Shown here piece after piece: positions 1 to 59,497 of a DNA stretch of 59,497 bases (positions within the stretch are counted from its first letter, which is position 1; each line of letters starts with the position of its first letter). The notes under the pieces were generated by a model. The model was not told the DNA's origin. It was given only the letters and a program-made list of their open reading frames with translations, and did no database searches. This stretch comes from an uncultured Eubacteriales bacterium. GTDB taxonomy: Bacteria > Bacillota > Clostridia > Oscillospirales > Acutalibacteraceae. Made by a program: the position numbers and the translations under genes. The stretch spans positions 1 to 59,497 of the forward strand of contig ONIC01000002.1 of assembly GCA_900317815.1 (NCBI GenBank), in the 5' to 3' direction.

Positions 1-55
1 AACCCCGGACACCTTGATTAAAAGTCAAGTGCTCTGCCAACTGAGCTAATGGATC
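1..55 (-). tRNA. tRNA-Lys (TTT), 3' end cut by window edge
   Basis: Read on the minus strand, the acceptor arm starts GATCCAT at position 55. It is followed by TAGCTCAG of the D arm and an anticodon stem-loop CTTGA-CTTTTAA-TCAAG, which gives anticodon TTT for lysine. The T arm runs off the window at position 1, so only about three quarters of the gene is present. It lies 5 bp downstream of tRNA-His and is probably co-transcribed with it. Confidence 0.9.
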
Positions 56-60
56 AAAAA

Positions 61-136
61 GGGTGGATAATCGGATTCGAACCGATGGTCTCTGGTGCCA
101 CAAACCAGCGCTTTAACCAGCTAAGCTATACCCACC
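61..136 (-). tRNA. tRNA-His (GTG)
   Basis: The 76-nt minus-strand sequence folds as a cloverleaf. It has the extra 5' G typical of tRNA-His opposite a discriminator C, a GTGGGT acceptor, a D arm TAGCTTAGCTGG, an anticodon stem-loop CTGGT-TTGTGGC-ACCAG with anticodon GTG, and a T arm with GGTTCGAATCC. No CCA is encoded. It precedes the tRNA-Lys gene in transcription order. Confidence 0.95.
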
Positions 137-172
137 GTGTTTTCTTTAGCAGTCTCACCTGACCACTCGTAT

Positions 173-201
173 ATTATACACTGCACGATCGGTTTTGTCA
201 A
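173..201 (-). promoter_or_regulatory. Promoter of the tRNA-His/tRNA-Lys unit
   Basis: On the minus strand a perfect TTGACA (196-201) and a perfect TATAAT (173-178) are 17 bp apart. The predicted start lies about 30 bp before tRNA-His. This is a full-consensus housekeeping promoter, as expected for stable RNA genes. Confidence 0.9.
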
Positions 202-411
202 GGGTTATTTTAAATTTTTTTCGGAATATCGAAAAATAAGGTAATGTCATGCTTTATGAATGTAGCGATGCGAAAGCGTTGTGCATAATATGTGTTAGGG
301 AAGTAAGGGATAACCGTATATGCTGATTTTTCTATAAAGTGTCAAGTACTAAGCGGGGGATCCCAAAAATTTGGATGTTATAATAACTCTAATTATACAG
401 GAGTGATCGTT

Positions 412-618
412 TTGGATAAATTTGAAGATCTGATGGAGCTTGCAGGGATCGGCCCCGAAATTGCGTCACCGCTGCCCGAATACGTTGTACCTGCAATGGC
501 ATACGTACCTTATCAGCAACAGACCAAACAGTATTCGACCGAGCAAGCTATAGAAAAAGGCACACTTTTTCCTGTACTCAATAAGCCGTTCCTCTGTGGC
601 AGGGAGGGCAAGAAATGA
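412..618 (+). CDS. cotJA: Spore coat associated protein CotJA
   Basis: This 68-residue protein is the first gene of a cotJABC operon. CotJA is a small inner spore-coat protein found with CotJB and the CotJC catalase-like protein in Bacilli and Clostridia. The sequence is rich in Pro, Tyr and Gln (PAMAYVPYQQ) and ends in LFP.LNKPF, as in the family. I place the start at TTG 412 because AGGAG at 399-403 lies 8 bases upstream; an in-frame GTG at 403 overlaps that site. The stop overlaps the cotJB start. The 275-bp upstream gap from the tRNAs shows no sigma-A promoter; a mother-cell sigma-E promoter would be expected, but I cannot point to one. The assignment is sure as a family call; expression timing is inferred. 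Confidence 0.9.
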   Translation: MDKFEDLMELAGIGPEIASPLPEYVVPAMAYVPYQQQTKQYSTEQAIEKGTLFPVLNKPFLCGREGKK

Positions 619-872
619 CAGAAAGAACAAAGCTGATGCAGAAGATAGCATCATACGACTTTGCGATCGTTGAGCTTAACCTTTATCTTGACACACACCC
701 GAACGACAGCGCCGCCAAACGTCGATTGTCCGACAGTGAGCACAAGAGCCGTGAACTCCGTCACGAATACGAGGAAAAATACGGACCGATCGTTTTCCGC
801 GATTCGTCTGACAACAGAATGAAATGGATCAAAAACCCATGGCCGTGGGATCTGTGTGAGGAGGAAGATTAA
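615..872 (+). CDS. cotJB: Spore coat protein CotJB
   Basis: This 85-residue soluble protein overlaps cotJA by four bases (ATGA) and abuts cotJC. It contains the family's features: an N-terminal helix with VELNLYLDTHPND, a central YEEKYGP, and a C-terminal W.W.KNPWPWD segment rich in Trp and Pro. CotJB is known to be needed with CotJA and CotJC for inner-coat composition in Bacillus subtilis; no enzyme activity is known. Its length matches the family, which is usually 80 to 95 residues. The tight overlaps indicate translational coupling of all three genes. Confidence 0.92.
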   Translation: MTERTKLMQKIASYDFAIVELNLYLDTHPNDSAAKRRLSDSEHKSRELRHEYEEKYGPIVFRDSSDNRMKWIKNPWPWDLCEEED

Positions 873-1484
873 ATGTGGGTATACGAAAAGAAGCTGCAAT
901 ATCCCGTTAAGATCAAAAACCCGAACCCTGCACTTGCAAAGATTATTATGAGCCAATATGGCGGTCCCGACGGAGAATTGGGAGCCTCATTGAGATATCT
1001 GAGTCAGCGTTATTCTATGCCGTATCCCGAACTTAAGGCTATCCTGACAGATATAGGCACTGAGGAACTTGCACATCTTGAGATGATCGGCGCGATAGTT
1101 TACCAGTTGACAAGGAACCTGACCCCCGAGCAGATCAAGGAAGCCGGTATGGACGCATACTTTGTCGATCACACAACGGGTGTTTACCCATCGTCAGCAG
1201 CAGGTGTACCGTTTACAGCTGCGTATATCCAGTCTAAGGGAGATGTGCTGACGGATCTGCACGAGAACCTGGCAGCGGAGCAGAAAGCAAGGACTACCTA
1301 CGATAATATCCTTAGGTTCTGTGACGATCCCGACGTGATAGATCCTATAAGATTTTTACGTGAGCGAGAGATCGTGCATTATCAGCGCTTCGGAGAAGGA
1401 CTGCGCATAGCTACCGATAATCTTGACAGTAAGAATTTTTACGAGTTCAACCCATCATTTGACAAGCGAAGACCAAGAAAGTAA
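873..1484 (+). CDS. cotJC: Spore coat protein CotJC, manganese-catalase-like
   Basis: This 203-residue protein has the ferritin-like four-helix fold of non-haem Mn catalases. Metal-binding Glu/His residues can be seen in EELAHLEMIGAI (about residues 66-77), in the EQKARTTYDNIL helix and in the REREIVHYQRFGEGL helix. It starts MWVYEKKLQYPVKIKNPNP, the standard CotJC N-terminus. In B. subtilis it is an inner-coat protein, and in Clostridioides the homologues are active spore catalases. It is the last gene of the operon, directly after cotJB and followed by a strong terminator at 1497-1529. Its presence argues that the host forms spores. Confidence 0.95.
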   Translation: MWVYEKKLQYPVKIKNPNPALAKIIMSQYGGPDGELGASLRYLSQRYSMPYPELKAILTDIGTEELAHLEMIGAIVYQLTRNLTPEQIKEAGMDAYFVDHTTGVYPSSAAGVPFTAAYIQSKGDVLTDLHENLAAEQKARTTYDNILRFCDDPDVIDPIRFLREREIVHYQRFGEGLRIATDNLDSKNFYEFNPSFDKRRPRK

Positions 1485-1496
1485 ATCAGTATATTT

Positions 1497-1529
1497 AACT
1501 GCCGCGGAGTATAACCTGCGGCAGTTTTT
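1497..1529 (+). terminator. Rho-independent terminator after cotJC
   Basis: AACTGCCGC (1497-1505) pairs with GCGGCAGTT (1518-1526) and runs into a T tract. It lies 13 bases past the cotJC stop and separates the spore operon from the next unit. Confidence 0.9.
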
Positions 1530-1625
1530 GCTGAACTGATTTATCAAATAATAACGTATTTACAGCGTAAAATTTGAAAGTTAATGCATATTATTTAAGA
1601 ATTATTAAAAACTTGTAACAACCGA

Positions 1626-1654
1626 TTGACATAAAAAGTCGATTGTTGTATACT
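1626..1654 (+). promoter_or_regulatory. Promoter of the SGNH/O-acetylation locus
   Basis: TTGACA (1626-1631) and TATACT (1649-1654) are separated by 17 bp. The predicted start falls about 45 bp before the AGAGGTG ribosome binding site of the first lipoprotein gene. Five same-strand genes follow up to 7077. Confidence 0.85.
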
Positions 1655-1708
1655 ATTGAAAGCAAATTTAATACTGTTTCAGTATATATAAAGAGGTGTT
1701 TTGTTTTG

Positions 1709-2578
1709 ATGTTTAAAAGAGCAGCGGCAGCCATTCTGGCAGTTTCAGTTTTAGCGTTTGCCGGTTGTGAAACAAAAAATGTATCCTCCGAAGAAGAGAG
1801 TACGGTTGAATTCGATTTTACCAATCAGCCTTCCGAGGTCGAATCCCGGAATGTATCCGTTATTACAGCGGAAACACCATCTTCCGAGCCTGAAAAAAAA
1901 GCCGTTTCCGATGAGTCGGATACAGAGAGCAAATCGGAGTTTGTAAGAAGAACGATCGAAGGCGAACCTATAGATACTGCGTGGTTTGACGATTGCGTTT
2001 TCATTGGTGACAGCGTTACTAACGGTCTGGGATTATATAATGATTATATGGATCTTCTCGGCAATGCGCAATTTATCACAGGTGCAAGCCTTGGTTACAC
2101 AAACTGCCAGTGGGATCTCTTTGACGAAAATGCTGTTCACCCGTTCTACAACGGTTCATACGTGCTCCTCGAGGATGCCGCAGAGATCACGGGGGCTAAC
2201 AAGGTCATAATCGGTATGGGAATGAACGATATCGGAATTTACGGTGTAGACGGTAGCATTGAATCTGTAGAGGAGTTTATCGGTAAGCTTACGGCTAAAT
2301 CACCGGGGGTGGAGATATATTTCCTTTCCGTTACTCCGATGATCGCTTCGGCTGAATACGACAGACTCAATAATACTAAGATCCGTGACTTTGACGACAA
2401 GCTTGAAGCATTCGCCAATGCAAACGGATATCGTTATCTTGATACATGGTCTGCTGTTGTAGATGACAACGGTATGCTTCCGGATGAGCTGTGTGAGGAT
2501 CCGAACGATCTCGGACTTCATCTCAACAACGAAGGCTGTGATATCGTTATTGATTATATTCTCCGCAATGTCGGATAA
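1709..2578 (+). CDS. SGNH/GDSL-hydrolase-family lipoprotein
   Basis: This 289-residue exported lipoprotein has a lipobox (LAFAGC, Cys about residue 16) and a Ser/Glu-rich linker to about residue 90. An SGNH hydrolase domain follows, with block I FIGDSVTNGL (nucleophile Ser), block III GMGMNDIG (oxyanion Asn) and block V DLGLHLN (catalytic Asp and His). SGNH enzymes are esterases or acetyl transferases acting on sugars or lipids. Beside the MBOAT and DHHW genes it probably acts on O-acetyl groups of a surface glycan, which is inferred from context. The ATG at 1709 follows AGAGGTG by 10 bases; an upstream in-frame TTG at 1643 lies inside the promoter and is rejected. It is a paralogue of the next gene. 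Confidence 0.88.
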   Translation: MFKRAAAAILAVSVLAFAGCETKNVSSEEESTVEFDFTNQPSEVESRNVSVITAETPSSEPEKKAVSDESDTESKSEFVRRTIEGEPIDTAWFDDCVFIGDSVTNGLGLYNDYMDLLGNAQFITGASLGYTNCQWDLFDENAVHPFYNGSYVLLEDAAEITGANKVIIGMGMNDIGIYGVDGSIESVEEFIGKLTAKSPGVEIYFLSVTPMIASAEYDRLNNTKIRDFDDKLEAFANANGYRYLDTWSAVVDDNGMLPDELCEDPNDLGLHLNNEGCDIVIDYILRNVG

Positions 2579-2603
2579 TTGATAGGGGATTAATTGAACA
2601 TCA

Positions 2604-3887
2604 ATGGAAACAATAACTATGAAAACAATAAAAAAATGTACCGCTGCTGCACTGTGCGTGATAATGCTGCTTTGCGGCTGTGGACAAAAAGCAAATACTG
2701 ACAGTTCATCAAAAACTGTAACATCTGCTGTCGAGAGTTCCGAGACAAAGGACAATGCGTCTTCAAAAACAAGCGCTGCTTCTTCCAAGACTACATCCTC
2801 TTCCGCATCATCAAAGAAGAAATCCGACAGTGAAGCATCTTCCAAGAACAGCAGCAGTAAGACAATGTCGTCCAAGAAGGACTCATCGAGCAAAAAAAGT
2901 ACAAGCTCAAATTCGAGCAAGACGGCGTCTTCCAAAGCCGAGACAAATCAGACTACTGTAACATATACGTATGAGATAGGAGACGTCAACGATCCTATAA
3001 GAAAAGTCGAACCCGAAAAAGTACAGCAGTATATCATTGAGGAAGAACCGATCGTGGTTGAACCCGAGCCTGAAGCTACTTTCGAAAACGAGTATGAAAA
3101 TCCCGATCCGAAGATAGTTGTACAGGATTCATGGTTTGATGACTGCGTATTTATGGGGGACAGCCTCTCCGTAGGTCTGATGCTGTATAATGATGCGAAC
3201 GGCGTTTTTGGTGACGCAAAGTTTGTCTGCGCATCCAGTCTGAGCTACTGGAATTCTCAATGGGATCTCTACAGACCCGGAAATGTTCATCCGATGTACA
3301 ACGGGCGCAAGGTGCTTCTTGAAGATGCCGTAAATCTTACAGGAGCTAAAAAGGCGATCATTACGCTTGGTATGAACGATATCGGTATCTGGGGACCCGA
3401 GGGAACAATCGACTATGCGAGAAGTTTGCTCAATAAGATCAGAGCGAAGTCTCCCGATGTCAAGATCTATTTTGAGACTGTTTCTCCGATGATCTATTAC
3501 GCACAGAAAACACATCTTAATAATAATCTTATCAGACAGTTCAACGCAAATCTTGAGCAGTTTGCCGCAGAAGAAGGGTGCGGTTTCCTTAACTCCTATG
3601 AAGCTCTTTCAGACAGCAACGGCAATCTGCCTTATGACTTCTGCTCGGATCCCGGAGCGCTCGGACTTCACCTGAAGTTCAACGGATGCGCTGTCTGGGC
3701 AGATTTTCTGAAAGCAAATGTCGGTACTGCTTATCCCGGCGATGAGATAATTCCCGAGACAGATACAGGTTCTGAAGAAATGACCGATACAGATCCCGAA
3801 ATCATTAATTCCGATCTGTCTGATCCCGAAGATGTCACTGACACCAGTGGCAATGAGGGAGAAGAAACGGAATCGATAACAGAATAA
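2604..3887 (+). CDS. SGNH/GDSL-hydrolase-family lipoprotein, Ser-rich linker
   Basis: This 427-residue lipoprotein has lipobox LLCGC (Cys about residue 26), a roughly 90-residue low-complexity Ser/Lys linker (repeated SSK and SSS) and a SGNH domain. Block I is FMGDSLSVGL, block III is LGMNDIG and block V is ALGLHLKFNG. An acidic Thr/Asp/Glu-rich tail follows. The catalytic domain is strongly similar to that of the preceding gene (WFDDCVF.GDS, QWDL, VHP.YNG, LLEDA), so the two arose by duplication. The linker would span the cell wall. A second in-frame ATG at 2619 is possible because the Shine-Dalgarno (AGGGGA at 2583) is distant from 2604. The proposed role is esterase or acetyltransferase on a surface polymer, by context only. 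Confidence 0.85.
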   Translation: METITMKTIKKCTAAALCVIMLLCGCGQKANTDSSSKTVTSAVESSETKDNASSKTSAASSKTTSSSASSKKKSDSEASSKNSSSKTMSSKKDSSSKKSTSSNSSKTASSKAETNQTTVTYTYEIGDVNDPIRKVEPEKVQQYIIEEEPIVVEPEPEATFENEYENPDPKIVVQDSWFDDCVFMGDSLSVGLMLYNDANGVFGDAKFVCASSLSYWNSQWDLYRPGNVHPMYNGRKVLLEDAVNLTGAKKAIITLGMNDIGIWGPEGTIDYARSLLNKIRAKSPDVKIYFETVSPMIYYAQKTHLNNNLIRQFNANLEQFAAEEGCGFLNSYEALSDSNGNLPYDFCSDPGALGLHLKFNGCAVWADFLKANVGTAYPGDEIIPETDTGSEEMTDTDPEIINSDLSDPEDVTDTSGNEGEETESITE

Positions 3888-3910
3888 TAAAGTTTTAAGG
3901 AGAATGAGTT

Positions 3911-4459
3911 ATGAAAATCAAAGGTTATCTTGCAGCGGCACTTGTACTTCTTTGCCTTTGCGGCTGCGGTTCACAGACAACTGATACTAACGATACCGAG
4001 TCTCAGGCAGCGGTATCTCAGTCAGTTTCCGAGGCGGAAGCTCCAGGTGCAGACGAGCAGACTGCTCAGTCAGACGGCACTCTCAAGGACGTTTACGTTC
4101 AGATCGCATCGCAGGTCGAGCTTCCCGATATGATCGAGCTTAATGATAAGCTTCTTATGCGTTACTATGGTATTTCCTCAGATATCGTCGCAGATTTTGC
4201 GGGCGGTGTTGATGCAGGCGGTGTAGGTCAGGATGAGATCGTTCTTATCAAGGCTGCCGATGAAGCTAATGTTTCCGAAATCGAGCAGGCTCTTCAGACA
4301 AGATATGACTCCAAGCTTGCTCAGCAGGAGAACTACAACGCTGACGAAGCAGAGAAGATCAGAGGCTGCAAGGTAGAAACAAAAGGTCTTTATGTTACTC
4401 TCATCATTTCAAACGATGCAGACCAGATCACAGAGATCGTTAATAAGTCAATCGGCTGA
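3911..4459 (+). CDS. DUF4358-type lipoprotein
   Basis: This 182-residue lipoprotein has signal MKIKGYLAAALVLLCLCGC with Cys at about residue 19, then a Thr/Glu/Gln linker. A globular domain from about residue 60 (VYVQIASQVELPDM) carries the MRYYGISSDIVADF and EIVLIKAAD segments typical of DUF4358. The function of this family is unknown. It commonly sits beside MBOAT and SGNH/DHHW genes in Clostridia, as here, so it may be an accessory factor of the extracytoplasmic acetylation machinery. Ribosome binding site AAGGAG is 9 bases before the ATG. A terminator-like hairpin (4481-4518) separates it from the MBOAT gene. Confidence 0.82.
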   Translation: MKIKGYLAAALVLLCLCGCGSQTTDTNDTESQAAVSQSVSEAEAPGADEQTAQSDGTLKDVYVQIASQVELPDMIELNDKLLMRYYGISSDIVADFAGGVDAGGVGQDEIVLIKAADEANVSEIEQALQTRYDSKLAQQENYNADEAEKIRGCKVETKGLYVTLIISNDADQITEIVNKSIG

Positions 4460-4480
4460 TAATTAGTATAACTGAACATC

Positions 4481-4518
4481 AGGGCAAGCTATATCCCCAT
4501 AGTTTGCCCTATTTTTTT
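4481..4518 (+). terminator. Terminator-like hairpin just before the MBOAT gene
   Basis: AGGGCAAGCTAT (4481-4492) pairs with ATAGTTTGCCCT (4499-4510), with one G-T pair, and is followed by ATTTTTTT (4511-4518). The MBOAT ribosome binding site AGGAG begins at 4520, only two bases later. The hairpin could limit read-through from the upstream lipoprotein genes to the MBOAT and DHHW genes. No separate promoter is visible between it and the MBOAT start. Confidence 0.75.
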
Positions 4519-4534
4519 GAGGAGTGGTCGCGGC

Positions 4535-5920
4535 TTGGTTTTTTCAAGTATAATTTTCCTTTTCATATATCTTCCGGCGGTTCTTCTGCTGTATTATATT
4601 ACGCCGAAAAAAGCGCGTAATTTTTTACTGTTTGCGGTGAATTTGATATTCTACGGCTGGGGCGAGCCGAAACTCGTAGTATTGATGATTATATCCACGC
4701 TCATCAATTACATTTCGGGCCTTCTCATCGGCAAATTCAAAGACGAGAAGGGCAATAACAAAAAAGGTGCTAAGATCGTTCTTATCATTTCCGTTATCGT
4801 AAATATTGCACTGCTCGGCTACTTTAAATATGCCGGCTTCATCGGCAATATCCTTCATCTGAAGGTCGGTGATATTCCTCTTCCTATCGGAATTTCATTC
4901 TATACGTTCCAGACTATGTCTTATACAATAGACGTTTACAGGAACGATGCGCATACTCAGAAGAATTTCATCACGTTCGGCACTTATGTGTCACTGTTCC
5001 CTCAGCTTATTGCAGGTCCGATCGTTCGCTACAGAGATGTAGAAGCGCAGCTCAATGAACGTCACGAAAATCTCGAACAGTTCACTGAGGGTGTTAAGAT
5101 CTTTATGGTTGGTCTTTGCAAAAAGGTTCTTCTCGCAAATCAGATGGGCAAGCTGTGGGATATCATGCGTGCGGATCAGTCAGCAGGTATTCTTGGTTCC
5201 TGGGTTGGGATAATCGCATACACTATGCAGATATATTTCGATTTCTGCGGCTATTCCGAAATGGCGATAGGTCTCGGAAAAATGTTCGGATTTGATTTTC
5301 TCATCAACTTCGATTATCCTTACATCTCCACATCGATCACTGAGTTCTGGAGAAGATGGCATATTTCTCTGTCGACCTGGTTCAAGGAATACATTTATAT
5401 TCCGCTCGGAGGCAATAGAAAGGGACTTGCCCGCCAGATCTTCAATATGTTCGTTGTATGGACACTTACAGGCATCTGGCACGGAGCAAATTATAACTTC
5501 ATTCTCTGGGGAATATATTTCTTCGTACTGCTCGTGATCGAGAAGTCGTTCCTTCTCAAAGTTTTGAAGAAAGCGCCGAAGGTCGTCACACATATTTATG
5601 CGTTGTTCTTCATCATTATCGGATGGGTAATATTCTTCTTTGAGGATATGGGCGAGCTTTGGGCATATATAACCAGAATGTTTGCCCCGAGTGCAGGGCT
5701 TATTTCCCATGATTGTCTTGTAAATGTTATTGCTTATCTTCCGCTTCTTCTTATCGCATCTTTTGCCTGCACGCCTGTTGCAAAGAAGCTCTACGCAAAT
5801 GTTGAGAAGAAAAGCTGGAGCTGGATCCCCGATGCTGTCCTTTGTCTTCTCGGACTGATCGTCAGCACGGCATCTCTTGTAAGCTCTGGTTATAATCCAT
5901 TCCTGTATTTTAAATTCTGA
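4535..5920 (+). CDS. MBOAT family O-acyltransferase, AlgI/DltB-like
   Basis: This 461-residue polytopic membrane protein begins MVFSSIIFLFIYLP, the standard start of AlgI-like MBOAT proteins. That supports TTG 4535 (AGGAG at 4520-4524, spacing 10) over an earlier in-frame TTG. Family motifs include PIGISFYTFQTMSYTIDVY, FPQLIAGPIVRY, DFCGYSEMAIGLG, FWRRWHISLSTWFKEYIYIPLGGNR and GIWHGANYNF, whose His is the catalytic one. MBOATs move acyl groups across the membrane to secreted glycans. The DHHW protein directly downstream (14 bp) is the usual partner that completes the transfer. The substrate polymer is unknown. Length and motifs are intact, so it should be active. Confidence 0.93.
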   Translation: MVFSSIIFLFIYLPAVLLLYYITPKKARNFLLFAVNLIFYGWGEPKLVVLMIISTLINYISGLLIGKFKDEKGNNKKGAKIVLIISVIVNIALLGYFKYAGFIGNILHLKVGDIPLPIGISFYTFQTMSYTIDVYRNDAHTQKNFITFGTYVSLFPQLIAGPIVRYRDVEAQLNERHENLEQFTEGVKIFMVGLCKKVLLANQMGKLWDIMRADQSAGILGSWVGIIAYTMQIYFDFCGYSEMAIGLGKMFGFDFLINFDYPYISTSITEFWRRWHISLSTWFKEYIYIPLGGNRKGLARQIFNMFVVWTLTGIWHGANYNFILWGIYFFVLLVIEKSFLLKVLKKAPKVVTHIYALFFIIIGWVIFFFEDMGELWAYITRMFAPSAGLISHDCLVNVIAYLPLLLIASFACTPVAKKLYANVEKKSWSWIPDAVLCLLGLIVSTASLVSSGYNPFLYFKF

Positions 5921-5934
5921 GAGGGGGAAAGGCT

Positions 5935-7077
5935 ATGAAAAAACAACTTAAATACACACCTGCGCTGGTCTTCTGCATTTTTATTTTCATAATTCCTATC
6001 CTCTATCTTTCGATCACCGATTCGGATTATTCTCCGCTCGAGAAGCGAAAGCTTTCGCAGTTCCCCGAGCCGACGCTCAAATCTGTTTTCAATGGTAAAT
6101 TCGGTGAGGATTTTGAAACATACCTTAACGACCAGATGCCGCTTCGCACATTCTTTGTAGGTACGAACGCATATTACGATCAGCTTTCAGGCAGAAACGG
6201 AATGAGCGGTATATACAACGGAAAAGACGATTATCTTCTCGTTACACCTGTTGAGGACAAATCTACATTCGACAATAACATCAGATTTATCGGTGAATTT
6301 ATAGACGAGATCAAAAAACCTGTTTACGTATGTATCGTTCCGTCAGCGGGCTGCATCTACAACGACAAACTGCCGCTAAACCACTACAATTATAACGATG
6401 AGGCACTGATAAACAAAGTCAAAGACGGATTTTCGGAATATGATAATTGCACATTCATAGATATAATGTCAGATTTCAAGACACTGTCCGGTTCGGAACA
6501 GCTCTATTACAAAACAGATCATCATTGGACATCTCTCGGTGCATTCGAGTGTTATAATATACTCGGCAATTATATGGGATTTACTCCGACAAAACAGGAT
6601 CAGTTCAATATCGAATCATACAGCGGGTTTTACGGTACCAACTACTCAAAGTCAGCTCTTTGGTTCAATCGCGGAGAGACGCTTGAAGTGTGGGATAATA
6701 AAAAACGAGCCGATCAGCCCGTTTCTGTTGTTATCTCTGATGGCGGAGAGGTCACTGCGACAGATTCGCTGTTTAACCGCAATAATCTTGATACTGAAGA
6801 CCAGTATACAGTTTTCCTTGACGGAAACCACGCTATGGTAACGATAAATAACGAAAATGCAGAGACAGACCGTAAGCTGTTACTTCTTCGCGACTCTTAC
6901 TCACATTGTCTTGCGCCGTTCCTTGTTGACAATTACTCGGAGATAATTCTTGTAGACGTCAGATATTATCTTAACCCCGTTTCGGACATCGTAACATCAC
7001 AGAACATTGACGATATTCTACTTTTATACAGCATCGACAGCATTGTTAACTCTACAGATCTCGCCGGTATTTACTAA
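5935..7077 (+). CDS. DHHW family protein, AlgX/AlgJ-like
   Basis: This 380-residue protein has one N-terminal membrane anchor (residues 8-28) and an extracytoplasmic SGNH-like domain. The hallmark motif TDHHWTSLGAFECY (about residues 192-205) carries the catalytic Asp-His pair of AlgX/AlgJ-type acetyltransferases, and LLLRDSYSHCLAPFL (about 321-335) supplies the nucleophile Ser in RDS. These proteins take acetyl groups delivered by MBOAT partners and place them on exopolysaccharide or wall glycans. It starts 14 bp after the MBOAT stop behind GAGGGGGAAAGG. No terminator is seen after the stop; a new promoter for the next gene begins at 7102. Confidence 0.88.
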   Translation: MKKQLKYTPALVFCIFIFIIPILYLSITDSDYSPLEKRKLSQFPEPTLKSVFNGKFGEDFETYLNDQMPLRTFFVGTNAYYDQLSGRNGMSGIYNGKDDYLLVTPVEDKSTFDNNIRFIGEFIDEIKKPVYVCIVPSAGCIYNDKLPLNHYNYNDEALINKVKDGFSEYDNCTFIDIMSDFKTLSGSEQLYYKTDHHWTSLGAFECYNILGNYMGFTPTKQDQFNIESYSGFYGTNYSKSALWFNRGETLEVWDNKKRADQPVSVVISDGGEVTATDSLFNRNNLDTEDQYTVFLDGNHAMVTINNENAETDRKLLLLRDSYSHCLAPFLVDNYSEIILVDVRYYLNPVSDIVTSQNIDDILLLYSIDSIVNSTDLAGIY

Positions 7078-7101
7078 ACGTGAATTTTTCCTAAAATACT
7101 C

Positions 7102-7130
7102 TTGATTTTGCCAATAAAATGTAGTAAAAT
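7102..7130 (+). promoter_or_regulatory. Promoter before the phosphoribosyltransferase-like gene
   Basis: TTGATT (7102-7107) and TAAAAT (7125-7130) have a 17-bp spacer. The start would be about 35 bp before the coding sequence at 7172. Confidence 0.65.
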
Positions 7131-7171
7131 AATGAAGGGTCTATTATCTTACTTTAATGAGGTGAAACAAA

Positions 7172-7810
7172 ATGGCAGAGGAATACAATATTCGCGCCGA
7201 AAACAGCGATGTTATCCTTCATGTAAAAAAGGGACATTTTGCAACAATGCACAGTCACACAAATTATTTTGTTGACGTTACGACTCAGAAAATGAATCTT
7301 GCAGAAGCGAAAGCTGTCGCAAAGGAGCTTGCAGAAAGCTATCGTGCACAAACGATCATTGACTCGATACTTTGTATAGACGGTATGGAAGTAGTAGGTA
7401 CTTGCATGGCAAGCGAGCTTACGCAGGATCATTATCTCAATATAAATGCGAAGCATCCGATTTATGTTATGTCTCCCGAGTATATTTCGGGCGGTCATCA
7501 GATGATGTTCCGTGACAATCATCTTCCCATGCTTTCAGGAAAGAATGTGCTTGTCCTCGCAGCTTCCGTAACAACAGGTAAGAGCGCGCTTGCAGCTATG
7601 GATGCCGTTGCGTATTACGGCGGTAAAGTTGTCGGTGTTGCAGCTATCTTTGCTACTGTAGGCGAATGTGACTCGACTCCCGTTAGATCGATCTTCGACC
7701 CGAACGATCTCGGAGATTACTGCAGTTTCAAACCAAACCGCTGCCCGTTCTGTGAGGAAGGCAAAAAGATTGAAGCACTTGTAAACAGCTACGGTTATTC
7801 GGCACTCTAA
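7172..7810 (+). CDS. Phosphoribosyltransferase-fold protein (orotate PRTase-like)
   Basis: This 212-residue cytosolic protein has a type I phosphoribosyltransferase fold. The expected PRPP loop is VLVLAASVTTGKSALAAMDAVAYYGGKVVGVAAIF (about residues 125-159). TTGKSA matches the TTG(G/K)S/T phosphate loop, but the two acidic residues that normally precede it (DD or ED) are AA here. That questions normal PRPP-dependent catalysis. The C-terminus carries CPFCEEGKK, a CxxC pair. Such proteins are often annotated as orotate phosphoribosyltransferase; no other pyrimidine gene is nearby, so I do not assign pyrE. Ribosome binding site GAGGTG is about 9 bases before the ATG. It is a single gene bounded by its own promoter and a terminator. 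Confidence 0.75.
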   Translation: MAEEYNIRAENSDVILHVKKGHFATMHSHTNYFVDVTTQKMNLAEAKAVAKELAESYRAQTIIDSILCIDGMEVVGTCMASELTQDHYLNINAKHPIYVMSPEYISGGHQMMFRDNHLPMLSGKNVLVLAASVTTGKSALAAMDAVAYYGGKVVGVAAIFATVGECDSTPVRSIFDPNDLGDYCSFKPNRCPFCEEGKKIEALVNSYGYSAL

Positions 7811-7814
7811 TACT

Positions 7815-7850
7815 AAAAAAGCGTACCCTTTACGGATACGCTTTTTCTTT
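7815..7850. terminator. Bidirectional terminator between convergent genes
   Basis: AAAAAAGCGTACCC and GGATACGCTTTTTC form a stem of about 12 pairs with one mismatch, flanked by A and T tracts on opposite sides. It can end the plus-strand gene at 7810 and the minus-strand gene whose stop is at 7851. Confidence 0.88.
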
Positions 7851-9044
7851 TTATCTGAGTATTTCTGTTCTGATCTCGGCGAACATCTCGGTCCAGTCGC
7901 CGATCATTTTATCTGAATCGTTAGTCACAAAGAAAACATTAAACCCCGTCTTGGGCGATGTATAGGCAAAGGAAACGTAAGATAGCATTGAGCCCGGATG
8001 CATAACGCCGCCTCCCGCTCCGATCATAACACCGTAACCATAGCCGGTCTGTTCATTTTCGGGAGAATAGTTCGCAGTCATTTCATCGTATGAAGCTTGT
8101 GACAGAATCGTTTTAGTGCGAAAGGCGGTCAGCCATTTATCTATATCCTCTGCTGTAGATACTATATCGGCAGCGCCCTCAGTAACTCCCGGATATGCGA
8201 TAACACCGGGATCACCCGTAGATTTTGCGAAAACGGGGGAGTTCTTTATATCACTGATAAAGCTTGTGTGTTCCATGCCGAGCGGATCAAGTATATTTTC
8301 TTTAAGGTATGTATGGTAATCGGTCTCTGATACCTGCTCTACTATCTCGGCAAGTATCAGATAATTTGAATTTGAGTATTCGTAATTGGTGTCAGGTTCG
8401 AAATTAAGCGGCTGATTGAACAGCCATTCCTTGATCGCAAGCTTGTTGTCATAGGCATCTGATTGAGCGTAGATCTCAAATGGCAGATTCTCTTTGTCGA
8501 GTGAAGATGTTGTTCCGTCTTCATTTTCAACATAATAGAAATCTACTATTCCCGAGCGCATTGTGAGAAGGTTTTTGATCGTAATATCCTTGCCGATCCG
8601 GTATTCGGGAAAGTACTTATCGAGAGTATCGTCAACGCTGAGTTTTCCGGATTCTTGAAGCTGCATAACTGCGGTCGCCGCAATTTGCTTGGATATGGAA
8701 GCTATGCAGAATTGAGACTCGATCGATATTCCATCGCTGCCGTAGTCGGAACTGAGCGTTCCTGATGCACTGCTGCAGATCTCTTCACCATCCTTTGAGA
8801 TCAGAATGACGCCTTCAAAGCCATGATCTGTAATGATTTTATTAAGAGCCTTTTGGCATTTATCCTTGTCGGGTGCTTTCGCTGTGCTTTTTGAGCCGAC
8901 TGACGAATGTGTTTCGTCTAAGGCAGAAGAGACCTCAGAGGAAACCGAGACGGTTTCTGTATCATTTGAAGAACAAACAGCACAAGATAACAGTAAAGCA
9001 GCCGCTAATCCTGCGGAAAACAGCTTATTGATATTTATTTTCAT
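7851..9044 (-). CDS. Beta-lactamase-family serine hydrolase, lipoprotein
   Basis: This 397-residue exported protein has a lipoprotein signal (AGLAAALLLSC, Cys about residue 21) and a Ser/Thr/Lys linker. It carries the class C beta-lactamase/D-alanyl-D-alanine-peptidase fold. The three active-site motifs are present: SxxK in ASISKQIAA, YxN in YEYSNSNYL, and the third motif as HPG in GVMHPGSM. The family includes penicillin-binding esterases, carboxypeptidases and peptidases; the substrate cannot be read from sequence. The AGGAGAT ribosome binding site and a consensus promoter at 9068-9096 make it an independent unit. It is not evidence of beta-lactam resistance by itself. Confidence 0.88.
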   Translation of the reverse strand: MKININKLFSAGLAAALLLSCAVCSSNDTETVSVSSEVSSALDETHSSVGSKSTAKAPDKDKCQKALNKIITDHGFEGVILISKDGEEICSSASGTLSSDYGSDGISIESQFCIASISKQIAATAVMQLQESGKLSVDDTLDKYFPEYRIGKDITIKNLLTMRSGIVDFYYVENEDGTTSSLDKENLPFEIYAQSDAYDNKLAIKEWLFNQPLNFEPDTNYEYSNSNYLILAEIVEQVSETDYHTYLKENILDPLGMEHTSFISDIKNSPVFAKSTGDPGVIAYPGVTEGAADIVSTAEDIDKWLTAFRTKTILSQASYDEMTANYSPENEQTGYGYGVMIGAGGGVMHPGSMLSYVSFAYTSPKTGFNVFFVTNDSDKMIGDWTEMFAEIRTEILR

Positions 9045-9067
9045 TTGATCTCCTCCAATCTGTAATT

Positions 9068-9096
9068 ATTATATCATACGACTTTTTATTCTTCAA
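9068..9096 (-). promoter_or_regulatory. Promoter of the serine hydrolase gene
   Basis: On the minus strand TTGAAG (9091-9096) and TATAAT (9068-9073) have a 17-bp spacer, about 25 bp before the coding start at 9044. Confidence 0.85.
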
Positions 9097-9120
9097 CAGC
9101 TTTTCTATATTTTGCTGACA

Positions 9121-9147
9121 TAAAAGACGCCCCGATCAGGGACGTCT
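9121..9147 (-). terminator. Terminator of the KE-rich lipoprotein gene
   Basis: Read on the minus strand, AGACGTCCC pairs with GGGGCGTCT (one mismatch) and is followed by TTTTA. It lies just past the stop of the gene at 9154. Confidence 0.8.
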
Positions 9148-9153
9148 AAAATA

Positions 9154-10023
9154 TTACTTATATTTTTTTAACAGATCAAAGTTGTTAGGTTTGCTGAAGT
9201 TGACAGCTTCTCCGGGCATGGGAGGAATTGAGTCGCTGTCCTCACCGAGCGTACCCGAGTAAGAATAATTAATAAACGCACTGCCTCCGTTGAACTCAAC
9301 AAGACCATACGCCCAGTCATTTCCATTAAGGTAGTAAAGAGCCAGCGTGTTGCTGTTAGGGGAGATGTATGCTGTAGTGAAGTATCCGTCTAAGTCACCC
9401 TCGGGAACAGCCATATCTCCCTTTATTTTGTAAATGCTGTAGAGTCTGGAGGATTCCTGCTCCTCAATACGTGCATTTTCCTTCTCCGCAAGCTCGCTTG
9501 CATATCCCTCGGGATCAAGGATGATGAGATTGGAGGTGTCTGTATCTTCAGGCTTTACCTCCCGACCGTAAGCAATAACGAGATGATCGTCATTTGAACC
9601 TGCGATCTTGCAGACCGTATAGCCTTGAACGTCTTTGTCCTTGATAAGGCTTACCATATCTTTATACAGAGGCGACTCTTCATCTTTCTTGCTTTCGACC
9701 TTGCTTTCTTCTTTTTTGCTTTCGGCCTTGCTTTCTTCTTTTTTGCTCTCAGCCTTGCTTTCTTCTTTTTTGCTCTCAGCCTTGCTTTCTTCTTTTTTGC
9801 TCTCGACCTTGCTTTCTTCTTTCTTGCTTTCAGTCTTGTCTTCTTCTTTTTTATCGTCATTGCTCTTTTCAGAAACTACGCTGTCTAAATCGGCATTGTC
9901 CTTCGTCGCATAAGGGGATACGTAATCATCCTCAGGCGAATGACCCTTTAACTGACAGCCCGAATAGGAAAAAATAAGCGTTGCCGCGATAATTGCTGTA
10001 AGAATTCTTTTACTGCTTCTCAT
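9154..10023 (-). CDS. Lipoprotein with Lys/Glu-rich tandem repeats
   Basis: This 289-residue lipoprotein has signal MRSSKRILTAIIAATLIFSYSGC, with Cys at about residue 23. An acidic linker leads into a highly charged stretch (about residues 60-115) of the 9-residue repeat ESKKEESK(A/V), which probably forms an extended or coiled-coil wall-spanning stalk. The C-terminal 170 residues form a globular domain that I do not recognise (LIILDPEGYASELAE, LYYLNGNDWAYGLVEFNG). I place the start at 10023, where GGGAGAG precedes the ATG by 7 bases; an ATG five codons upstream lacks such a site. It stands alone with a terminator at 9121-9147. The function is unknown. Confidence 0.8.
   Translation of the reverse strand: MRSSKRILTAIIAATLIFSYSGCQLKGHSPEDDYVSPYATKDNADLDSVVSEKSNDDKKEEDKTESKKEESKVESKKEESKAESKKEESKAESKKEESKAESKKEESKVESKKDEESPLYKDMVSLIKDKDVQGYTVCKIAGSNDDHLVIAYGREVKPEDTDTSNLIILDPEGYASELAEKENARIEEQESSRLYSIYKIKGDMAVPEGDLDGYFTTAYISPNSNTLALYYLNGNDWAYGLVEFNGGSAFINYSYSGTLGEDSDSIPPMPGEAVNFSKPNNFDLLKKYK
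9700..9834 (-). repeat. 27-bp tandem repeats inside the lipoprotein gene
   Basis: Five consecutive 27-bp units (starting at 9700, 9727, 9754, 9781 and 9808) encode ESKKEESKA or its V variant. The units differ at only a few bases and keep the reading frame. Such repeats can gain or lose copies without a frameshift, changing stalk length. Confidence 0.9.
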
Positions 10024-10170
10024 GATAAACTCTCCCATTACAAAAAAACTATAGATAACCTCATAAAGTATAACACAACAAGCCCGTTTTTGCTACCGTT
10101 ACTTTTCCCGAAAATGAATATTCATTTAAAAATGTTTTAAACAAATTCTATCAAAAATTTCTCTGAAAGC

Positions 10171-10199
10171 TTGATGTTTCAACGTTATTATGCTAAAAT
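10171..10199 (+). promoter_or_regulatory. Promoter of the anti-sigma kinase/STAS pair
   Basis: TTGATG (10171-10176) and TAAAAT (10194-10199) have a 17-bp spacer. A leader of roughly 110 nt precedes the GTG start at 10314. I see no clear riboswitch in that leader. Confidence 0.7.
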
Positions 10200-10313
10200 A
10201 TGGTCTATAAGGTAAGGACGCCGTATTTGATTTGCATGAGTAGACTAAACCAATGTTATCAAGCCACGGGTATCCCGCACATACTGAAAAACAGAAAGCA
10301 TGGAGGTGACAGC

Positions 10314-10721
10314 GTGAAAGCATTTCTCGAAGTGTCTGCTTCGAAAGAAAATCTCGATCAGGTCATCGGATTTATATCTGAATGCCTTGAAGCTGTTCAA
10401 TGCCCCTTTAAGCAAAAAATGCAGCTTGAGGTAGCGGCAGAAGAAATATTTGTCAATATAGCGAGCTATGCCTACGATTCTGCTACAGGCAGAGCAGAGA
10501 TAGAGTTTTCCTGTGAAGACGATGCGGTTAGTATCACATTTGCCGACAGAGGCGCTGCGTTTGATCCTCTTGGCAAGGAGGATCCCGATATTTCTCTTTC
10601 GGCGGAAGAAAGAAAGATAGGCGGACTTGGCATCTTTATGGTAAAAAAAACAATGGACAATGTAACCTACAGAAGAGAAAACGACAGAAACATTTTAACG
10701 ATCATCAAGAAAATAAAATAA
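10314..10721 (+). CDS. Anti-sigma-factor-type serine kinase (RsbW/SpoIIAB-like)
   Basis: This 135-residue GHKL ATPase has an N box in LEVAAEEIFVNIASYAY (about residues 40-56, Asn present), a G1-type box in ITFADRGAAFDP, and a G2 box in GGLGIFMVKKTMD. Members phosphorylate a STAS-domain antagonist and bind a sigma factor or another partner. The STAS gene follows 16 bp downstream, so the pair forms a partner-switch module. No sigma factor gene is nearby, so the target lies elsewhere. The start is GTG 10314 behind GGAGGTGAC; longer upstream reading lacks a ribosome site and would begin inside the promoter. It is intact, unlike the related ATPase-like protein at 53351. Confidence 0.88.
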   Translation: MKAFLEVSASKENLDQVIGFISECLEAVQCPFKQKMQLEVAAEEIFVNIASYAYDSATGRAEIEFSCEDDAVSITFADRGAAFDPLGKEDPDISLSAEERKIGGLGIFMVKKTMDNVTYRRENDRNILTIIKKIK

Positions 10722-10737
10722 TACGGAGGAGATCACA

Positions 10738-11034
10738 ATGACGATCAAAAAGACAAAAGAAGGCAGCAGTCTCATCGTAACAGTTGAAGGAAGACTGGAT
10801 ACGACCACCTCGCCCGAGCTTTCAAAAGAGCTCGACAATTCTCTCGACAATATAAACAAGCTTATTTTCGACTTTTCTAAGCTTGAATACATCTCTTCGT
10901 CAGGGCTTCGTGTATTGCTTTCTGCTCAGAAAGCAATGAGAAGCAGGGGGAGTATGACCGTTAAGAACGTACCCGAAATGATAATGGAGATCTTTGAGAT
11001 CACGGGATTTACCGATATCCTTACTATAGAGTAA
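10738..11034 (+). CDS. STAS-domain anti-sigma factor antagonist
   Basis: This 98-residue protein is a single STAS domain of the SpoIIAA/RsbV type. The phospho-acceptor region is YISSSGLRVLLSAQKAM (about residues 51-67), where the Ser preceding GLR is the expected phosphorylation site. When unphosphorylated such proteins bind the kinase and free its target. It is preceded by GGAGGAGATC and lies directly after the kinase gene. By hand alignment it is about 69% identical, with equal length and no gaps, to the STAS protein at 53044, so the two are recent paralogues. A strong terminator ends the unit. Confidence 0.92.
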   Translation: MTIKKTKEGSSLIVTVEGRLDTTTSPELSKELDNSLDNINKLIFDFSKLEYISSSGLRVLLSAQKAMRSRGSMTVKNVPEMIMEIFEITGFTDILTIE

Positions 11035-11040
11035 ATATCA

Positions 11041-11094
11041 AAAAAAGCTTCACAGCCTATTCGCAAAGCATGCGGTCAGCTGTGAAGCTTTTTT
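11041..11094. terminator. Bidirectional terminator with 16-bp stem
   Basis: AAAAAAGCTTCACAGC (11041-11056) pairs perfectly with GCTGTGAAGCTTTTTT (11079-11094). It ends the STAS gene on the plus strand and the DUF218 gene on the minus strand, whose stop codon adjoins it. Confidence 0.92.
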
Positions 11095-12552
11095 CAGAGT
11101 ATTGCCGAAAGATAGCTTATGATTATCATCAGAGTCATAAACACGAGCATAATTCCAATGATAACGATATGTGTTTTCCATTCCGAACGCAAGGTCGCTA
11201 CGAACTCCCGTACAAACGCATTGACCCAGAAATATCTTTTGGTTTTGCTGCCGATACCCTCAGCGTGTATTCCTTGCTGTGTAGCAAGGATACCTGCACG
11301 GAACACATGGTAATTTGTAGTTGAGAAAGCAATATTCGGATCTGTATTTTTGCTTTTTTTTCTTTATAAGAGCCATAGACTTTCCGAGATTTTCAAATGT
11401 ATTGACCGATTCTGTTTCGGCAATGATCTTACTTTCAGGTATTCCCGACTCAAGAAGATACCTTTTTATTGCCTCGCCTTCGCTGATGATCTCATCGTTT
11501 CCCTGACCTCCCGAGGGAACGAAAACTATGCTTTTGCCTGTTTTCTTCTTTTGCATTTCGGCAAACTCTATGGCCCGGTCAGCGCGTCCCTTGAGCAATT
11601 TTGTGAGCGTACCGTCACGATTTATCTGACATCCGAGTATAAGTATGTAATCTTTATCGAAAGTAGGGATCTTTTTTGCCGCCGTGACGCCTAAAATAAT
11701 GGTAGCTATCAGAATAAACTCAAGGTACGTAATAATTGTCAGCATTGAGTTTTCTATCGCCATTTCTATGTACATGGCTGCTCCCCTTTCATTGTGAACA
11801 TCTACGATCGTAGATCGCTGAAGATATTCACTTAAAGCAGCCGGGGCGACCGTACCGATACAAACCAGTATGCCGAGTATGCATCCGAGCATATTGCGCC
11901 AGCTTCTACCTTCGTTCTTTATCAGCTTCAGATTGCTTATTGTTACAAGTATTGATACAATAAAGGCGCACGGAAAAACAATGTATGCAAAAAGTGACAA
12001 CGAGTTGAGCGAATTACGAACAGAATAAAAGCTAAAGTTATTTGAAAACACGAGTGTAAGGTGTCCTAAAAGTATTGATGAAAAATAGATGATAAGACCT
12101 AAATTCTTTACATTACTGTATTGGTAAAGATTATTGCGGATATCAGAAAGATATCTGTCGATCAGATAACCGATTAGGATAATCAGATAACACGAAACAC
12201 ATATAGGTATTATCCTGTCGCCTGTAACATCTCCGAAATAATCGTTGTAGCTGATTATACCGAGCGGATGAACATATAGCGAGAAAAAAGAAGAGTTGTT
12301 CTCATTGTCAGACACATCTACGAACGTTTTTCCGCTCGTTACCGCCGAGAATACGAGGTACAGCGTATCGTCCTTTATATACTTGTCGGTCAATTCGACC
12401 ACATTGCTGCCGATAGTTATATTGATATCTTCGATAGTCGCCGAGTTGCTGTGGATCGGGATTTCGGCAGTGTATGTTTTTCCTATCGACAAAATTACAA
12501 TAAAGCTTATTATCAAAGGTAATAACGCTGTTAATATGAGTTTCTTCTTCAT
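11094..12552 (-). CDS. DUF218 (YdcF/ElyC-like) membrane protein, frameshifted at a poly-A tract
   Basis: Two overlapping minus-strand frames form one gene: 12552-11260 carries the first ~416 residues, and 11306-11094 carries the C-terminus. Removing one A from the run of eight at 11354-11361 joins them into a 485-residue product. The N-terminus has an exported beta-rich segment and about five membrane helices. The DUF218 domain follows with DYILILGCQINRDGTL, FVPSGGQGNDE, EGEAIKRYL, AETESVNTFENLGKS and, after the shift, TTNYHVFRAG. It then reads WVNAFVREF and ends in a last membrane helix. DUF218 proteins act in envelope biology (ElyC, SanA) with no settled reaction. It has its own perfect promoter (12614-12642) and AAAGGAGAT. 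The break may be a sequencing error, a real mutation or slippage-controlled expression. Confidence 0.82.
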
Positions 12553-12613
12553 GGGACGATCTCCTTTATTACAATATGGAGACTCTGCTGAAAATCAATG
12601 GCTCCACATAACT

Positions 12614-12642
12614 ATTATAGGAAAACAGTTTCGTGTTGTCAA
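12614..12642 (-). promoter_or_regulatory. Promoter of the DUF218 gene
   Basis: On the minus strand a perfect TTGACA (12637-12642) and perfect TATAAT (12614-12619) are 17 bp apart. The coding start is about 60 bp downstream at 12552. Confidence 0.9.
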
Positions 12643-12922
12643 GATTATCCCAAAGCGCCCACGCTGGTGCAGGAAAATCCGCTGTTAGGTATTGCGGATC
12701 GCCACTTTCACTCCGCGAGAACGGCTGCCAACGATAATTATACCCTTACCAAAGCGTGCGGTGGACCGTCTTGCCTTTGTGCGATGACATTTTAGCCGCG
12801 TTACTCTGAAACGTACAGCTTTTTTCAGAGAATAATCCCTGCATTTCAGAATACTTATTTAGTTACATTATTTGCGTACACATCTTGCATATTTTACCCA
12901 TCATTATACAGAATGCTGTGTG
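12643..12922. other. Gene-free stretch between divergent promoters
   Basis: No convincing open frame is present. A hairpin CTCTGAAA/TTTCAGAG (12804-12830, 8-bp stem, 11-base loop) has no T tract after it and so is not a clear terminator. Nothing else recognisable is seen. Confidence 0.5.
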
Positions 12923-12951
12923 TTGACCTGCATTGCAATATATGATATAAT
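12923..12951 (+). promoter_or_regulatory. Promoter of the NSS transporter/azlCD unit
   Basis: TTGACC (12923-12928) and TATAAT (12946-12951) are separated by 17 bp, about 45 bp before the start at 12995. Confidence 0.85.
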
Positions 12952-12994
12952 AAACGAAGTTTGTATAATTTTAGAAAGGGGTACATTAAAAATT

Positions 12995-14377
12995 ATGAAC
13001 GAAAAAAGAAGCTCATTCTCCAGCTCAATAGGATTTGTCCTTGCAGCTGCGGGAAGTGCTGTCGGATTGGGGAACATCTGGAGATTCCCTTATCTTGCAG
13101 CAAAGGACGGAGGAGGTCTCTTCCTGTTCATTTACATTATTCTGGCGCTGACATTTGGATTTACTCTTATGGTATCCGAAGTTGCGATCGGAAGAAAGAC
13201 AAAGCAAAGTGCGCTTACTGCTTACGGAAAGCTCAACGGTAAGTTTAAATGGGTAGGTGTTTTTGCAAGCGTTGTCCCGTTTATGATACTGCCGTATTAC
13301 TGTATAATAGGAGGTTGGGTGCTCAAGTATTTCCTTGCATTCCTAACCGGCAGCGGAATGGAGACTGCATCGGACGGCTATTTTTCGGGTTTTATAACCG
13401 GATACTGGCAGCCGATACTGTTCGATATTCTCTTCCTTGCTGCAACTGCGATCATTATTTACCGAGGAGTAAACAAGGGTATCGAGTCTATTTCCAAGGT
13501 ACTCATGCCTGTACTGCTGTTGTTTGTAATCGCTATCGCGATCTTTTCTCTCACGATCAAGGGAAACGAGGGCAGAACAGGGCTTGACGGACTCAAGGTA
13601 TATGTAGTACCGAGCATTGCAGGGAAATCGGCACACGATGTATTCATAGTTCTGCTTGATGCTATGGGGCAGCTTTTCTATAGTATCAGTGTGGCAATGG
13701 GTATAATGGTAACATACGGCTCTTATTTCAAGGACGAATCCAATCTAATGAAGTCGGTCAACCAGATAGAGTTCTTCGACACGCTCGTTGCGTTCCTTGC
13801 AGGTGTTATGATAATCCCTGCTGTATTTGTGTTTCTCGGGGAAGAGGGAATGCAGAATTCCGGCCCCGGACTGATGTTTATTGCCCTTACAAAGGTTTTC
13901 GCACAAATGGGAACGGTCGGAAACATTGTAGGCTGTATTTTCTTCTTTATGGTGCTGCTCGCTGCACTTACGAGCGCTATGTCGGTGCTTGAAACAGTTG
14001 TTGCAAGTCTTATGGATTCATTCGGTTGGTCACGTTCAAAGGCAACGATTATAGAAAGTGTTATCGCGCTTGTGATCGGCATAGTTATCTGCTTGGGTTA
14101 TAACATATTTTACTTTGAGATGCCATTGCCGAACGGTGCAACAGCACAGCTACTCGATATTATGGACTACGTCAGCAACAATATCCTTATGCCGGTTGTT
14201 GCGATCGGAACTTGTATCCTTATTGGATGGTTCGTCAAACCTAAGACAGTTATAGAAGAAGCGACGAAAAACGGTGAGAAGTTCGGCAGAAAACACCTTT
14301 ATGTTGCAATGATAAAATTCATAGCTCCCGTTTTGCTGTTTATCCTCCTCCTCGGCTCTCTTGGTATAGTTAAATGA
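12995..14377 (+). CDS. Na+-dependent transporter of the NSS (SNF) family
   Basis: This 460-residue protein with about 12 membrane helices belongs to the neurotransmitter:sodium symporter family. The first helix carries the sodium-site signature SSIGFVLAAAGSAVGLGNIWRFPYLAAKDGGG (about residues 8-39). Bacterial members such as LeuT and MhsT take up amino acids (often Trp, Tyr, Leu) with sodium. The ATG at 12995 follows GAAAGGGG; the frame is open further upstream but overlaps the promoter. It shares four bases with azlC downstream, so the three genes form an amino-acid transport operon. The exact substrate is not determined. Confidence 0.93.
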   Translation: MNEKRSSFSSSIGFVLAAAGSAVGLGNIWRFPYLAAKDGGGLFLFIYIILALTFGFTLMVSEVAIGRKTKQSALTAYGKLNGKFKWVGVFASVVPFMILPYYCIIGGWVLKYFLAFLTGSGMETASDGYFSGFITGYWQPILFDILFLAATAIIIYRGVNKGIESISKVLMPVLLLFVIAIAIFSLTIKGNEGRTGLDGLKVYVVPSIAGKSAHDVFIVLLDAMGQLFYSISVAMGIMVTYGSYFKDESNLMKSVNQIEFFDTLVAFLAGVMIIPAVFVFLGEEGMQNSGPGLMFIALTKVFAQMGTVGNIVGCIFFFMVLLAALTSAMSVLETVVASLMDSFGWSRSKATIIESVIALVIGIVICLGYNIFYFEMPLPNGATAQLLDIMDYVSNNILMPVVAIGTCILIGWFVKPKTVIEEATKNGEKFGRKHLYVAMIKFIAPVLLFILLLGSLGIVK

Positions 14378-15102
14378 CGAGATCTAAAAACACTCGTTCC
14401 GATTTCTTTCGCGGAGTTGCTGCGGGGATCCCGATCGCACTCGGATATCTTTCCGTGTCGTTTGCTTTCGGAATATCCGCAGTCCGCTCAGGGCTGACAT
14501 TTGTACAGGCATCCTTGATATCTCTTACTAACCTTACCTCTGCAGGTCAGGTCGCAGGTGTTGAGGTTATTGCCTCAAGCGGCTCGCTTTTTGAAATGGC
14601 AGTTGTCCAATTCACGATAAATCTCAGATATGCACTTATGGGAATATCGCTGTCTCAAAATCTCGATAAAGGTTTTTCACTTCCGCACAGATTATTAGCC
14701 TCATACGGTATAACCGATGAGATATTTGCTGTTTGTTCCACAAGCTCCGAGCCAATTAAACCGAAGTATATGTACGGTATAATATGTATCTCAACGCTTG
14801 GTTGGGTCAGCGGGACCTTTATCGGCGGATTTGCAGGTCAGGCGCTACCGACAGCCGTCACTTCTGCTCTCGGTATTGTGATCTACGGAATGTTCATAGC
14901 TATAATAGTACCGCCGTCAAAAAAGAACAAAAGCATTCTTTTTGTGGTTATCCTGTCGGCAGTACTGAGTATGCTGTTTTACTATTTTGTGCCTGCTCTG
15001 TCTTCAGGTTTCACGGTGATAATATGCGCTGTTGTTTCATCTGTTGCGGCAGCACTCATCTTTCCACGAAAAGATGAGGAAGGGGCGGTGAACAAAGAAT
15101 GA
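14374..15102 (+). CDS. azlC: AzlC family branched-chain amino acid exporter subunit
   Basis: This 242-residue polytopic protein is the large subunit of the AzlCD/YgaZH-type exporter. Family features are FFRGVAAGIPIALGYLSVSFAFG near the N-terminus, SLTNLTSAGQVAGVEVIAS, and INLRYALMGISLSQ (about residues 81-94). AzlC with AzlD exports branched-chain amino acids or analogues. It starts with the ATGA overlap at the end of the NSS gene and overlaps azlD by four bases, which implies translational coupling. Pairing an exporter with an NSS importer in one operon suggests amino-acid balance control, which is inferred. Confidence 0.93.
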   Translation: MTRSKNTRSDFFRGVAAGIPIALGYLSVSFAFGISAVRSGLTFVQASLISLTNLTSAGQVAGVEVIASSGSLFEMAVVQFTINLRYALMGISLSQNLDKGFSLPHRLLASYGITDEIFAVCSTSSEPIKPKYMYGIICISTLGWVSGTFIGGFAGQALPTAVTSALGIVIYGMFIAIIVPPSKKNKSILFVVILSAVLSMLFYYFVPALSSGFTVIICAVVSSVAAALIFPRKDEEGAVNKE

Positions 15103-15398
15103 CGATCGCACTTTATATCGTTGTGATGGCAGGCGTTACATATCTGATAAGAATGATACCGTTTGCATTTTTTTCAAAAAAGATCGAGTCGCCTTTTCTG
15201 AAGAGCCTGCTTTACTATATGCCTTACGCTGTACTGAGTGCGATGACTATACCCGCTATTTTTTTCAGTACAGGAAATATTGTTACTGCTGTTATAGGCA
15301 CAGCTGTAGCTTTGGTACTTGCGTACTTTGATCTTCCTCTGATAGTCGTAGCATTATCGGCAGCGGGGATTGTATTTGCCGCAGGTCTTATTCTATAA
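15099..15398 (+). CDS. azlD: AzlD family branched-chain amino acid transporter small subunit
   Basis: This 99-residue protein with four predicted helices carries the AzlD pattern YLIRMIPFAFF..KIESPFLKSLLYYMPYAVLSAMTIPAIF. It is the small partner of AzlC and overlaps it by four bases (ATGA). Length is typical. It is the last gene of the transport operon and is followed by a terminator at 15411-15450. Confidence 0.93.
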   Translation: MTIALYIVVMAGVTYLIRMIPFAFFSKKIESPFLKSLLYYMPYAVLSAMTIPAIFFSTGNIVTAVIGTAVALVLAYFDLPLIVVALSAAGIVFAAGLIL

Positions 15399-15410
15399 CA
15401 AAATAATTCA

Positions 15411-15450
15411 AATGCTGCATTTCATCTTTGATCTGCGGCATTTTTCTTTT
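15411..15450 (+). terminator. Terminator after azlD
   Basis: AATGCTGCA (15411-15419) pairs with TGCGGCATT (15434-15442), with one T-G pair, followed by TTTCTTTT. It closes the NSS/azlCD operon. Confidence 0.88.
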
Positions 15451-15471
15451 TTAAGAATTTTAAATATCCTA

Positions 15472-15500
15472 TTGAAATAGTATATTGTATAGTGTATAAT
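15472..15500 (+). promoter_or_regulatory. Orphan consensus-like promoter without a recognised gene
   Basis: TTGAAA (15472-15477) and a perfect TATAAT (15495-15500) have a 17-bp spacer. No coding sequence starts within the next 700 bp apart from very short frames. It may drive a small RNA. Confidence 0.7.
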
Positions 15501-15736
15501 ATGGATAGTATAGCGATTTATTATTGTGCTTCATTTATTATAATTATTCCATGATTGGAATAAGATCAGAAAAGGATTCATAGTATTGACAATACGTGAA
15601 ACATCCGTTTTTCTGCTTTGTCTTCCGTAAATAATGGTAGTTTATCCGAAGTAAACACTCATCTATATCGCAATTATTATATTTAGATATGTTGCTTATC
15701 TAATTTTGTAAAAATGGTTACAATTAAATGTTACTA
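15501..15736. other. AT-rich gene-free stretch with a perfect short hairpin
   Basis: Downstream of the orphan promoter lies TTATTCCA-TGAT-TGGAATAA (15544-15563), an 8-bp perfect stem with a 4-base loop. No T tract follows it and no frame of useful length is present. Nothing else is recognised. Confidence 0.5.
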
Positions 15737-15765
15737 TTGATTTTTTTGTGGATATATGTTATAAT
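15737..15765 (+). promoter_or_regulatory. Promoter of the putative structured RNA
   Basis: TTGATT (15737-15742) and a perfect TATAAT (15760-15765) have a 17-bp spacer. The predicted start is near 15773. Confidence 0.8.
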
Positions 15766-15772
15766 GTTAATG

Positions 15773-15980
15773 ACTATAAGAAAGATAAGAAATCAAGAGG
15801 GCTATAATTGCTTAGGCGAACTCAGCTTACGTCATGGCAAAACTATAACGGAAGGATCCTTCGGGATCGGATAAACCGAACAATTATTAAAGAGGGCAAC
15901 AAGAGCAAGAACGAGCAGGACTACCGTATTATTGGATACGTCTTGAATAGTGTTTTTGTGTGCCCTCGTTTATTGTTTTT
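15773..15980 (+). ncRNA. Putative structured RNA of about 200 nt (unclassified)
   Basis: A strong promoter is followed by a gene-free, moderately GC-rich segment with clear secondary structure. A UUCG tetraloop hairpin GATCC-TTCG-GGATC (15855-15868) sits inside an outer CGG/CCG pairing (15849-15851 with 15876-15878). CGTAT pairs with ATACG (15925-15929 with 15936-15940). A long 3' stem pairs GAGGGCA-ACAAGA (15892-15904) with TTTTTGT-G-TGCCCTC (15954-15967), followed by GTTTATTGTTTTT, and looks like a terminator. A second copy of AGAGGGC (15796-15802) near the 5' end could pair with the same GCCCTC, giving either a 6S-like closed rod or a switch. I could not match it to 6S, SRP, RNase P, tmRNA, T-box or common riboswitches. 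It may be a free RNA or the leader of the pilus genes. Confidence 0.6.
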
Positions 15981-16203
15981 AGCGGAAACGTCTCATCGCA
16001 TAATTATACAATGACATTCAAAACAATTATGGTATTTGCATCTGATGAGATGAATATGATATCACAGATTATTCACTTGTTATTCTACAAAACAGTTGCT
16101 TTGGTGCATTTTTGGTGCGCTTCAGATGATACAATATGTATATAATAGACGTATTGTAATCATTTTCGAATAAATACAGCATAAAAAGGAGGGAAATGGA
16201 TAT

Positions 16204-16791
16204 ATGGATCAAAATCTGTCTCAGGCTGTTTTGGATAGAGGTCTCGAAGAACAGAATACAGCAACAGAGGAAAAAAAGAGAAAAAAGATCAGGCATCGCT
16301 CCCCGATGAACTCGATACACCTCTTTTTGATCCATGCGTTTGCGATAGTCGTGATCCTCTGGCTTATGTTCGGATTTATCTGCGGGCTTGCTACTGCTCC
16401 TAACAATGATATGTCTCCGCAGATAAAGACCAGTGACCTGTTGCTGTACTACCGCCTCGAAAATGACTTCAAAGCTCAGGACGTTGTTGTTCTTATGAAA
16501 AACGACACACGTTACATAGGAAGGATCGTTGCAGCTCCCGGAGATACAGTCGAGGTGACCGAAAAGGAGACACTCGTAATAAACGGTAATACCGTTACCG
16601 AGAACAATATATACACTCCGACTCCCGAATACGAAGGTTTTGTCAAATATCCCGTGACTCTCGGATCCGATCAATACTTTATTCTGTCGGACTATAGAAA
16701 CGGCGGAGAGGACAGCCGCTATTACGGTGTAGTAGAGAAAAAAGAAATAATCGGAACGGTGATCACGGTCATCAGAAGGAACGATATATAA
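16204..16791 (+). CDS. SipA-like signal-peptidase-fold pilus assembly protein, catalytically dead
   Basis: This 195-residue protein has an N-terminal cytoplasmic basic segment, one membrane helix (about residues 40-62) and an extracytoplasmic S26 signal-peptidase domain. The two catalytic positions are changed: the Ser of the SMxP motif is Asp69 (NNDMSPQ), and the Lys of the YIKRV motif is Gly106 (RYIGRIVAAPGD). The C-terminal DYRNGGEDSRYYG corresponds to the SDNR.SxDSR.WG box. The same Ser-to-Asp and Lys-to-Gly changes are known, as I recall, in Streptococcus pyogenes SipA, a non-catalytic factor needed to polymerise FctA pili. The sortase and pilin genes downstream fit this role. AGGAGGG lies about 12 bases before the ATG. 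No consensus promoter is visible immediately upstream. Confidence 0.85.
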   Translation: MDQNLSQAVLDRGLEEQNTATEEKKRKKIRHRSPMNSIHLFLIHAFAIVVILWLMFGFICGLATAPNNDMSPQIKTSDLLLYYRLENDFKAQDVVVLMKNDTRYIGRIVAAPGDTVEVTEKETLVINGNTVTENNIYTPTPEYEGFVKYPVTLGSDQYFILSDYRNGGEDSRYYGVVEKKEIIGTVITVIRRNDI

Positions 16792-16980
16792 CACCGGTAA
16801 ATTTGCTGATAACGATACAGAGCTCATTCAAAAACTCTTTTATCACTTGTCGATAAATCAACAGATATCATTGATATGCAACGATAGGTATTGATTTAAT
16901 ACAAAATAGTTTGTAAACGATTCTGCTTTGCATTCTTTTAAACAAACATTTTTATTATCTTAAACACGGAGTTGAATTGT

Positions 16981-17727
16981 ATGCTTGATAACAAAAATGA
17001 AGAAGTGATGCAGGAACTTCGGCATTATTGCAGCAGATCCGCCTTTACTGCTCTGATTCCGGAAATTTCCGACGACCTGAATGCACAAATAATCGAAGGA
17101 ACGGATGCTTTGTATAAAGCGATCGGTAAGTTCCTCATAAAAATCAGTGTGGTTATTCTTATATTAGCTATTATAGTACCGACACTGTTCCTTGTTAAAA
17201 ATTTGATAACAGACGGAACCGCCGGAGAAATTATCAGCCTTTATCGTTACGTCTTTTATGGAATTCCTCCATTGATTTTTGGGTTTATACTCCTGGCTGA
17301 TTCTCCTAAGAAACAGACTGATACTCGGATTGATACTCAGTTGAAAATAATACAAAATAACGGAGAGCTTGAAAAAATGCTTGTTGATTTCAAGCAAAGC
17401 ATTCCTAAATACAATGACGCCTTCCGTTTGGGGAATATTTATATTTTTGGCAGGAGTCCCGATAAGATCATCAAGCTGGATACGATCAAAAGAATAAGCC
17501 GAGTGCGTGACGATAAATATAGTGACGGTAGAATTACCGGTTCGAGTTTTTACATTAGAACTGACTTGGGATTTCGGCAGATCACGCTGTGTCATTTGAA
17601 TTTTATTGATCCCCAAAATGACACGGACTGGTCAGAACTTATTCAGGAAATGAAGATGCGCCACCCTACGGTTAAAGTAACGGCTGCATTAATAGAACAT
17701 AAAAAATATCAATCGCCTGAAGATTGA
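16981..17727 (+). CDS. Membrane protein of unknown function in the pilus locus
   Basis: This 248-residue protein has a cytoplasmic N-terminal helical segment, two membrane helices (about residues 47-72 and 86-104, the second with FYGIPPLIFGFILLA) and a C-terminal soluble domain of about 130 residues. The C-terminal part (NIYIFGRSPDKIIKLDTIKRISRVRDDK) resembles small membrane-bound PH-like domains in rhythm, but I do not recognise a family. ATG 16981 follows CGGAG by 10 bases. It lies between the SipA-like and sortase genes on the same strand, with gaps of about 190 and 160 bp. A role in the pilus system is possible but unproven. Confidence 0.6.
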   Translation: MLDNKNEEVMQELRHYCSRSAFTALIPEISDDLNAQIIEGTDALYKAIGKFLIKISVVILILAIIVPTLFLVKNLITDGTAGEIISLYRYVFYGIPPLIFGFILLADSPKKQTDTRIDTQLKIIQNNGELEKMLVDFKQSIPKYNDAFRLGNIYIFGRSPDKIIKLDTIKRISRVRDDKYSDGRITGSSFYIRTDLGFRQITLCHLNFIDPQNDTDWSELIQEMKMRHPTVKVTAALIEHKKYQSPED

Positions 17728-17888
17728 TTATCGGTGCTATGCATTAATTGAACATTGTCTCATAGACCCGATATCGCTCAATAAGCTTATGGGGAAAGCA
17801 GATATCATCAGATGATCGCGATGATATAACTTTTTGCTATTATCGATAAATTTGCCAATGTGTAAAAGTGTCAGGAGGTGTGTCGTGT

Positions 17889-19229
17889 ATGAACAATGTT
17901 AAGAATTTTTTCAGATATGCCGATAATGTTCTCATGGCGCTTTCCTTTCTGATAGCAGGAATAACGATCCTGTACAGTGGTTACGTTCTTTATGACGTTT
18001 TCTACACAAACAAATCCGCATTCCCGTCTTTCGATATGCTCCAATATAAAAAGCAGATCATAGATTACAATGCAAGCTCGTCAAGCTTCTGGTTCGAACA
18101 GGGCGGTTTCAATGCATTGCTGAAGCTCAATCCCGATACAGTCGGTTGGGTAGAAATAGAGGATACAAATATCAACTACCCGATATTGCAGGGCGATGAC
18201 GACCTGGAGTATGCATCCAAAGATTTTAAGGGTGAGGGTTCGATATCCGGCTCGATCTACTTATCTGCGTCGAACAGCGGTGATTTTGGAAACTATTACA
18301 ATATCATATACGGCCATCATATGGCAAACGGCGCTATGTTCGGAGATATAGAGAAATTCATGGACGAGGATTATTTTTTCAGCCATCAAAAAGGAACTCT
18401 CCAGACACCAAGCGCAAATTATGATCTTCACGTTTTTGCCTGTGTATTCACAGATGCTTACGATCCTATGGTCTACGGAATACTTGAGGGTACTTTTGAC
18501 AGTCACCCCGAGGTTATGAATTACATAAAGGATAATGCGATCGTTCAGGATGTTGATTATCTCGATGGATATACTCCCGAAAAGGTAACGGCATTCTCGA
18601 CCTGCGGAAGTGCAGCGACCAACGGACGTATCGTGATATTTGCCGATACCATACCTGTCGACTGGTGGAATACAGGCTCGGGCAGGGATACCGACGAAGG
18701 ACTTGTCCGAAAGGCAGTTGGTCACATTCTCGCAAACGGCAATAAGCATTGGGCTTTACTCAATCTTGTATGTGTGATCCTGACATTCCTTGTACTTCTT
18801 CCCGTATTCCGCATCAATAAAAAATATCGTCAGAGAAGCTATTCAAAAGATAAGATAGATAAGATAGAAGTCTATACCGAATGGATCGAAGACAGCGGAG
18901 GTCAGGTAAGCGACCTCGTAAAAAAAGTGTATAAGAGCCTGAAAGATTTTCTTGTAAGAATGACGATCGGCGTTGTTATTGAGATATACTTCGTTATAGC
19001 GGCCATAATTGCATTTATTCTGACAGAAAATATCAGAACACCTATGGTTATGTCGGACAATTGGACTTGGCTTATGGTGCTTATATTGGGTCTTGCGATA
19101 CTTACGGATATCATTTGCTTCCGCTTCTACGGAGAACACCCTTATATGATAGAAGATACACTCAAAGATTTCGCCGAGAGATACAATAATGGTGAGGATT
19201 TCCATGGATCACAGCCAACTACGGTTTGA
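17889..19229 (+). CDS. Class B-like sortase with C-terminal membrane extension
   Basis: This 446-residue protein has an N-terminal signal anchor (residues 15-38) and a class B-type sortase domain. The domain carries VGWVEIEDTNINYPILQGDD, His143 in IIYGHHMANGAMFG, Cys239 in TAFSTCGSAATNGR and Arg247 eight residues later. These form the catalytic triad of transpeptidases that join surface proteins. A 200-residue extension follows, with membrane helices near HWALLNLVCVILTFLVLLPVF and two more towards the C-terminus, which most class B sortases lack. In streptococcal FCT loci a class B-like sortase polymerises the FctA backbone, so it should act on the 28206 pilin and attach the 19503 protein. 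ATG 17889 follows AGGAGGTG by 8 bases. Confidence 0.93.
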   Translation: MNNVKNFFRYADNVLMALSFLIAGITILYSGYVLYDVFYTNKSAFPSFDMLQYKKQIIDYNASSSSFWFEQGGFNALLKLNPDTVGWVEIEDTNINYPILQGDDDLEYASKDFKGEGSISGSIYLSASNSGDFGNYYNIIYGHHMANGAMFGDIEKFMDEDYFFSHQKGTLQTPSANYDLHVFACVFTDAYDPMVYGILEGTFDSHPEVMNYIKDNAIVQDVDYLDGYTPEKVTAFSTCGSAATNGRIVIFADTIPVDWWNTGSGRDTDEGLVRKAVGHILANGNKHWALLNLVCVILTFLVLLPVFRINKKYRQRSYSKDKIDKIEVYTEWIEDSGGQVSDLVKKVYKSLKDFLVRMTIGVVIEIYFVIAAIIAFILTENIRTPMVMSDNWTWLMVLILGLAILTDIICFRFYGEHPYMIEDTLKDFAERYNNGEDFHGSQPTTV

Positions 19230-19502
19230 TGTATATAGATCATAGCTATATTAAAAATCAGAGTGATTACGACAGACAGTCGGGCGTATGAAAAGTACAC
19301 GCATCATAATGAAAGACAATAATAACGTTTTAAATTGAGTGTTATGATGAGAATGAATGGAAGATGTTTTCCGAATTATATTATTAAGATGGCATAACTT
19401 AACAGCAATAATAATCCTGATATTGTTGCGCGAGAAAAACATAGTCATAGCTCATCAGATTGAGTTGATTTAGTTCATAAGCGAAAGGAGAGTGACTGCG
19501 TT

Positions 19503-22500
19503 ATGAAAAAGTTAATAAACAGAGTATTATCCATCATCACGGCGCTCGTCATGATCTTCCTTTCGATCGCACCCTCTATCACTACGGCGTATGCCGATGA
19601 AGCGCCCGCAAAAGACAAGGTATCTACCCCAGATACGCCCGATAGTTCACTTACCGAGCAGACTCTCACTGCAACTATCTACCAAAACGGCAGGTACAAT
19701 ACCATACTCGATGACGACCCGACCGAGATCACGCTCACGGGAAATATGCCCGAGGGCGCAGTCGTCAAGGCATACCCTGTAGAATATGATCTTGCACCGA
19801 CAGAGAGAAGTGACGTCCCTGATAAGGACGGAACTCCCGACGCAGAAGGCTCCGTTGTACTGGCATACGATATCTCTATATTTGATGGAAAAACTGAATT
19901 TGAACCTGAGGGAGACTCTATTTCCGTTACTTTTAAATCACCCGAACTTGAACAAATAGATGAAAGTGATCTCTCTGTTATTCACTTAAAGGATAACGGT
20001 GAGGAAGAGGAGATTATCGAGAAATCCGCCGATATCGGTGAATTGACTGTTGAGACAGATGGCTTCTCTGTATTCCTTATTGTAAAACACGAAAACGGCG
20101 ATATCGTCAAGCCGAGAGTCATTTTCCACTATCTTAATTACATCTACACAGAAAACAACGGTGAATACACCTCGTCACCTTATTATTTTGACACTAAATC
20201 AAATACAAGCCCTAAAGTTCAGGTTTGTTCTCAGATTGTAAAGGACGGAGAGACTCTGGACTATGTTCCGACGCCTCCCGACCACAATTTGAGCCATTTT
20301 AACGGCTGGTACATAGTGGATAAGGTATCGGAGACCAATAACAATGTTACTTATACATGGCCGAGTGACCCTACCCGTCAGGTATTCAATCAGACTGTGA
20401 CGGTTACAATGAGCGCTGCGGATCAGACCGGAACGGCTGTTACATGGTCTATCGGCAATATTACACGCAGAAGCTATGCTGATGCCGAGGGCGCAGTTCA
20501 TGTTTATCTTGCTCCGCTTTATGTGAACTATCGTTTTGTAAATTTCTACGATGCAGATAATACACTCATTGCGAGAAAGCTGCTTGTTCTCGATTCCAAC
20601 AACAAGGCAACAATGCTCATAAGTGACATGGAAGCGACCAATCTCGAAGGAAACTACTACTTTATGGGCTGGTCTAAAATGCCGTTTACAAGGCAGAACA
20701 ATCAGCAGGATTCCACAAATACGGTATCGCTCTATCAGGACGGCTACAAAAAGATTACGTACATCACGCTGTATCAGTCCGATGAGAACACGATACAGAT
20801 CTATGAAGGAAAAACAATGACCGGCACTCCGCTCATGTCGATTGCTTCTACAGTATCCGGCAACGTAGATCTTTATGCAGAGTATGAGCAGGCTCATTGG
20901 GTCCGCTTTATCTCGGGCGAGACCGGCTGGGGATCTTTGTATGTTCCGGCTGATTGTCTCCTCGGATCAACGCCGGCATCTAAGCTGAAGGTCACAGAAA
21001 GAAACGGCTATAGATTCGAGGGATGGTGCTGCGGATATCAGGACGCAAACGGTACAATTCATTACCGTCTCAACGATGGCAATTATGTTTCTGCAGCTGA
21101 TAACACACACAACCTTTCCGATTACTGCTTAGTATCCAACGGAACGGCTTCGCAGACCGTGGACGGTGAAACTGTTTCTTATTCGCCTGTCGTTACGGGG
21201 AAAAACTTTGAAATAATGAGCGGCAATCCGCCTGTATCTACAGGTAACGTAGGCAGCGGCGGAAGTCTTACCACAATTGCAGACACCTATCTTTATGCGA
21301 AATGGTCGCCAAGGTTAGATACTTCTTATAAAGTCGTTATCTGGAAGCAGAAGATTACGGACGGAGTATATCTGCCGGACGAAGACAAAACCTACGACTA
21401 TTACGACATGAGAACTGTTGATAATGTTTCGTCTCAAACTGTCATCGGGACGCTTGAAGGGACAGCGGCGGCAGATGCACTGCATTTTTGCGATCCATCG
21501 AGCCAGTTTAATAACCCCAACGGAGCATTTACCGGATTTGACCTTGGACGCTATGACAGTCTTAATGTTGCCCCGGACCCGCAGGGTACAACGGTTATTA
21601 ATGTTTATTATGACAGAAAGGTGCATACTCTTCATTTTCAGGCAAATTATGTCAACAGCTATACATGGTCTGTTGCGGAAGATGATAATGGCATTCAGTA
21701 CGGAATTGTAGACGGTGCATATACTGAATTGACTCGCGTCAGTGACGGCACGTACAATAAATATGAGTATTCCCCTGCGTATAAATTCTCCGCTAACGAA
21801 GATCCGGTAATGTTCGGAATTGTGGACGGACAGTATGTTCAGTTGATCAGAAGTCCCATATATGAAGATAGAGAAGTAGACGTTCCGATCTATAAGCAGA
21901 CTAACACCTTGACGGCGGGAAGCAACTATCTTATAGTCAATTCAAACACGGCAGGCAGTAATCAGTACGCACTGGGGCGCAGTGGAACAGATGTGGTGCG
22001 AGACACTGTCAATATTAATGCAGGAACTACGGCAACGGATAATAAAGTGTATATTCTCCCAAGTGAAGTATACGAAACCTCAATATGGAGTGTATCGGGA
22101 AGTTATAAGTTCAAAAATGGAACTTATTATCTACGTCGTAGTCGTAGCAATGATGCTCTCAATATAGCTACGACTGATTCTAATAATACATGGAGTTGGG
22201 ACGGCAATAATAACAGGTTGTCCAATAGCAATAGGTATTTACGTTATTACAAAAATACCTTTAGTTTAAGCACTTCTACCAACATCGTATATCTCTACGT
22301 AGAATCTACGATGAAGGAAATACAAAACACCTTAGTGGGATATAAATATATCTACAACGGTGTAGAATATACCGGTTCTCGCTTTCTTCCCGACGGAACA
22401 GCCGAATATAATGATACACGATACACCGATGCTGCATGTACAACCGTTGCCACAACACACGGCAGCGGTCAGTATGGTAAGGACTCCAATGGAGTTATCT

Positions 22501-25500
22501 ATCCGCTAATCTATACAACAGGTCCAAAGTATAAGTGGACGTATGTGGACGATAACGGTCAAACACAAACTTACACAGCAAAGCGTTTTAAAAGAAACAA
22601 TGCAGCGGGTTCATCATGGAAAGACGTTTATACGATAACGGCGCTGTATGGGCAGAATATTGGCAGCCATTTTCCGATTAGCAGTTGGACTGGAATTCAT
22701 TATAATACCGGTCAAAGGTGGGATCCACAGAATTTTAGCAGCACTCAAAACACTAACGGATATCAGAACGCTTTTGAAAAAGTTCTTGTTTATATTGACA
22801 GTATGCCGGATTCGGATGTAACCTTTCGCCTTGACACAAGTTCAAATACGACAAAGCATCTGTACTATTATATTGAACCGCTTCCCGATGCTGATTTAAC
22901 CGGATTGGAAACAAGAATATATAATGGCAAAACCTTTGTACGATATAAGAAAATTGATGCAAACTATGGATATTTCACAGAAAGAGAGGACTATCTCAAT
23001 CTAAATGGCTTTTATAAAAGCGCTGATTATGTACCTCAGGGTTACACGTACACCGGAGATACACTTCCAAGCGGAAATGCTGACAGAACCGGAAGCGATG
23101 TTTGGGGGTCGGGAAAAGGGTTATATCATATCGTGTGCTACTACCTTCGCAATAGCACAAACCAAAAACTCACCTTCGCCGTAAACTACCCGGGCGGCGC
23201 AACGTTTGAAGAAGGCAACAAGGTCAGAAGCGAAAACATGGTATACAACAACATGCCTTACGAGCAGCCGCTTACAAACTATGCAAACGTAGCTGTACCG
23301 ACAGCACCCGACCATTACACATTCGACGGTTGGTATGAGGACATGAGTTGTACCAAAAAGTTTGACTTCGCCAATGAAAAAATGCCGAACGGCAATAAGG
23401 TGGTTTACGCAAAGTGGTACCCGAAGTATTACAGGGTCAAAATCGACCCGAACGGCGGTCAGGTCGCAGGCACAGACAGACAAAACGAATCCACCTACTT
23501 CTGGCTGCAATACGGTACGACTATCGGACGCTATTCGATCGAACGTGACTACGTAGAAGCAGAGGTCACATCGCAGACTGCTAATGCCGCACCGCAGGAT
23601 TACTACTACTACCGATATGTTACGTTTAACGGCGTAGAACACAGCAGGATAGTTTACCTTGGTAACAATCAGTATGATCTGTATTGCTGGCATGTTGATG
23701 AAAACGACCCGAATTACTCAGATCATAAGGATTATGAGGGCATAAGACCTGCTTATTTCCGCGAAGCGGAGTATATAAGCATATATGATTATCATACGGA
23801 GAGAGATGCGTTTTATCAGACCCTTGTAAACGGCTTTAAAAAATATGATTCAACTCTCACCACCACGCAGGCACAAGCTCTTGCAGATGCATGGGACGAG
23901 AATTACATTGATAAAAGTAAATATTACAGGAAACTTATACCACAAAACGGAGATCCCTCTTGGTCGCTGGTCGGATGGAATAGGGTAGATAATGAAGGAA
24001 CTGCGAGCGAAACTCTCACACCATACGATTTCGGTACCGCCGTTACAGGAGATGTAACTCTCCGCGCCGATTGGCGTCAGTCGGGTCAATATTACATCCG
24101 TTACAACGCCAACATGACTCAGGCGGAAAGCAGCACCGGCGTTCATGTAATTGCCGAATTCAGCAGCGGTCATGAAATATACGATCCTGTAGTTCCGAAC
24201 TCCTCTGATGATATTCAGGGCTACGCCGACAGAGCGCAGACACATGCTCAGATTGCACCTCAGAATATCCGAGGAGGCGCAGGCGACAACAACGTCTTCC
24301 AGTTCGAGGGTTGGCGTGTGGTCAATGCCTCAGGTGAGCCGCTCGACAGAAACGGAAATGTAATTACAAACGGAACAGGTGAATTGTTCCAGCCGGGTGA
24401 CATTGTTGATGTTCTCCACGAGCAGGTATCAAACTCAAGCGGCGATACCATCTATATGGAGGCATATTACAGCGCAATCTCCGTTTCTCACAGAAACCCT
24501 GATGTCACATCGATCACGCTGAACCCAAACACAACACAAGGAGGGTCTATCGACCCGAACGCTGCTGTGATGCCCGATTGGGGGAAGCCGGGAGACAGCA
24601 GCATTCCGTATAATTCAAGCGAAGATGTTTACGAGATACTCTTCAATAACACTCAACTGAACATTGACCTTAATCTTTTTGATTATCGAAAGTTTTTCAA
24701 GAATTCAGAAAACTTCTTCCTCCTGGGCTTTGACGAACAACCGAATCCGATGCTTATAAAGGACGAGAACGGCAATACAACTCCGTACATTCCTAAGTAC
24801 CCTGCGGATTCCGTTATAGCCTTTGACAACCGGGAAACGCTTCCCAATAAGCTTTATGCCATTTGGGAACCGATGGTCTACACCACATTTGTAAACAATA
24901 CCGGTGCGGACATCAGGCTGGATATTACAGGCTCTACCTACACCGACATTATTCTTGTAAACGATGCAACAAAGCCGTACGAACGTTCCGCGATCGAGCA
25001 CCGCGATTATATTGTGGTAACAGCGGGCAAAACACTTCGTATAGTTGTACCGCACGGTCAAAACGGTCTGCTTGATGTGAAGTTTACAAATGATCACCCC
25101 GGGTTCCTCATGGACGCATTTGTTACAAATCCCGACCAAGGTCTGTCAAATTCTCAGATCGCAGATGATCTTGCGTACAGAGCTCCCGATGTGCGAAATC
25201 AACAGACGATGTTTTACAGCTCCGTCGGCATAACGTATCGCTTTGAGGAGGAAGCGCTTCCCGAAGCTACGTTTGATGTTAACGGAGGAACATGGACGCA
25301 TAATTATAAAGGACCGACTTATTCCGGTGGTGGTACTCATAGCGACAGCTCGCTCTATACCCATCTTTCCGGTACAACCGGCACGACCGATTACGGCAGA
25401 TTCAAAATAGATGTAGCTAAATTGAATTCAACCACAAAGCCGAGCGATCCCACGCCGCCCACAAACTCGGGCAGACAGTTCATCGGTTGGACGTCCGACC

Positions 25501-28070
25501 CGGTTATTGCGAGGATAACTGATTTCAGTAAGCCTGTATCGAGTATCGACACAAGTGCTGTAATTACCACTCAGCTCGAAAGGCAGCATTTGTGGGATCT
25601 TGTAAACACCTATTGCAGCAAGTACAATGTCCGACAGGAAGATATTGATAATTTGCTTCAGGTTGTCGAGGTGTCGTCCTTCTATAACTTCTCCGACCCT
25701 GCAGGCGGCTGTGTATACTACGCCGTTTACGCCGACACGGTTACGGTTAATTTCCACTTGATGTACGAACGCGGTACAACCGACAGTAACCATACTTGGG
25801 GCGGAGTTGCTGCGGACGAAACATACCAACCTGTTGAGAGAAACGACTCAGCTGACAATCGAAGACATTTGATATATACCCGAAACGTCGTAAAGGGCAG
25901 AATCGTAGTTAAGCCGAAGGCTCCGTCGTATAATGCTGCAAACAGTAACTACAACTTCCTTTACTGGCTGAAGGATGATTATTCACACACTGCAGTTAGT
26001 ATAGAACCATCTTCAGTTACACCGCATGATTTCTCAGTACCCGTTACAGAGAATCTTGACCTGTACACATCCTGGACTGAAAGGAAATTCTGTACGGTCA
26101 CTCTGGAGAAAAAGCTTGAAGGAACATATCAGCATAATGTAGGCGGCGAACAGGAAAGGTTTGTACTCTCGTATACTATAATAACGTACAGGTACTATGC
26201 GGTCGGAGGTGTAATTACCAGAACAGCCGGTCAGGAACTTAACCCGAGTATTGATCCGGTAAGCTCGTCTAAGACTATTCTTCCCAACAATCTGAACAAT
26301 ACAGACCAAACACTTAAAATACCATTGTATTATTGGACGAGTGGAAACTATCTCTATGAGCAGGAGATTCAAATATCCGAGAACGACTACGTTGCAAACG
26401 GGTATACACTGACTGTTGAGGGTGCAACAACATCCACTAACAAAGGCAAATACGAGACGGGAATATATTACTATGCACCCTTCTACAATTACGCAACGGG
26501 TGAAAATGAAATTAAATGCTTTACAAATTATAACGGCAGTCCTGTCTGGTCATATTATGTTGACAGCGAAAATTCACCCGTATTCTGGTCTAATACGTGG
26601 TATTCGAGCGGCAGTAATATCGGCTCCTCTTCAGCTATATCGGCGCCGACACAGCTTGATGTGAATAATCTCGTTTTCACGAACACTCGATATGCTGCCG
26701 TCAGATTCGTTAAGGTGGATAACGGAGGAGTAAACAGACTCAACGGCGGTGAGTTTACCATTCAAGGACTTGATGAAAACGATACACCGATCACTGACAG
26801 AGTGCTTACGATGACTGCCAAAAGCTTTACCGCTAACGGTGAATCAGCTCCGAAGCGAGGCAGAATGATAGCGAACAACAGCAGCAGTGCAGATGGTAAA
26901 CTCGCTTTTGATTTTGCAGAAGCCGAAGTCCTTTTCAAAGAGGACGGTAATTACCTGCTTACAGAAGTGAAGCCTCCGACAGGTTATGTTCTGCCTGAGA
27001 ATCCCGTTGTGCCGATACGTGTTAAAAACGGTTCTATAACAGCCGATGGCACTTATAACGGTACTGCGAACAATCTTCTTGTTTTCCAAAGACTTAGGGA
27101 GTGGAATAACCACGAGGTTACAGCGGATAACGAATTTGCACTCGTAGTCAAAGATGATCCTATAAAAACAAAAGTCGTTATTCAAAGCGTAGATTCAAGC
27201 GGTACTCCTATTACCGCACCGAACGCCTCGCGCTCTGCGGTATTCGGGTTATCGGGACACACTACCCAAACGGCAGAGATCATCGCCGATACCCTAACCG
27301 TGAACACATCTACAGCGAGAACAGCGGTAAAAGAGCTGTTGTATGGTGAATATACGCTTGAACAAACGACAACGCCAGGTGACGAATATAAGACCGCCGA
27401 GGAGATCTCGATTGTTATAGACGCAGGCGCAGCAAATGAGTCACCAACAATGGTTCGGGCAACCGGGGCAAGTGTTTACGGCGTGAAATTTGACAATACC
27501 ACTCAGATGTGTGTAGTGTCGGTCATAAACGAGGTCGAGGGCTACAACCTTACCGTTGCGAAGTATATTATCGGTGATGACACCGGTCAGTCGTTTACAG
27601 TAGAGATCACAGCGTCCGACGCAAGCAAGGTAAACGCTAAGTCATTCAACGTCAGACAGAAAACCACAGGAGACTTTGTAAGCGACACGCCGATAACTTT
27701 CACAAACGGAAAAGCTACGATCTCGTTAATAGCAGGTCAACAAAAAGAGATACGAGCGCTTCCCAAGGATATAACCTACACCGTTATAGAAATTGATGCG
27801 AACACATATTCCGCTCAATTTTACGCTTCACGAGCAACGGATCACAACACATCTGTGGGTACGCAGGTAACGGGCGGAATTTCCTTCTCGCTGACCTCTA
27901 ATATTCTCGCCGAGATCACTAACGATCTCCGCAAAACCCCAGCTCCAACCGCCGTCGGGCAGGTGAAGAGAGCCGCATTTGTCTCTCTTATTACACTCTG
28001 CACATTCGGCGCAGGAATATATCTCATGCTTTCAAAGCGCCGAAAGGAGGTAGGTTACGATGCGATCTAA
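19503..28070 (+). CDS. Giant multidomain surface protein, probable pilus tip adhesin (2855 residues)
   Basis: A signal peptide (residues 1-32) leads into a beta-rich N-terminal module (about 60-200). A long array follows of InlB-type (Listeria-Bacteroides) repeats marked by FxGW and LYAKW motifs (near residues 262, 390, 500, 600, 1275, 1600, 1995 and 2155). Residues 800-936 form a separate module that looks like a beta-trefoil (YLRR, YLRYY, LYVES). The C-terminal part has a SpaA-type domain (about 2395-2510, VRFVKVD with Lys and LLTEVKPPTGY with Glu, suited to an isopeptide bond). Two Cna-B or FctA-like domains follow (about 2555-2670 and 2680-2790). It ends in a sorting-signal-like tail: TPAPTAVGQ, a membrane helix, and SKRRKE. 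It is likely the large tip or ancillary pilin loaded by the sortase at 17889. Ligand unknown. Confidence 0.85.
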   Translation: MKKLINRVLSIITALVMIFLSIAPSITTAYADEAPAKDKVSTPDTPDSSLTEQTLTATIYQNGRYNTILDDDPTEITLTGNMPEGAVVKAYPVEYDLAPTERSDVPDKDGTPDAEGSVVLAYDISIFDGKTEFEPEGDSISVTFKSPELEQIDESDLSVIHLKDNGEEEEIIEKSADIGELTVETDGFSVFLIVKHENGDIVKPRVIFHYLNYIYTENNGEYTSSPYYFDTKSNTSPKVQVCSQIVKDGETLDYVPTPPDHNLSHFNGWYIVDKVSETNNNVTYTWPSDPTRQVFNQTVTVTMSAADQTGTAVTWSIGNITRRSYADAEGAVHVYLAPLYVNYRFVNFYDADNTLIARKLLVLDSNNKATMLISDMEATNLEGNYYFMGWSKMPFTRQNNQQDSTNTVSLYQDGYKKITYITLYQSDENTIQIYEGKTMTGTPLMSIASTVSGNVDLYAEYEQAHWVRFISGETGWGSLYVPADCLLGSTPASKLKVTERNGYRFEGWCCGYQDANGTIHYRLNDGNYVSAADNTHNLSDYCLVSNGTASQTVDGETVSYSPVVTGKNFEIMSGNPPVSTGNVGSGGSLTTIADTYLYAKWSPRLDTSYKVVIWKQKITDGVYLPDEDKTYDYYDMRTVDNVSSQTVIGTLEGTAAADALHFCDPSSQFNNPNGAFTGFDLGRYDSLNVAPDPQGTTVINVYYDRKVHTLHFQANYVNSYTWSVAEDDNGIQYGIVDGAYTELTRVSDGTYNKYEYSPAYKFSANEDPVMFGIVDGQYVQLIRSPIYEDREVDVPIYKQTNTLTAGSNYLIVNSNTAGSNQYALGRSGTDVVRDTVNINAGTTATDNKVYILPSEVYETSIWSVSGSYKFKNGTYYLRRSRSNDALNIATTDSNNTWSWDGNNNRLSNSNRYLRYYKNTFSLSTSTNIVYLYVESTMKEIQNTLVGYKYIYNGVEYTGSRFLPDGTAEYNDTRYTDAACTTVATTHGSGQYGKDSNGVIYPLIYTTGPKYKWTYVDDNGQTQTYTAKRFKRNNAAGSSWKDVYTITALYGQNIGSHFPISSWTGIHYNTGQRWDPQNFSSTQNTNGYQNAFEKVLVYIDSMPDSDVTFRLDTSSNTTKHLYYYIEPLPDADLTGLETRIYNGKTFVRYKKIDANYGYFTEREDYLNLNGFYKSADYVPQGYTYTGDTLPSGNADRTGSDVWGSGKGLYHIVCYYLRNSTNQKLTFAVNYPGGATFEEGNKVRSENMVYNNMPYEQPLTNYANVAVPTAPDHYTFDGWYEDMSCTKKFDFANEKMPNGNKVVYAKWYPKYYRVKIDPNGGQVAGTDRQNESTYFWLQYGTTIGRYSIERDYVEAEVTSQTANAAPQDYYYYRYVTFNGVEHSRIVYLGNNQYDLYCWHVDENDPNYSDHKDYEGIRPAYFREAEYISIYDYHTERDAFYQTLVNGFKKYDSTLTTTQAQALADAWDENYIDKSKYYRKLIPQNGDPSWSLVGWNRVDNEGTASETLTPYDFGTAVTGDVTLRADWRQSGQYYIRYNANMTQAESSTGVHVIAEFSSGHEIYDPVVPNSSDDIQGYADRAQTHAQIAPQNIRGGAGDNNVFQFEGWRVVNASGEPLDRNGNVITNGTGELFQPGDIVDVLHEQVSNSSGDTIYMEAYYSAISVSHRNPDVTSITLNPNTTQGGSIDPNAAVMPDWGKPGDSSIPYNSSEDVYEILFNNTQLNIDLNLFDYRKFFKNSENFFLLGFDEQPNPMLIKDENGNTTPYIPKYPADSVIAFDNRETLPNKLYAIWEPMVYTTFVNNTGADIRLDITGSTYTDIILVNDATKPYERSAIEHRDYIVVTAGKTLRIVVPHGQNGLLDVKFTNDHPGFLMDAFVTNPDQGLSNSQIADDLAYRAPDVRNQQTMFYSSVGITYRFEEEALPEATFDVNGGTWTHNYKGPTYSGGGTHSDSSLYTHLSGTTGTTDYGRFKIDVAKLNSTTKPSDPTPPTNSGRQFIGWTSDPVIARITDFSKPVSSIDTSAVITTQLERQHLWDLVNTYCSKYNVRQEDIDNLLQVVEVSSFYNFSDPAGGCVYYAVYADTVTVNFHLMYERGTTDSNHTWGGVAADETYQPVERNDSADNRRHLIYTRNVVKGRIVVKPKAPSYNAANSNYNFLYWLKDDYSHTAVSIEPSSVTPHDFSVPVTENLDLYTSWTERKFCTVTLEKKLEGTYQHNVGGEQERFVLSYTIITYRYYAVGGVITRTAGQELNPSIDPVSSSKTILPNNLNNTDQTLKIPLYYWTSGNYLYEQEIQISENDYVANGYTLTVEGATTSTNKGKYETGIYYYAPFYNYATGENEIKCFTNYNGSPVWSYYVDSENSPVFWSNTWYSSGSNIGSSSAISAPTQLDVNNLVFTNTRYAAVRFVKVDNGGVNRLNGGEFTIQGLDENDTPITDRVLTMTAKSFTANGESAPKRGRMIANNSSSADGKLAFDFAEAEVLFKEDGNYLLTEVKPPTGYVLPENPVVPIRVKNGSITADGTYNGTANNLLVFQRLREWNNHEVTADNEFALVVKDDPIKTKVVIQSVDSSGTPITAPNASRSAVFGLSGHTTQTAEIIADTLTVNTSTARTAVKELLYGEYTLEQTTTPGDEYKTAEEISIVIDAGAANESPTMVRATGASVYGVKFDNTTQMCVVSVINEVEGYNLTVAKYIIGDDTGQSFTVEITASDASKVNAKSFNVRQKTTGDFVSDTPITFTNGKATISLIAGQQKEIRALPKDITYTVIEIDANTYSAQFYASRATDHNTSVGTQVTGGISFSLTSNILAEITNDLRKTPAPTAVGQVKRAAFVSLITLCTFGAGIYLMLSKRRKEVGYDAI

Positions 28071-28205
28071 CTCCGTTTCGCTGCAAAGCAAGCACAAAGT
28101 GAGGAGCCGTGATAAGCCGCCGTGACAAAGTTTACCACGAGCTCTGAACATAATACAAAGTACGAAACAAACAGTTTTTATTTTTTTTAGAAAGGAATGA
28201 TTTTA

Positions 28206-29630
28206 ATGAAAAAGACGAAGTTTATGACAAGACTCGCCGCCGTAGTATTTGCACTTGCGATATTGTTTGCAATGAGCGTTCCGGCGTTTGCTGCGCAGGA
28301 TTTGACAAACGGCGAAGTTGGCGGATATACAACTGCCGACACGCAGAACGTTGATGACAAAGTAATCAATCTCAAGAAAGAGATCACCGTTTACAACCCC
28401 GACGAGGCGCTCGTTTACGGACCTGCAATTACTTATACTTACCAGATTGAACCTGCTTCCGGCACAGAATTGGTAACAATAACTGACGAGGTTAGAGATC
28501 ACGCATCCAATCTTGCAACTACCACAACTGCTCTTGCAGGTGTAACTACGGGTGTTACCATGACAGGTACTTCTGCAGATACTATAGCTTGGACAAATGC
28601 AGATATTCTTAATGCATCAACGACAGGTACTGCAAACTATAAAGATCTTACAATTGATTTTTCAAATGTTGTGTTTACTGCACCCGGAGTTTATCGTTAC
28701 AAAATCACAGAGACAGCTACAAGCTATATAACTTCCGGCGTAACTGACGGCGGTATCAGCAATGTTAGATACCTTGACGTTTATGTAATGAGATCTGCTT
28801 CCTACACCGATGGTACAGCGGCAACACAGTGGAAAGTATATGGCTATGTTTGTGTAAACAGTGATTCTGCGACAACTGCAATTACTCCTTCCTCTGCAGT
28901 TAATACAGTCAAGACAAACGGTTTTGTTGATACAAATACAGCCGAGAATACAAGTACAGCCGACGAATACCGCACATATAACCTTACACTTGGTAAGACA
29001 CTTAGCGGTGATGATACTATGAACAGCCACAAGTTCCCGTTTGATGCGACATGGACGGCAGGATCAGCTACAGGCACATTCCAGTTTATTGTTGAAGAAA
29101 CTGGCACTGCTCAGGTTGCTTCAAAGACCGCACAGACAGCTACAACGACAGTTAATGGAGCAACTGTTGCGGCGGATACTCTGTATAAGGTTGGTGGTGC
29201 TGATGCAGTTGGAACAACAGATAAGGACGGTACACCTTCAATTGCAAACGGTGGAACTATAAAGTACATTGGTATCCCGAATGGTACAAAGGTAGCTGTT
29301 ACAGAGAACAATGATGTAATGGGTACAACTTACGCAACAACAGCAACTGATAACTCTGCTGCTGTTGCATTCACGGGCGGCACAGCTGTTCTCTCTTCCG
29401 ATTCTAAAACAGCTACCATGGATCCGAACGATACAGCTATCTACGCTCAGGCAGCCGCACCTACAAATGACACAAATGTTGCTATCCAGTTTACAAACGC
29501 ACTTTCAATCATCTCTCCCACAGGTCTCGCATTCCGCATTGCTCCGTATGCTCTTATGCTCGCAGCAGGCGTTTCGCTGATCGTTCTCTTTATCAAGAGA
29601 AAGGAAAATGACGCAACCGATATGATCTAA
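28206..29630 (+). CDS. FctA-like (Spy0128-type) pilus backbone protein
   Basis: This 474-residue protein has signal peptide [29 protein letters not shown]. Domain 1 (about 50-220) has [12 protein letters not shown] near its start and [10 protein letters not shown] near its end, the Lys and Glu expected for an intramolecular isopeptide bond. Domain 2 (about 255-440) runs from [13 protein letters not shown] to VAIQFTNAL. The sorting signal is ISPTG, then a membrane helix and FIKRKEND. This matches FctA-type pilins polymerised by class B-like sortases. Coding is Thr/Ala-rich, as expected for a shaft protein. ATG 28206 follows GAAAGGA by 9 bases; an in-frame ATG at 28197 overlaps that site. A T-rich tract (28176-28188) precedes it without a clear stem. 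Confidence 0.9.
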
Positions 29631-29733
29631 GTCACGGCGGATCGTAAGGTACATACATCACAGCTTGAATAAGCCTTGAACCGAAAATGCCAAAGGGCAG
29701 ACGGGAAAGGGCGGATCTGAATCAGGCACGTTT

Positions 29734-29761
29734 CGGCGCAGGGTCAATAGGTCCTGCGCCG
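29734..29761. other. Perfect 9-bp GC hairpin after the pilin gene
   Basis: CGGCGCAGG (29734-29742) pairs with CCTGCGCCG (29753-29761) around a 10-base loop. No T tract follows, so it may stabilise the pilin mRNA 3' end or be a Rho-type or weak terminator. The next gene starts 27 bases later. Confidence 0.6.
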
Positions 29762-29788
29762 ATCTTACATAACTAAGGAGTAAAATAA

Positions 29789-30418
29789 ATGCTTGATTTT
29801 ATAGAGGTAAATACTCACAGCAGCATAAGGCTTGAGCTCGATCAGGTGTTATATGTAGATCCTTTTCATATCGAGCACGAATCTCATGATGCTGATATCA
29901 TTTTCATAACACACAGTCATTATGATCATTTGTCACCTGATGATATACGCAAGGTGAGTAAGACTGATACTGTACTTGTATGCCCTGAGTCAGTTCGGGA
30001 AGCGGATAATTTAGGCCTCAGCATTTTAAAAGTCGGCACACACGATCAACGCTCTGTGAAGGGTGTTGAGTTTGAAACTATCCCCGCATATAACAAGCTA
30101 AAACCTTTTCACCCAAGGTCAAAGGGCTGGATAGGGTATATTATAAATAGCAGAGATCAAGGACGAATTTATATAGCAGGCGACACGGACATTACCGATG
30201 AAAACAAACAGGTAAAATGCCGCATAGCAATGCTCCCTATCGGCGGTACATTTACGATCGATGCTAAACAGGCGGCAAAGCTTGCTAATATTATCAAGCC
30301 CGAGTATGTTATACCTGTCCATTACGGAAGCGTCGCAGGAAAGCCAGAAGATGCCGATACGTTTGCAGCATTAGTTGACAGCAGTGTGAGTGTGGTGCTG
30401 AAGGTAAAAAAATATTAG
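29789..30418 (+). CDS. MBL-fold metal-dependent hydrolase
   Basis: This 209-residue cytosolic protein has a metallo-beta-lactamase fold of the UPF0173/UlaG-like type. The metal motif is THSHYDHLSPDD (HxHxDH, about residues 46-57). IYIAGDTDITDE supplies the bridging Asp, and PEYVIPVHYGS the last His. YVDPFHIEHESHDADIIFITHSHYDH is characteristic of small members that replace longer domains. Substrate unknown. It starts behind TAAGGAG and precedes the Pr6Pr gene by 20 bp; the two may be co-transcribed. No promoter of its own is obvious. Confidence 0.88.
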   Translation: MLDFIEVNTHSSIRLELDQVLYVDPFHIEHESHDADIIFITHSHYDHLSPDDIRKVSKTDTVLVCPESVREADNLGLSILKVGTHDQRSVKGVEFETIPAYNKLKPFHPRSKGWIGYIINSRDQGRIYIAGDTDITDENKQVKCRIAMLPIGGTFTIDAKQAAKLANIIKPEYVIPVHYGSVAGKPEDADTFAALVDSSVSVVLKVKKY

Positions 30419-30437
30419 TATACTGCGAGGGTTAAAA

Positions 30438-31121
30438 ATGAGTTTTTCCAAACCGCAAAAGATCATATCTTACATTTTGAAGGTTATAGTAATTCTGTCG
30501 GCACTTATCGGTACGTTTTTGAGTTGGTACGGCGGACGTGATTCGTTTATGGGCGGCAGAACGGTTTTTATGTATTTTACTATCCAGTCCAATATTGCTC
30601 TTGCTGTAATATGTTTGATCGGGCTTATTAAGATGATCCTCGGAAAGCCGATAAGCGAGCTTTGGCTCGTCATAAAATATGTAGGGACTGTCTCGATCAC
30701 ATTAACAGGTGTAGTATTTTGCTTTGTTCTCGCACCTACTATACATCACGGTACGTGGAGTATCCAGAACATCTTGACACACGTTGTTGTTCCGATCGCA
30801 GGAATTCTCGATTTCTTTGTTACAGAAATAAGCGGCAGTATCAAAAAAAGACACGGCTTCTGGGTAATCCTCCCGCCGCTGCTTTACGCTATATATGCAA
30901 GTATAGGTTATGTAATGGGGTGGGAGTTTGCAAAAGGCTACAATTATCCGTATTTCTTCCTCAATTGGGGCAGTCCCGCAGGTGCATTTGGCTTCACAGA
31001 CGAGCTGCCATACATGGGCTGCGCATGGTGGATAATTGCTATCTTTTTTGCCTTGATAATTGTCGGGTACACCTATCTGGTCATTGTTTTTATTCTCAAA
31101 AAGCTTTTAAAAAAATCTTAG
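30438..31121 (+). CDS. Pr6Pr family membrane protein
   Basis: This 227-residue protein has six predicted membrane helices and the family pattern MYFTIQSNIALAVICLIGL in helix 2. A conserved APTIHHGTWSIQNILTHVVVPIAGILDFFV follows (His and Asp between helices 3 and 4), then GYVMGWEFAKGYNYPYFFLNW. The family is widespread in Firmicutes and Actinobacteria; its function is not established. It begins 20 bp after the MBL gene, with GCGAGGG upstream, and is followed after 12 bp by the ABM-domain gene. Confidence 0.85.
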   Translation: MSFSKPQKIISYILKVIVILSALIGTFLSWYGGRDSFMGGRTVFMYFTIQSNIALAVICLIGLIKMILGKPISELWLVIKYVGTVSITLTGVVFCFVLAPTIHHGTWSIQNILTHVVVPIAGILDFFVTEISGSIKKRHGFWVILPPLLYAIYASIGYVMGWEFAKGYNYPYFFLNWGSPAGAFGFTDELPYMGCAWWIIAIFFALIIVGYTYLVIVFILKKLLKKS

Positions 31122-31133
31122 GGAGTAAGTGAA

Positions 31134-31433
31134 ATGAAAAAACGATTGGAAGTCCATTATTATATAAAGCACGGTAAAAGACACGAGTTCTATAATTCAA
31201 TTATTGAGAATGGAATAGCCGCCGATTCATGCAGTGAAGAAGGTAATGAACAATATGACTACTATTTTAGTACAGAAAATGAAGATGAACTTTTATTGCT
31301 CGAAATGTGGTCATCAGAGGAGGCGTTAGCTGCTCACAGCCTGACTAAACATTTTGAGAGGCTTAAAGCAATCAAGGATGAATTCGTCACAGATACAGTG
31401 ATTAATCGCTTTGATATTCCTGATAAAGAATAA
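31134..31433 (+). CDS. Antibiotic biosynthesis monooxygenase (ABM) domain protein
   Basis: This 99-residue protein has the ferredoxin-like ABM fold. It begins with VHYYIKHGKRHEFYNSIIENGIAADS, then EQYDYYFSTENEDELLLLEMWSSEEALAAHSLTKHFERLKAI. The EMW and AHxxTxHF patterns are typical of the quinol-monooxygenase-like YgiN group. Many act on small aromatics or in stress response, and the substrate here is unknown. It starts 12 bp after the Pr6Pr gene and ends at a strong terminator (31440-31473), closing the short unit. Confidence 0.85.
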   Translation: MKKRLEVHYYIKHGKRHEFYNSIIENGIAADSCSEEGNEQYDYYFSTENEDELLLLEMWSSEEALAAHSLTKHFERLKAIKDEFVTDTVINRFDIPDKE

Positions 31434-31439
31434 AAACAC

Positions 31440-31473
31440 AACAGGACTTCTGCATAGGAAAGTCCTGTTTTTT
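31440..31473 (+). terminator. Terminator after the ABM gene
   Basis: AACAGGACTT (31440-31449) pairs with AAGTCCTGTT (31460-31469) and is followed by a T tract. Confidence 0.92.
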
Positions 31474-31522
31474 ACTTGGACTTCACATTTAAACGTTTTT
31501 TCTATTTTGCTAATATCGAATA

Positions 31523-31540
31523 ATTGATAAATATATCAAT
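31523..31540. promoter_or_regulatory. Palindrome, possible operator (distal)
   Basis: ATTGATA-AATA-TATCAAT is a perfect 7-4-7 inverted repeat about 110 bp upstream of the -35 box of the exopolysaccharide operon. A second palindrome with the same geometry lies 42 bp away. The region is very AT-rich, which raises the chance of coincidence. Confidence 0.45.
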
Positions 31541-31564
31541 AGAATGTTTTATCGGTCACGCAAA

Positions 31565-31582
31565 ATTGTTATAAATAACAAT
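31565..31582. promoter_or_regulatory. Palindrome, possible operator (proximal)
   Basis: ATTGTTA-TAAA-TAACAAT is a perfect 7-4-7 inverted repeat, centred 42 bp (four helical turns) from the palindrome at 31523-31540 and about 60 bp upstream of the -35 box. It starts with the same ATTG and ends with the same CAAT. Confidence 0.45.
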
Positions 31583-31642
31583 AGATAAACAACAAATGAG
31601 CATTAATATGTATTTAAATACCGAATAATGCAAATAAATTGA

Positions 31643-31671
31643 TTGACATTTTTCGAGTGTCATTTTATAAT
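31643..31671 (+). promoter_or_regulatory. Promoter of the exopolysaccharide operon
   Basis: A perfect TTGACA (31643-31648) and perfect TATAAT (31666-31671) have a 17-bp spacer. The leader to the GTG at 31776 is about 100 nt and contains the hairpin at 31722-31755. Confidence 0.92.
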
Positions 31672-31721
31672 TAATCCATAGAAAATATGTTTATGTAGCT
31701 TGAAAGACAAAACAAATAATC

Positions 31722-31755
31722 AGAAAGCTGAATTCTTATGACTGTTCAGCTTTCT
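31722..31755 (+). other. Hairpin in the leader of the exopolysaccharide operon
   Basis: AGAAAGCTGAA (31722-31732) pairs perfectly with TTCAGCTTTCT (31745-31755), an 11-bp stem. It is followed by ACTTCTACGG rather than a T run, so it is more likely an mRNA-stability or translation element than a terminator. The GTG start is 20 bases downstream. Confidence 0.65.
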
Positions 31756-31775
31756 ACTTCTACGGTGGTGATATT

Positions 31776-32471
31776 GTGAACAAGGTACTAAGAGAAGAAA
31801 AGAAATTTCTGATAAGTATTGCCGATTTCCTTGAAACAAGCGCTCGTCTTGAAAAGGTGATGCTTCAGGATCCTCATAACGGAACACACGGATATATCAT
31901 CCGTTCACTTTATTATGATACGCCCTATGACACAGATTATTTTGAAAAAAATGCCGGAGTTGAGCTTAGACGAAAGATCAGACTTAGATGTTATGATCCC
32001 AAGCAGGATTTTGCAATGCTTGAAATGAAGCAAAAGCAGGGCGCCCGTCAGATGAAACGCTCACTCAAAGTTTCCCGCGAGGATGCTCAGCACCTGATAA
32101 AAGGCAACTACACACCGCTGCTGCATTATAATGAGCCTTTCGCAGCCGAGGTCTACGCATTGATGCGAACCCGCGCATACATTCCAAAGACGATCGTTCA
32201 GTATAACCGTAAGGCATTTATCGCAAAAGAGAACAAGATACGTGTGACATTTGATAATCGCATTGTCGCTACCGAAAGCTGTTTTGATCTTTTTTCCGAG
32301 AAGCTCAATATGAACCCTGTGCTGGATCCCTATGATGTTGTACTTGAAGTCAAGTTCAACGGCTTTTTGCTCAATTATATTCAGGATATGATAAACAGTA
32401 TCGACAAAAGCGAGCTGTCGGTCAGTAAATATGTACTTGCACGACAAAATGCTTATCAGACACATTTATAA
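31776..32471 (+). CDS. VTC-domain (polyphosphate polymerase-like) protein
   Basis: This 231-residue protein is a stand-alone VTC domain of the CYTH/tunnel-fold superfamily. It has EEKKFLIS at the N-terminus, SLYYDTPYDTDYFEK, RRKIRLRCYD, LEMKQKQGARQMKRS and LEVKFNGFLL, which supply the basic and acidic residues lining the tunnel. Yeast Vtc4 makes polyphosphate from ATP with this fold. In bacteria the gene often sits with DUF4956 and CotH genes, as here, where its reaction is unproven. The start is GTG 31776 behind GGTGGTGA. It is the first gene of a seven-gene operon. Confidence 0.9.
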   Translation: MNKVLREEKKFLISIADFLETSARLEKVMLQDPHNGTHGYIIRSLYYDTPYDTDYFEKNAGVELRRKIRLRCYDPKQDFAMLEMKQKQGARQMKRSLKVSREDAQHLIKGNYTPLLHYNEPFAAEVYALMRTRAYIPKTIVQYNRKAFIAKENKIRVTFDNRIVATESCFDLFSEKLNMNPVLDPYDVVLEVKFNGFLLNYIQDMINSIDKSELSVSKYVLARQNAYQTHL

Positions 32472-32487
32472 AAGGAGAGTATCTGAA

Positions 32488-33165
32488 ATGAAAGAAAGAA
32501 TCTATCATTTGTTTGAAAACAGCGGTGAGCTTTCGCCTCAGGTGATATTACTCAACATAATCATGGCGGCAGTTCTGGGAATGTTTATCTTTTTCTCATA
32601 CATGATTACCCACAAGGGAACGATTTACAGTAAAAAATTCAATGCCTCACTCGTAGTTCTGACAGTTCTTACAGGAACAGTGATGACGGTCATTGGAAAT
32701 AATATAGCACTTTCTCTCGGAATGGTCGGTGCTTTATCCATAGTGAGATTCAGAACAGCTATAAAAGACAGCCGCGATACAGTTTACATATTCTGGACCG
32801 TGATCGTAGGTATTTGCTGCGGCGTCGGAGATTATGTTGTAGCCGCTATAGGCAGCGCAGTTACGTTCCTTGTGCTTCTTGTGTTCGGTCTTATCAAGAG
32901 CGACAACCGTATGCTGCTTATAATCCGCGCTTCCCGAAAGCGTCAATCTGCTATTCAGGCGTATGTATTCCAGACATTTTCTCATAAGGCTATCCTCCGT
33001 GTCAGGAATACAGATGATGAGAATGTTGAGTTTATCTATGAGATAACCTCGAAGCAGCTTCAGGAAGTAGAAAACAACAACGATGATTTTATCGACTCTA
33101 TCTATCAGCTCGGCGGGATAGAATACGTAAATGTAGTTATGCAGAATGATGAGGTATCTAACTAA
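32488..33165 (+). CDS. DUF4956 membrane protein
   Basis: This 225-residue protein has about four membrane helices in its first half (LLNIIMAAVLGMFIFFSYMI, VVLTVLTGTVMTVIG, the GALSIVRFRTAIKDSRDTVYIFW segment and AAIGSAVTFLVLLVFGLI) and a cytoplasmic C-terminal domain. The GALSIVRFRTAIKD block is the hallmark of DUF4956. The family pairs with VTC-domain proteins across bacteria, and its biochemical role is unknown. ATG 32488 follows AAAGGAGAG, 17 bp after the VTC stop. Confidence 0.9.
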   Translation: MKERIYHLFENSGELSPQVILLNIIMAAVLGMFIFFSYMITHKGTIYSKKFNASLVVLTVLTGTVMTVIGNNIALSLGMVGALSIVRFRTAIKDSRDTVYIFWTVIVGICCGVGDYVVAAIGSAVTFLVLLVFGLIKSDNRMLLIIRASRKRQSAIQAYVFQTFSHKAILRVRNTDDENVEFIYEITSKQLQEVENNNDDFIDSIYQLGGIEYVNVVMQNDEVSN

Positions 33166-33177
33166 TAGGGTGGGATC

Positions 33178-34647
33178 ATGAAAAGAAAGCTAATAGGGTT
33201 TTGCCTGACACTGGTGATCCTTGCTGTCTCTTTTGCTGCCAATGTCGCAGAGATCCCCGAGAAAAAGCGGATACATCAGCACCTCGAGGCAACGGAGTTT
33301 CCCATTTGCAGTGACCATGGAAACGAGAAATTCTGTACACATCTTCCTCTTGTACAGATCGACACATCAGGTCAGGAAATTCCCGGAAGGGGCTATTGGG
33401 AGAATGGAGAGACGCACTATACCACTTCGTCCGACGGAAGCGACAGGATAGGGGTTCGTATCACGGTGACCGATCATAAGGACAGACGCAACCACACAGA
33501 TGATGAGCCGGAGCTTGAAAGCAGTGCGATAATCCATGTCAGAGGGCATTCATCTCGCCATTTTGATAAAGCCAGCTATAAAATCAAGCTCGTTACATCA
33601 GAGGGGAAAAACAATCTCCAGAGCGTCATGGGAATGCCCGCTCACAGTGACTGGGTACTTCACGGACCGTTTCTGGACAAAACGCTCCTTCGTAATTATC
33701 TTTTTTACAACCTTGCGGGCGAAATGATGGATTATGCTCCCAATGTCCGCTTTTGCGAGGTCATGATAAATGGCAGTTACGAGGGTGTCTATGTAATGAC
33801 AGAGAGCATAGACGCAGGCGAAGACGGAGCAAGACTTCCTCTATCTGTCAGCCGAAAAGACGAGACGTATACAGGTTATCTGCTGCGTCTTGACAGGCGT
33901 GACGCAGAGGATATAAACAATTTTACGGAATATTCACTTCGTATGGACAGCACTCTGGGTGTCAATATCGTTTTCCCCGGTGAACAAAACCTGACCGAAA
34001 CATTAAAAAAGGAGATCACATCTGATTTTTCCGACTTTGAAAAGTCGATATACTCGTATGACTTCGATGATTCTGATCTCGGCTATGAAAAACTGATTGA
34101 TGTTGATTCATTCGTTGATTATTTACTGATAAACGAACTAAGCTGTAACTACGATGCCGGATCTCTTTCAACTTATATTTATAAATTGCCTGATAATAAA
34201 TTCCGTATGTGCGTATGGGACTTCAACAATTCTTGTGACAACTACCAGGAAGCCGCTACATCTGAATATGAGTTTCGTCTAAACGACGGATTGTGGTACT
34301 GGATGCTGTTAAAGGACAAGTACTTCTCTCAGAGGATCGTTGACAGATATTATGAACTGAGAAAAAGCTATTTTTCCGACGAATATCTTGACAGCTATAT
34401 TGATGATGTAATAGCCTATCTTGGAGATGCCGTTGATAGAAATTACGAACGCTGGGGGTATTCTTTCGAAAGTAATTCAGGCCTATTGATACCTTCGAGC
34501 CGGAATCTCCACAGTTACGAAGAATCGGTGGAACAGCTCAGGGAATTTCTTCACAAACGAACATCTTTCATGGATCGTAACATAGGAAGTCTTAATCAGT
34601 ACAGCGCACAGTCAAAGATAAAAAAATATGTAGAAAACGCAAATTAG
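33178..34647 (+). CDS. CotH kinase family protein
   Basis: This 489-residue protein has an N-terminal membrane anchor (residues 5-23) and an exported CotH domain. Recognisable blocks are IIHVRGHSSRHFDKASYKIKL, DWVLHGPFLDKTLLRNYLFYNL, VRFCEVMINGSYEGVYVMTESI and MCVWDFNNSCDNY, whose WDFN/D block holds the metal and catalytic acid. CotH is an atypical secreted protein kinase first found in the Bacillus spore coat. Operons with VTC and DUF4956 are frequent. Here it may modify a secreted or anchored component of the polysaccharide machine. It starts 12 bp after the DUF4956 stop behind GGGTGGG. Confidence 0.9.
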   Translation: MKRKLIGFCLTLVILAVSFAANVAEIPEKKRIHQHLEATEFPICSDHGNEKFCTHLPLVQIDTSGQEIPGRGYWENGETHYTTSSDGSDRIGVRITVTDHKDRRNHTDDEPELESSAIIHVRGHSSRHFDKASYKIKLVTSEGKNNLQSVMGMPAHSDWVLHGPFLDKTLLRNYLFYNLAGEMMDYAPNVRFCEVMINGSYEGVYVMTESIDAGEDGARLPLSVSRKDETYTGYLLRLDRRDAEDINNFTEYSLRMDSTLGVNIVFPGEQNLTETLKKEITSDFSDFEKSIYSYDFDDSDLGYEKLIDVDSFVDYLLINELSCNYDAGSLSTYIYKLPDNKFRMCVWDFNNSCDNYQEAATSEYEFRLNDGLWYWMLLKDKYFSQRIVDRYYELRKSYFSDEYLDSYIDDVIAYLGDAVDRNYERWGYSFESNSGLLIPSSRNLHSYEESVEQLREFLHKRTSFMDRNIGSLNQYSAQSKIKKYVENAN

Positions 34648-34663
34648 GGAGCATTATCAAGCT

Positions 34664-36853
34664 ATGAAAAAGTTTATTATAGCCGTATGCATAATAGTTC
34701 TGCTTGTAATATTTGCCGATGCCGCATACTTCCGGCTTGGCTGGTACATAGACCTGAAGCCCTCAGCTCCCGTAACGTCTTTTGTCAAGACCGATGGAAA
34801 AAAGATTTTGATGAAAAAAGACGGAAGTTATGAGGAATTTGAGATAAAAGGGATCAATCTCGGATCTTCTATCCCCGGAGAATGGTCTACAGATTATGCG
34901 ATAGATCACGACACTTATCTTCGCTGGTTTGGTCAGATCAAGGAGCTTGGTGTAAATACTATCAGAATCCATACCCTTATGGATGACGATTTTTATAATG
35001 CGCTTTATGATTACAACAAGGATAATGAAGATCCTGTCTGGATCTTACAGGGCGTGTGGGTCAATGATTATATGCAGAATTCTCATCGAGACGCTTACGA
35101 CAAGGATATTTGCGATACGTTTCTGACTGACTGCCGTACCATGCTTGATGCAATACATGGCAACAAGAAGCTTTCACTCGGGCGTAACGCATCATCGGGT
35201 TCCGGAAATTATCTGAAAGATGTTTCACCTTGGGTAATAGGATATATTCTCGGCGTTGAGTGGGAAAACGTTACTGTAGCATACACCGACAACAAGTATA
35301 TTGAAAACAAGGAATACAACAGTTACACAGGAGACTATATGTACACGTCCGGGAACGCAACTCCCTTTGAAGCTATGCTTGCCATGGCAGGGGATAAGCT
35401 GATCGAATATGAATCGAACCGGTATAAGACTCAAAAGCTGATCGCATTTACAAATTATCCTGCGACCGACCCATTTGATTACCCTTCAGAAGTTAGCGAT
35501 TACTTTATGAAGTGCGCAAAGATCGATGTTGAGCACATCAAAAACACCGATAAATTTATAACAGGACAATTTGCGTCATATCACGTAAACCCTTACTACC
35601 CCGATTACCTTAAATACATTGAGGATTGGTCAGAGTTTTACGATGGTGAAAAAGAACTGTACCTGACATCGGATGGGACTGTCAATACATACAGAGCTTA
35701 TCTTTCTTTTCTCAACAAACACCATTCTATGCCCGTCGTTATTACTGAGTTTGGTTTTTCTACGGGCAGAGGAATCGAGCATATAGATACTAACACCCAC
35801 AGAGATCAGGGAAATATGTCTGAGCAGGAGCAGGGTGAGGCTATTATAAGCTGTATCGAGGATATAAAAGCTGCGGGCTGTTCGGGCTGCTGTGTTTTTT
35901 CCTGGCAGGACGAATGGTCACGAAGAACACCTAACACAATGTATACAGTCAATCTGAAAAGGAATCCTTACTGGTCAGATTATCAGACGAACGGCCAATA
36001 TTTCGGACTTCTTACATTTGACCCCGGAGAAGAAACATCAATTTGCTATGTTGACGGCGATATTTCCGAATGGAAAGAAAGCGACATCGTATGTTCGGAT
36101 GACAGTGGATCTCTTTCAGTAAAATATGATGAAAAGTTCATATATATATTGATACAAAAAGATAAATCCGATCTGTCCGATCAGAAGCTCTTTGTACCGA
36201 TAGATGTGACCCCGAAAAGCGGAACAAGCTATAGTGACGAATACGGGCTGCTTTTTGACAGTGCGGCTGACTTTCTGCTTATTATTGATGGAAAAGACAA
36301 CAGCAGACTTAAAGTACAGAAACGATACGAAGCACTTCGTTCAACGTATGCCCGGGAAGTGTACGGATTTGACGCATATTTAAGCGGTCATATTCCTGAA
36401 AAAGACGATCCCGGTTTCGTTCCTATAGATATGATTGTTAATGAGAATGTCTTTACAGTAAACCCTGAAGAAAAGATACCTGCCGAAGTGTACGAGACAG
36501 GAAAGCTGACATATGGCAATGCATATCCGTTAAGTGAAGATTTCAACTCCCTTGCTGATTTTATAATTAACGAAGACAGCGTTGAAATCAGGCTTCCGTG
36601 GCAGCTTCTCAATTTTGCCGATCCATCCTGCATGAGTATCCACGATGATTACTATGAAGAACCTAATTACGGCATTGAGTACATAAACATAGACAGTATA
36701 AAGATCGGAGTGTCAGACGGAAAGAACAAAAAACGCATTATGATGTTGCCTGTCTCTCTTGAAGGCTGGGGCGACGAGATATCATATCACGAACGTCTGA
36801 GAAGTTCGTACTATATCCTGCAGCAGTACTGGAATCCGTCTTACAGTAAGTAA
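34664..36853 (+). CDS. Membrane-anchored TIM-barrel glycoside-hydrolase-like protein
   Basis: This 729-residue protein has an N-terminal anchor (residues 3-22) and a (beta/alpha)8 domain of the GH2/GH5 type. The domain starts at IKGINLGSSIPGEW and includes GVNTIRIHTLMDDDFYNAL. Candidate acids are Glu in GYILGVEWEN (about residue 197) and Glu in PVVITEFGFSTGRG (about residue 361), spaced as acid/base and nucleophile. The C-terminal part (from about residue 460, CYVDGDISEWKESDIV) resembles a CBM9/DOMON-like sugar-binding domain. A glycosidase bound at the membrane next to a processive synthase may trim or release the polymer, like BcsZ in cellulose operons; that is inference. It lies 16 bp after the CotH gene. 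Confidence 0.78.
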   Translation: MKKFIIAVCIIVLLVIFADAAYFRLGWYIDLKPSAPVTSFVKTDGKKILMKKDGSYEEFEIKGINLGSSIPGEWSTDYAIDHDTYLRWFGQIKELGVNTIRIHTLMDDDFYNALYDYNKDNEDPVWILQGVWVNDYMQNSHRDAYDKDICDTFLTDCRTMLDAIHGNKKLSLGRNASSGSGNYLKDVSPWVIGYILGVEWENVTVAYTDNKYIENKEYNSYTGDYMYTSGNATPFEAMLAMAGDKLIEYESNRYKTQKLIAFTNYPATDPFDYPSEVSDYFMKCAKIDVEHIKNTDKFITGQFASYHVNPYYPDYLKYIEDWSEFYDGEKELYLTSDGTVNTYRAYLSFLNKHHSMPVVITEFGFSTGRGIEHIDTNTHRDQGNMSEQEQGEAIISCIEDIKAAGCSGCCVFSWQDEWSRRTPNTMYTVNLKRNPYWSDYQTNGQYFGLLTFDPGEETSICYVDGDISEWKESDIVCSDDSGSLSVKYDEKFIYILIQKDKSDLSDQKLFVPIDVTPKSGTSYSDEYGLLFDSAADFLLIIDGKDNSRLKVQKRYEALRSTYAREVYGFDAYLSGHIPEKDDPGFVPIDMIVNENVFTVNPEEKIPAEVYETGKLTYGNAYPLSEDFNSLADFIINEDSVEIRLPWQLLNFADPSCMSIHDDYYEEPNYGIEYINIDSIKIGVSDGKNKKRIMMLPVSLEGWGDEISYHERLRSSYYILQQYWNPSYSK

Positions 36854-36872
36854 TAACATCCTACCAGGGGTG

Positions 36873-37973
36873 ATGAATTTGAAGGTCGAGAATTTAATAT
36901 TTGCCTACCTTGTCGTCTGTGTATCTATGATAGGCTTCAACATATTCTGTATATTCCGCTTTCGCCGAAATGACAGACTGCTGACAAAACGCAGTGGTGA
37001 TTATGTTGAAATAATACGCAGCGAAGCAGAAAAGGAACTCGTAAGTGACGAACATAAAAGATTCTTGATGAAAAAGTTGATCAGAGTTAGCGGTCTTATG
37101 GCTTTTGAACGCTCGCTCGATATCTTGCGTAGGGATAACACCATTTCGCTCGAAAGATATCTAAGCCAGCTTATACCTGTCTTTTCTCAGCTAACACTTG
37201 AATACTGCCGTAAGAACGAATTGCAGGCGGCATATTTTCCGTATCTTATAAGTGAGTACCATCTTTTGAAGGGTGAAGACAATAAAAAAGTAAAACGCGC
37301 CCTTTTTGAACTATTGAAAAGTTCAAGTATATACAGCCGCGAAAATGCGCTCGGAGCATTTTACTCTATCGGCAACAGCACAAATGTGGCTGACGCGCTG
37401 AGAATAATCGACCGCAGCGGATACTATCACCACAAGAAGTTGATTACCGATGGTTTGATGAGCTTTCAGGGCGATAAGACTGAGCTTAACCGCATTCTTT
37501 GGGAACGTCTTTCTGATTATTCGTTAGAGATGCAGACGGCTATACTTGATTATATTCGTTTTTCAACTGGTGATTTTCTCGAGGAAATGATGGAACTGTT
37601 TTCAGAAAAGTATGATAGGGAAATAAACTTCTGCGCTATCAGGTACTTCGGCAAGTACCGATACGAACCTGCGTATGAACATATTATAAAATACGTTGAG
37701 CAGGAAAACAAAGGGCTTTGGGAATACACTGCAATAGCTTGCCTTGCAATCTCCAATTACCCTACGGAACGTTCGATCAATGCACTTAAAGCAAATCTCA
37801 ACAGCCCTATTTGGTATGTTCGTTATAATGCGTCACAGTCGCTTGAAAATATGGGACTTGAATATGTAGATATGATAGATGTCTTCGAAAGTAAGGACCG
37901 TTACGCGGGTGAAATGATGCGTTATCGCTTCGATCAAAAGAAAATCAGAGAAACGGAGGCAGTAAAATCATGA
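36873..37973 (+). CDS. HEAT-repeat membrane-anchored protein
   Basis: This 366-residue protein has one N-terminal membrane helix (about residues 4-25) and a cytoplasmic all-helical domain of HEAT-like repeats. Examples are ALFELLKSSSIYSRENALGAFYSIGN, WEYTAIACLAISNYPTERSINALKANLNSPIWYVRYNASQSLENMG. Such repeats mediate protein contacts. It overlaps the glycosyltransferase gene by four bases (ATGA), which indicates a structural or regulatory partner of the synthase. TTG 36879 is an alternative start with better spacing to AGGGG (36866-36870) than ATG 36873. No enzyme function is seen. Confidence 0.75.
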   Translation: MNLKVENLIFAYLVVCVSMIGFNIFCIFRFRRNDRLLTKRSGDYVEIIRSEAEKELVSDEHKRFLMKKLIRVSGLMAFERSLDILRRDNTISLERYLSQLIPVFSQLTLEYCRKNELQAAYFPYLISEYHLLKGEDNKKVKRALFELLKSSSIYSRENALGAFYSIGNSTNVADALRIIDRSGYYHHKKLITDGLMSFQGDKTELNRILWERLSDYSLEMQTAILDYIRFSTGDFLEEMMELFSEKYDREINFCAIRYFGKYRYEPAYEHIIKYVEQENKGLWEYTAIACLAISNYPTERSINALKANLNSPIWYVRYNASQSLENMGLEYVDMIDVFESKDRYAGEMMRYRFDQKKIRETEAVKS

Positions 37974-39401
37974 ATTCAGCTTTATTCAATGATAACGTAT
38001 TTGAATTCATCAAGGTATTTCTCGTTTGGGTCGAAATATTCTTCGTTGCGTACCTTGTAGGCTACTCCACGTTTCTGTTTCTTGCAGTAGTAACAGGGTC
38101 AACGTCACTATATAAAAATAGACAGCGGGAAGCCTTAAAAAAATGTATTTCAAAAGGATCATTATATACCGATAAGCATCATCGTACCTGCATACAATGA
38201 GGAAGTTACCGTTGTTGAAACGGTACGCTCACTCCTCGCTCTCGAGTATACACTTTACGAGATCATTGTAGTCGATGACGGCTCAAAGGATACAACATCG
38301 CAGAAGCTTATCGAGGCATTTGATATGAAGCCTATACGCCGTCCGATACAGCGTCAGATCAAGTGCCGACCTGTAGAGTTCATATATGAGGCGAAAGCCG
38401 ACAATGTATCACTGACGCTTATCCGAAAAAAGAACGGAGGAAAGGCTGATTCACTGAATATGGGCATAAATGCCTGTGTTTATCCTTACTTTATATGTAT
38501 GGATGCCGATTCCGTATTGCAGTACGACTCACTCAGCAAGATCGTAAAGCCTGTTCTTGAAGATGAAAATGTAATAGCAGTGGGAGGAGCAATTCGTCCT
38601 TCAAACAGTGTTGAATTAAACCGCGGCAGAGTTATTCATTACAAGCTGCCCGAGAATATAATCGCCTGTATGCAAGTGCTTGAATATGATCGGTCATTCC
38701 TTGCATCACGAATTCTCTTTGATAAGTTCAACGGCTCTCTTATTATATCGGGTGCGTTTGGTCTATTTAAAAAAGAAGCGGTAATAGCTGCGGGAGGCTA
38801 CGATCCCACAACGATGGGTGAAGATATGGAGCTTGTCGTCAAGCTGCACGATTATTACATTTCAAATGACCTGCCGTACCATATTCGTTACGCTACCGAT
38901 GCAATCTGCTGGTCACAGGTTCCCGAACGACTGCGCGATCTGTGCAGACAGCGAAAGCGTTGGCATCTCGGATTGTTTCAATCCATGTGGAAACACAGGG
39001 TCATGCTCGCAAATCCGAAATTTGGTCTTGTAAGCTTTGTCTCATACTTCTACTTTTTGATTTATGAGCTGCTTTCACCATTTATAGAGGTATTTGGAGT
39101 CGTCACAACACTGATCGCCATTGCGGTAGATCTCATAAACGTACCCTTTATGCTTCTCTTCTTCTTGATCTATGCTGTTTTCGGTGCGATACTTAGCCTT
39201 ACAGCATTTTTCGCAAGGATACAAACCATAGACCTTGAGGTTTCTTTCAAAGATGCATTAAAAGCTATGTCGCTGTGCGCATTTGAAATCTCTGTTCTTC
39301 GATTCATTATGGTTTGTGTGAGAGCGACCGCCTTCTTCGGGTATAAAAAGAAAAAGCTGCGCTGGGGAAGTATTGAACGTAAAAAAATCAATTTACAGTA
39401 G
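37970..39401 (+). CDS. Processive family 2 glycosyltransferase, frameshifted at a poly-A tract
   Basis: Two frames make one gene: 37970-38200 encodes the first membrane helices, and the rest, from IPISIIVPAYNEE at about 38168, is in another frame. Deleting one A from the run of seven at 38137-38143 restores a 476-residue protein (LKN-VFQKDHYIPISIIVPAYNEE). Catalytic motifs are IVVDDGSKD, CMDADSVLQ (DxD), GEDMEL and RQRKRWHLG (QxxRW), typical of membrane processive synthases such as PgaC, HasA and BcsA. Three or four membrane helices follow. It overlaps the HEAT gene by four bases. It is the probable synthase of the operon. As in the DUF218 gene, the break may be a sequencing error, a true null or slippage switching. 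Confidence 0.82.
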
Positions 39402-39410
39402 GGACTGCAT

Positions 39411-41300
39411 ATGAAAAAAATGATTTTTGCGCTGTTGGCAGCGGCTGTTATTATTGTAACCTGGACTTTTTGTGCGTATGCACAAGTATTTACGACGACA
39501 GAAGCTACAAACGGAGATTGTATATATATAGCAGGCAATCCCGATATGTATCCTATCGAATACTATGATCCGAAGGATAAGCTCTATAAGGGAATACTAC
39601 CCGATCTGTTCGAGCAGATCTCAAAGAGGGGCGGTATCAATTTTTCTTACGTAAATGCAAGTTCTTCAAATATTCAGGACAGATTAGCTAAAAACAATCA
39701 GGTCGAGATCGTATCGGCGCACGTCAGAGGCGAGGTAGACTTTTTGTCAGATGAGGTGCATATAGTCACACTTGAGAATGAAGGAAAACAGATAGATATC
39801 TGTATCGGCTTCACCTCCATAGCCTCTGATCAGCTAAAGGATACCGTGATCAGTAGTATCGATTCTCTATCGGGAGAAGGAATGACTCGGCTTGCAATTG
39901 AAAATGCATCGACGGTCCATACATCAGATTTTTCGTTCTGGATGCTTTTCATGACTATAGAATTATCAATTCTGATATTTCTGCTTTTCCTCAGTATCCT
40001 CAAGAGACACAATACACAACGACAGGCACTGGAATATGAGCTTGCAGATACTATGACAGGCATAGGAAACAGCAGCTATTTTGAATACAGATATCAGAAC
40101 TTTATCTCGCCCGCATCGGGGACTCTGTACTATATTGCTTACATTGGTGTGGATATTAAACATATAGTGCAGTACTACGATGCTGCACTTTCCGATGAAT
40201 TACAGATAGCAGCCGCTGGCGAGATATCCGAAGAAGCAACCGAGAGAGATTTCTGCGCAAGAGTATCCGACGGACGTTTTGCTCTGGCTTTTGAAGCTCC
40301 GACAATAGAGTTTGCAAAAGAGAAGCTTGAGAAGCTGTTGTTAAGACTCAATGGTCTAAACAGCGAAATCTCTGTCAGATTTCAAGCAGGGCTGTATCAT
40401 CTCGAATCTTCCGGCATATCCTGTAAGCAAGCGTTATTCAATGCGCGTCAGGGTTATTACAGCGCACGAGAAAGCAATGAACTTTATGTAACGAGTGACC
40501 GTGAACTACTCAAGCATGAAGAGTACGTACTTGGCTTAAAGAAAAAACTCTGGCGGGCGATAGAAAACAAAGAGTTCCGCCTGTATACACAGTATATATT
40601 TACAGGCGACGGAAAAAAAGCCTGCGGTGCAGAAGCTCTTTCACGTTGGGAAAATCCCGAAGAGGGAACTGTCTTCCCGAAGGATTATATAGAAATGCTT
40701 CGTACTGCGGGGATGATCGAGGATCTTGATTTTTATATTCTTGAAGAATGCTGTATTACTCTATCAAAATGGAGAGAAGATGAAAAAAGAAATCTGTGGC
40801 TGTCTTGTAATATGACTGAACAAACTCTTGCCAAAGATAATTTTTCAGATAGGTTTAATTCCATTATAAACAAGTATGATTTTAACAGAAACAATCTGGT
40901 GCTTGAAATAACAGAAGACGCTTTCACTAATAACGATGAACAGGTGATCGGAAATATAGAGTTCTGTAAAAAAGCAGGCTGCCGAATAGCACTCGATGAT
41001 TTCGGGCTTGGCTGTTCCTCCTTTAAGGATCTTGTTTACTATCCTATCGACATAATCAAGATAGACAAGCAGATCGTTGAGAAATCAAAGACAGAGAGAG
41101 GAAATCATCTGCTCGTAGGTATAATCTGCCTTGCACATTTCCTTAATATAAAGGCACTATGCGAAGGGGTAGAGGATGAGAATGAGCTTAATAATTCCAT
41201 AAAAGCAGAATGTGATTACATTCAAGGCTTCCTTCTTGCAAGAACGATCCCTGTGGATGAAGCATCCTCGGACAGAGATATAACATTTCTACAGCAATAG
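39411..41300 (+). CDS. EAL-domain c-di-GMP phosphodiesterase with extracellular sensor domain
   Basis: This 629-residue protein starts with a signal/anchor (residues 3-24) and an extracytoplasmic SBP_bac_3-like domain (about 36-150, IYIAGNPDMYPIEYYDPKDKLYKGILPDLFEQI). A membrane helix (about 165-188) and a GGDEF-like domain (about 200-350) follow. In the latter the GGDEF loop is degraded to VSDGRF, so it should not make c-di-GMP. The EAL domain (about 370-625) keeps CGAEALSRWE, LEITEDAF, ALDDFGLGCSS, IKIDKQIV and ALCEGVED, so it should be an active phosphodiesterase. It is the last gene of the operon, 9 bp after the glycosyltransferase. It probably links an extracellular ligand to c-di-GMP control of the polymer. 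Confidence 0.9.
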   Translation: MKKMIFALLAAAVIIVTWTFCAYAQVFTTTEATNGDCIYIAGNPDMYPIEYYDPKDKLYKGILPDLFEQISKRGGINFSYVNASSSNIQDRLAKNNQVEIVSAHVRGEVDFLSDEVHIVTLENEGKQIDICIGFTSIASDQLKDTVISSIDSLSGEGMTRLAIENASTVHTSDFSFWMLFMTIELSILIFLLFLSILKRHNTQRQALEYELADTMTGIGNSSYFEYRYQNFISPASGTLYYIAYIGVDIKHIVQYYDAALSDELQIAAAGEISEEATERDFCARVSDGRFALAFEAPTIEFAKEKLEKLLLRLNGLNSEISVRFQAGLYHLESSGISCKQALFNARQGYYSARESNELYVTSDRELLKHEEYVLGLKKKLWRAIENKEFRLYTQYIFTGDGKKACGAEALSRWENPEEGTVFPKDYIEMLRTAGMIEDLDFYILEECCITLSKWREDEKRNLWLSCNMTEQTLAKDNFSDRFNSIINKYDFNRNNLVLEITEDAFTNNDEQVIGNIEFCKKAGCRIALDDFGLGCSSFKDLVYYPIDIIKIDKQIVEKSKTERGNHLLVGIICLAHFLNIKALCEGVEDENELNNSIKAECDYIQGFLLARTIPVDEASSDRDITFLQQ

Positions 41301-41310
41301 AAATTCTAAT

Positions 41311-41342
41311 AACGCAGGTCTGTTATCCTGCGTTTTTATTTT
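41311..41342 (+). terminator. Terminator of the exopolysaccharide operon
   Basis: AACGCAGG (41311-41318) pairs with CCTGCGTT (41327-41334) and is followed by a T-rich tract. It lies 10 bases past the EAL gene. Confidence 0.9.
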
Positions 41343-41447
41343 ATACTATGAATATATTCAAGGTAGAATACGCCAAGCAGTAATATTTATACAAATATAT
41401 AATTGTTTATTTGATACAAAATATTTTTATTTTTTTGATATCAACTG

Positions 41448-41476
41448 TTGAAAACCGCAATAGGATATGTTATAAT
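41448..41476 (+). promoter_or_regulatory. Promoter of the dockerin protein gene
   Basis: TTGAAA (41448-41453) and a perfect TATAAT (41471-41476) have a 17-bp spacer, about 65 bp before the coding start. Confidence 0.88.
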
Positions 41477-41546
41477 GAATGTAACAAATTCGGGGGAATG
41501 ACCTGTTTTTGAAAAAATCACATTACTTCAAGAAGGAGCTGATTGT

Positions 41547-44156
41547 ATGATCCGTACATCAAGAAAAACGATTGCATTGCTTATGTCATTGGTGATCCTG
41601 TTTGTGATGACATTTGTGTCTCAGAAAGCAGAGGCATCGGTAATTACCGATGAGTCTTCCGGCTCCACACAGGTCGGAGATTTCGCCGGTCTGTACAAGT
41701 ATATTACTCAGGACGGTGATGTCGAGATCGAGCTTACTAAGGACATTGCTTATTCTACGGAAACTTTCTGCGATTTCCTTTTTACTGTAGGGAGCGGTAC
41801 AAAAGTGCTTGACCTTAAGGGACATTCAATCGAATGTGACAATCTTGCAGAAGGAGACAATTCCTCTACGATGTTTGTAATACAGAAAGACTGTTCACTT
41901 ATTATAAATGATACAGTCGGCGGAGGCGAGATCAGATATGACGGTCCAAGGATCGTAAATTCCTATTTTTCGCTGCGTGACGTTTTCAGAGTACATCAGG
42001 GCTCTCTGACAATAAACGGCGGTTCAATCTATGCCGGTCACGCTGACGACCGTCAGCAGGGCCGCTATGCTCAGGTAAACGGATTTGCTGTAGTAAACAC
42101 TGGTACATTTACTATGAACGGAGGAATGCTCGAAGGCAGAGGTTATTACAATAATGCCCAAAATCCGTTCCCTTGCGCTGCGCTTCAGGCATCAGGCGGT
42201 ATGTCCGTTATAAATGATGGAGAGATAGTCGGCGTTGGCAATGCCGACGCTGTCAAGAAAGGCGGAAGCGGAAAAATGGCTGTTTATTCGGGCTATTTCC
42301 ACACCGAAACATATAAATACATAATAGTAGCCTCTCAATGGGTAAATAACGGCGAACTTAAGCCTTCTACTCAAAAATATGATCTTTTAGGCGGATTAAA
42401 AGGCAGGATAGGCGCAGAGATCGGTGAGAAACCAACCTTTGACACGCTTGTATATATCGACGGAGAACTTGTGGAGAATGTGTACGATTTTTACGATTAC
42501 AGAGTTCCCGTAAAGATCAAGCCGCTCGAAAATCGCAGCACAGGTTTCCTCATGGTAAACGGAAGTATGCCAAGCGAACCTATTGATTGGAACAGAGCAG
42601 ATCCGCTGCCTGTTCATGTCTCTCTCGATAATCATTATTTTATGTGGCAAACTGATAACGACAAATTCGGAGATCACAGCTGCGATTTCAAAGTCACGAT
42701 AATTGAAAAAGATACGAATAAAATAATCACATCCGAAGTTATTAATTACAATATGAGAAGTATCATCAAGAGTGATGATATTTATGAATTCGATTTTTCA
42801 AAATTCTTGACTAACGGCATTAAGACTTTATTAAAAACAGGGAAAGAATATGTTCTTCACTTCTACCTTGACGAACATTGGAAGAGCAACGAAGAGTACA
42901 ATATACGTACAGAATACCCCCAGACCAAGAACGGATATGTGGTACTTCACATTACAGAACCGAAGATCTTGGATAAGGTAGAAATGAATATAGATGTTCC
43001 CGTAAATGGCAAGACTCCAAAAGATTTAGCTTTCCATGGTGATTATGATGTCTGCTCGCTCTCTCTGGAAAGCTGGACTCAATGTGAAGGTTCATATCCT
43101 GTGCTTGACGATTCAACAGCTTTCGTGGGAGGCAAGGAATATCAGGTCAGAATAAGTGCTGCTCCTGCTCCGGGATACGCTTTTGACAATAAAACAGAAT
43201 TCCGGATCAATGGCAAGCTTATGGGAAACTATATAGGAAGAACTGCCAACAGTGCGGGTATTCAGGCACGATTCTTAGCAGAGTCGGAGAATGTACTTGA
43301 TGAAGTTTCCTGTGTTATTACGCCCCCGAAGGCGGGAGAACATCCTGACAACAACCCTGTATCGAGCGAACCTTCAAAGTATACGTTCGAGTTCCATAAA
43401 TGGTATCTGAACGAAGAACCCTATCCAAACCTGACCAAGGAGGATGTTTTTGAGAAGAATAAGAAATACACCGTCAGACTTTTTGTAAACACAGTCGGAA
43501 ACAATGCTTTGAGTAATGATACCACATTCTATATTAATGGTATAAAAGCAAGTTTTTTCAACGCTCTGACCCCATCAAGAGTAGGTATTCAGGCATCTAT
43601 GACTGCGAAGGATATTCAGCAGCTTACAGAAGCAGGAGCACTTATCTACAAACCACAGGTAGGGGAGGCTCTTGACTTTGAACCGATATCTTCCGAAAAA
43701 TCAATGTATGACGTTTTCCTTGTATCCTGGGCTGTAAAAAACGGAGACTCGTTTGAAACATTGGAAGCCGGCGAGTTCTTTAAACCCGGAAAGGTATACC
43801 GTATAGAGATACGTTTTGAACCATCGGACGATTATATTATCGATGAGAATACAGAGTTGTACCTCAATGGTGATAAATGTCCCCGGAGCGGCGAAGCTGG
43901 ACTACTCAGAAAAGAGTTTGAGATGGAAGACATCTCAAGCGGGATCTACGGCGACATAGACGGAGACGGCTATATAACGGCAAACGATGCTCTGTTGATA
44001 CTGCGGTCAAGCGCAGGGATGGAAACACTGTCTTCAGAACAGGAGACTGCTGCTGATATCGACTGCGACGGCTCGATCACAGCGAACGATGCACTTGATG
44101 TACTTCGCTACAGTGCAGGATTAAGCAGTCACGAAAATGTCGGAAAACCTATTTAG
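41547..44156 (+). CDS. Secreted dockerin-containing protein with beta-helix-like N-terminus
   Basis: This 869-residue protein has signal peptide MIRTSRKTIALLMSLVILFVMTFVSQKAEA. The N-terminal domain (about 40-270) looks like a right-handed beta-helix (LDLKGHSIECD, LTINGGSIYAG, FTMNGGMLEG, SVINDGEIVGVG). Two or three related beta-domains follow (repeated YxVRI/YTVRL, FxINGK, and a glycine-rich loop, about 480-790). The C-terminus is a type I dockerin (about 800-860) with two calcium loops, GDIDGDGYITANDALLILR and ADIDCDGSITANDALDVLRY. Dockerins bind cohesins in cellulosomes or on the cell surface. No known catalytic domain is recognised. GAAGGAG lies about 10 bases before the ATG. Confidence 0.87.
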   Translation: MIRTSRKTIALLMSLVILFVMTFVSQKAEASVITDESSGSTQVGDFAGLYKYITQDGDVEIELTKDIAYSTETFCDFLFTVGSGTKVLDLKGHSIECDNLAEGDNSSTMFVIQKDCSLIINDTVGGGEIRYDGPRIVNSYFSLRDVFRVHQGSLTINGGSIYAGHADDRQQGRYAQVNGFAVVNTGTFTMNGGMLEGRGYYNNAQNPFPCAALQASGGMSVINDGEIVGVGNADAVKKGGSGKMAVYSGYFHTETYKYIIVASQWVNNGELKPSTQKYDLLGGLKGRIGAEIGEKPTFDTLVYIDGELVENVYDFYDYRVPVKIKPLENRSTGFLMVNGSMPSEPIDWNRADPLPVHVSLDNHYFMWQTDNDKFGDHSCDFKVTIIEKDTNKIITSEVINYNMRSIIKSDDIYEFDFSKFLTNGIKTLLKTGKEYVLHFYLDEHWKSNEEYNIRTEYPQTKNGYVVLHITEPKILDKVEMNIDVPVNGKTPKDLAFHGDYDVCSLSLESWTQCEGSYPVLDDSTAFVGGKEYQVRISAAPAPGYAFDNKTEFRINGKLMGNYIGRTANSAGIQARFLAESENVLDEVSCVITPPKAGEHPDNNPVSSEPSKYTFEFHKWYLNEEPYPNLTKEDVFEKNKKYTVRLFVNTVGNNALSNDTTFYINGIKASFFNALTPSRVGIQASMTAKDIQQLTEAGALIYKPQVGEALDFEPISSEKSMYDVFLVSWAVKNGDSFETLEAGEFFKPGKVYRIEIRFEPSDDYIIDENTELYLNGDKCPRSGEAGLLRKEFEMEDISSGIYGDIDGDGYITANDALLILRSSAGMETLSSEQETAADIDCDGSITANDALDVLRYSAGLSSHENVGKPI

Positions 44157-44182
44157 GAATAATTCAATCGTCTACAAAGAAT

Positions 44183-44226
44183 ACAGCGGCTTGCTTGTGC
44201 GAAGAACACAGCAAGCCGCTGTTCTT
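44183..44226 (+). terminator. Terminator after the dockerin gene
   Basis: ACAGCGGCTTGCT (44183-44195) pairs perfectly with AGCAAGCCGCTGT (44210-44222), a 13-bp GC-rich stem followed by TCTT. The T tract is short. Confidence 0.8.
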
Positions 44227-44315
44227 GGTGATATCTCACATCAGATAATCTATCGTTATATAAACGAAATATTGAGAATTTTTCTAAATTTCAACAATGA
44301 CTATGTGGATGTGTC

Positions 44316-44344
44316 TTGACAGTTTTCTATGTTTTGACTAAAAT
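44316..44344 (+). promoter_or_regulatory. Promoter of the spermidine-synthase-like gene
   Basis: A perfect TTGACA (44316-44321) and TAAAAT (44339-44344) are 17 bp apart, about 60 bp before the start at 44408. Confidence 0.85.
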
Positions 44345-44407
44345 ATTATATAGGGTCAGAATGATATTTTATTATGTTTTTTCAGATCAAATAAATGGAG
44401 AATGTAA

Positions 44408-46033
44408 ATGAATAAAGCACAGGCTATGTCATCAACAGGAAAAAAAGCTCCTGCGATACTCAAAAAGAAGTGGTACTTGTATATGACCGAGTTTTTTGCA
44501 GGTATGTCAGTCATGGCGGTAGAGCTTGGCGCCAGCAGACTATTAGCTCCTTATTTCAGCTCCTCACAGATCGTATGGACTATTATAATCGGTACTATTA
44601 TGATAGCTATGGCGCTCGGTAATATTTTCGGCGGCAAAAGTGCCGATAAAAACCCCGATCCCGACAAGCTATACGGAAGGATACTTTTTTCGGCAGTGTG
44701 GCTTGCTGCAATACCTTTTATTGGAAAACTCGTTATCGCAGGGATCGCTGCTTTGCTTGTCCTCACGGTCAGCACGAACTTTCTAATCTGGGCTGCGTTT
44801 CTAACTTGTATGATAGTATTTGTTTTCCCGCTTTTTCTGCTCGGAACTGTTACTCCATCACTCGTGAAATACACCGTTGACAGTCTCGACGACAGCGGAA
44901 AAGTAGTCGGAACTCTCGGCGCGTTCAATACTGTCGGCAGTATTCTCGGCACATTCCTGCCCACATTCGTTACCATCCCAACCGTAGGGACCTCAGCAAC
45001 ATTTCTTATCTTTGCGGGAATACTACTGGTCATCTCCATAATATATTTTGTGTTTTCAAAGACAGGAAAAAAGAGGGTAATAGCTTCGGTATGCCTTTTT
45101 CTCGTGTGCTGTTTTCTCTCTCCCTCAATGTCGTTTGCGTTCTGGGAGAAGGGTCTTACCTACGAGGGGGAGTCTGTTTACAATTATCTTCAGGTCAGCG
45201 AAACACCTCAGAAAGTATATTTGTCTACGAACGTCCTTATCGGAGTTCAATCCGTTTATGTTAAAACAGGCGGTCTGACAGGAATGTACTATGATTACGC
45301 GATGGCTGCTCCGATTATGGCGGAAAAACCTGATGACAAGACGGATATTCTGATACTCGGAATGGGTACTGGTACATACGCAAAGCAATGCACCGAATAT
45401 CTCCAAAATGTAGAGGTAGAGGGAGTTGAGATTGACGAAAAGATCACCGATCTGGCTTATGAATACTTTGATCTCTCGAAGGAAATTAAGGTAACAACGT
45501 ATGACGGACGAGCTTTTCTGAATGTCTGCAAAAAGAAATATGACGTTATAATGGTCGACGCATATCAGGATATAACGATCCCGTTCCAGATGTCATCGCG
45601 CGAATTTTTCACACTTGTACACGATCATCTGAAGAACGGCGGCGTAATGGTCGTTAATATGAATATGAGAAGCGAAAGGGAAGACGGGATAAACAGTTAT
45701 CTCTCCGATACCATTTCAGACGTATTCAATAATGTTTATACATTAAAAATTGATAACTCTACCAACACGGAGCTTTTTGCGTCCGATGATCCTAAAATGA
45801 TTGAAAGACTTACAAATGAATCGGCTTCGCTCAAGAATAAAGACCTAGCAGCTTTTATGGAGGATATCGACAAAAGTCTGATTCCATATGAGAGCAAAGA
45901 TCGTATACTGACAGACGATAAAGCACCTGTTGAATTGCTCGGAATGAGCGTTATAGATGATATCATCGCGGAAGAACTCGTCTATTATAAGCAGCAGGTC
46001 AAAGAAAATGGTTTCATGAGCCTTTTGGATTAG
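44408..46033 (+). CDS. Membrane protein with fused spermidine-synthase-like domain
   Basis: This 541-residue protein joins an N-terminal membrane half with six to eight helices (about residues 25-245) to a C-terminal Rossmann methyltransferase-type domain of the SpeE family (about 300-480). The first helix has FFAGMSVMAVELGASRLLAPYFSSSQIVWT, typical of fused MFS/spermidine synthase proteins. The aminopropyltransferase region has ILGMGTGTYAKQ, VEGVEIDEKITDLAYEYF, TYDGRAFL and YDVIMVDAYQDITIPF. The usual substrate-binding region is only partly conserved, so true spermidine synthesis is uncertain. It forms a single-gene unit with its own promoter. Confidence 0.88.
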   Translation: MNKAQAMSSTGKKAPAILKKKWYLYMTEFFAGMSVMAVELGASRLLAPYFSSSQIVWTIIIGTIMIAMALGNIFGGKSADKNPDPDKLYGRILFSAVWLAAIPFIGKLVIAGIAALLVLTVSTNFLIWAAFLTCMIVFVFPLFLLGTVTPSLVKYTVDSLDDSGKVVGTLGAFNTVGSILGTFLPTFVTIPTVGTSATFLIFAGILLVISIIYFVFSKTGKKRVIASVCLFLVCCFLSPSMSFAFWEKGLTYEGESVYNYLQVSETPQKVYLSTNVLIGVQSVYVKTGGLTGMYYDYAMAAPIMAEKPDDKTDILILGMGTGTYAKQCTEYLQNVEVEGVEIDEKITDLAYEYFDLSKEIKVTTYDGRAFLNVCKKKYDVIMVDAYQDITIPFQMSSREFFTLVHDHLKNGGVMVVNMNMRSEREDGINSYLSDTISDVFNNVYTLKIDNSTNTELFASDDPKMIERLTNESASLKNKDLAAFMEDIDKSLIPYESKDRILTDDKAPVELLGMSVIDDIIAEELVYYKQQVKENGFMSLLD

Positions 46034-46171
46034 TTTTTCAATATTATGTCAATATGTTATATTCACACATTTCAGAATTGTGCAAATAGTAGAAATTGAA
46101 ATAATACGACTGAATCTAACAAAATTGTAACTAAAAATCGCTTTTTCTTGCATATAAAAGTGATTCTATAC

Positions 46172-46202
46172 TGGACATTTATTGGACAGCATTTGATATA
46201 AT
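46172..46202 (+). promoter_or_regulatory. Promoter of the CstA gene with TGGACA direct repeat
   Basis: TGGACA occurs at 46172-46177 and 46183-46188, 11 bp apart, and a perfect TATAAT lies at 46197-46202, 8 bp after the second copy. If the first copy is the -35 box, the spacer is 19 bp, which is suboptimal and suggests activator help. The same arrangement occurs at 59002-59032. Confidence 0.78.
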
Positions 46203-46264
46203 ATTATATATTTTATAATCAATCAATATGTAAAATGAAATTTTTTGCTTGCGAGGTTTGAAAA

Positions 46265-47683
46265 ATGATTTCTTTGATTTTATCGATGGTAGTACTCACT
46301 GTAGGTTATATCATTTACGGAAGGCTAACCGAAAAAGTTTTCTCACCCGATGATCGGGAAACACCTGCAGTCAGGATCAACGACGGTGTAGATTGTGTAC
46401 CAATGAAGACATGGAAGGCTTTTCTTGTACAGCTTCTGAATATTGCAGGAACAGGACCCATCTTTGGCGCTCTGATGGGAGCTTGTTTCGGTCCGATCGT
46501 TTTCTTGTGGATAGTTTTCGGAGCAGTTCTCGGCGGCGCAGTTCACGATTATATGACGGGTATGATCTCGTCACGTCATGACGGAAAGTCGATCGCCGAA
46601 CTTTCGGGAATATATCTCGGATCTGCCGCAAAGTGGATAATGCGTGTGTTCTCAGTAGTATTGCTGCTTCTGACCGGCACAGTCTTTGTAAACAGCCCGG
46701 CAGCGCTTCTTGCACGTCTCACTCCGAATATGCTCGGAACCACCTTTTGGATTGTTGTCATACTTATATACTACATCATCGCCACACTTGTTCCGATTGA
46801 TAAGGTGATAGGGAAGATATATCCTGTTTTCGGCATAATTCTTATTATTATGGCAGTCAGTATAATTGTCGGTATATTTGTCGGCGGATATACCGTTCCC
46901 GAAATATCGCTTAAAAATCTACATCCCGATGAACTTCCGGTATGGCCGTTTATGTTTATAACAGTTGCCTGCGGCGCCATCTCGGGATTCCACGCTACAC
47001 AGTCACCTATGATCGCCAAGTGCATCACATCCGAAAGAGAGGGACGCAAAGTCTTTTACGGAGCGATGATAGCTGAATCCGTCATTGCGCTTGTCTGGGC
47101 TGCAGGCGGAGTGGCCTTTTACGGAACGACTCATCTTCTCGGAGATGCGCTTTCGAAGCTCGGACAGTCAGGTGTGGTATATGATATATCGACGGGAATG
47201 CTCGGAATGGTCGGCGGAGTACTTGCTATAGTCGGCGTTGTTGTATGCCCGATAACATCGGGTGATACGGCATTCAGAAGTGCACGTCTGATACTTGCAG
47301 AGTGGACTAAGCTCGATCAGAAGTCGATCAAAAACCGTCTTATCATTACTATCCCTTTGCTAGGTATCGGAGCACTGCTGACACAGCTCGATTTTAATGT
47401 TCTTTGGAGATACTTTTCCTGGAGTAATCAGACACTTGCGATGGTCTCCCTTTGGGTGGCCACTTCATATCTGATAAGAACGAACAAAAATAAGATTTCT
47501 TCACTTCTGACAGCAATTCCCGCATCGTTTATGTCCGCTGTCAGTCTGACCTATATTTTGCTCGCAGACGAGGGATTCCGTTTGTCAACTACGATCGCTT
47601 ATCCCTGCGGAATTGTTTTTGCAGCAGTTCTTTTTGTGATCTATCTTGTTCTAATGATCAGACACAGATCGGCAGGAAAATAA
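46265..47683 (+). CDS. cstA: CstA family (carbon starvation/pyruvate) transporter
   Basis: This 472-residue membrane protein with about 12 helices belongs to the CstA family. Diagnostic segments are YGRLTEKVFSPDDRETPAVRINDGVDCVPMK near the N-terminus, LLNIAGTGPIFGALMGACFGPIVFLWIVFGAVLGGAVHDYMTGMIS (about 58-103), and GVVVCPITSGDTAFRSARLILAEW. E. coli members BtsT and CstA take up pyruvate and peptides. BtsT expression is controlled by a LytS-type two-component system, and a LytS-like kinase gene lies 1 kb downstream here. The short form is usual in Firmicutes. The repeat-bearing promoter at 46172 drives it. Confidence 0.92.
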   Translation: MISLILSMVVLTVGYIIYGRLTEKVFSPDDRETPAVRINDGVDCVPMKTWKAFLVQLLNIAGTGPIFGALMGACFGPIVFLWIVFGAVLGGAVHDYMTGMISSRHDGKSIAELSGIYLGSAAKWIMRVFSVVLLLLTGTVFVNSPAALLARLTPNMLGTTFWIVVILIYYIIATLVPIDKVIGKIYPVFGIILIIMAVSIIVGIFVGGYTVPEISLKNLHPDELPVWPFMFITVACGAISGFHATQSPMIAKCITSEREGRKVFYGAMIAESVIALVWAAGGVAFYGTTHLLGDALSKLGQSGVVYDISTGMLGMVGGVLAIVGVVVCPITSGDTAFRSARLILAEWTKLDQKSIKNRLIITIPLLGIGALLTQLDFNVLWRYFSWSNQTLAMVSLWVATSYLIRTNKNKISSLLTAIPASFMSAVSLTYILLADEGFRLSTTIAYPCGIVFAAVLFVIYLVLMIRHRSAGK

Positions 47684-47743
47684 TAACGAATAAAAAGAGA
47701 AGGTTTTCATTTAAGATACATTTTTTTAGTATTCGAAAGGAAT

Positions 47744-48000
47744 ATGCGTAAACAAATGAAAAGTCACAAGCATTCACCTCTTATTCTCGTGCTTGCTGCA
47801 TCAGTCTTACTTTCGTCGGCGGCTTGCAGCACAGAGACTACACCGAGTTTAGGTACTTCCGTACCCGGCAATGGAAAATGGATAGACTCCAGCATTAGAG
47901 GTATGGTCACCGATGAATCAGAGATCCGCTTGCAGGATGACTTTGCAGCTGCTGCAAACAAGGAATATGACAACTCAGCAATCAACTGTTTCAAATTTAG
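47744..48000 (+). pseudogene. N-terminal remnant of an M13-peptidase-like lipoprotein
   Basis: The frame opens with a lipoprotein signal (LILVLAASVLLSSAAC) and a mature start KWIDSSIRGMVTDESEIRLQDDFAAAANKEY. That resembles the beginning of exported M13 family metallopeptidases, which have DDF...NK shortly after the lipobox. Homology stops near 47985 and the frame ends at 48049 after about 20 unrelated residues; the zinc motif HExxH is absent. The rest of the gene has been lost, and the sequence passes directly into a membrane-protein remnant in another frame. Confidence 0.6.
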
Positions 48001-48575
48001 GAAGTATTATACTTGGTATTTGCATTTTTCTTTCAGTATACGCCGATGAGTTCAGCTCGCGCTCAATGCAATGTATTATCGGCAGAGGGCTTTCAAGAGC
48101 AAAACTTCAAGCGGCAAAGTTCATTGACTGCATCTTACTAACCATTAACAGCTATCTTATTTTGGTTATTTTGGTCTTTCTTCTGAACCTTATTTTCGGT
48201 ACAAATCTTCTGCCTTCCGAGAAGACCATGATTTACGCCGCATTTTTAACGAGCGCCCTCAAGGCGATCGGATATGGTACGATAAGCGCTATATTCCTCT
48301 ATAAGTCTTCAAATGTTGCTGGAGCGACCGTTGTAGATATTCTGCTTTATATGGTGCTGTTTTTATTTATTGATATGATTGCCTCGTCTGCACCGCTTGC
48401 ACCGATAATTATGATCCACAGAAACTGCTTTACAGGCAGAGTGTATCAGATATATTCACGCATTGTGCTCGGACAGCCATTTATAGGTATACTTGTAAAC
48501 ACGCTTGTAATTTATGTGGGCGGCGCACTTGGTATCTCCATGCTCGTCTTCAGAAAGAGAGAACTGGAATTTTGA
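47913..48575 (+). pseudogene. C-terminal remnant of an ABC-2-type permease
   Basis: From about 47985 an open frame encodes LGSIILGICIFLSVYADEFSSRSMQCIIGRGLSRAKLQAAKFIDC and five membrane helices, ending in LVFRKRELEF. This is the usual second part of an ABC-2 permease (YADEF.S.SMQ..IGRGLSR.K). The first helix and N-terminus are missing. The frame is open back to an ATG at 47913, but those residues come from the M13-like remnant read in the wrong frame. No ATPase gene adjoins it. It is most likely the 3' end left by a deletion, although a short product could still be made. Confidence 0.65.
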
Positions 48576-48649
48576 TCGAACGATTCATCACGTACAGAGG
48601 ACATCTCTGTGTGCGGTGAATAAACTTGTTTTACGGGTGGTGTATAAGG

Positions 48650-49936
48650 ATGAATTTATCACAAGAGCTGGTAACCAACTGCGCTATCCTGTTTCCTGTT
48701 TTTATGCAGATGGCAGGATTGACAGCCGCTGTCCTGGCAGACCCGTATATCAGTAAAAGAAACAGGAAAGTTATGATAACCATCACGGCGCTTTTGTTCG
48801 TGCTGATTTCACAAAATATCGCTGACTTTCTCCTACAGAAAACAGACCCTGTAAGATTTCCTTCTGCTATACAGATACGGATTTTTACATCTGTTATCGG
48901 ATATACTGTGCGTCCAATCATATTGCTTTTATTCTGTAAAATAATCAGCCCGGATCGCAGATACCGTGCCGTATGGATATTACTGATTATAAATACTGCG
49001 GTACATTGCTCGGCTTTTTTCAGTCATATCTGCTTCTGGATAGACGAAAACAATCATTATCAGGGCGGTGTACTAAACAGACTTTGTCTATGGATAAGCA
49101 TTGGACTGTTAGCTTATTTTTTATATCTTTGCATCTACGAATACAGAATAAACAGCAGGATAAGCTTCTGGATACCTATCTTAAACATCCTGCTTATCAT
49201 AGCATCAATCGTAATGGACAACTGCGTTGGTGCTACAGAGCAGATAGTTTCATATCTTACAATAGCTATGGTAAGTGCCTGCTTGTTTTATTACATCTGG
49301 CTTCATATGCAGTTTGCCTATGCGTATGAGCAGGATCTCAAGGCTGCTCAGCGTATCCAGATAATGCGCACTCAGATACAACCCCATTTTCTTTTCAATA
49401 CGATAACGACCTTCAGAGCGCTCTCTTTACAGAACCCTCAGGCTGCATACGATCTTGCGGGAAAGTTCGGACAATATTTGCGTCAGAATATAGACTCTCT
49501 CGACACTTCGGGTATGATTCCCTTTGAGAAAGAGCTTGAACATACGAAACTCTATTCCGAGATCGAAATGGTTAGATTTGAAAATATCCATGTGGAATAT
49601 GACATAAAGGATCTTGATTTTGAGATACCTCCGCTTACGATCCAGCCGATAGTTGAAAATGCCATCCGCCATGGAGTGCGCATCCGTGATAAAGGGATAG
49701 TCCGTATCTCATCAAAGAGATCCGGGAATGCACATGAAATAATCATCAAGGACAACGGAATAGGATTTGACCTTGACGAAATTGAAAAAGGCAGCAGGGA
49801 ACATATAGGAATAAAAAATGTTAAGGAACGAATTGAAAAAATGAGTCTCGGAACAATGACTGTAGAAAGCAACCCTGACAAGGGTACGATTGTTACTATA
49901 CGTATACCGGTTTCAAAGAAGGAGGAAAGCGATTGA
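48650..49936 (+). CDS. LytS-like membrane sensor histidine kinase
   Basis: This 428-residue protein has six or seven membrane helices (residues 8-225), a short coiled segment, a His_kinase domain (QIMRTQIQPHFLFNTITTFRAL, His about residue 254) and a GHKL ATPase domain. The ATPase part carries PLTIQPIVENAIRHGV (N box), IIKDNGIGFD (G1) and GIKNVKERIE (G2). It belongs to the LytS/YehU/YpdA group that senses small molecules or envelope state. ATG 48650 follows GGGTGGTG by 7 bases. The stop overlaps the response regulator start. Its position near the CstA transporter suggests pyruvate or carbon sensing by analogy with BtsS, an inference. Confidence 0.92.
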   Translation: MNLSQELVTNCAILFPVFMQMAGLTAAVLADPYISKRNRKVMITITALLFVLISQNIADFLLQKTDPVRFPSAIQIRIFTSVIGYTVRPIILLLFCKIISPDRRYRAVWILLIINTAVHCSAFFSHICFWIDENNHYQGGVLNRLCLWISIGLLAYFLYLCIYEYRINSRISFWIPILNILLIIASIVMDNCVGATEQIVSYLTIAMVSACLFYYIWLHMQFAYAYEQDLKAAQRIQIMRTQIQPHFLFNTITTFRALSLQNPQAAYDLAGKFGQYLRQNIDSLDTSGMIPFEKELEHTKLYSEIEMVRFENIHVEYDIKDLDFEIPPLTIQPIVENAIRHGVRIRDKGIVRISSKRSGNAHEIIIKDNGIGFDLDEIEKGSREHIGIKNVKERIEKMSLGTMTVESNPDKGTIVTIRIPVSKKEESD

Positions 49937-50751
49937 GAGCAATATGTGTAGATGATGAGAGGATAATTCTTGAAGACACTGTAAAAATGTGTTTGTCTAT
50001 GGATCAGATTGATCGTGTCCAGGGATTCATAAGATCAAAGGACGCTTTGGATTATTTAGAACAAAATCCCGTCGATGTAGCGCTGCTCGATATAAATATG
50101 CCGGATATGCGAGGGATAGAGCTTGCAAAAAGGGTAAAGGACATATCCCCGAACACAGATGTGATATTCCTCACAGGATATTCGCAATATGCGCTGGAGG
50201 CATTCTCTGTCAGAGCATCAGGGTATCTTTTAAAACCTGTAACAAAAGAAATGCTCTCGGAAGAACTGCAATACATTCAGAGGCAAAAAATTAAAAATGA
50301 AGCAAACAACGGTATGAGCCACATATTTATCCGAACATTCGGAAACTTTGATGTTTTTGTAGACGGCAAGCCTATCGGCTTTAAACAAACGAAATGCAAA
50401 GAACTTCTTGCTTACCTCGTAGATCGACAGGGCAGTACAGTTACTCGAAAAGAGGCCTTTTCCATATTGTGGGAAAACCGCCTTTATGACAGAAGTATGC
50501 AGAAACAGTTTGATGTTATTATTAGAGACCTACGTACTACGCTGCGCAATAACGGCATTACCGAGATTTTTTCTATGAGCAGAGGTACTATGCGTGTATG
50601 TCCCGAAACTTTTATCTGTGATATGTACCGTTTTTTCGAAGGCGATGTTGCGACGGTCAATTCTTATCGCGGCGAGTATATGAACACCTACGAATGGGCC
50701 AATATTACAGAAAGCCGTGTGACTATCGTCCAGCAGGAAGATAAGAAATAA
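49933..50751 (+). CDS. Response regulator with C-terminal winged-helix domain
   Basis: This 272-residue protein starts at TTG 49933, overlapping the kinase stop. The receiver domain (1-120) has VDDER, the phospho-acceptor Asp in VDVALLDINMPD (about residue 55), Thr in FLTGYSQYALEAF and Lys in YLLKPV. The C-terminal part (about 132-250, IFIRTFGNFDVFVDGKPIGFKQTKCKELLAYLVDRQGSTVTRKEAFSILW) is an OmpR/SARP-type winged helix. LytS-family kinases usually pair with LytTR regulators, so this output domain is unusual. It is the candidate binder of the TGGACA repeats at 46172 and 59002. Confidence 0.9.
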   Translation: MRAICVDDERIILEDTVKMCLSMDQIDRVQGFIRSKDALDYLEQNPVDVALLDINMPDMRGIELAKRVKDISPNTDVIFLTGYSQYALEAFSVRASGYLLKPVTKEMLSEELQYIQRQKIKNEANNGMSHIFIRTFGNFDVFVDGKPIGFKQTKCKELLAYLVDRQGSTVTRKEAFSILWENRLYDRSMQKQFDVIIRDLRTTLRNNGITEIFSMSRGTMRVCPETFICDMYRFFEGDVATVNSYRGEYMNTYEWANITESRVTIVQQEDKK

Positions 50752-50765
50752 GTTCGGAGGAAACT

Positions 50766-51254
50766 ATGGAGACAAAACTAAGGCGTTACCGCGGATCGCT
50801 CGTAACAAACGGAGGATGTATAATCGCTTTTGGTCTGTGGAGCGCACTAAAATTCGTGATTACCTTTATAACTGATCCCGATTTGTTCAATTACGAAATC
50901 AATGATCATGCTGAAAGCTCGGAATACGCTCTTATTCTTAAAATCATGACGGTCATATTTGTTGCATCTATCATAGCTTTGATCCTGTATATTCACATTT
51001 ACATTGGAAGATCTTCATACCGCGAAGGGCTAAGCGAAAAAACAGGCAGCTTCTACCTCGTAATTACATTTATTGTAGCAGTGATAGTTTTATTCGAAAT
51101 GGTTCTGTACCTGGTTCCGCGTGATAATATTGAAGAAACTTTTATATCATTGCTTGCTGCATTCTTCATTGATCTTACAAAGGAACTGCTATTGGTAGAC
51201 ACATTGTATGTGGCAGTCATGTCAAGACATCTTGCAAAAAAACTCGCAAAGTGA
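50766..51254 (+). CDS. Membrane protein of unknown function
   Basis: This 162-residue protein has four predicted helices (near residues 15-36, 58-80, 92-114 and 123-155) and ends in a basic tail SRHLAKKLAK. I do not recognise a family. The ATG follows TTCGGAGG, 14 bp after the response regulator stop, and the next gene begins 9 bp later. It is therefore in one operon with the two-component system and the DUF6765 gene. Confidence 0.7.
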   Translation: METKLRRYRGSLVTNGGCIIAFGLWSALKFVITFITDPDLFNYEINDHAESSEYALILKIMTVIFVASIIALILYIHIYIGRSSYREGLSEKTGSFYLVITFIVAVIVLFEMVLYLVPRDNIEETFISLLAAFFIDLTKELLLVDTLYVAVMSRHLAKKLAK

Positions 51255-51263
51255 GGTGATGAT

Positions 51264-52436
51264 ATGCAGGAGGATTTTCATTATTATGCGACCTATTGCG
51301 CCGCATTTCTCGCTGGCTTTGACCACAAACAAAGTATGGAAATATGTTACAGCGCTCAGCTCGTAGATCTTTGCAGCAGAACATTCCTTAAACGGATAAA
51401 AGCTCCTCTCTCGGCTGCTACAACACAACTTCAGCTTGAAATGATGGACGCTCGGACAGATCCTGTCGGACTTCAGGATATAACGAGAATCTGGTCGTCT
51501 TTTCATTTTCTGCCTTATAATCTTAACGCAAAGGTCAAAAAAGGAACAAGCAGACTTTATCGCAGTAAATATAGGCTGATATGTGATACAAACGGTGAAC
51601 TGCTTTCCGACACGATAGATCTTGCATTTGGCAAAGGACTTCCGGCAGCAGGTATCGCCATGCATATTCTTGCCGATACATGGGCGCACCGTTACTTTGC
51701 GGGAACTCCGTCTCTCGTTATCAATAATACAAATTATTATTTCTATGAGCTCATAAAAAAAAATAACGGTGATTACGATGAGATACCGATATCATTCCGC
51801 CACAGTCCATCGCAGCCTGACGATCTTGATGAACATAAATATACTAATAGTCTGTACCAGAGTAACGAACGGTCGATCATGAATCTCGGACATGGCAGAG
51901 CAGGGCACCTTCCCGACTACAGCTTCATACGCTACAAGTATCTTCCGGCCTGGGGAAATTACGAGGAAATTGTTAAGGACAATCCTCACGATTATTACCA
52001 TGCATTCTGTCAGATGATATATGCTTTGAAGTATCTGAGAGAAGAAATCCCGGAATTCAAGCTTGATACATACGCATGGGATGCTGCGGCTCCATACAAA
52101 TCGGAGATCTTGGAGATAATTGAAAAGCGTCAGCTTAACGCCTCGATGGACTGGAAAGCGTTCGGAGAAAAGTTGTCCGGAGAGACCATTGAACCGTTCA
52201 AGCTTTCAAAATATGAAGAGGATTACATCCGCACAGAAAAAAACAACAAAAGCGAAACCTATCTCGGAAAATTCTTTCTTGCGGCTATGGCTCAGAAAAG
52301 TATGGTAACTAACAAAATCTTTAAGTCCCGAAACCTTCTCGCAGGATACTCGATAGACTTTGACCAAAAAGGATTCAAAGGTATCAAGGACTATAAAATG
52401 CTTGTTGATCACCTGAGAAAGGAGTGGGGAGAATGA
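51264..52436 (+). CDS. DUF6765 family protein
   Basis: This 390-residue cytosolic protein begins MQEDFHYYATYCAAFLAGFDHKQSMEICYSAQLVDLCSRTFL, matching what is now called DUF6765. An all-helical region carries AGIAMHILADTWAHRYFAG (about residues 131-149), whose His and Asp residues recall zinc-dependent phospholipase C-like or HD-type metal sites, plus FHFLPYN and HDYYHAFCQMIYALKYL. The activity is not known. It starts 9 bp after the preceding gene behind GAGGTGATG, and its stop overlaps the next gene start. Confidence 0.78.
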   Translation: MQEDFHYYATYCAAFLAGFDHKQSMEICYSAQLVDLCSRTFLKRIKAPLSAATTQLQLEMMDARTDPVGLQDITRIWSSFHFLPYNLNAKVKKGTSRLYRSKYRLICDTNGELLSDTIDLAFGKGLPAAGIAMHILADTWAHRYFAGTPSLVINNTNYYFYELIKKNNGDYDEIPISFRHSPSQPDDLDEHKYTNSLYQSNERSIMNLGHGRAGHLPDYSFIRYKYLPAWGNYEEIVKDNPHDYYHAFCQMIYALKYLREEIPEFKLDTYAWDAAAPYKSEILEIIEKRQLNASMDWKAFGEKLSGETIEPFKLSKYEEDYIRTEKNNKSETYLGKFFLAAMAQKSMVTNKIFKSRNLLAGYSIDFDQKGFKGIKDYKMLVDHLRKEWGE

Positions 52437-52972
52437 CAAAACTACAGCGTGTCAAAGGAGTTGCTGTCGGATTGATAATGCTTATTCTCGGTACGTCAAT
52501 GGCGCTTATCGGCGCGGACGCGGCTTTTTTGATAATGGGTCTCCTTGCTTTGACATTGAATATAAAAGGGATCAAAATGTTGATTTACTATTTCAATATG
52601 GCGCGGCACATGGTCGGAGGAGATCAGATACTTGTACGAGGATTAATACTCTTCGATCTCGGAACATTCACAGCAACGCTGACTCAGTTCCCGCAGCTCT
52701 ATATAATGGGATACCTCCTTACCGTCCACGCTTTCAGCGGTATTATAGACGTAATGAGAGCATTAGAGGCAAAGCACTTCGATTCGCCTTCCTGGAAGCT
52801 TAATCTTTCAACGGGAGTTATAAATATTATAATCGGTCTTTCCTGTGTCGTTTTTATAAACTCTATGAGCACTGCGGTCTACATCTACAGTGCAGGTATC
52901 ATTTACTCTGCGATAATACGCATTGTAACATCTTTCAGGAAAACTGCGGTAGTGTATATAACTCCATCGTAG
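52433..52972 (+). CDS. DUF308 (HdeD-like) membrane protein
   Basis: This 179-residue protein has six predicted helices arranged as tandem hairpins (VKGVAVGLIMLILGTSMALIG, AAFLIMGLLALTLNIKGIKMLIYYF, LSTGVINIIIGLSCVVFI, AVYIYSAGIIYSAIIRIV), the pattern of DUF308/HdeD proteins. ATG 52433 overlaps the DUF6765 stop (ATGA) and lies 7 bases after AAGGAG; an in-frame GTG at 52424 overlaps that site. HdeD in E. coli is linked to acid resistance. Here its role is unknown. The STAS gene follows after 71 bp. Confidence 0.72.
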   Translation: MTKLQRVKGVAVGLIMLILGTSMALIGADAAFLIMGLLALTLNIKGIKMLIYYFNMARHMVGGDQILVRGLILFDLGTFTATLTQFPQLYIMGYLLTVHAFSGIIDVMRALEAKHFDSPSWKLNLSTGVINIIIGLSCVVFINSMSTAVYIYSAGIIYSAIIRIVTSFRKTAVVYITPS

Positions 52973-53043
52973 GCAGATAAACTTTCTGTTTACAGAGTAG
53001 TATCAATGATATTCGATATAAATAAAAAAAGGAGGGATCTTTT

Positions 53044-53340
53044 ATGAAGATCAATAAAACAATAGAAAACAACACGACTGTCATATCGCTTGAAGGCAGA
53101 CTTGACACCATTACCTCTCCCGAACTTTCTTGGGAACTTGACAGTTTGCTTGACGAAACAAAGAAACTCATTTTCGACTTATCAAAGCTTGATTATATTT
53201 CTTCGTCAGGTCTCAGAGTGCTTCTTTCCGCTCAAAAAGCGATGAAGGACAAGGGTACAATGATAGTCAAAAACGCATCGGAAACCGTAATGGAGATCTT
53301 TGAGATCACAGGATTTTCCGATATACTTACAATTGAATGA
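53044..53340 (+). CDS. STAS-domain anti-sigma factor antagonist (paralogue)
   Basis: This 98-residue STAS protein has the same length as the one at 10738 and about 69% identity to it by hand alignment. The phospho-site block YISSSGLRVLLSAQKAM and the C-terminal MEIFEITGF.DILTIE are conserved. It is preceded by AGGAGGG and followed 10 bp later by a divergent ATPase-like gene. The order (STAS then ATPase) is the reverse of the first pair. Located just before the NHLM export genes, it may switch expression or activity of that system; this is inferred from position. Confidence 0.9.
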   Translation: MKINKTIENNTTVISLEGRLDTITSPELSWELDSLLDETKKLIFDLSKLDYISSSGLRVLLSAQKAMKDKGTMIVKNASETVMEIFEITGFSDILTIE

Positions 53341-53350
53341 GGTGTTTGAT

Positions 53351-53950
53351 ATGAAAACGGAAAAGATCTATGTTAATAACCGCGGAGCAGGCAGGGATGC
53401 TGTGCTCGATGAAATGGAGAGGTTCTCTGACAGTCTCAGTATTACAAAAAAGAACAAGCTTCATCTCCGTCTTCTTACCGAGGAGATGCTCGGAATGGTG
53501 GCAGAGCTCGGCGGAGATTTTGACGCTGAATTCTGGGCTGAAAACGACGGAAATATATGCCGACTTTCTCTTGAAGCCGAGATCGAAAAGATGAGCATAG
53601 AAAAGCGTGAAGCACTGCTTGATGTATCTACAACCGGAGAGAACGCCGCTGCCGTGGGCTTTATGGGAAAGCTCCGCAATATATTTGAGCTATGCTGCCT
53701 GAGCTATAAAAACGGCGAGGGATACGATGCATATCTAAGATCCTCTGCAAGCACATATTTTCCGACAAGCATTACTTCTGCGAACCCCTATTACTTCAAT
53801 CTGGAGCTTAGCAAGCTCGATTATATCAACCACGATGAAACACCTCAATGGGATGAACTCGAAAAGTCAATCGTTGCCAATATTGCAGATGACATTTCTG
53901 TCGGAGTCAAAGGGGACTCGGTAGAGTTTGTAATCACAAAAAAGCTTTGA
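53351..53950 (+). CDS. Degenerate GHKL-ATPase-like partner of the STAS protein
   Basis: This 199-residue protein starts MKTEKIYVNNRGAGRDAVLDEMERFSDSL, like anti-sigma kinases. The helix expected to hold the N box reads LHLRLLTEEMLGMVAELG and lacks the Asn that binds Mg-ATP. No DxGxG box is evident, although GFMGKLRNIFE sits where the G2 box should be. A C-terminal extension of about 70 residues (YYFNLELSKLDYINHDETPQWDELEKSIVANIADDISVGVKGDSVEFVITKKL) is not typical of RsbW. It probably binds the STAS protein at 53044 without phosphorylating it. GAGGTG precedes ATG 53351. Similar STAS-linked proteins exist in Ruminococcus, as I recall. Confidence 0.68.
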   Translation: MKTEKIYVNNRGAGRDAVLDEMERFSDSLSITKKNKLHLRLLTEEMLGMVAELGGDFDAEFWAENDGNICRLSLEAEIEKMSIEKREALLDVSTTGENAAAVGFMGKLRNIFELCCLSYKNGEGYDAYLRSSASTYFPTSITSANPYYFNLELSKLDYINHDETPQWDELEKSIVANIADDISVGVKGDSVEFVITKKL

Positions 53951-53985
53951 GCGTTTCAGATAAGTAAAGATAGGAGGGGATCAAC

Positions 53986-54447
53986 TTGAGTAAGAATTTA
54001 TTCCGCGATAATTATACAGATAAGCTATCCTCGCCGGAGCAGCTTGACTCTTATATAAGGATCATAAATCCCCAGCTGTGGATATTACTCGTTGTATTAA
54101 TAATCGTACTTATCAATACCATGGTCTGGACATTCGCTGAAAATCACTCGATAAGAGTGGCTACAGTAGCTATGGCTCACGATGGGGAGTTAACTGTTTA
54201 TGTCAGAGAACAAGACAAGGTTCTTTTCGGAAATCTCGGTGAAGAAATCGGATTTGTTGAAAATGAATCTAAAGTTACCTTCACAGATTTGTTGTCCATT
54301 TCGGACTCACCTGTCGAAATAACGGACGAAACAGATCATTATCTTCTGCATTTCGGATTACTGAATGTCGGAGACTGGGTATATGAGTTCAATTTTAAAG
54401 CGGATATTCCTGACGGAGTTTATTCGGGGTACTTGAGAAATATTTAA
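53986..54447 (+). CDS. Short NHLM-type HlyD-like secretion protein
   Basis: This 153-residue protein begins MSKNLFRDNYTDKLSSPEQLDSYIRIINPQLWILLVVLIIVLINTMVWTF. The KLSSPEQLD and the following membrane helix are characteristic of NHLM bacteriocin secretion proteins (HlyD group). The extracellular part is only about 100 residues (SIRVATVAMAHDGELTVYV...GEEIGFVENESKVTFTDLLSI, then VYEFNFKADIPDGVYSGYLR), far shorter than the usual 250 or more, and lacks a coiled-coil hairpin. The start is TTG 53986 behind AGGAGGGG. It precedes the two ABC exporters by 16 bp and should form the extracytoplasmic part of the exporter. Confidence 0.82.
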   Translation: MSKNLFRDNYTDKLSSPEQLDSYIRIINPQLWILLVVLIIVLINTMVWTFAENHSIRVATVAMAHDGELTVYVREQDKVLFGNLGEEIGFVENESKVTFTDLLSISDSPVEITDETDHYLLHFGLLNVGDWVYEFNFKADIPDGVYSGYLRNI

Positions 54448-54463
54448 GAAGCGGGGTGACAGC

Positions 54464-56653
54464 TTGAAAAACAATAAAATCAAACGTCCCAAGCTCAAAG
54501 GCGTAGCAAATGTTCCAATGATAATGCAAATGGAATCTGTGGAGTGCGGCGCCGCTTCCCTCGGAATGATACTTGCATATTACGGAAAGTGGATCTCGCT
54601 TGAAATGCTGCGCGAGGACTGCGATATTTCCCGCGATGGATCTACTGCCGCAAATCTGTTGAAGGCTGCAAGAAATTACGGCCTTGAAGCAAGCGCATAC
54701 CGTTTTGAGCCTGAAGAGATACGTACCGAAGGGCAGTTTCCATGTATTATCCACTGGAACTTCAATCATTTTGTCGTTTTAAAAGGATTTATCGGAAACC
54801 GTGCGTATATAAATGACCCCGCACTCGGAGAATACTACGTTTCAGCCGAAACATTTGACAAATCGTTTACAGGAGTATGCATGCTTTTTGAGCCTTCCGA
54901 AAGCTTTACTCAGACAGGAAGGAAGAAAAGCATTCTTTCATTCATGCAAAAACGATTAAAAAATACTGCGCCCGCACTTATTCTGGCGATAGTTATATCC
55001 CTGCTTACCATGATGGTAGGTATCATAAATCCCGAGATAATGCAGCGTCTTCTCGATTCAATCTCTCAATCGAGAAATCTAACACCTTACTTAAAATATC
55101 TCGCCGTTTTAATTATCACAGGCTTAATATCTGTTGTGGTAGAGTGGATAAAATCGGTCTATCTATTAAAGATGGATGGAAAGATGTCTATACTCGGAAA
55201 CACTCGTTTTATGTGGAAGCTGCTTCATCTTCCCGTTGGTTTCTTTTCGCAGAGACTTGCCGGTGATATACAGCAGCGTCAGAGCGAGAACGCAGATATA
55301 TCAAGAATAATGATAGAAACTCTCGCTCCGATCTTGATGAACACTGCAGCGATGTTCTTTTACCTCATTATGATGGTTACCTACAGCGTCAGTCTTGCCA
55401 TGATCGGAATATTAGCTGTTGCGGCGAATCTAACAATCTCGATCTTACTTACACGAAGACGTATCTCTCTTACACGTGTACTTATGAAGGATGAGGGCGC
55501 ACTTTTCAGTATGACCGCTTCGGGAATAGAAATGATGGATACAATAAAAACCAGTGGCGCGGAATCAGCTTGGTTTGAAAAATGGAGCGGAACACTCGCA
55601 AACGTCGGAAACGGAAAAGCTGCGATCGAAAATCTGAATGTTTATGTAGGTGCGCTTCCAAATCTGGTCATGCAGCTCTCAAACGCAGTTATCATAGTTA
55701 TCGGAGCTTTACTTGTAATAAAGGGTGATTTCACGATCGGTATGCTGACTGCATTCCAGGGCTTCTTCTCGTCATTCTTATCACCTGTTAATTCACTTAT
55801 ACAGACAGGTCAAACGATGCAAGAGCTCAGCCGCAAAACAGAGCGTATAGATGATATAATGGAATACAGCGACGATCCGAATGCTGTCATGGAAGGATCG
55901 GAAGAATACAACGGTGACCCTGTAGAGGAAAAACTTAAAGGCAGGATCGAGGTCAAGAACATTACATTTGGATATTCTAAACTCAAGCCTGCGATGCTAA
56001 ATAATATCAGCTTTACAATAGAGGCGGGCAAGAGCCTGGCTCTCGTTGGTGCATCGGGCTGCGGAAAATCAACGATCGGAAAACTTATATCGGGACTGAT
56101 AAATCCGTGGAGCGGCGAGATACTATTCGATGGGAAAGCCCGCTCCGAGATTCCGCGCAGTATGATGACAGCGTCGCTATCGGTAATCGACCAAAATGTT
56201 ATTATGTTTACGGGAACGATCTCGGATAATATCAAAATGTGGGATCGCTCGATAGAAAGCTACGATGTTACACTCGCTGCAAGAGATGCGGGAGTTCATA
56301 ATATGATCATGCATCGTCCGGGAGGTTACAACGCATTGATATCTCCGGGCGGCAGCAATATCTCCGGTGGTCAGAAGCAAGGGATCGAGATTGCTCGCGC
56401 TTTAGCTCAAGATCCTTCAATTGTTATCCTCGATGAGGCTACTTCCGCTCTCGACACAAAAACCGAAGACAGCGTTATGAAGGCTATAGCCAGCAGGGGA
56501 ATTACAAGGATCATAATAGCACACAGGCTTTCCACTATCAGAGACTGCGATGAGATACTTGTTCTCGATAACGGCGTAATTGCCGAGCGAGGAACTCACG
56601 ATGAACTGATCGCACGAAACGGAATTTATAAGAAACTGGTATCCAACGAATGA
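54464..56653 (+). CDS. NHLM-type peptidase/permease/ATPase ABC exporter (C39 peptidase)
   Basis: This 729-residue protein has an N-terminal C39 peptidase domain (15-140) with Cys in MESVECGAASLGMI, His in IIHWNFNHFVVLKGF and Asp in YINDPALGEYYV. Six membrane helices follow (about 160-450), then an ABC ATPase with Walker A VGASGCGKST, signature ISGGQKQG, Walker B IVILDEATSALD and H-loop His in IIAHRLS. C39 exporters cut leader peptides after Gly-Gly and export the rest. A double-glycine peptide lies at 59097, so substrate and enzyme sit in one neighbourhood. The start is TTG 54464 behind GGGGTGACAG. The next ABC gene follows 9 bp later. Confidence 0.95.
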   Translation: MKNNKIKRPKLKGVANVPMIMQMESVECGAASLGMILAYYGKWISLEMLREDCDISRDGSTAANLLKAARNYGLEASAYRFEPEEIRTEGQFPCIIHWNFNHFVVLKGFIGNRAYINDPALGEYYVSAETFDKSFTGVCMLFEPSESFTQTGRKKSILSFMQKRLKNTAPALILAIVISLLTMMVGIINPEIMQRLLDSISQSRNLTPYLKYLAVLIITGLISVVVEWIKSVYLLKMDGKMSILGNTRFMWKLLHLPVGFFSQRLAGDIQQRQSENADISRIMIETLAPILMNTAAMFFYLIMMVTYSVSLAMIGILAVAANLTISILLTRRRISLTRVLMKDEGALFSMTASGIEMMDTIKTSGAESAWFEKWSGTLANVGNGKAAIENLNVYVGALPNLVMQLSNAVIIVIGALLVIKGDFTIGMLTAFQGFFSSFLSPVNSLIQTGQTMQELSRKTERIDDIMEYSDDPNAVMEGSEEYNGDPVEEKLKGRIEVKNITFGYSKLKPAMLNNISFTIEAGKSLALVGASGCGKSTIGKLISGLINPWSGEILFDGKARSEIPRSMMTASLSVIDQNVIMFTGTISDNIKMWDRSIESYDVTLAARDAGVHNMIMHRPGGYNALISPGGSNISGGQKQGIEIARALAQDPSIVILDEATSALDTKTEDSVMKAIASRGITRIIIAHRLSTIRDCDEILVLDNGVIAERGTHDELIARNGIYKKLVSNE

Positions 56654-56662
56654 GGTGATCAA

Positions 56663-58852
56663 TTGAGTTGGTTTGAATCACAGATCAAACAGCGCCTTAT
56701 CAATGACGCTGACGATCTATCGGATGCATTTACCGATATTTCCCGCTCCGTAATGAGCGACAAACATAATTTTGTATACAAGAGCCGCGGTCGTATCGAG
56801 GAAAATGCCGTCAACGAGATGCTTCATTATTTTGGGGAGAAGCCTGTAACAATTCCTAATGATATAAAAGATCTCAGAGGAAGAATTGATTACGCTACAG
56901 CGCCTTACGGTATTATGAGCCGAAGGATCAAGCTTACAAAAGGATGGTACCACGATGCCTGTGGCGTCATGATAACGCGATTGAAGCAAAGCGGAAAGGC
57001 AGTGACTCTTATTCCCGGGAAAGTCACCGGATATCGTTTTTATGACGGAGAGCTGATGAAATATGTAAAAATCACTCACAGCAACAGCGATATGCTCGAT
57101 GAGGATGCTTATTTGTTCTATAAGCCGCTTCCGGATAATGACTTTACCATAACGAGACTGCTGCAATATATCCATAAGTTTATGAGCCGTTCGGACATTA
57201 TACTTTGGTTGATTATGTGTATATCCTCCGTCTCATTCGCATTCAATGTACCCGAGATCGCACTGGTCATTTTCAGAGATATAGTACCGATGAACGAAGA
57301 GGGAATCCTGCCCGCTGCGTGCTTCTGGCTTATCGGTATCGTTATAAGCAGCTATCTTATTGATCTTCAAAAAAATGTCGTAACAAAAAAAATGAGTCTC
57401 AAGGCAAGCTCCCGAATTCAAGCGGCAGGAATGATGCAGCTTCTCGATCTTCCGCGCAGCTTTTTTCAGGAACACAGTCCCGGTGATCTTGCTTCCCGTA
57501 TCAATCTGCTCGGAACACTTACCGAAACAACAGTCGAAGCACTCTCCGTTTTTGCATACGTTTTAATTACTATCATCATATGCATTCATAAGACGTGGAC
57601 TAATTTCCCGATTTTTGTACACACTGTTATTGTTATCAGTGTCTATACTCTTATCACTTATGCGATCTCTATTGTTTTGAATGCAGGTCTCATCTCAAAA
57701 CGCCTTGAGGCATATACAAATGAAAGCGGTGTAACGTATGATACGATACTCGGTATACAGAAGATACGTCTGACAGGCTCGGAGAGCAGAGCGTTCTCTC
57801 GATGGGGACGAGCATTTTCGGAGCGGGCAGCAATCGAGTATGCACCAAAGCTCAGGATTACTCTTGTAAGAATTGCTCCTGTAGTCCTCGCTTTTGTCGG
57901 AATGTTTGAAGTCTATTCCATTATATTCAGAGAAGCATTCATAGATAAATTGGTCGTGGCAGATTTTTATTCATTTATCGTTGCATACGGAATGCTTATG
58001 GCGGCGCTTACAATGCTGACAAACACTGCTGAGAAAGTTGCATCTATAAAGCCTCTCGTCGATTTGATAAGCCCTATCCTCAATGCAAAACGTGAGCTTT
58101 CGGCAAATGATCATACAGATTGCTTTATCAGCGGGACTATCGAGCTTTCTCATGTGTCATTCCGCTACAAAGACGATCAGCCCGATGTCATCCAGGACCT
58201 GTCGCTGAAGATCAATAGAGGAGACTATATCGGTATAGTCGGCACAACAGGATGCGGAAAGTCAACGCTTATCCGCCTTATGACGGGAATAGAAAAACCG
58301 AGAATGGGCGCGGTCTATTACGACGGTACAGATATCAATAATATTGCTCCTCGGTCGCTTCATAAAAACACGGGCATTGTTGAACAAAACGGAAGACTCT
58401 TTCAAGGCAGCATAATCTCGAATATCCGCATCGTTGCTCCCGATATCACAAAAGAGGAAATTTGGGATGTTCTCGAAAAGGCAGGTGTTGCCGATGACAT
58501 CAGAGAAATGCCAATGGGTATTCACACTATTATAACGGAAGGCGACGGAGGTCTTTCGGGAGGACAAAGACAACGAATAGTTATCGCACGCGCTCTGGCT
58601 CATAAACCGAAAATACTCTTCTTTGACGAAGCTACAAGTGCGCTCGATAATATCACTCAAAAAGTGATCTCCGAAACACTGGACTCGCTCGATTGTACAA
58701 GGGTTGTTATCGCTCACCGACTTTCAACGGTCAAAAATTGCAAGCGCATAATAGTTATGAACGAAGGAAAGATAATCGAATCAGGAACATACGATCAACT
58801 GCTTGCTAAAAAAGGCGCTTTTGCAGAGCTTGCAGCTAAGCAAATGGTTTAA
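56663..58852 (+). CDS. NHLM-type ABC exporter, permease/ATPase without peptidase
   Basis: This 729-residue protein, by chance the same length as its neighbour, has an N-terminal domain of about 170 residues with no C39 Cys (VSWFESQ in style, SRRIKLTKGWYHDACGVMITRLKQSGKAVTLIPG). Six membrane helices (about 175-460) and an ABC ATPase follow: Walker A VGTTGCGKST, signature LSGGQRQR, Walker B ILFFDEATSALD. It matches the second ATPase of NHLM systems, which probably pairs with the first as a heterodimer. The start is TTG 56663 behind GAGGTGATC. A 240-bp gap with the shared promoter follows it. Confidence 0.93.
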   Translation: MSWFESQIKQRLINDADDLSDAFTDISRSVMSDKHNFVYKSRGRIEENAVNEMLHYFGEKPVTIPNDIKDLRGRIDYATAPYGIMSRRIKLTKGWYHDACGVMITRLKQSGKAVTLIPGKVTGYRFYDGELMKYVKITHSNSDMLDEDAYLFYKPLPDNDFTITRLLQYIHKFMSRSDIILWLIMCISSVSFAFNVPEIALVIFRDIVPMNEEGILPAACFWLIGIVISSYLIDLQKNVVTKKMSLKASSRIQAAGMMQLLDLPRSFFQEHSPGDLASRINLLGTLTETTVEALSVFAYVLITIIICIHKTWTNFPIFVHTVIVISVYTLITYAISIVLNAGLISKRLEAYTNESGVTYDTILGIQKIRLTGSESRAFSRWGRAFSERAAIEYAPKLRITLVRIAPVVLAFVGMFEVYSIIFREAFIDKLVVADFYSFIVAYGMLMAALTMLTNTAEKVASIKPLVDLISPILNAKRELSANDHTDCFISGTIELSHVSFRYKDDQPDVIQDLSLKINRGDYIGIVGTTGCGKSTLIRLMTGIEKPRMGAVYYDGTDINNIAPRSLHKNTGIVEQNGRLFQGSIISNIRIVAPDITKEEIWDVLEKAGVADDIREMPMGIHTIITEGDGGLSGGQRQRIVIARALAHKPKILFFDEATSALDNITQKVISETLDSLDCTRVVIAHRLSTVKNCKRIIVMNEGKIIESGTYDQLLAKKGAFAELAAKQMV

Positions 58853-59001
58853 CAACTCTTTACACAATTAACCTGTATATTTATAAGCTGTATTTGTGTG
58901 AAATTTGGATATCTTGCACAAACTCTTTTTATAATTACAAAATCGTAATAATAATATTAACATTTTATTCATAGAAAAAGCATTATTTTGGCTTTTAACA
59001 C

Positions 59002-59032
59002 TGGACATTTACTGGACAGCGTATGATACAAT
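59002..59032 (+). promoter_or_regulatory. Promoter of the double-glycine peptide with TGGACA direct repeat
   Basis: TGGACA at 59002-59007 and 59013-59018 (11 bp apart) is followed after 8 bp by TACAAT (59027-59032). Spacing and much of the intervening sequence match the CstA promoter at 46172-46202. The coding start is about 65 bp downstream. Confidence 0.75.
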
Positions 59033-59096
59033 TATCGTAAGAGAAAATAACAAAGTTATTTCTATCTTTCTAGTGTTCATAATGGAGGTGAATAGC

Positions 59097-59261
59097 ATGG
59101 CAGATAAGAAGCAGCAGGAGCTTGAGGCTCGCAAGGAAAAACGTGAAGACAAAAAGCTCGAACTCGAAGATCTTGATGCAGAGGTAAGCGGCGGAAGCAT
59201 TGCAAATGTTGACTACACCAAAACAGGCGAGATCACAAAGAAGATCCAGAAAAAGATCTGA
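59097..59261 (+). CDS. Double-glycine leader peptide (54 residues), putative exported peptide precursor
   Basis: This small protein has a charged 33-residue leader, MADKKQQELEARKEKREDKK then LELEDLDAEVSGG, ending in Gly-Gly. The C-terminal segment has 21 residues (SIANVDYTKTG... ending KKIQKKI), net positive and amphipathic. C39 peptidases cut directly after such Gly-Gly sites, and a C39 exporter is encoded at 54464. There is no Cys and no modification enzyme nearby, so it may be an unmodified bacteriocin or signal peptide. ATG 59097 follows GGAGGTG by about 6 bases; an in-frame GTG at 59073 is rejected. The shared promoter at 59002 drives it, and the Calx-beta gene follows 35 bp later. Confidence 0.8.
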   Translation: MADKKQQELEARKEKREDKKLELEDLDAEVSGGSIANVDYTKTGEITKKIQKKI

Positions 59262-59296
59262 TCCTACAGCGAATTTACAAAGAAAGGATTGATTAC

Positions 59297-59497
59297 ATGA
59301 AAGCGGCTCTGAAAAAGCTCTCTGCGTCCGTTCTTGCGGCAACGATGCTCCTTTCGTTTATCCCGACTGCGTATGCAGACGAGGCAATAAACAAGGAAAT
59401 GAGCACCTTTGACTTTAGTGCGTCCGATTATTCATTCAATGAGAATGACGGCACAGCGACTATCAAGATCAAGCGTGAGGGCACAGGAAACGCACCT
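59297..59497 (+). CDS. Secreted protein with Calx-beta-like domain, 3' end beyond window
   Basis: Only the first 67 residues are present. Signal peptide MKAALKKLSASVLAATMLLSFIPTAYA is followed by DEAINKEMSTFDFSASDYSFNENDGTATIKIKREGTGNA. The FxxxxYSxxENxGxxTIxIxRxG pattern is the first half of a Calx-beta domain, common in large surface adhesins. GAAAGG lies about 9 bases before ATG 59297. It is 35 bp after the double-glycine peptide without a terminator between, so the two are probably one transcript under the TGGACA-repeat promoter. Full length and anchoring are unknown. Confidence 0.78.
   Translation, partial: MKAALKKLSASVLAATMLLSFIPTAYADEAINKEMSTFDFSASDYSFNENDGTATIKIKREGTGNAP

Follow-up and report, generated by a model that had tools for sequence, protein, structure and literature searches.

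The window, that is, the whole stretch of 59,497 nucleotides analysed here, comes from an uncultured Eubacteriales bacterium of the family Acutalibacteraceae and carries a series of closely spaced genes, all on the + strand, from 46265 to 58852. The first of these (46265..47683), directly after the first of two candidate operators, encodes a CstA-family transporter of 472 aa (PF02554, E 9e-56). As the earlier note had it, a LytS-like kinase and its regulator lie between the two sites: a LytS-type sensor histidine kinase (48626..49936, + strand; PF06580 and PF02518), with tblastn matches in 68 of 108 loci, and a response regulator of 272 aa (49933..50751, + strand), consisting of a receiver, a SARP-like winged helix and a three-helix tail, which we propose as the binder of both operators. 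Downstream, on the same strand, are genes for a STAS-domain protein (53044..53340), a short protein (53986..54447), an NHLP-type export ABC transporter with a peptidase (transporter 1, 54464..56653; TIGR03796) and a second NHLP-type export ABC transporter (transporter 2, 56663..58852; TIGR03797). The second operator is followed by the gene of a 54-aa peptide with a double-glycine (VSGG) leader-like motif (59097..59261, + strand) and by the start of a protein with a signal-peptide-like N-terminus (59297..59497, + strand), which is cut by the contig end.

Measured against the NHLP peptide export system, transporter 1 scored 871 bits, over the TIGR03796 cut-off of 853, whereas transporter 2 reached 595 bits, under the TIGR03797 cut-off of 709, and the 53986 protein matched only the start of the HlyD-like subunit model, weakly (28.4 bits, where the cut-off is 156.2, over positions 1-47 of the 421 in the model). 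Near-full-length relatives of transporter 1 were found in three loci (L171, L204 and L138). The 54-aa peptide had no match in a Pfam search and is likely the substrate of the NHLP-type exporter. A scan of the + strand for terminators gave three matches, all within the CstA gene, and its yield was no higher than in shuffled sequences, so that a single transcript spanning 46265-58852 is only inferred. In one related genome (G004; L056:13216-13584), just short stretches resembling the HlyD-like protein and transporter 2 follow a DUF308 gene, which looks as though a deletion had removed the exporter. Between the CstA and kinase genes (47744-48575), two ORFs, one with a lipoprotein-like N-terminus (47744) and one permease-like (47913), overlap in different frames; a Pfam search gave no match for either, and the segment looks like gene remnants. 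A large exported protein is encoded at 41547-44156, with a C-terminus, GDIDGDGYITANDALLILR, that we take to resemble a dockerin.

The two sites, ACTGGACATTTATTGGACAG at 46170-46189 and ACTGGACATTTACTGGACAG at 59000-59019, differ by a single base, and a scan of the window bears out the near-identity from which this analysis started; of the positions given at that time, 46170 stands, and the start of site 2, written as 58999, was off by one base. Each site contains two TGGACA hexamers (46172-46177 and 46183-46188 in site 1; 59002-59007 and 59013-59018 in site 2), and the composite pattern TGGACA-N5-TGGACA-N8-TAYAAT starts at 46172 and 59002. Extended by a few bases, the candidate operators each read as two 11-bp direct repeats, TATACTGGACA TTTATTGGACA in operator 1 (46167..46188, + strand) and AACACTGGACA TTTACTGGACA in operator 2 (58997..59018, + strand). 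The predicted -10 elements, TATAAT (46197..46202, + strand; called from the sequence and from the logo of relatives, with a TGA in front that makes it an extended -10) and TACAAT (59027..59032, + strand; called from the sequence, likewise with TGA in front), are both separated by 8 bp from the 3' hexamer and by 19 bp from the 5' hexamer, just as the earlier note had observed. Its statement that the window holds no third copy also stands: allowing up to three mismatches, the site sequence matched at these two places only, and 100 dinucleotide shuffles of the window gave no match. Outside the site and the -10 element, the flanks of the two sites are unlike each other. Across the bacterium's own genome assembly (2,273,524 bases, 92% complete), the bare repeat TGGACA-N5-TGGACA occurs at the two window sites only, and the pattern read backwards has no match in the whole genome.

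A much larger set of sites emerged from related genomes. In the bacterium's own genome and 99 relatives, the bare repeat was found at 25 places in 18 genomes. At eight of these places TANNNT stands at N8, namely at both window sites, at every one of the five places in G057 and at one in G079. When 398 genomes of the family were searched with the composite pattern, 67 sites were detected in 15 genomes, against 2 sites for the backwards control in the same genomes. The sites are unevenly spread, with 17 in G216, 10 each in G296 and G356, five each in G057, G220 and G395, three each in G156 and G440, two each in G000 and G373, and one each in G132, G194, G204, G227 and G286. At E <= 1e-80, 15 of the 398 genomes likewise encode a relative of the 49933 regulator (50-62% identity), and 13 of these coincide with the site-bearing ones (Fisher 1.3e-20, a value uncorrected for kinship that overstates independence because the genomes are related). 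The E <= 1e-80 line was set post hoc; at E <= 1e-60, sites occur in 13 of 22 genomes. Sites are absent from the seven genomes with a weaker best relative (43-49% identity, E 1e-77 to 6e-65), and six hand-picked motif-free genomes from motif-positive genera have no close regulator (best E 2e-54 or worse).

The exceptions run in both directions. G242 and G388 carry the regulator and lack an exact site, G388 having one with a single mismatch; sites are present in G057 and G194, where a close regulator was not found, and in G057 the end of a LytS-type kinase lies at a contig end directly before one of them. Outside the 398 genomes, G004 encodes the closest regulator (71% identity), and its sole site, just after that gene, has two mismatches in the hexamers; in G079 a single exact site is present, and we could find no close regulator. 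At the level of the order, eight of the 394 genomes have the regulator at E <= 1e-75, among which G454, G486, G535 and G604 were new, and the composite pattern was then searched in 40 genomes, comprising these four, the four already known and 32 without a regulator match. Three of the four new regulator genomes carry sites and G604 has none; the four known ones (G021, G388, G242 and G004) have no composite site. Of the 32 genomes without a regulator match, a single one, G464, carries a site, next to which lie the kinase and no less than the first half of a regulator. Judged by these sequence comparisons, the TGGACA repeat and its -10 element form a regulon motif that is conserved in many Clostridia of the gut and rumen.

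Linkage was assessed in public genomes, where a scan yielded 80 regulator loci. Of these, 63 (L148-L210) were used, in which either the DNA-binding part is matched or a contig end truncates the locus, and 17 matching the receiver only were dropped. Judged by title, the loci are mostly from ruminant-gut MAGs; one title, Lachnospiraceae bacterium XBB2008 (L178), mentions neither MAG nor uncultured and probably denotes an isolate. The loci partly overlap with the genomes above, as L156 does with G388. Allowing no more than a single hexamer mismatch, at least one site is present in 46 of the 63 loci (63 sites in 882 kb), and the reversed sequences of the same loci contain none. Among the 17 loci that have no site under this rule, L152, L176, L178 and L200 contain the exact repeat, with TANNNT at N8 absent. 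Six loci have a same-strand site 58-338 bp upstream of the regulator, and in others the site lies about 1.1 kb upstream, before the preceding gene, or just downstream; in L154, L174, L181, L185 and L192 it directly precedes the regulator gene itself. This linkage, together with the co-occurrence across genomes, strongly supports the original suspicion that the promoters are of an activator-dependent type and that the 49933 regulator acts on them.

The spacing within these sites is tightly constrained. Among distinct TGGACA pairs in the 63 loci, 59 are set 11 bp apart, and no other distance up to 60 bp accounts for more than two. TANNNT falls at exactly N8 for 49 of the 60 distinct exact repeats, with further peaks at N3 (14/60), taken as the consensus TATGnT overlapping the real -10, and at N13 (8/60); across all fetched loci the N8 count is 102 of 115, a figure with some circularity in it, since the N8 pattern had itself served to fetch many of those loci. 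A logo built from 119 sites of all fetched loci reads TTTRY-TGGACA-TTTRY-TGGACA-N5-TGn-TAtaAT, that is, the 11-mer twice and an extended -10, in which the -10 letters T, A and T were fixed by selection. From the -10 to the start codon the median distance is 48 nt (quartiles 33 and 91; 103 of 117 ORF calls).

First genes behind the 119 sites were picked by a simple score, and some calls are surely wrong; an ORF was absent at two sites, and 14 of the remaining 117 ORFs were dropped for lying over 250 nt away or measuring under 50 aa. Among the 103 retained, the most frequent Pfam families were Response_reg (11), HAD (6), Flg_new_2, DUF3592 and Trans_reg_C (5 each), and SpoIIE, His_kinase, HATPase_c, HATPase_c_2, YkuD and Hydrolase (4 each), followed by SBP_bac_3, BPD_transp_1, SH3, LRR_5 and others, counts in which regulator genes are favoured by the choice of loci and related genomes repeat the same genes. 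Among the 89 targets that reach 150 aa, a crude rule detects a hydrophobic N-terminal stretch in 63, compared with 311 of 738 background ORFs. As far as sequence can tell, the targets include the kinase/regulator pair itself and often exported or envelope genes. Relatives of the STAS protein (18 of 108 loci) and of the protein encoded after it, which has no Pfam match (5 of 108 loci), recur near the regulator; in the window the two lie within 53044-53950. SpoIIE phosphatases occur among the targets. A partner-switching module may belong to the regulon.

Two themes suggested by the window do not extend to the regulon at large. A similar CstA occurs in only 2 of 108 loci, L164, where a 71% identical protein is encoded second after a site, behind a HAD gene, and L149, where no site precedes it, and pyruvate or CstA as a general theme was rejected. 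An ORF for a double-glycine peptide comes after a site in the window and likewise in L061 and L155, with a similar 88-aa one in L165; at 3 of 123 sites within 900 nt, compared with 18 of 2000 random places, the excess over background is at most weak, and this general theme was rejected as well. In G057 (L060:2028-2223), two divergent sites separate an alpha/beta-hydrolase gene from a GAF-domain ABC ATPase gene, the start of which is also found after sites in L140, L161 and L164.

The candidate regulator combines a receiver (PF00072), which precedes the DNA-binding domain, with a Trans_reg_C match of 23.8 bits, under the cut-off of 26.2; this match is present in 38 of 39 relatives. The receiver residues Asp53 (D53), Thr81 (T81) and Lys101 (K101) are invariant in 39 sequences, so the protein is probably phosphorylated. 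No BTAD match was obtained by Pfam in the 39 relatives at E <= 1. A LytTR domain is absent among the Pfam matches of both the window protein and the 39 relatives, which rules out a LytTR-type regulator, and NCBIfam LytR/BtsR matches to the window protein span the receiver only. When residues 126-272 were modelled alone (mean pLDDT 91.9), three C-terminal helices were predicted, and the first six places among the PDB matches went to EmbR and to AfsR activation complexes (TM by query 0.69-0.77, E 1.3e-6 to 1.2e-4), OmpR-family domains appearing from rank 7 (E 2e-3, TM by query at most 0.49 among the 50 matches listed). By target, OmpR-type single domains score 0.52-0.70, higher than SARPs, because they are shorter. 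For the full-length model, OmpR/PhoB regulators took the first ranks, and a profile search with the DNA-binding part found OmpR-type domains, weakly (E 0.004 or worse), and reached no SARP, so that the attempt to recognize a SARP by sequence profile failed. By E-value and TM by query, the predicted fold of the DNA-binding part is closest to the SARP activators AfsR and EmbR.

Several known systems share parts of this arrangement. PhoB-type direct repeats have an 11-bp period, and REC-wHTH-BTAD regulators (COG3947), in which a SARP-like domain comes after a receiver, are a possible parent family of the 49933 regulator, although its short tail has no Pfam BTAD match; an operator for COG3947 was not found among the literature matches listed. 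BtsSR, YpdAB and LytST are pyruvate systems whose regulators use LytTR domains; the window resembles them in having a LytS-type kinase with a CstA-family gene close by and differs in the absence of LytTR from the regulator. SARPs, as described with AfsR, bind direct repeats spaced 11 or 22 bp with the 3' copy 8 bp from the -10, the afs box overlapping the -35 while the SARP dimer engages sigma region 4 (PMC10936776). The window operators match this layout, with 11-bp direct repeats over the -35 and a gap of 8 bp between the 3' repeat and the -10, and the regulator shares with SARPs an OmpR-type winged-helix DNA-binding domain (ODB) and, with AfsR and EmbR, a predicted fold that includes the first helices of the following domain. 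Both the predicted fold and the operator geometry thus point to a SARP-like activator. The differences are that the DNA-binding domain is not N-terminal but follows the receiver, that three tail helices are predicted in place of the all-helical AfsR BTA domain with its seven helices (PMC10936776), and that the hosts are Clostridia rather than actinomycetes such as Streptomyces coelicolor, the source of AfsR, with a different hexamer.

We consider it very probable that the response regulator, with its LytS-type kinase, binds both operators and activates transcription in a SARP-like manner at sigma-A-type promoters; the motif, its spacing, co-occurrence, linkage and the predicted fold form the basis of this explanation, from which we infer binding, activation, phosphorylation and operon extent. 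The adjacent kinase would phosphorylate the regulator, which would bind TTTRYTGGACA twice as a side-by-side dimer, overlapping the -35 and ending 8 bp before the -10, and would substitute for a good -35 contact at a sigma-A-type -10, as SARP activators do. The transcript from site 1 would run from CstA through the kinase, the regulator and the STAS protein to the exporter, creating positive feedback, and that from site 2 would encode the small double-glycine peptide, the exporter's likely substrate. In relatives, the same code would be read at up to 17 promoters per genome, some driving the regulator or the kinase and many driving genes for proteins of the envelope or for export. The main competing possibility, which we regard as distinctly less probable, is that the repeats are bound by this regulator, which would then work as a conventional activator of the OmpR/PhoB family and not in a SARP-like way. 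It has the receiver and OmpR-type winged helix of that family, for which tandem direct-repeat binding is expected, and Trans_reg_C in 38 of 39 relatives, the profile matches to OmpR-type domains alone and the fold ranking of the full-length model speak for it, as does the binding of tandem direct repeats reported for PhoB of the OmpR family (PMC3348028). The isolated domain, however, has additional C-terminal helices and, by E-value and TM by query, matches AfsR and EmbR ahead of any OmpR-type domain, and the 8-bp distance is the rule stated for SARPs (PMC10936776).

That the motif is instead read by an alternative sigma factor, as the earlier note had allowed, or by another transcription factor travelling with the kinase/regulator locus is improbable. 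The exact sites without a detected close regulator in G057, G194 and G079 would fit such a reader, but most public loci have sites beside the regulator, and five of six close paralogs retain the downstream hexamer, the gap and the -10 before their own gene; a special sigma factor is made less likely by the -10 itself, TAtaAT preceded by TG and thus of the sigma-A type, and by the other element being a direct repeat tied to a response regulator. Marginally less probable again is a pyruvate-responsive LytS system controlling CstA in the manner of BtsSR, to which the position of CstA directly after site 1 and of its close homolog second after a site in L164 lend some weight. The missing LytTR domain opposes it, as do the listed targets, most of which are unrelated to CstA, and the pyruvate link is unsupported, a similar CstA being under a site in just one of the two loci, of 108 searched, that have it (L164, not L149). 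Chance similarity or local copying of a promoter, finally, would agree with there being only two copies in the bacterium's own genome, but we give it almost no credence, as it is contradicted by the comparison across genomes (67 sites, spread over 15 of them, and 2 in the control), by the absence of matches in 100 shuffles and by the differing flanks.

These observations provide an exact, genome-searchable operator and a probable regulator for a two-component family of ruminant-gut Clostridia, making target genes, many of them exported, predictable in uncultured species from sequence alone. They also suggest that SARP-type activation, described in actinomycetes, works in Clostridia too, under histidine-kinase control.

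The paralogs hint at a wider pattern. Six paralogs at 47-50% identity are encoded in G004, G006 and G021, and the five that have the downstream TGGACA, the 8-bp gap and the -10 before their own gene differ in the upstream half; the sixth has no such element. In an alignment of 10 proteins, the long-helix stretch QKQ-DV is shared by the window protein with two orthologs and three such paralogs, is altered in L264, L257 and L258, and is reduced to QKQ in L068. Near one distant relative we found TTTGTTGCGCTTTTGTTGCACT-N8-TATAAT, a wider form of which has one match each in 2 of 12 genomes; this is only suggestive, and the distant paralog may read TTGCRCT repeats with the same 8-bp gap. A more speculative extension, which we hold at somewhat less than even confidence, is that Clostridia possess a phosphorylation-controlled SARP-like family with a stripped-down activation domain and one promoter grammar, in which different paralogs use different hexamers, and that the local double-glycine peptide is a possible signal for the kinase. 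As for precedents of the motif, neither of its 17-base forms was found in the literature among the matches listed, and the 11-mer, in single copy, occurs inside a proposed LexA box of Leptospira (PMC3789691).
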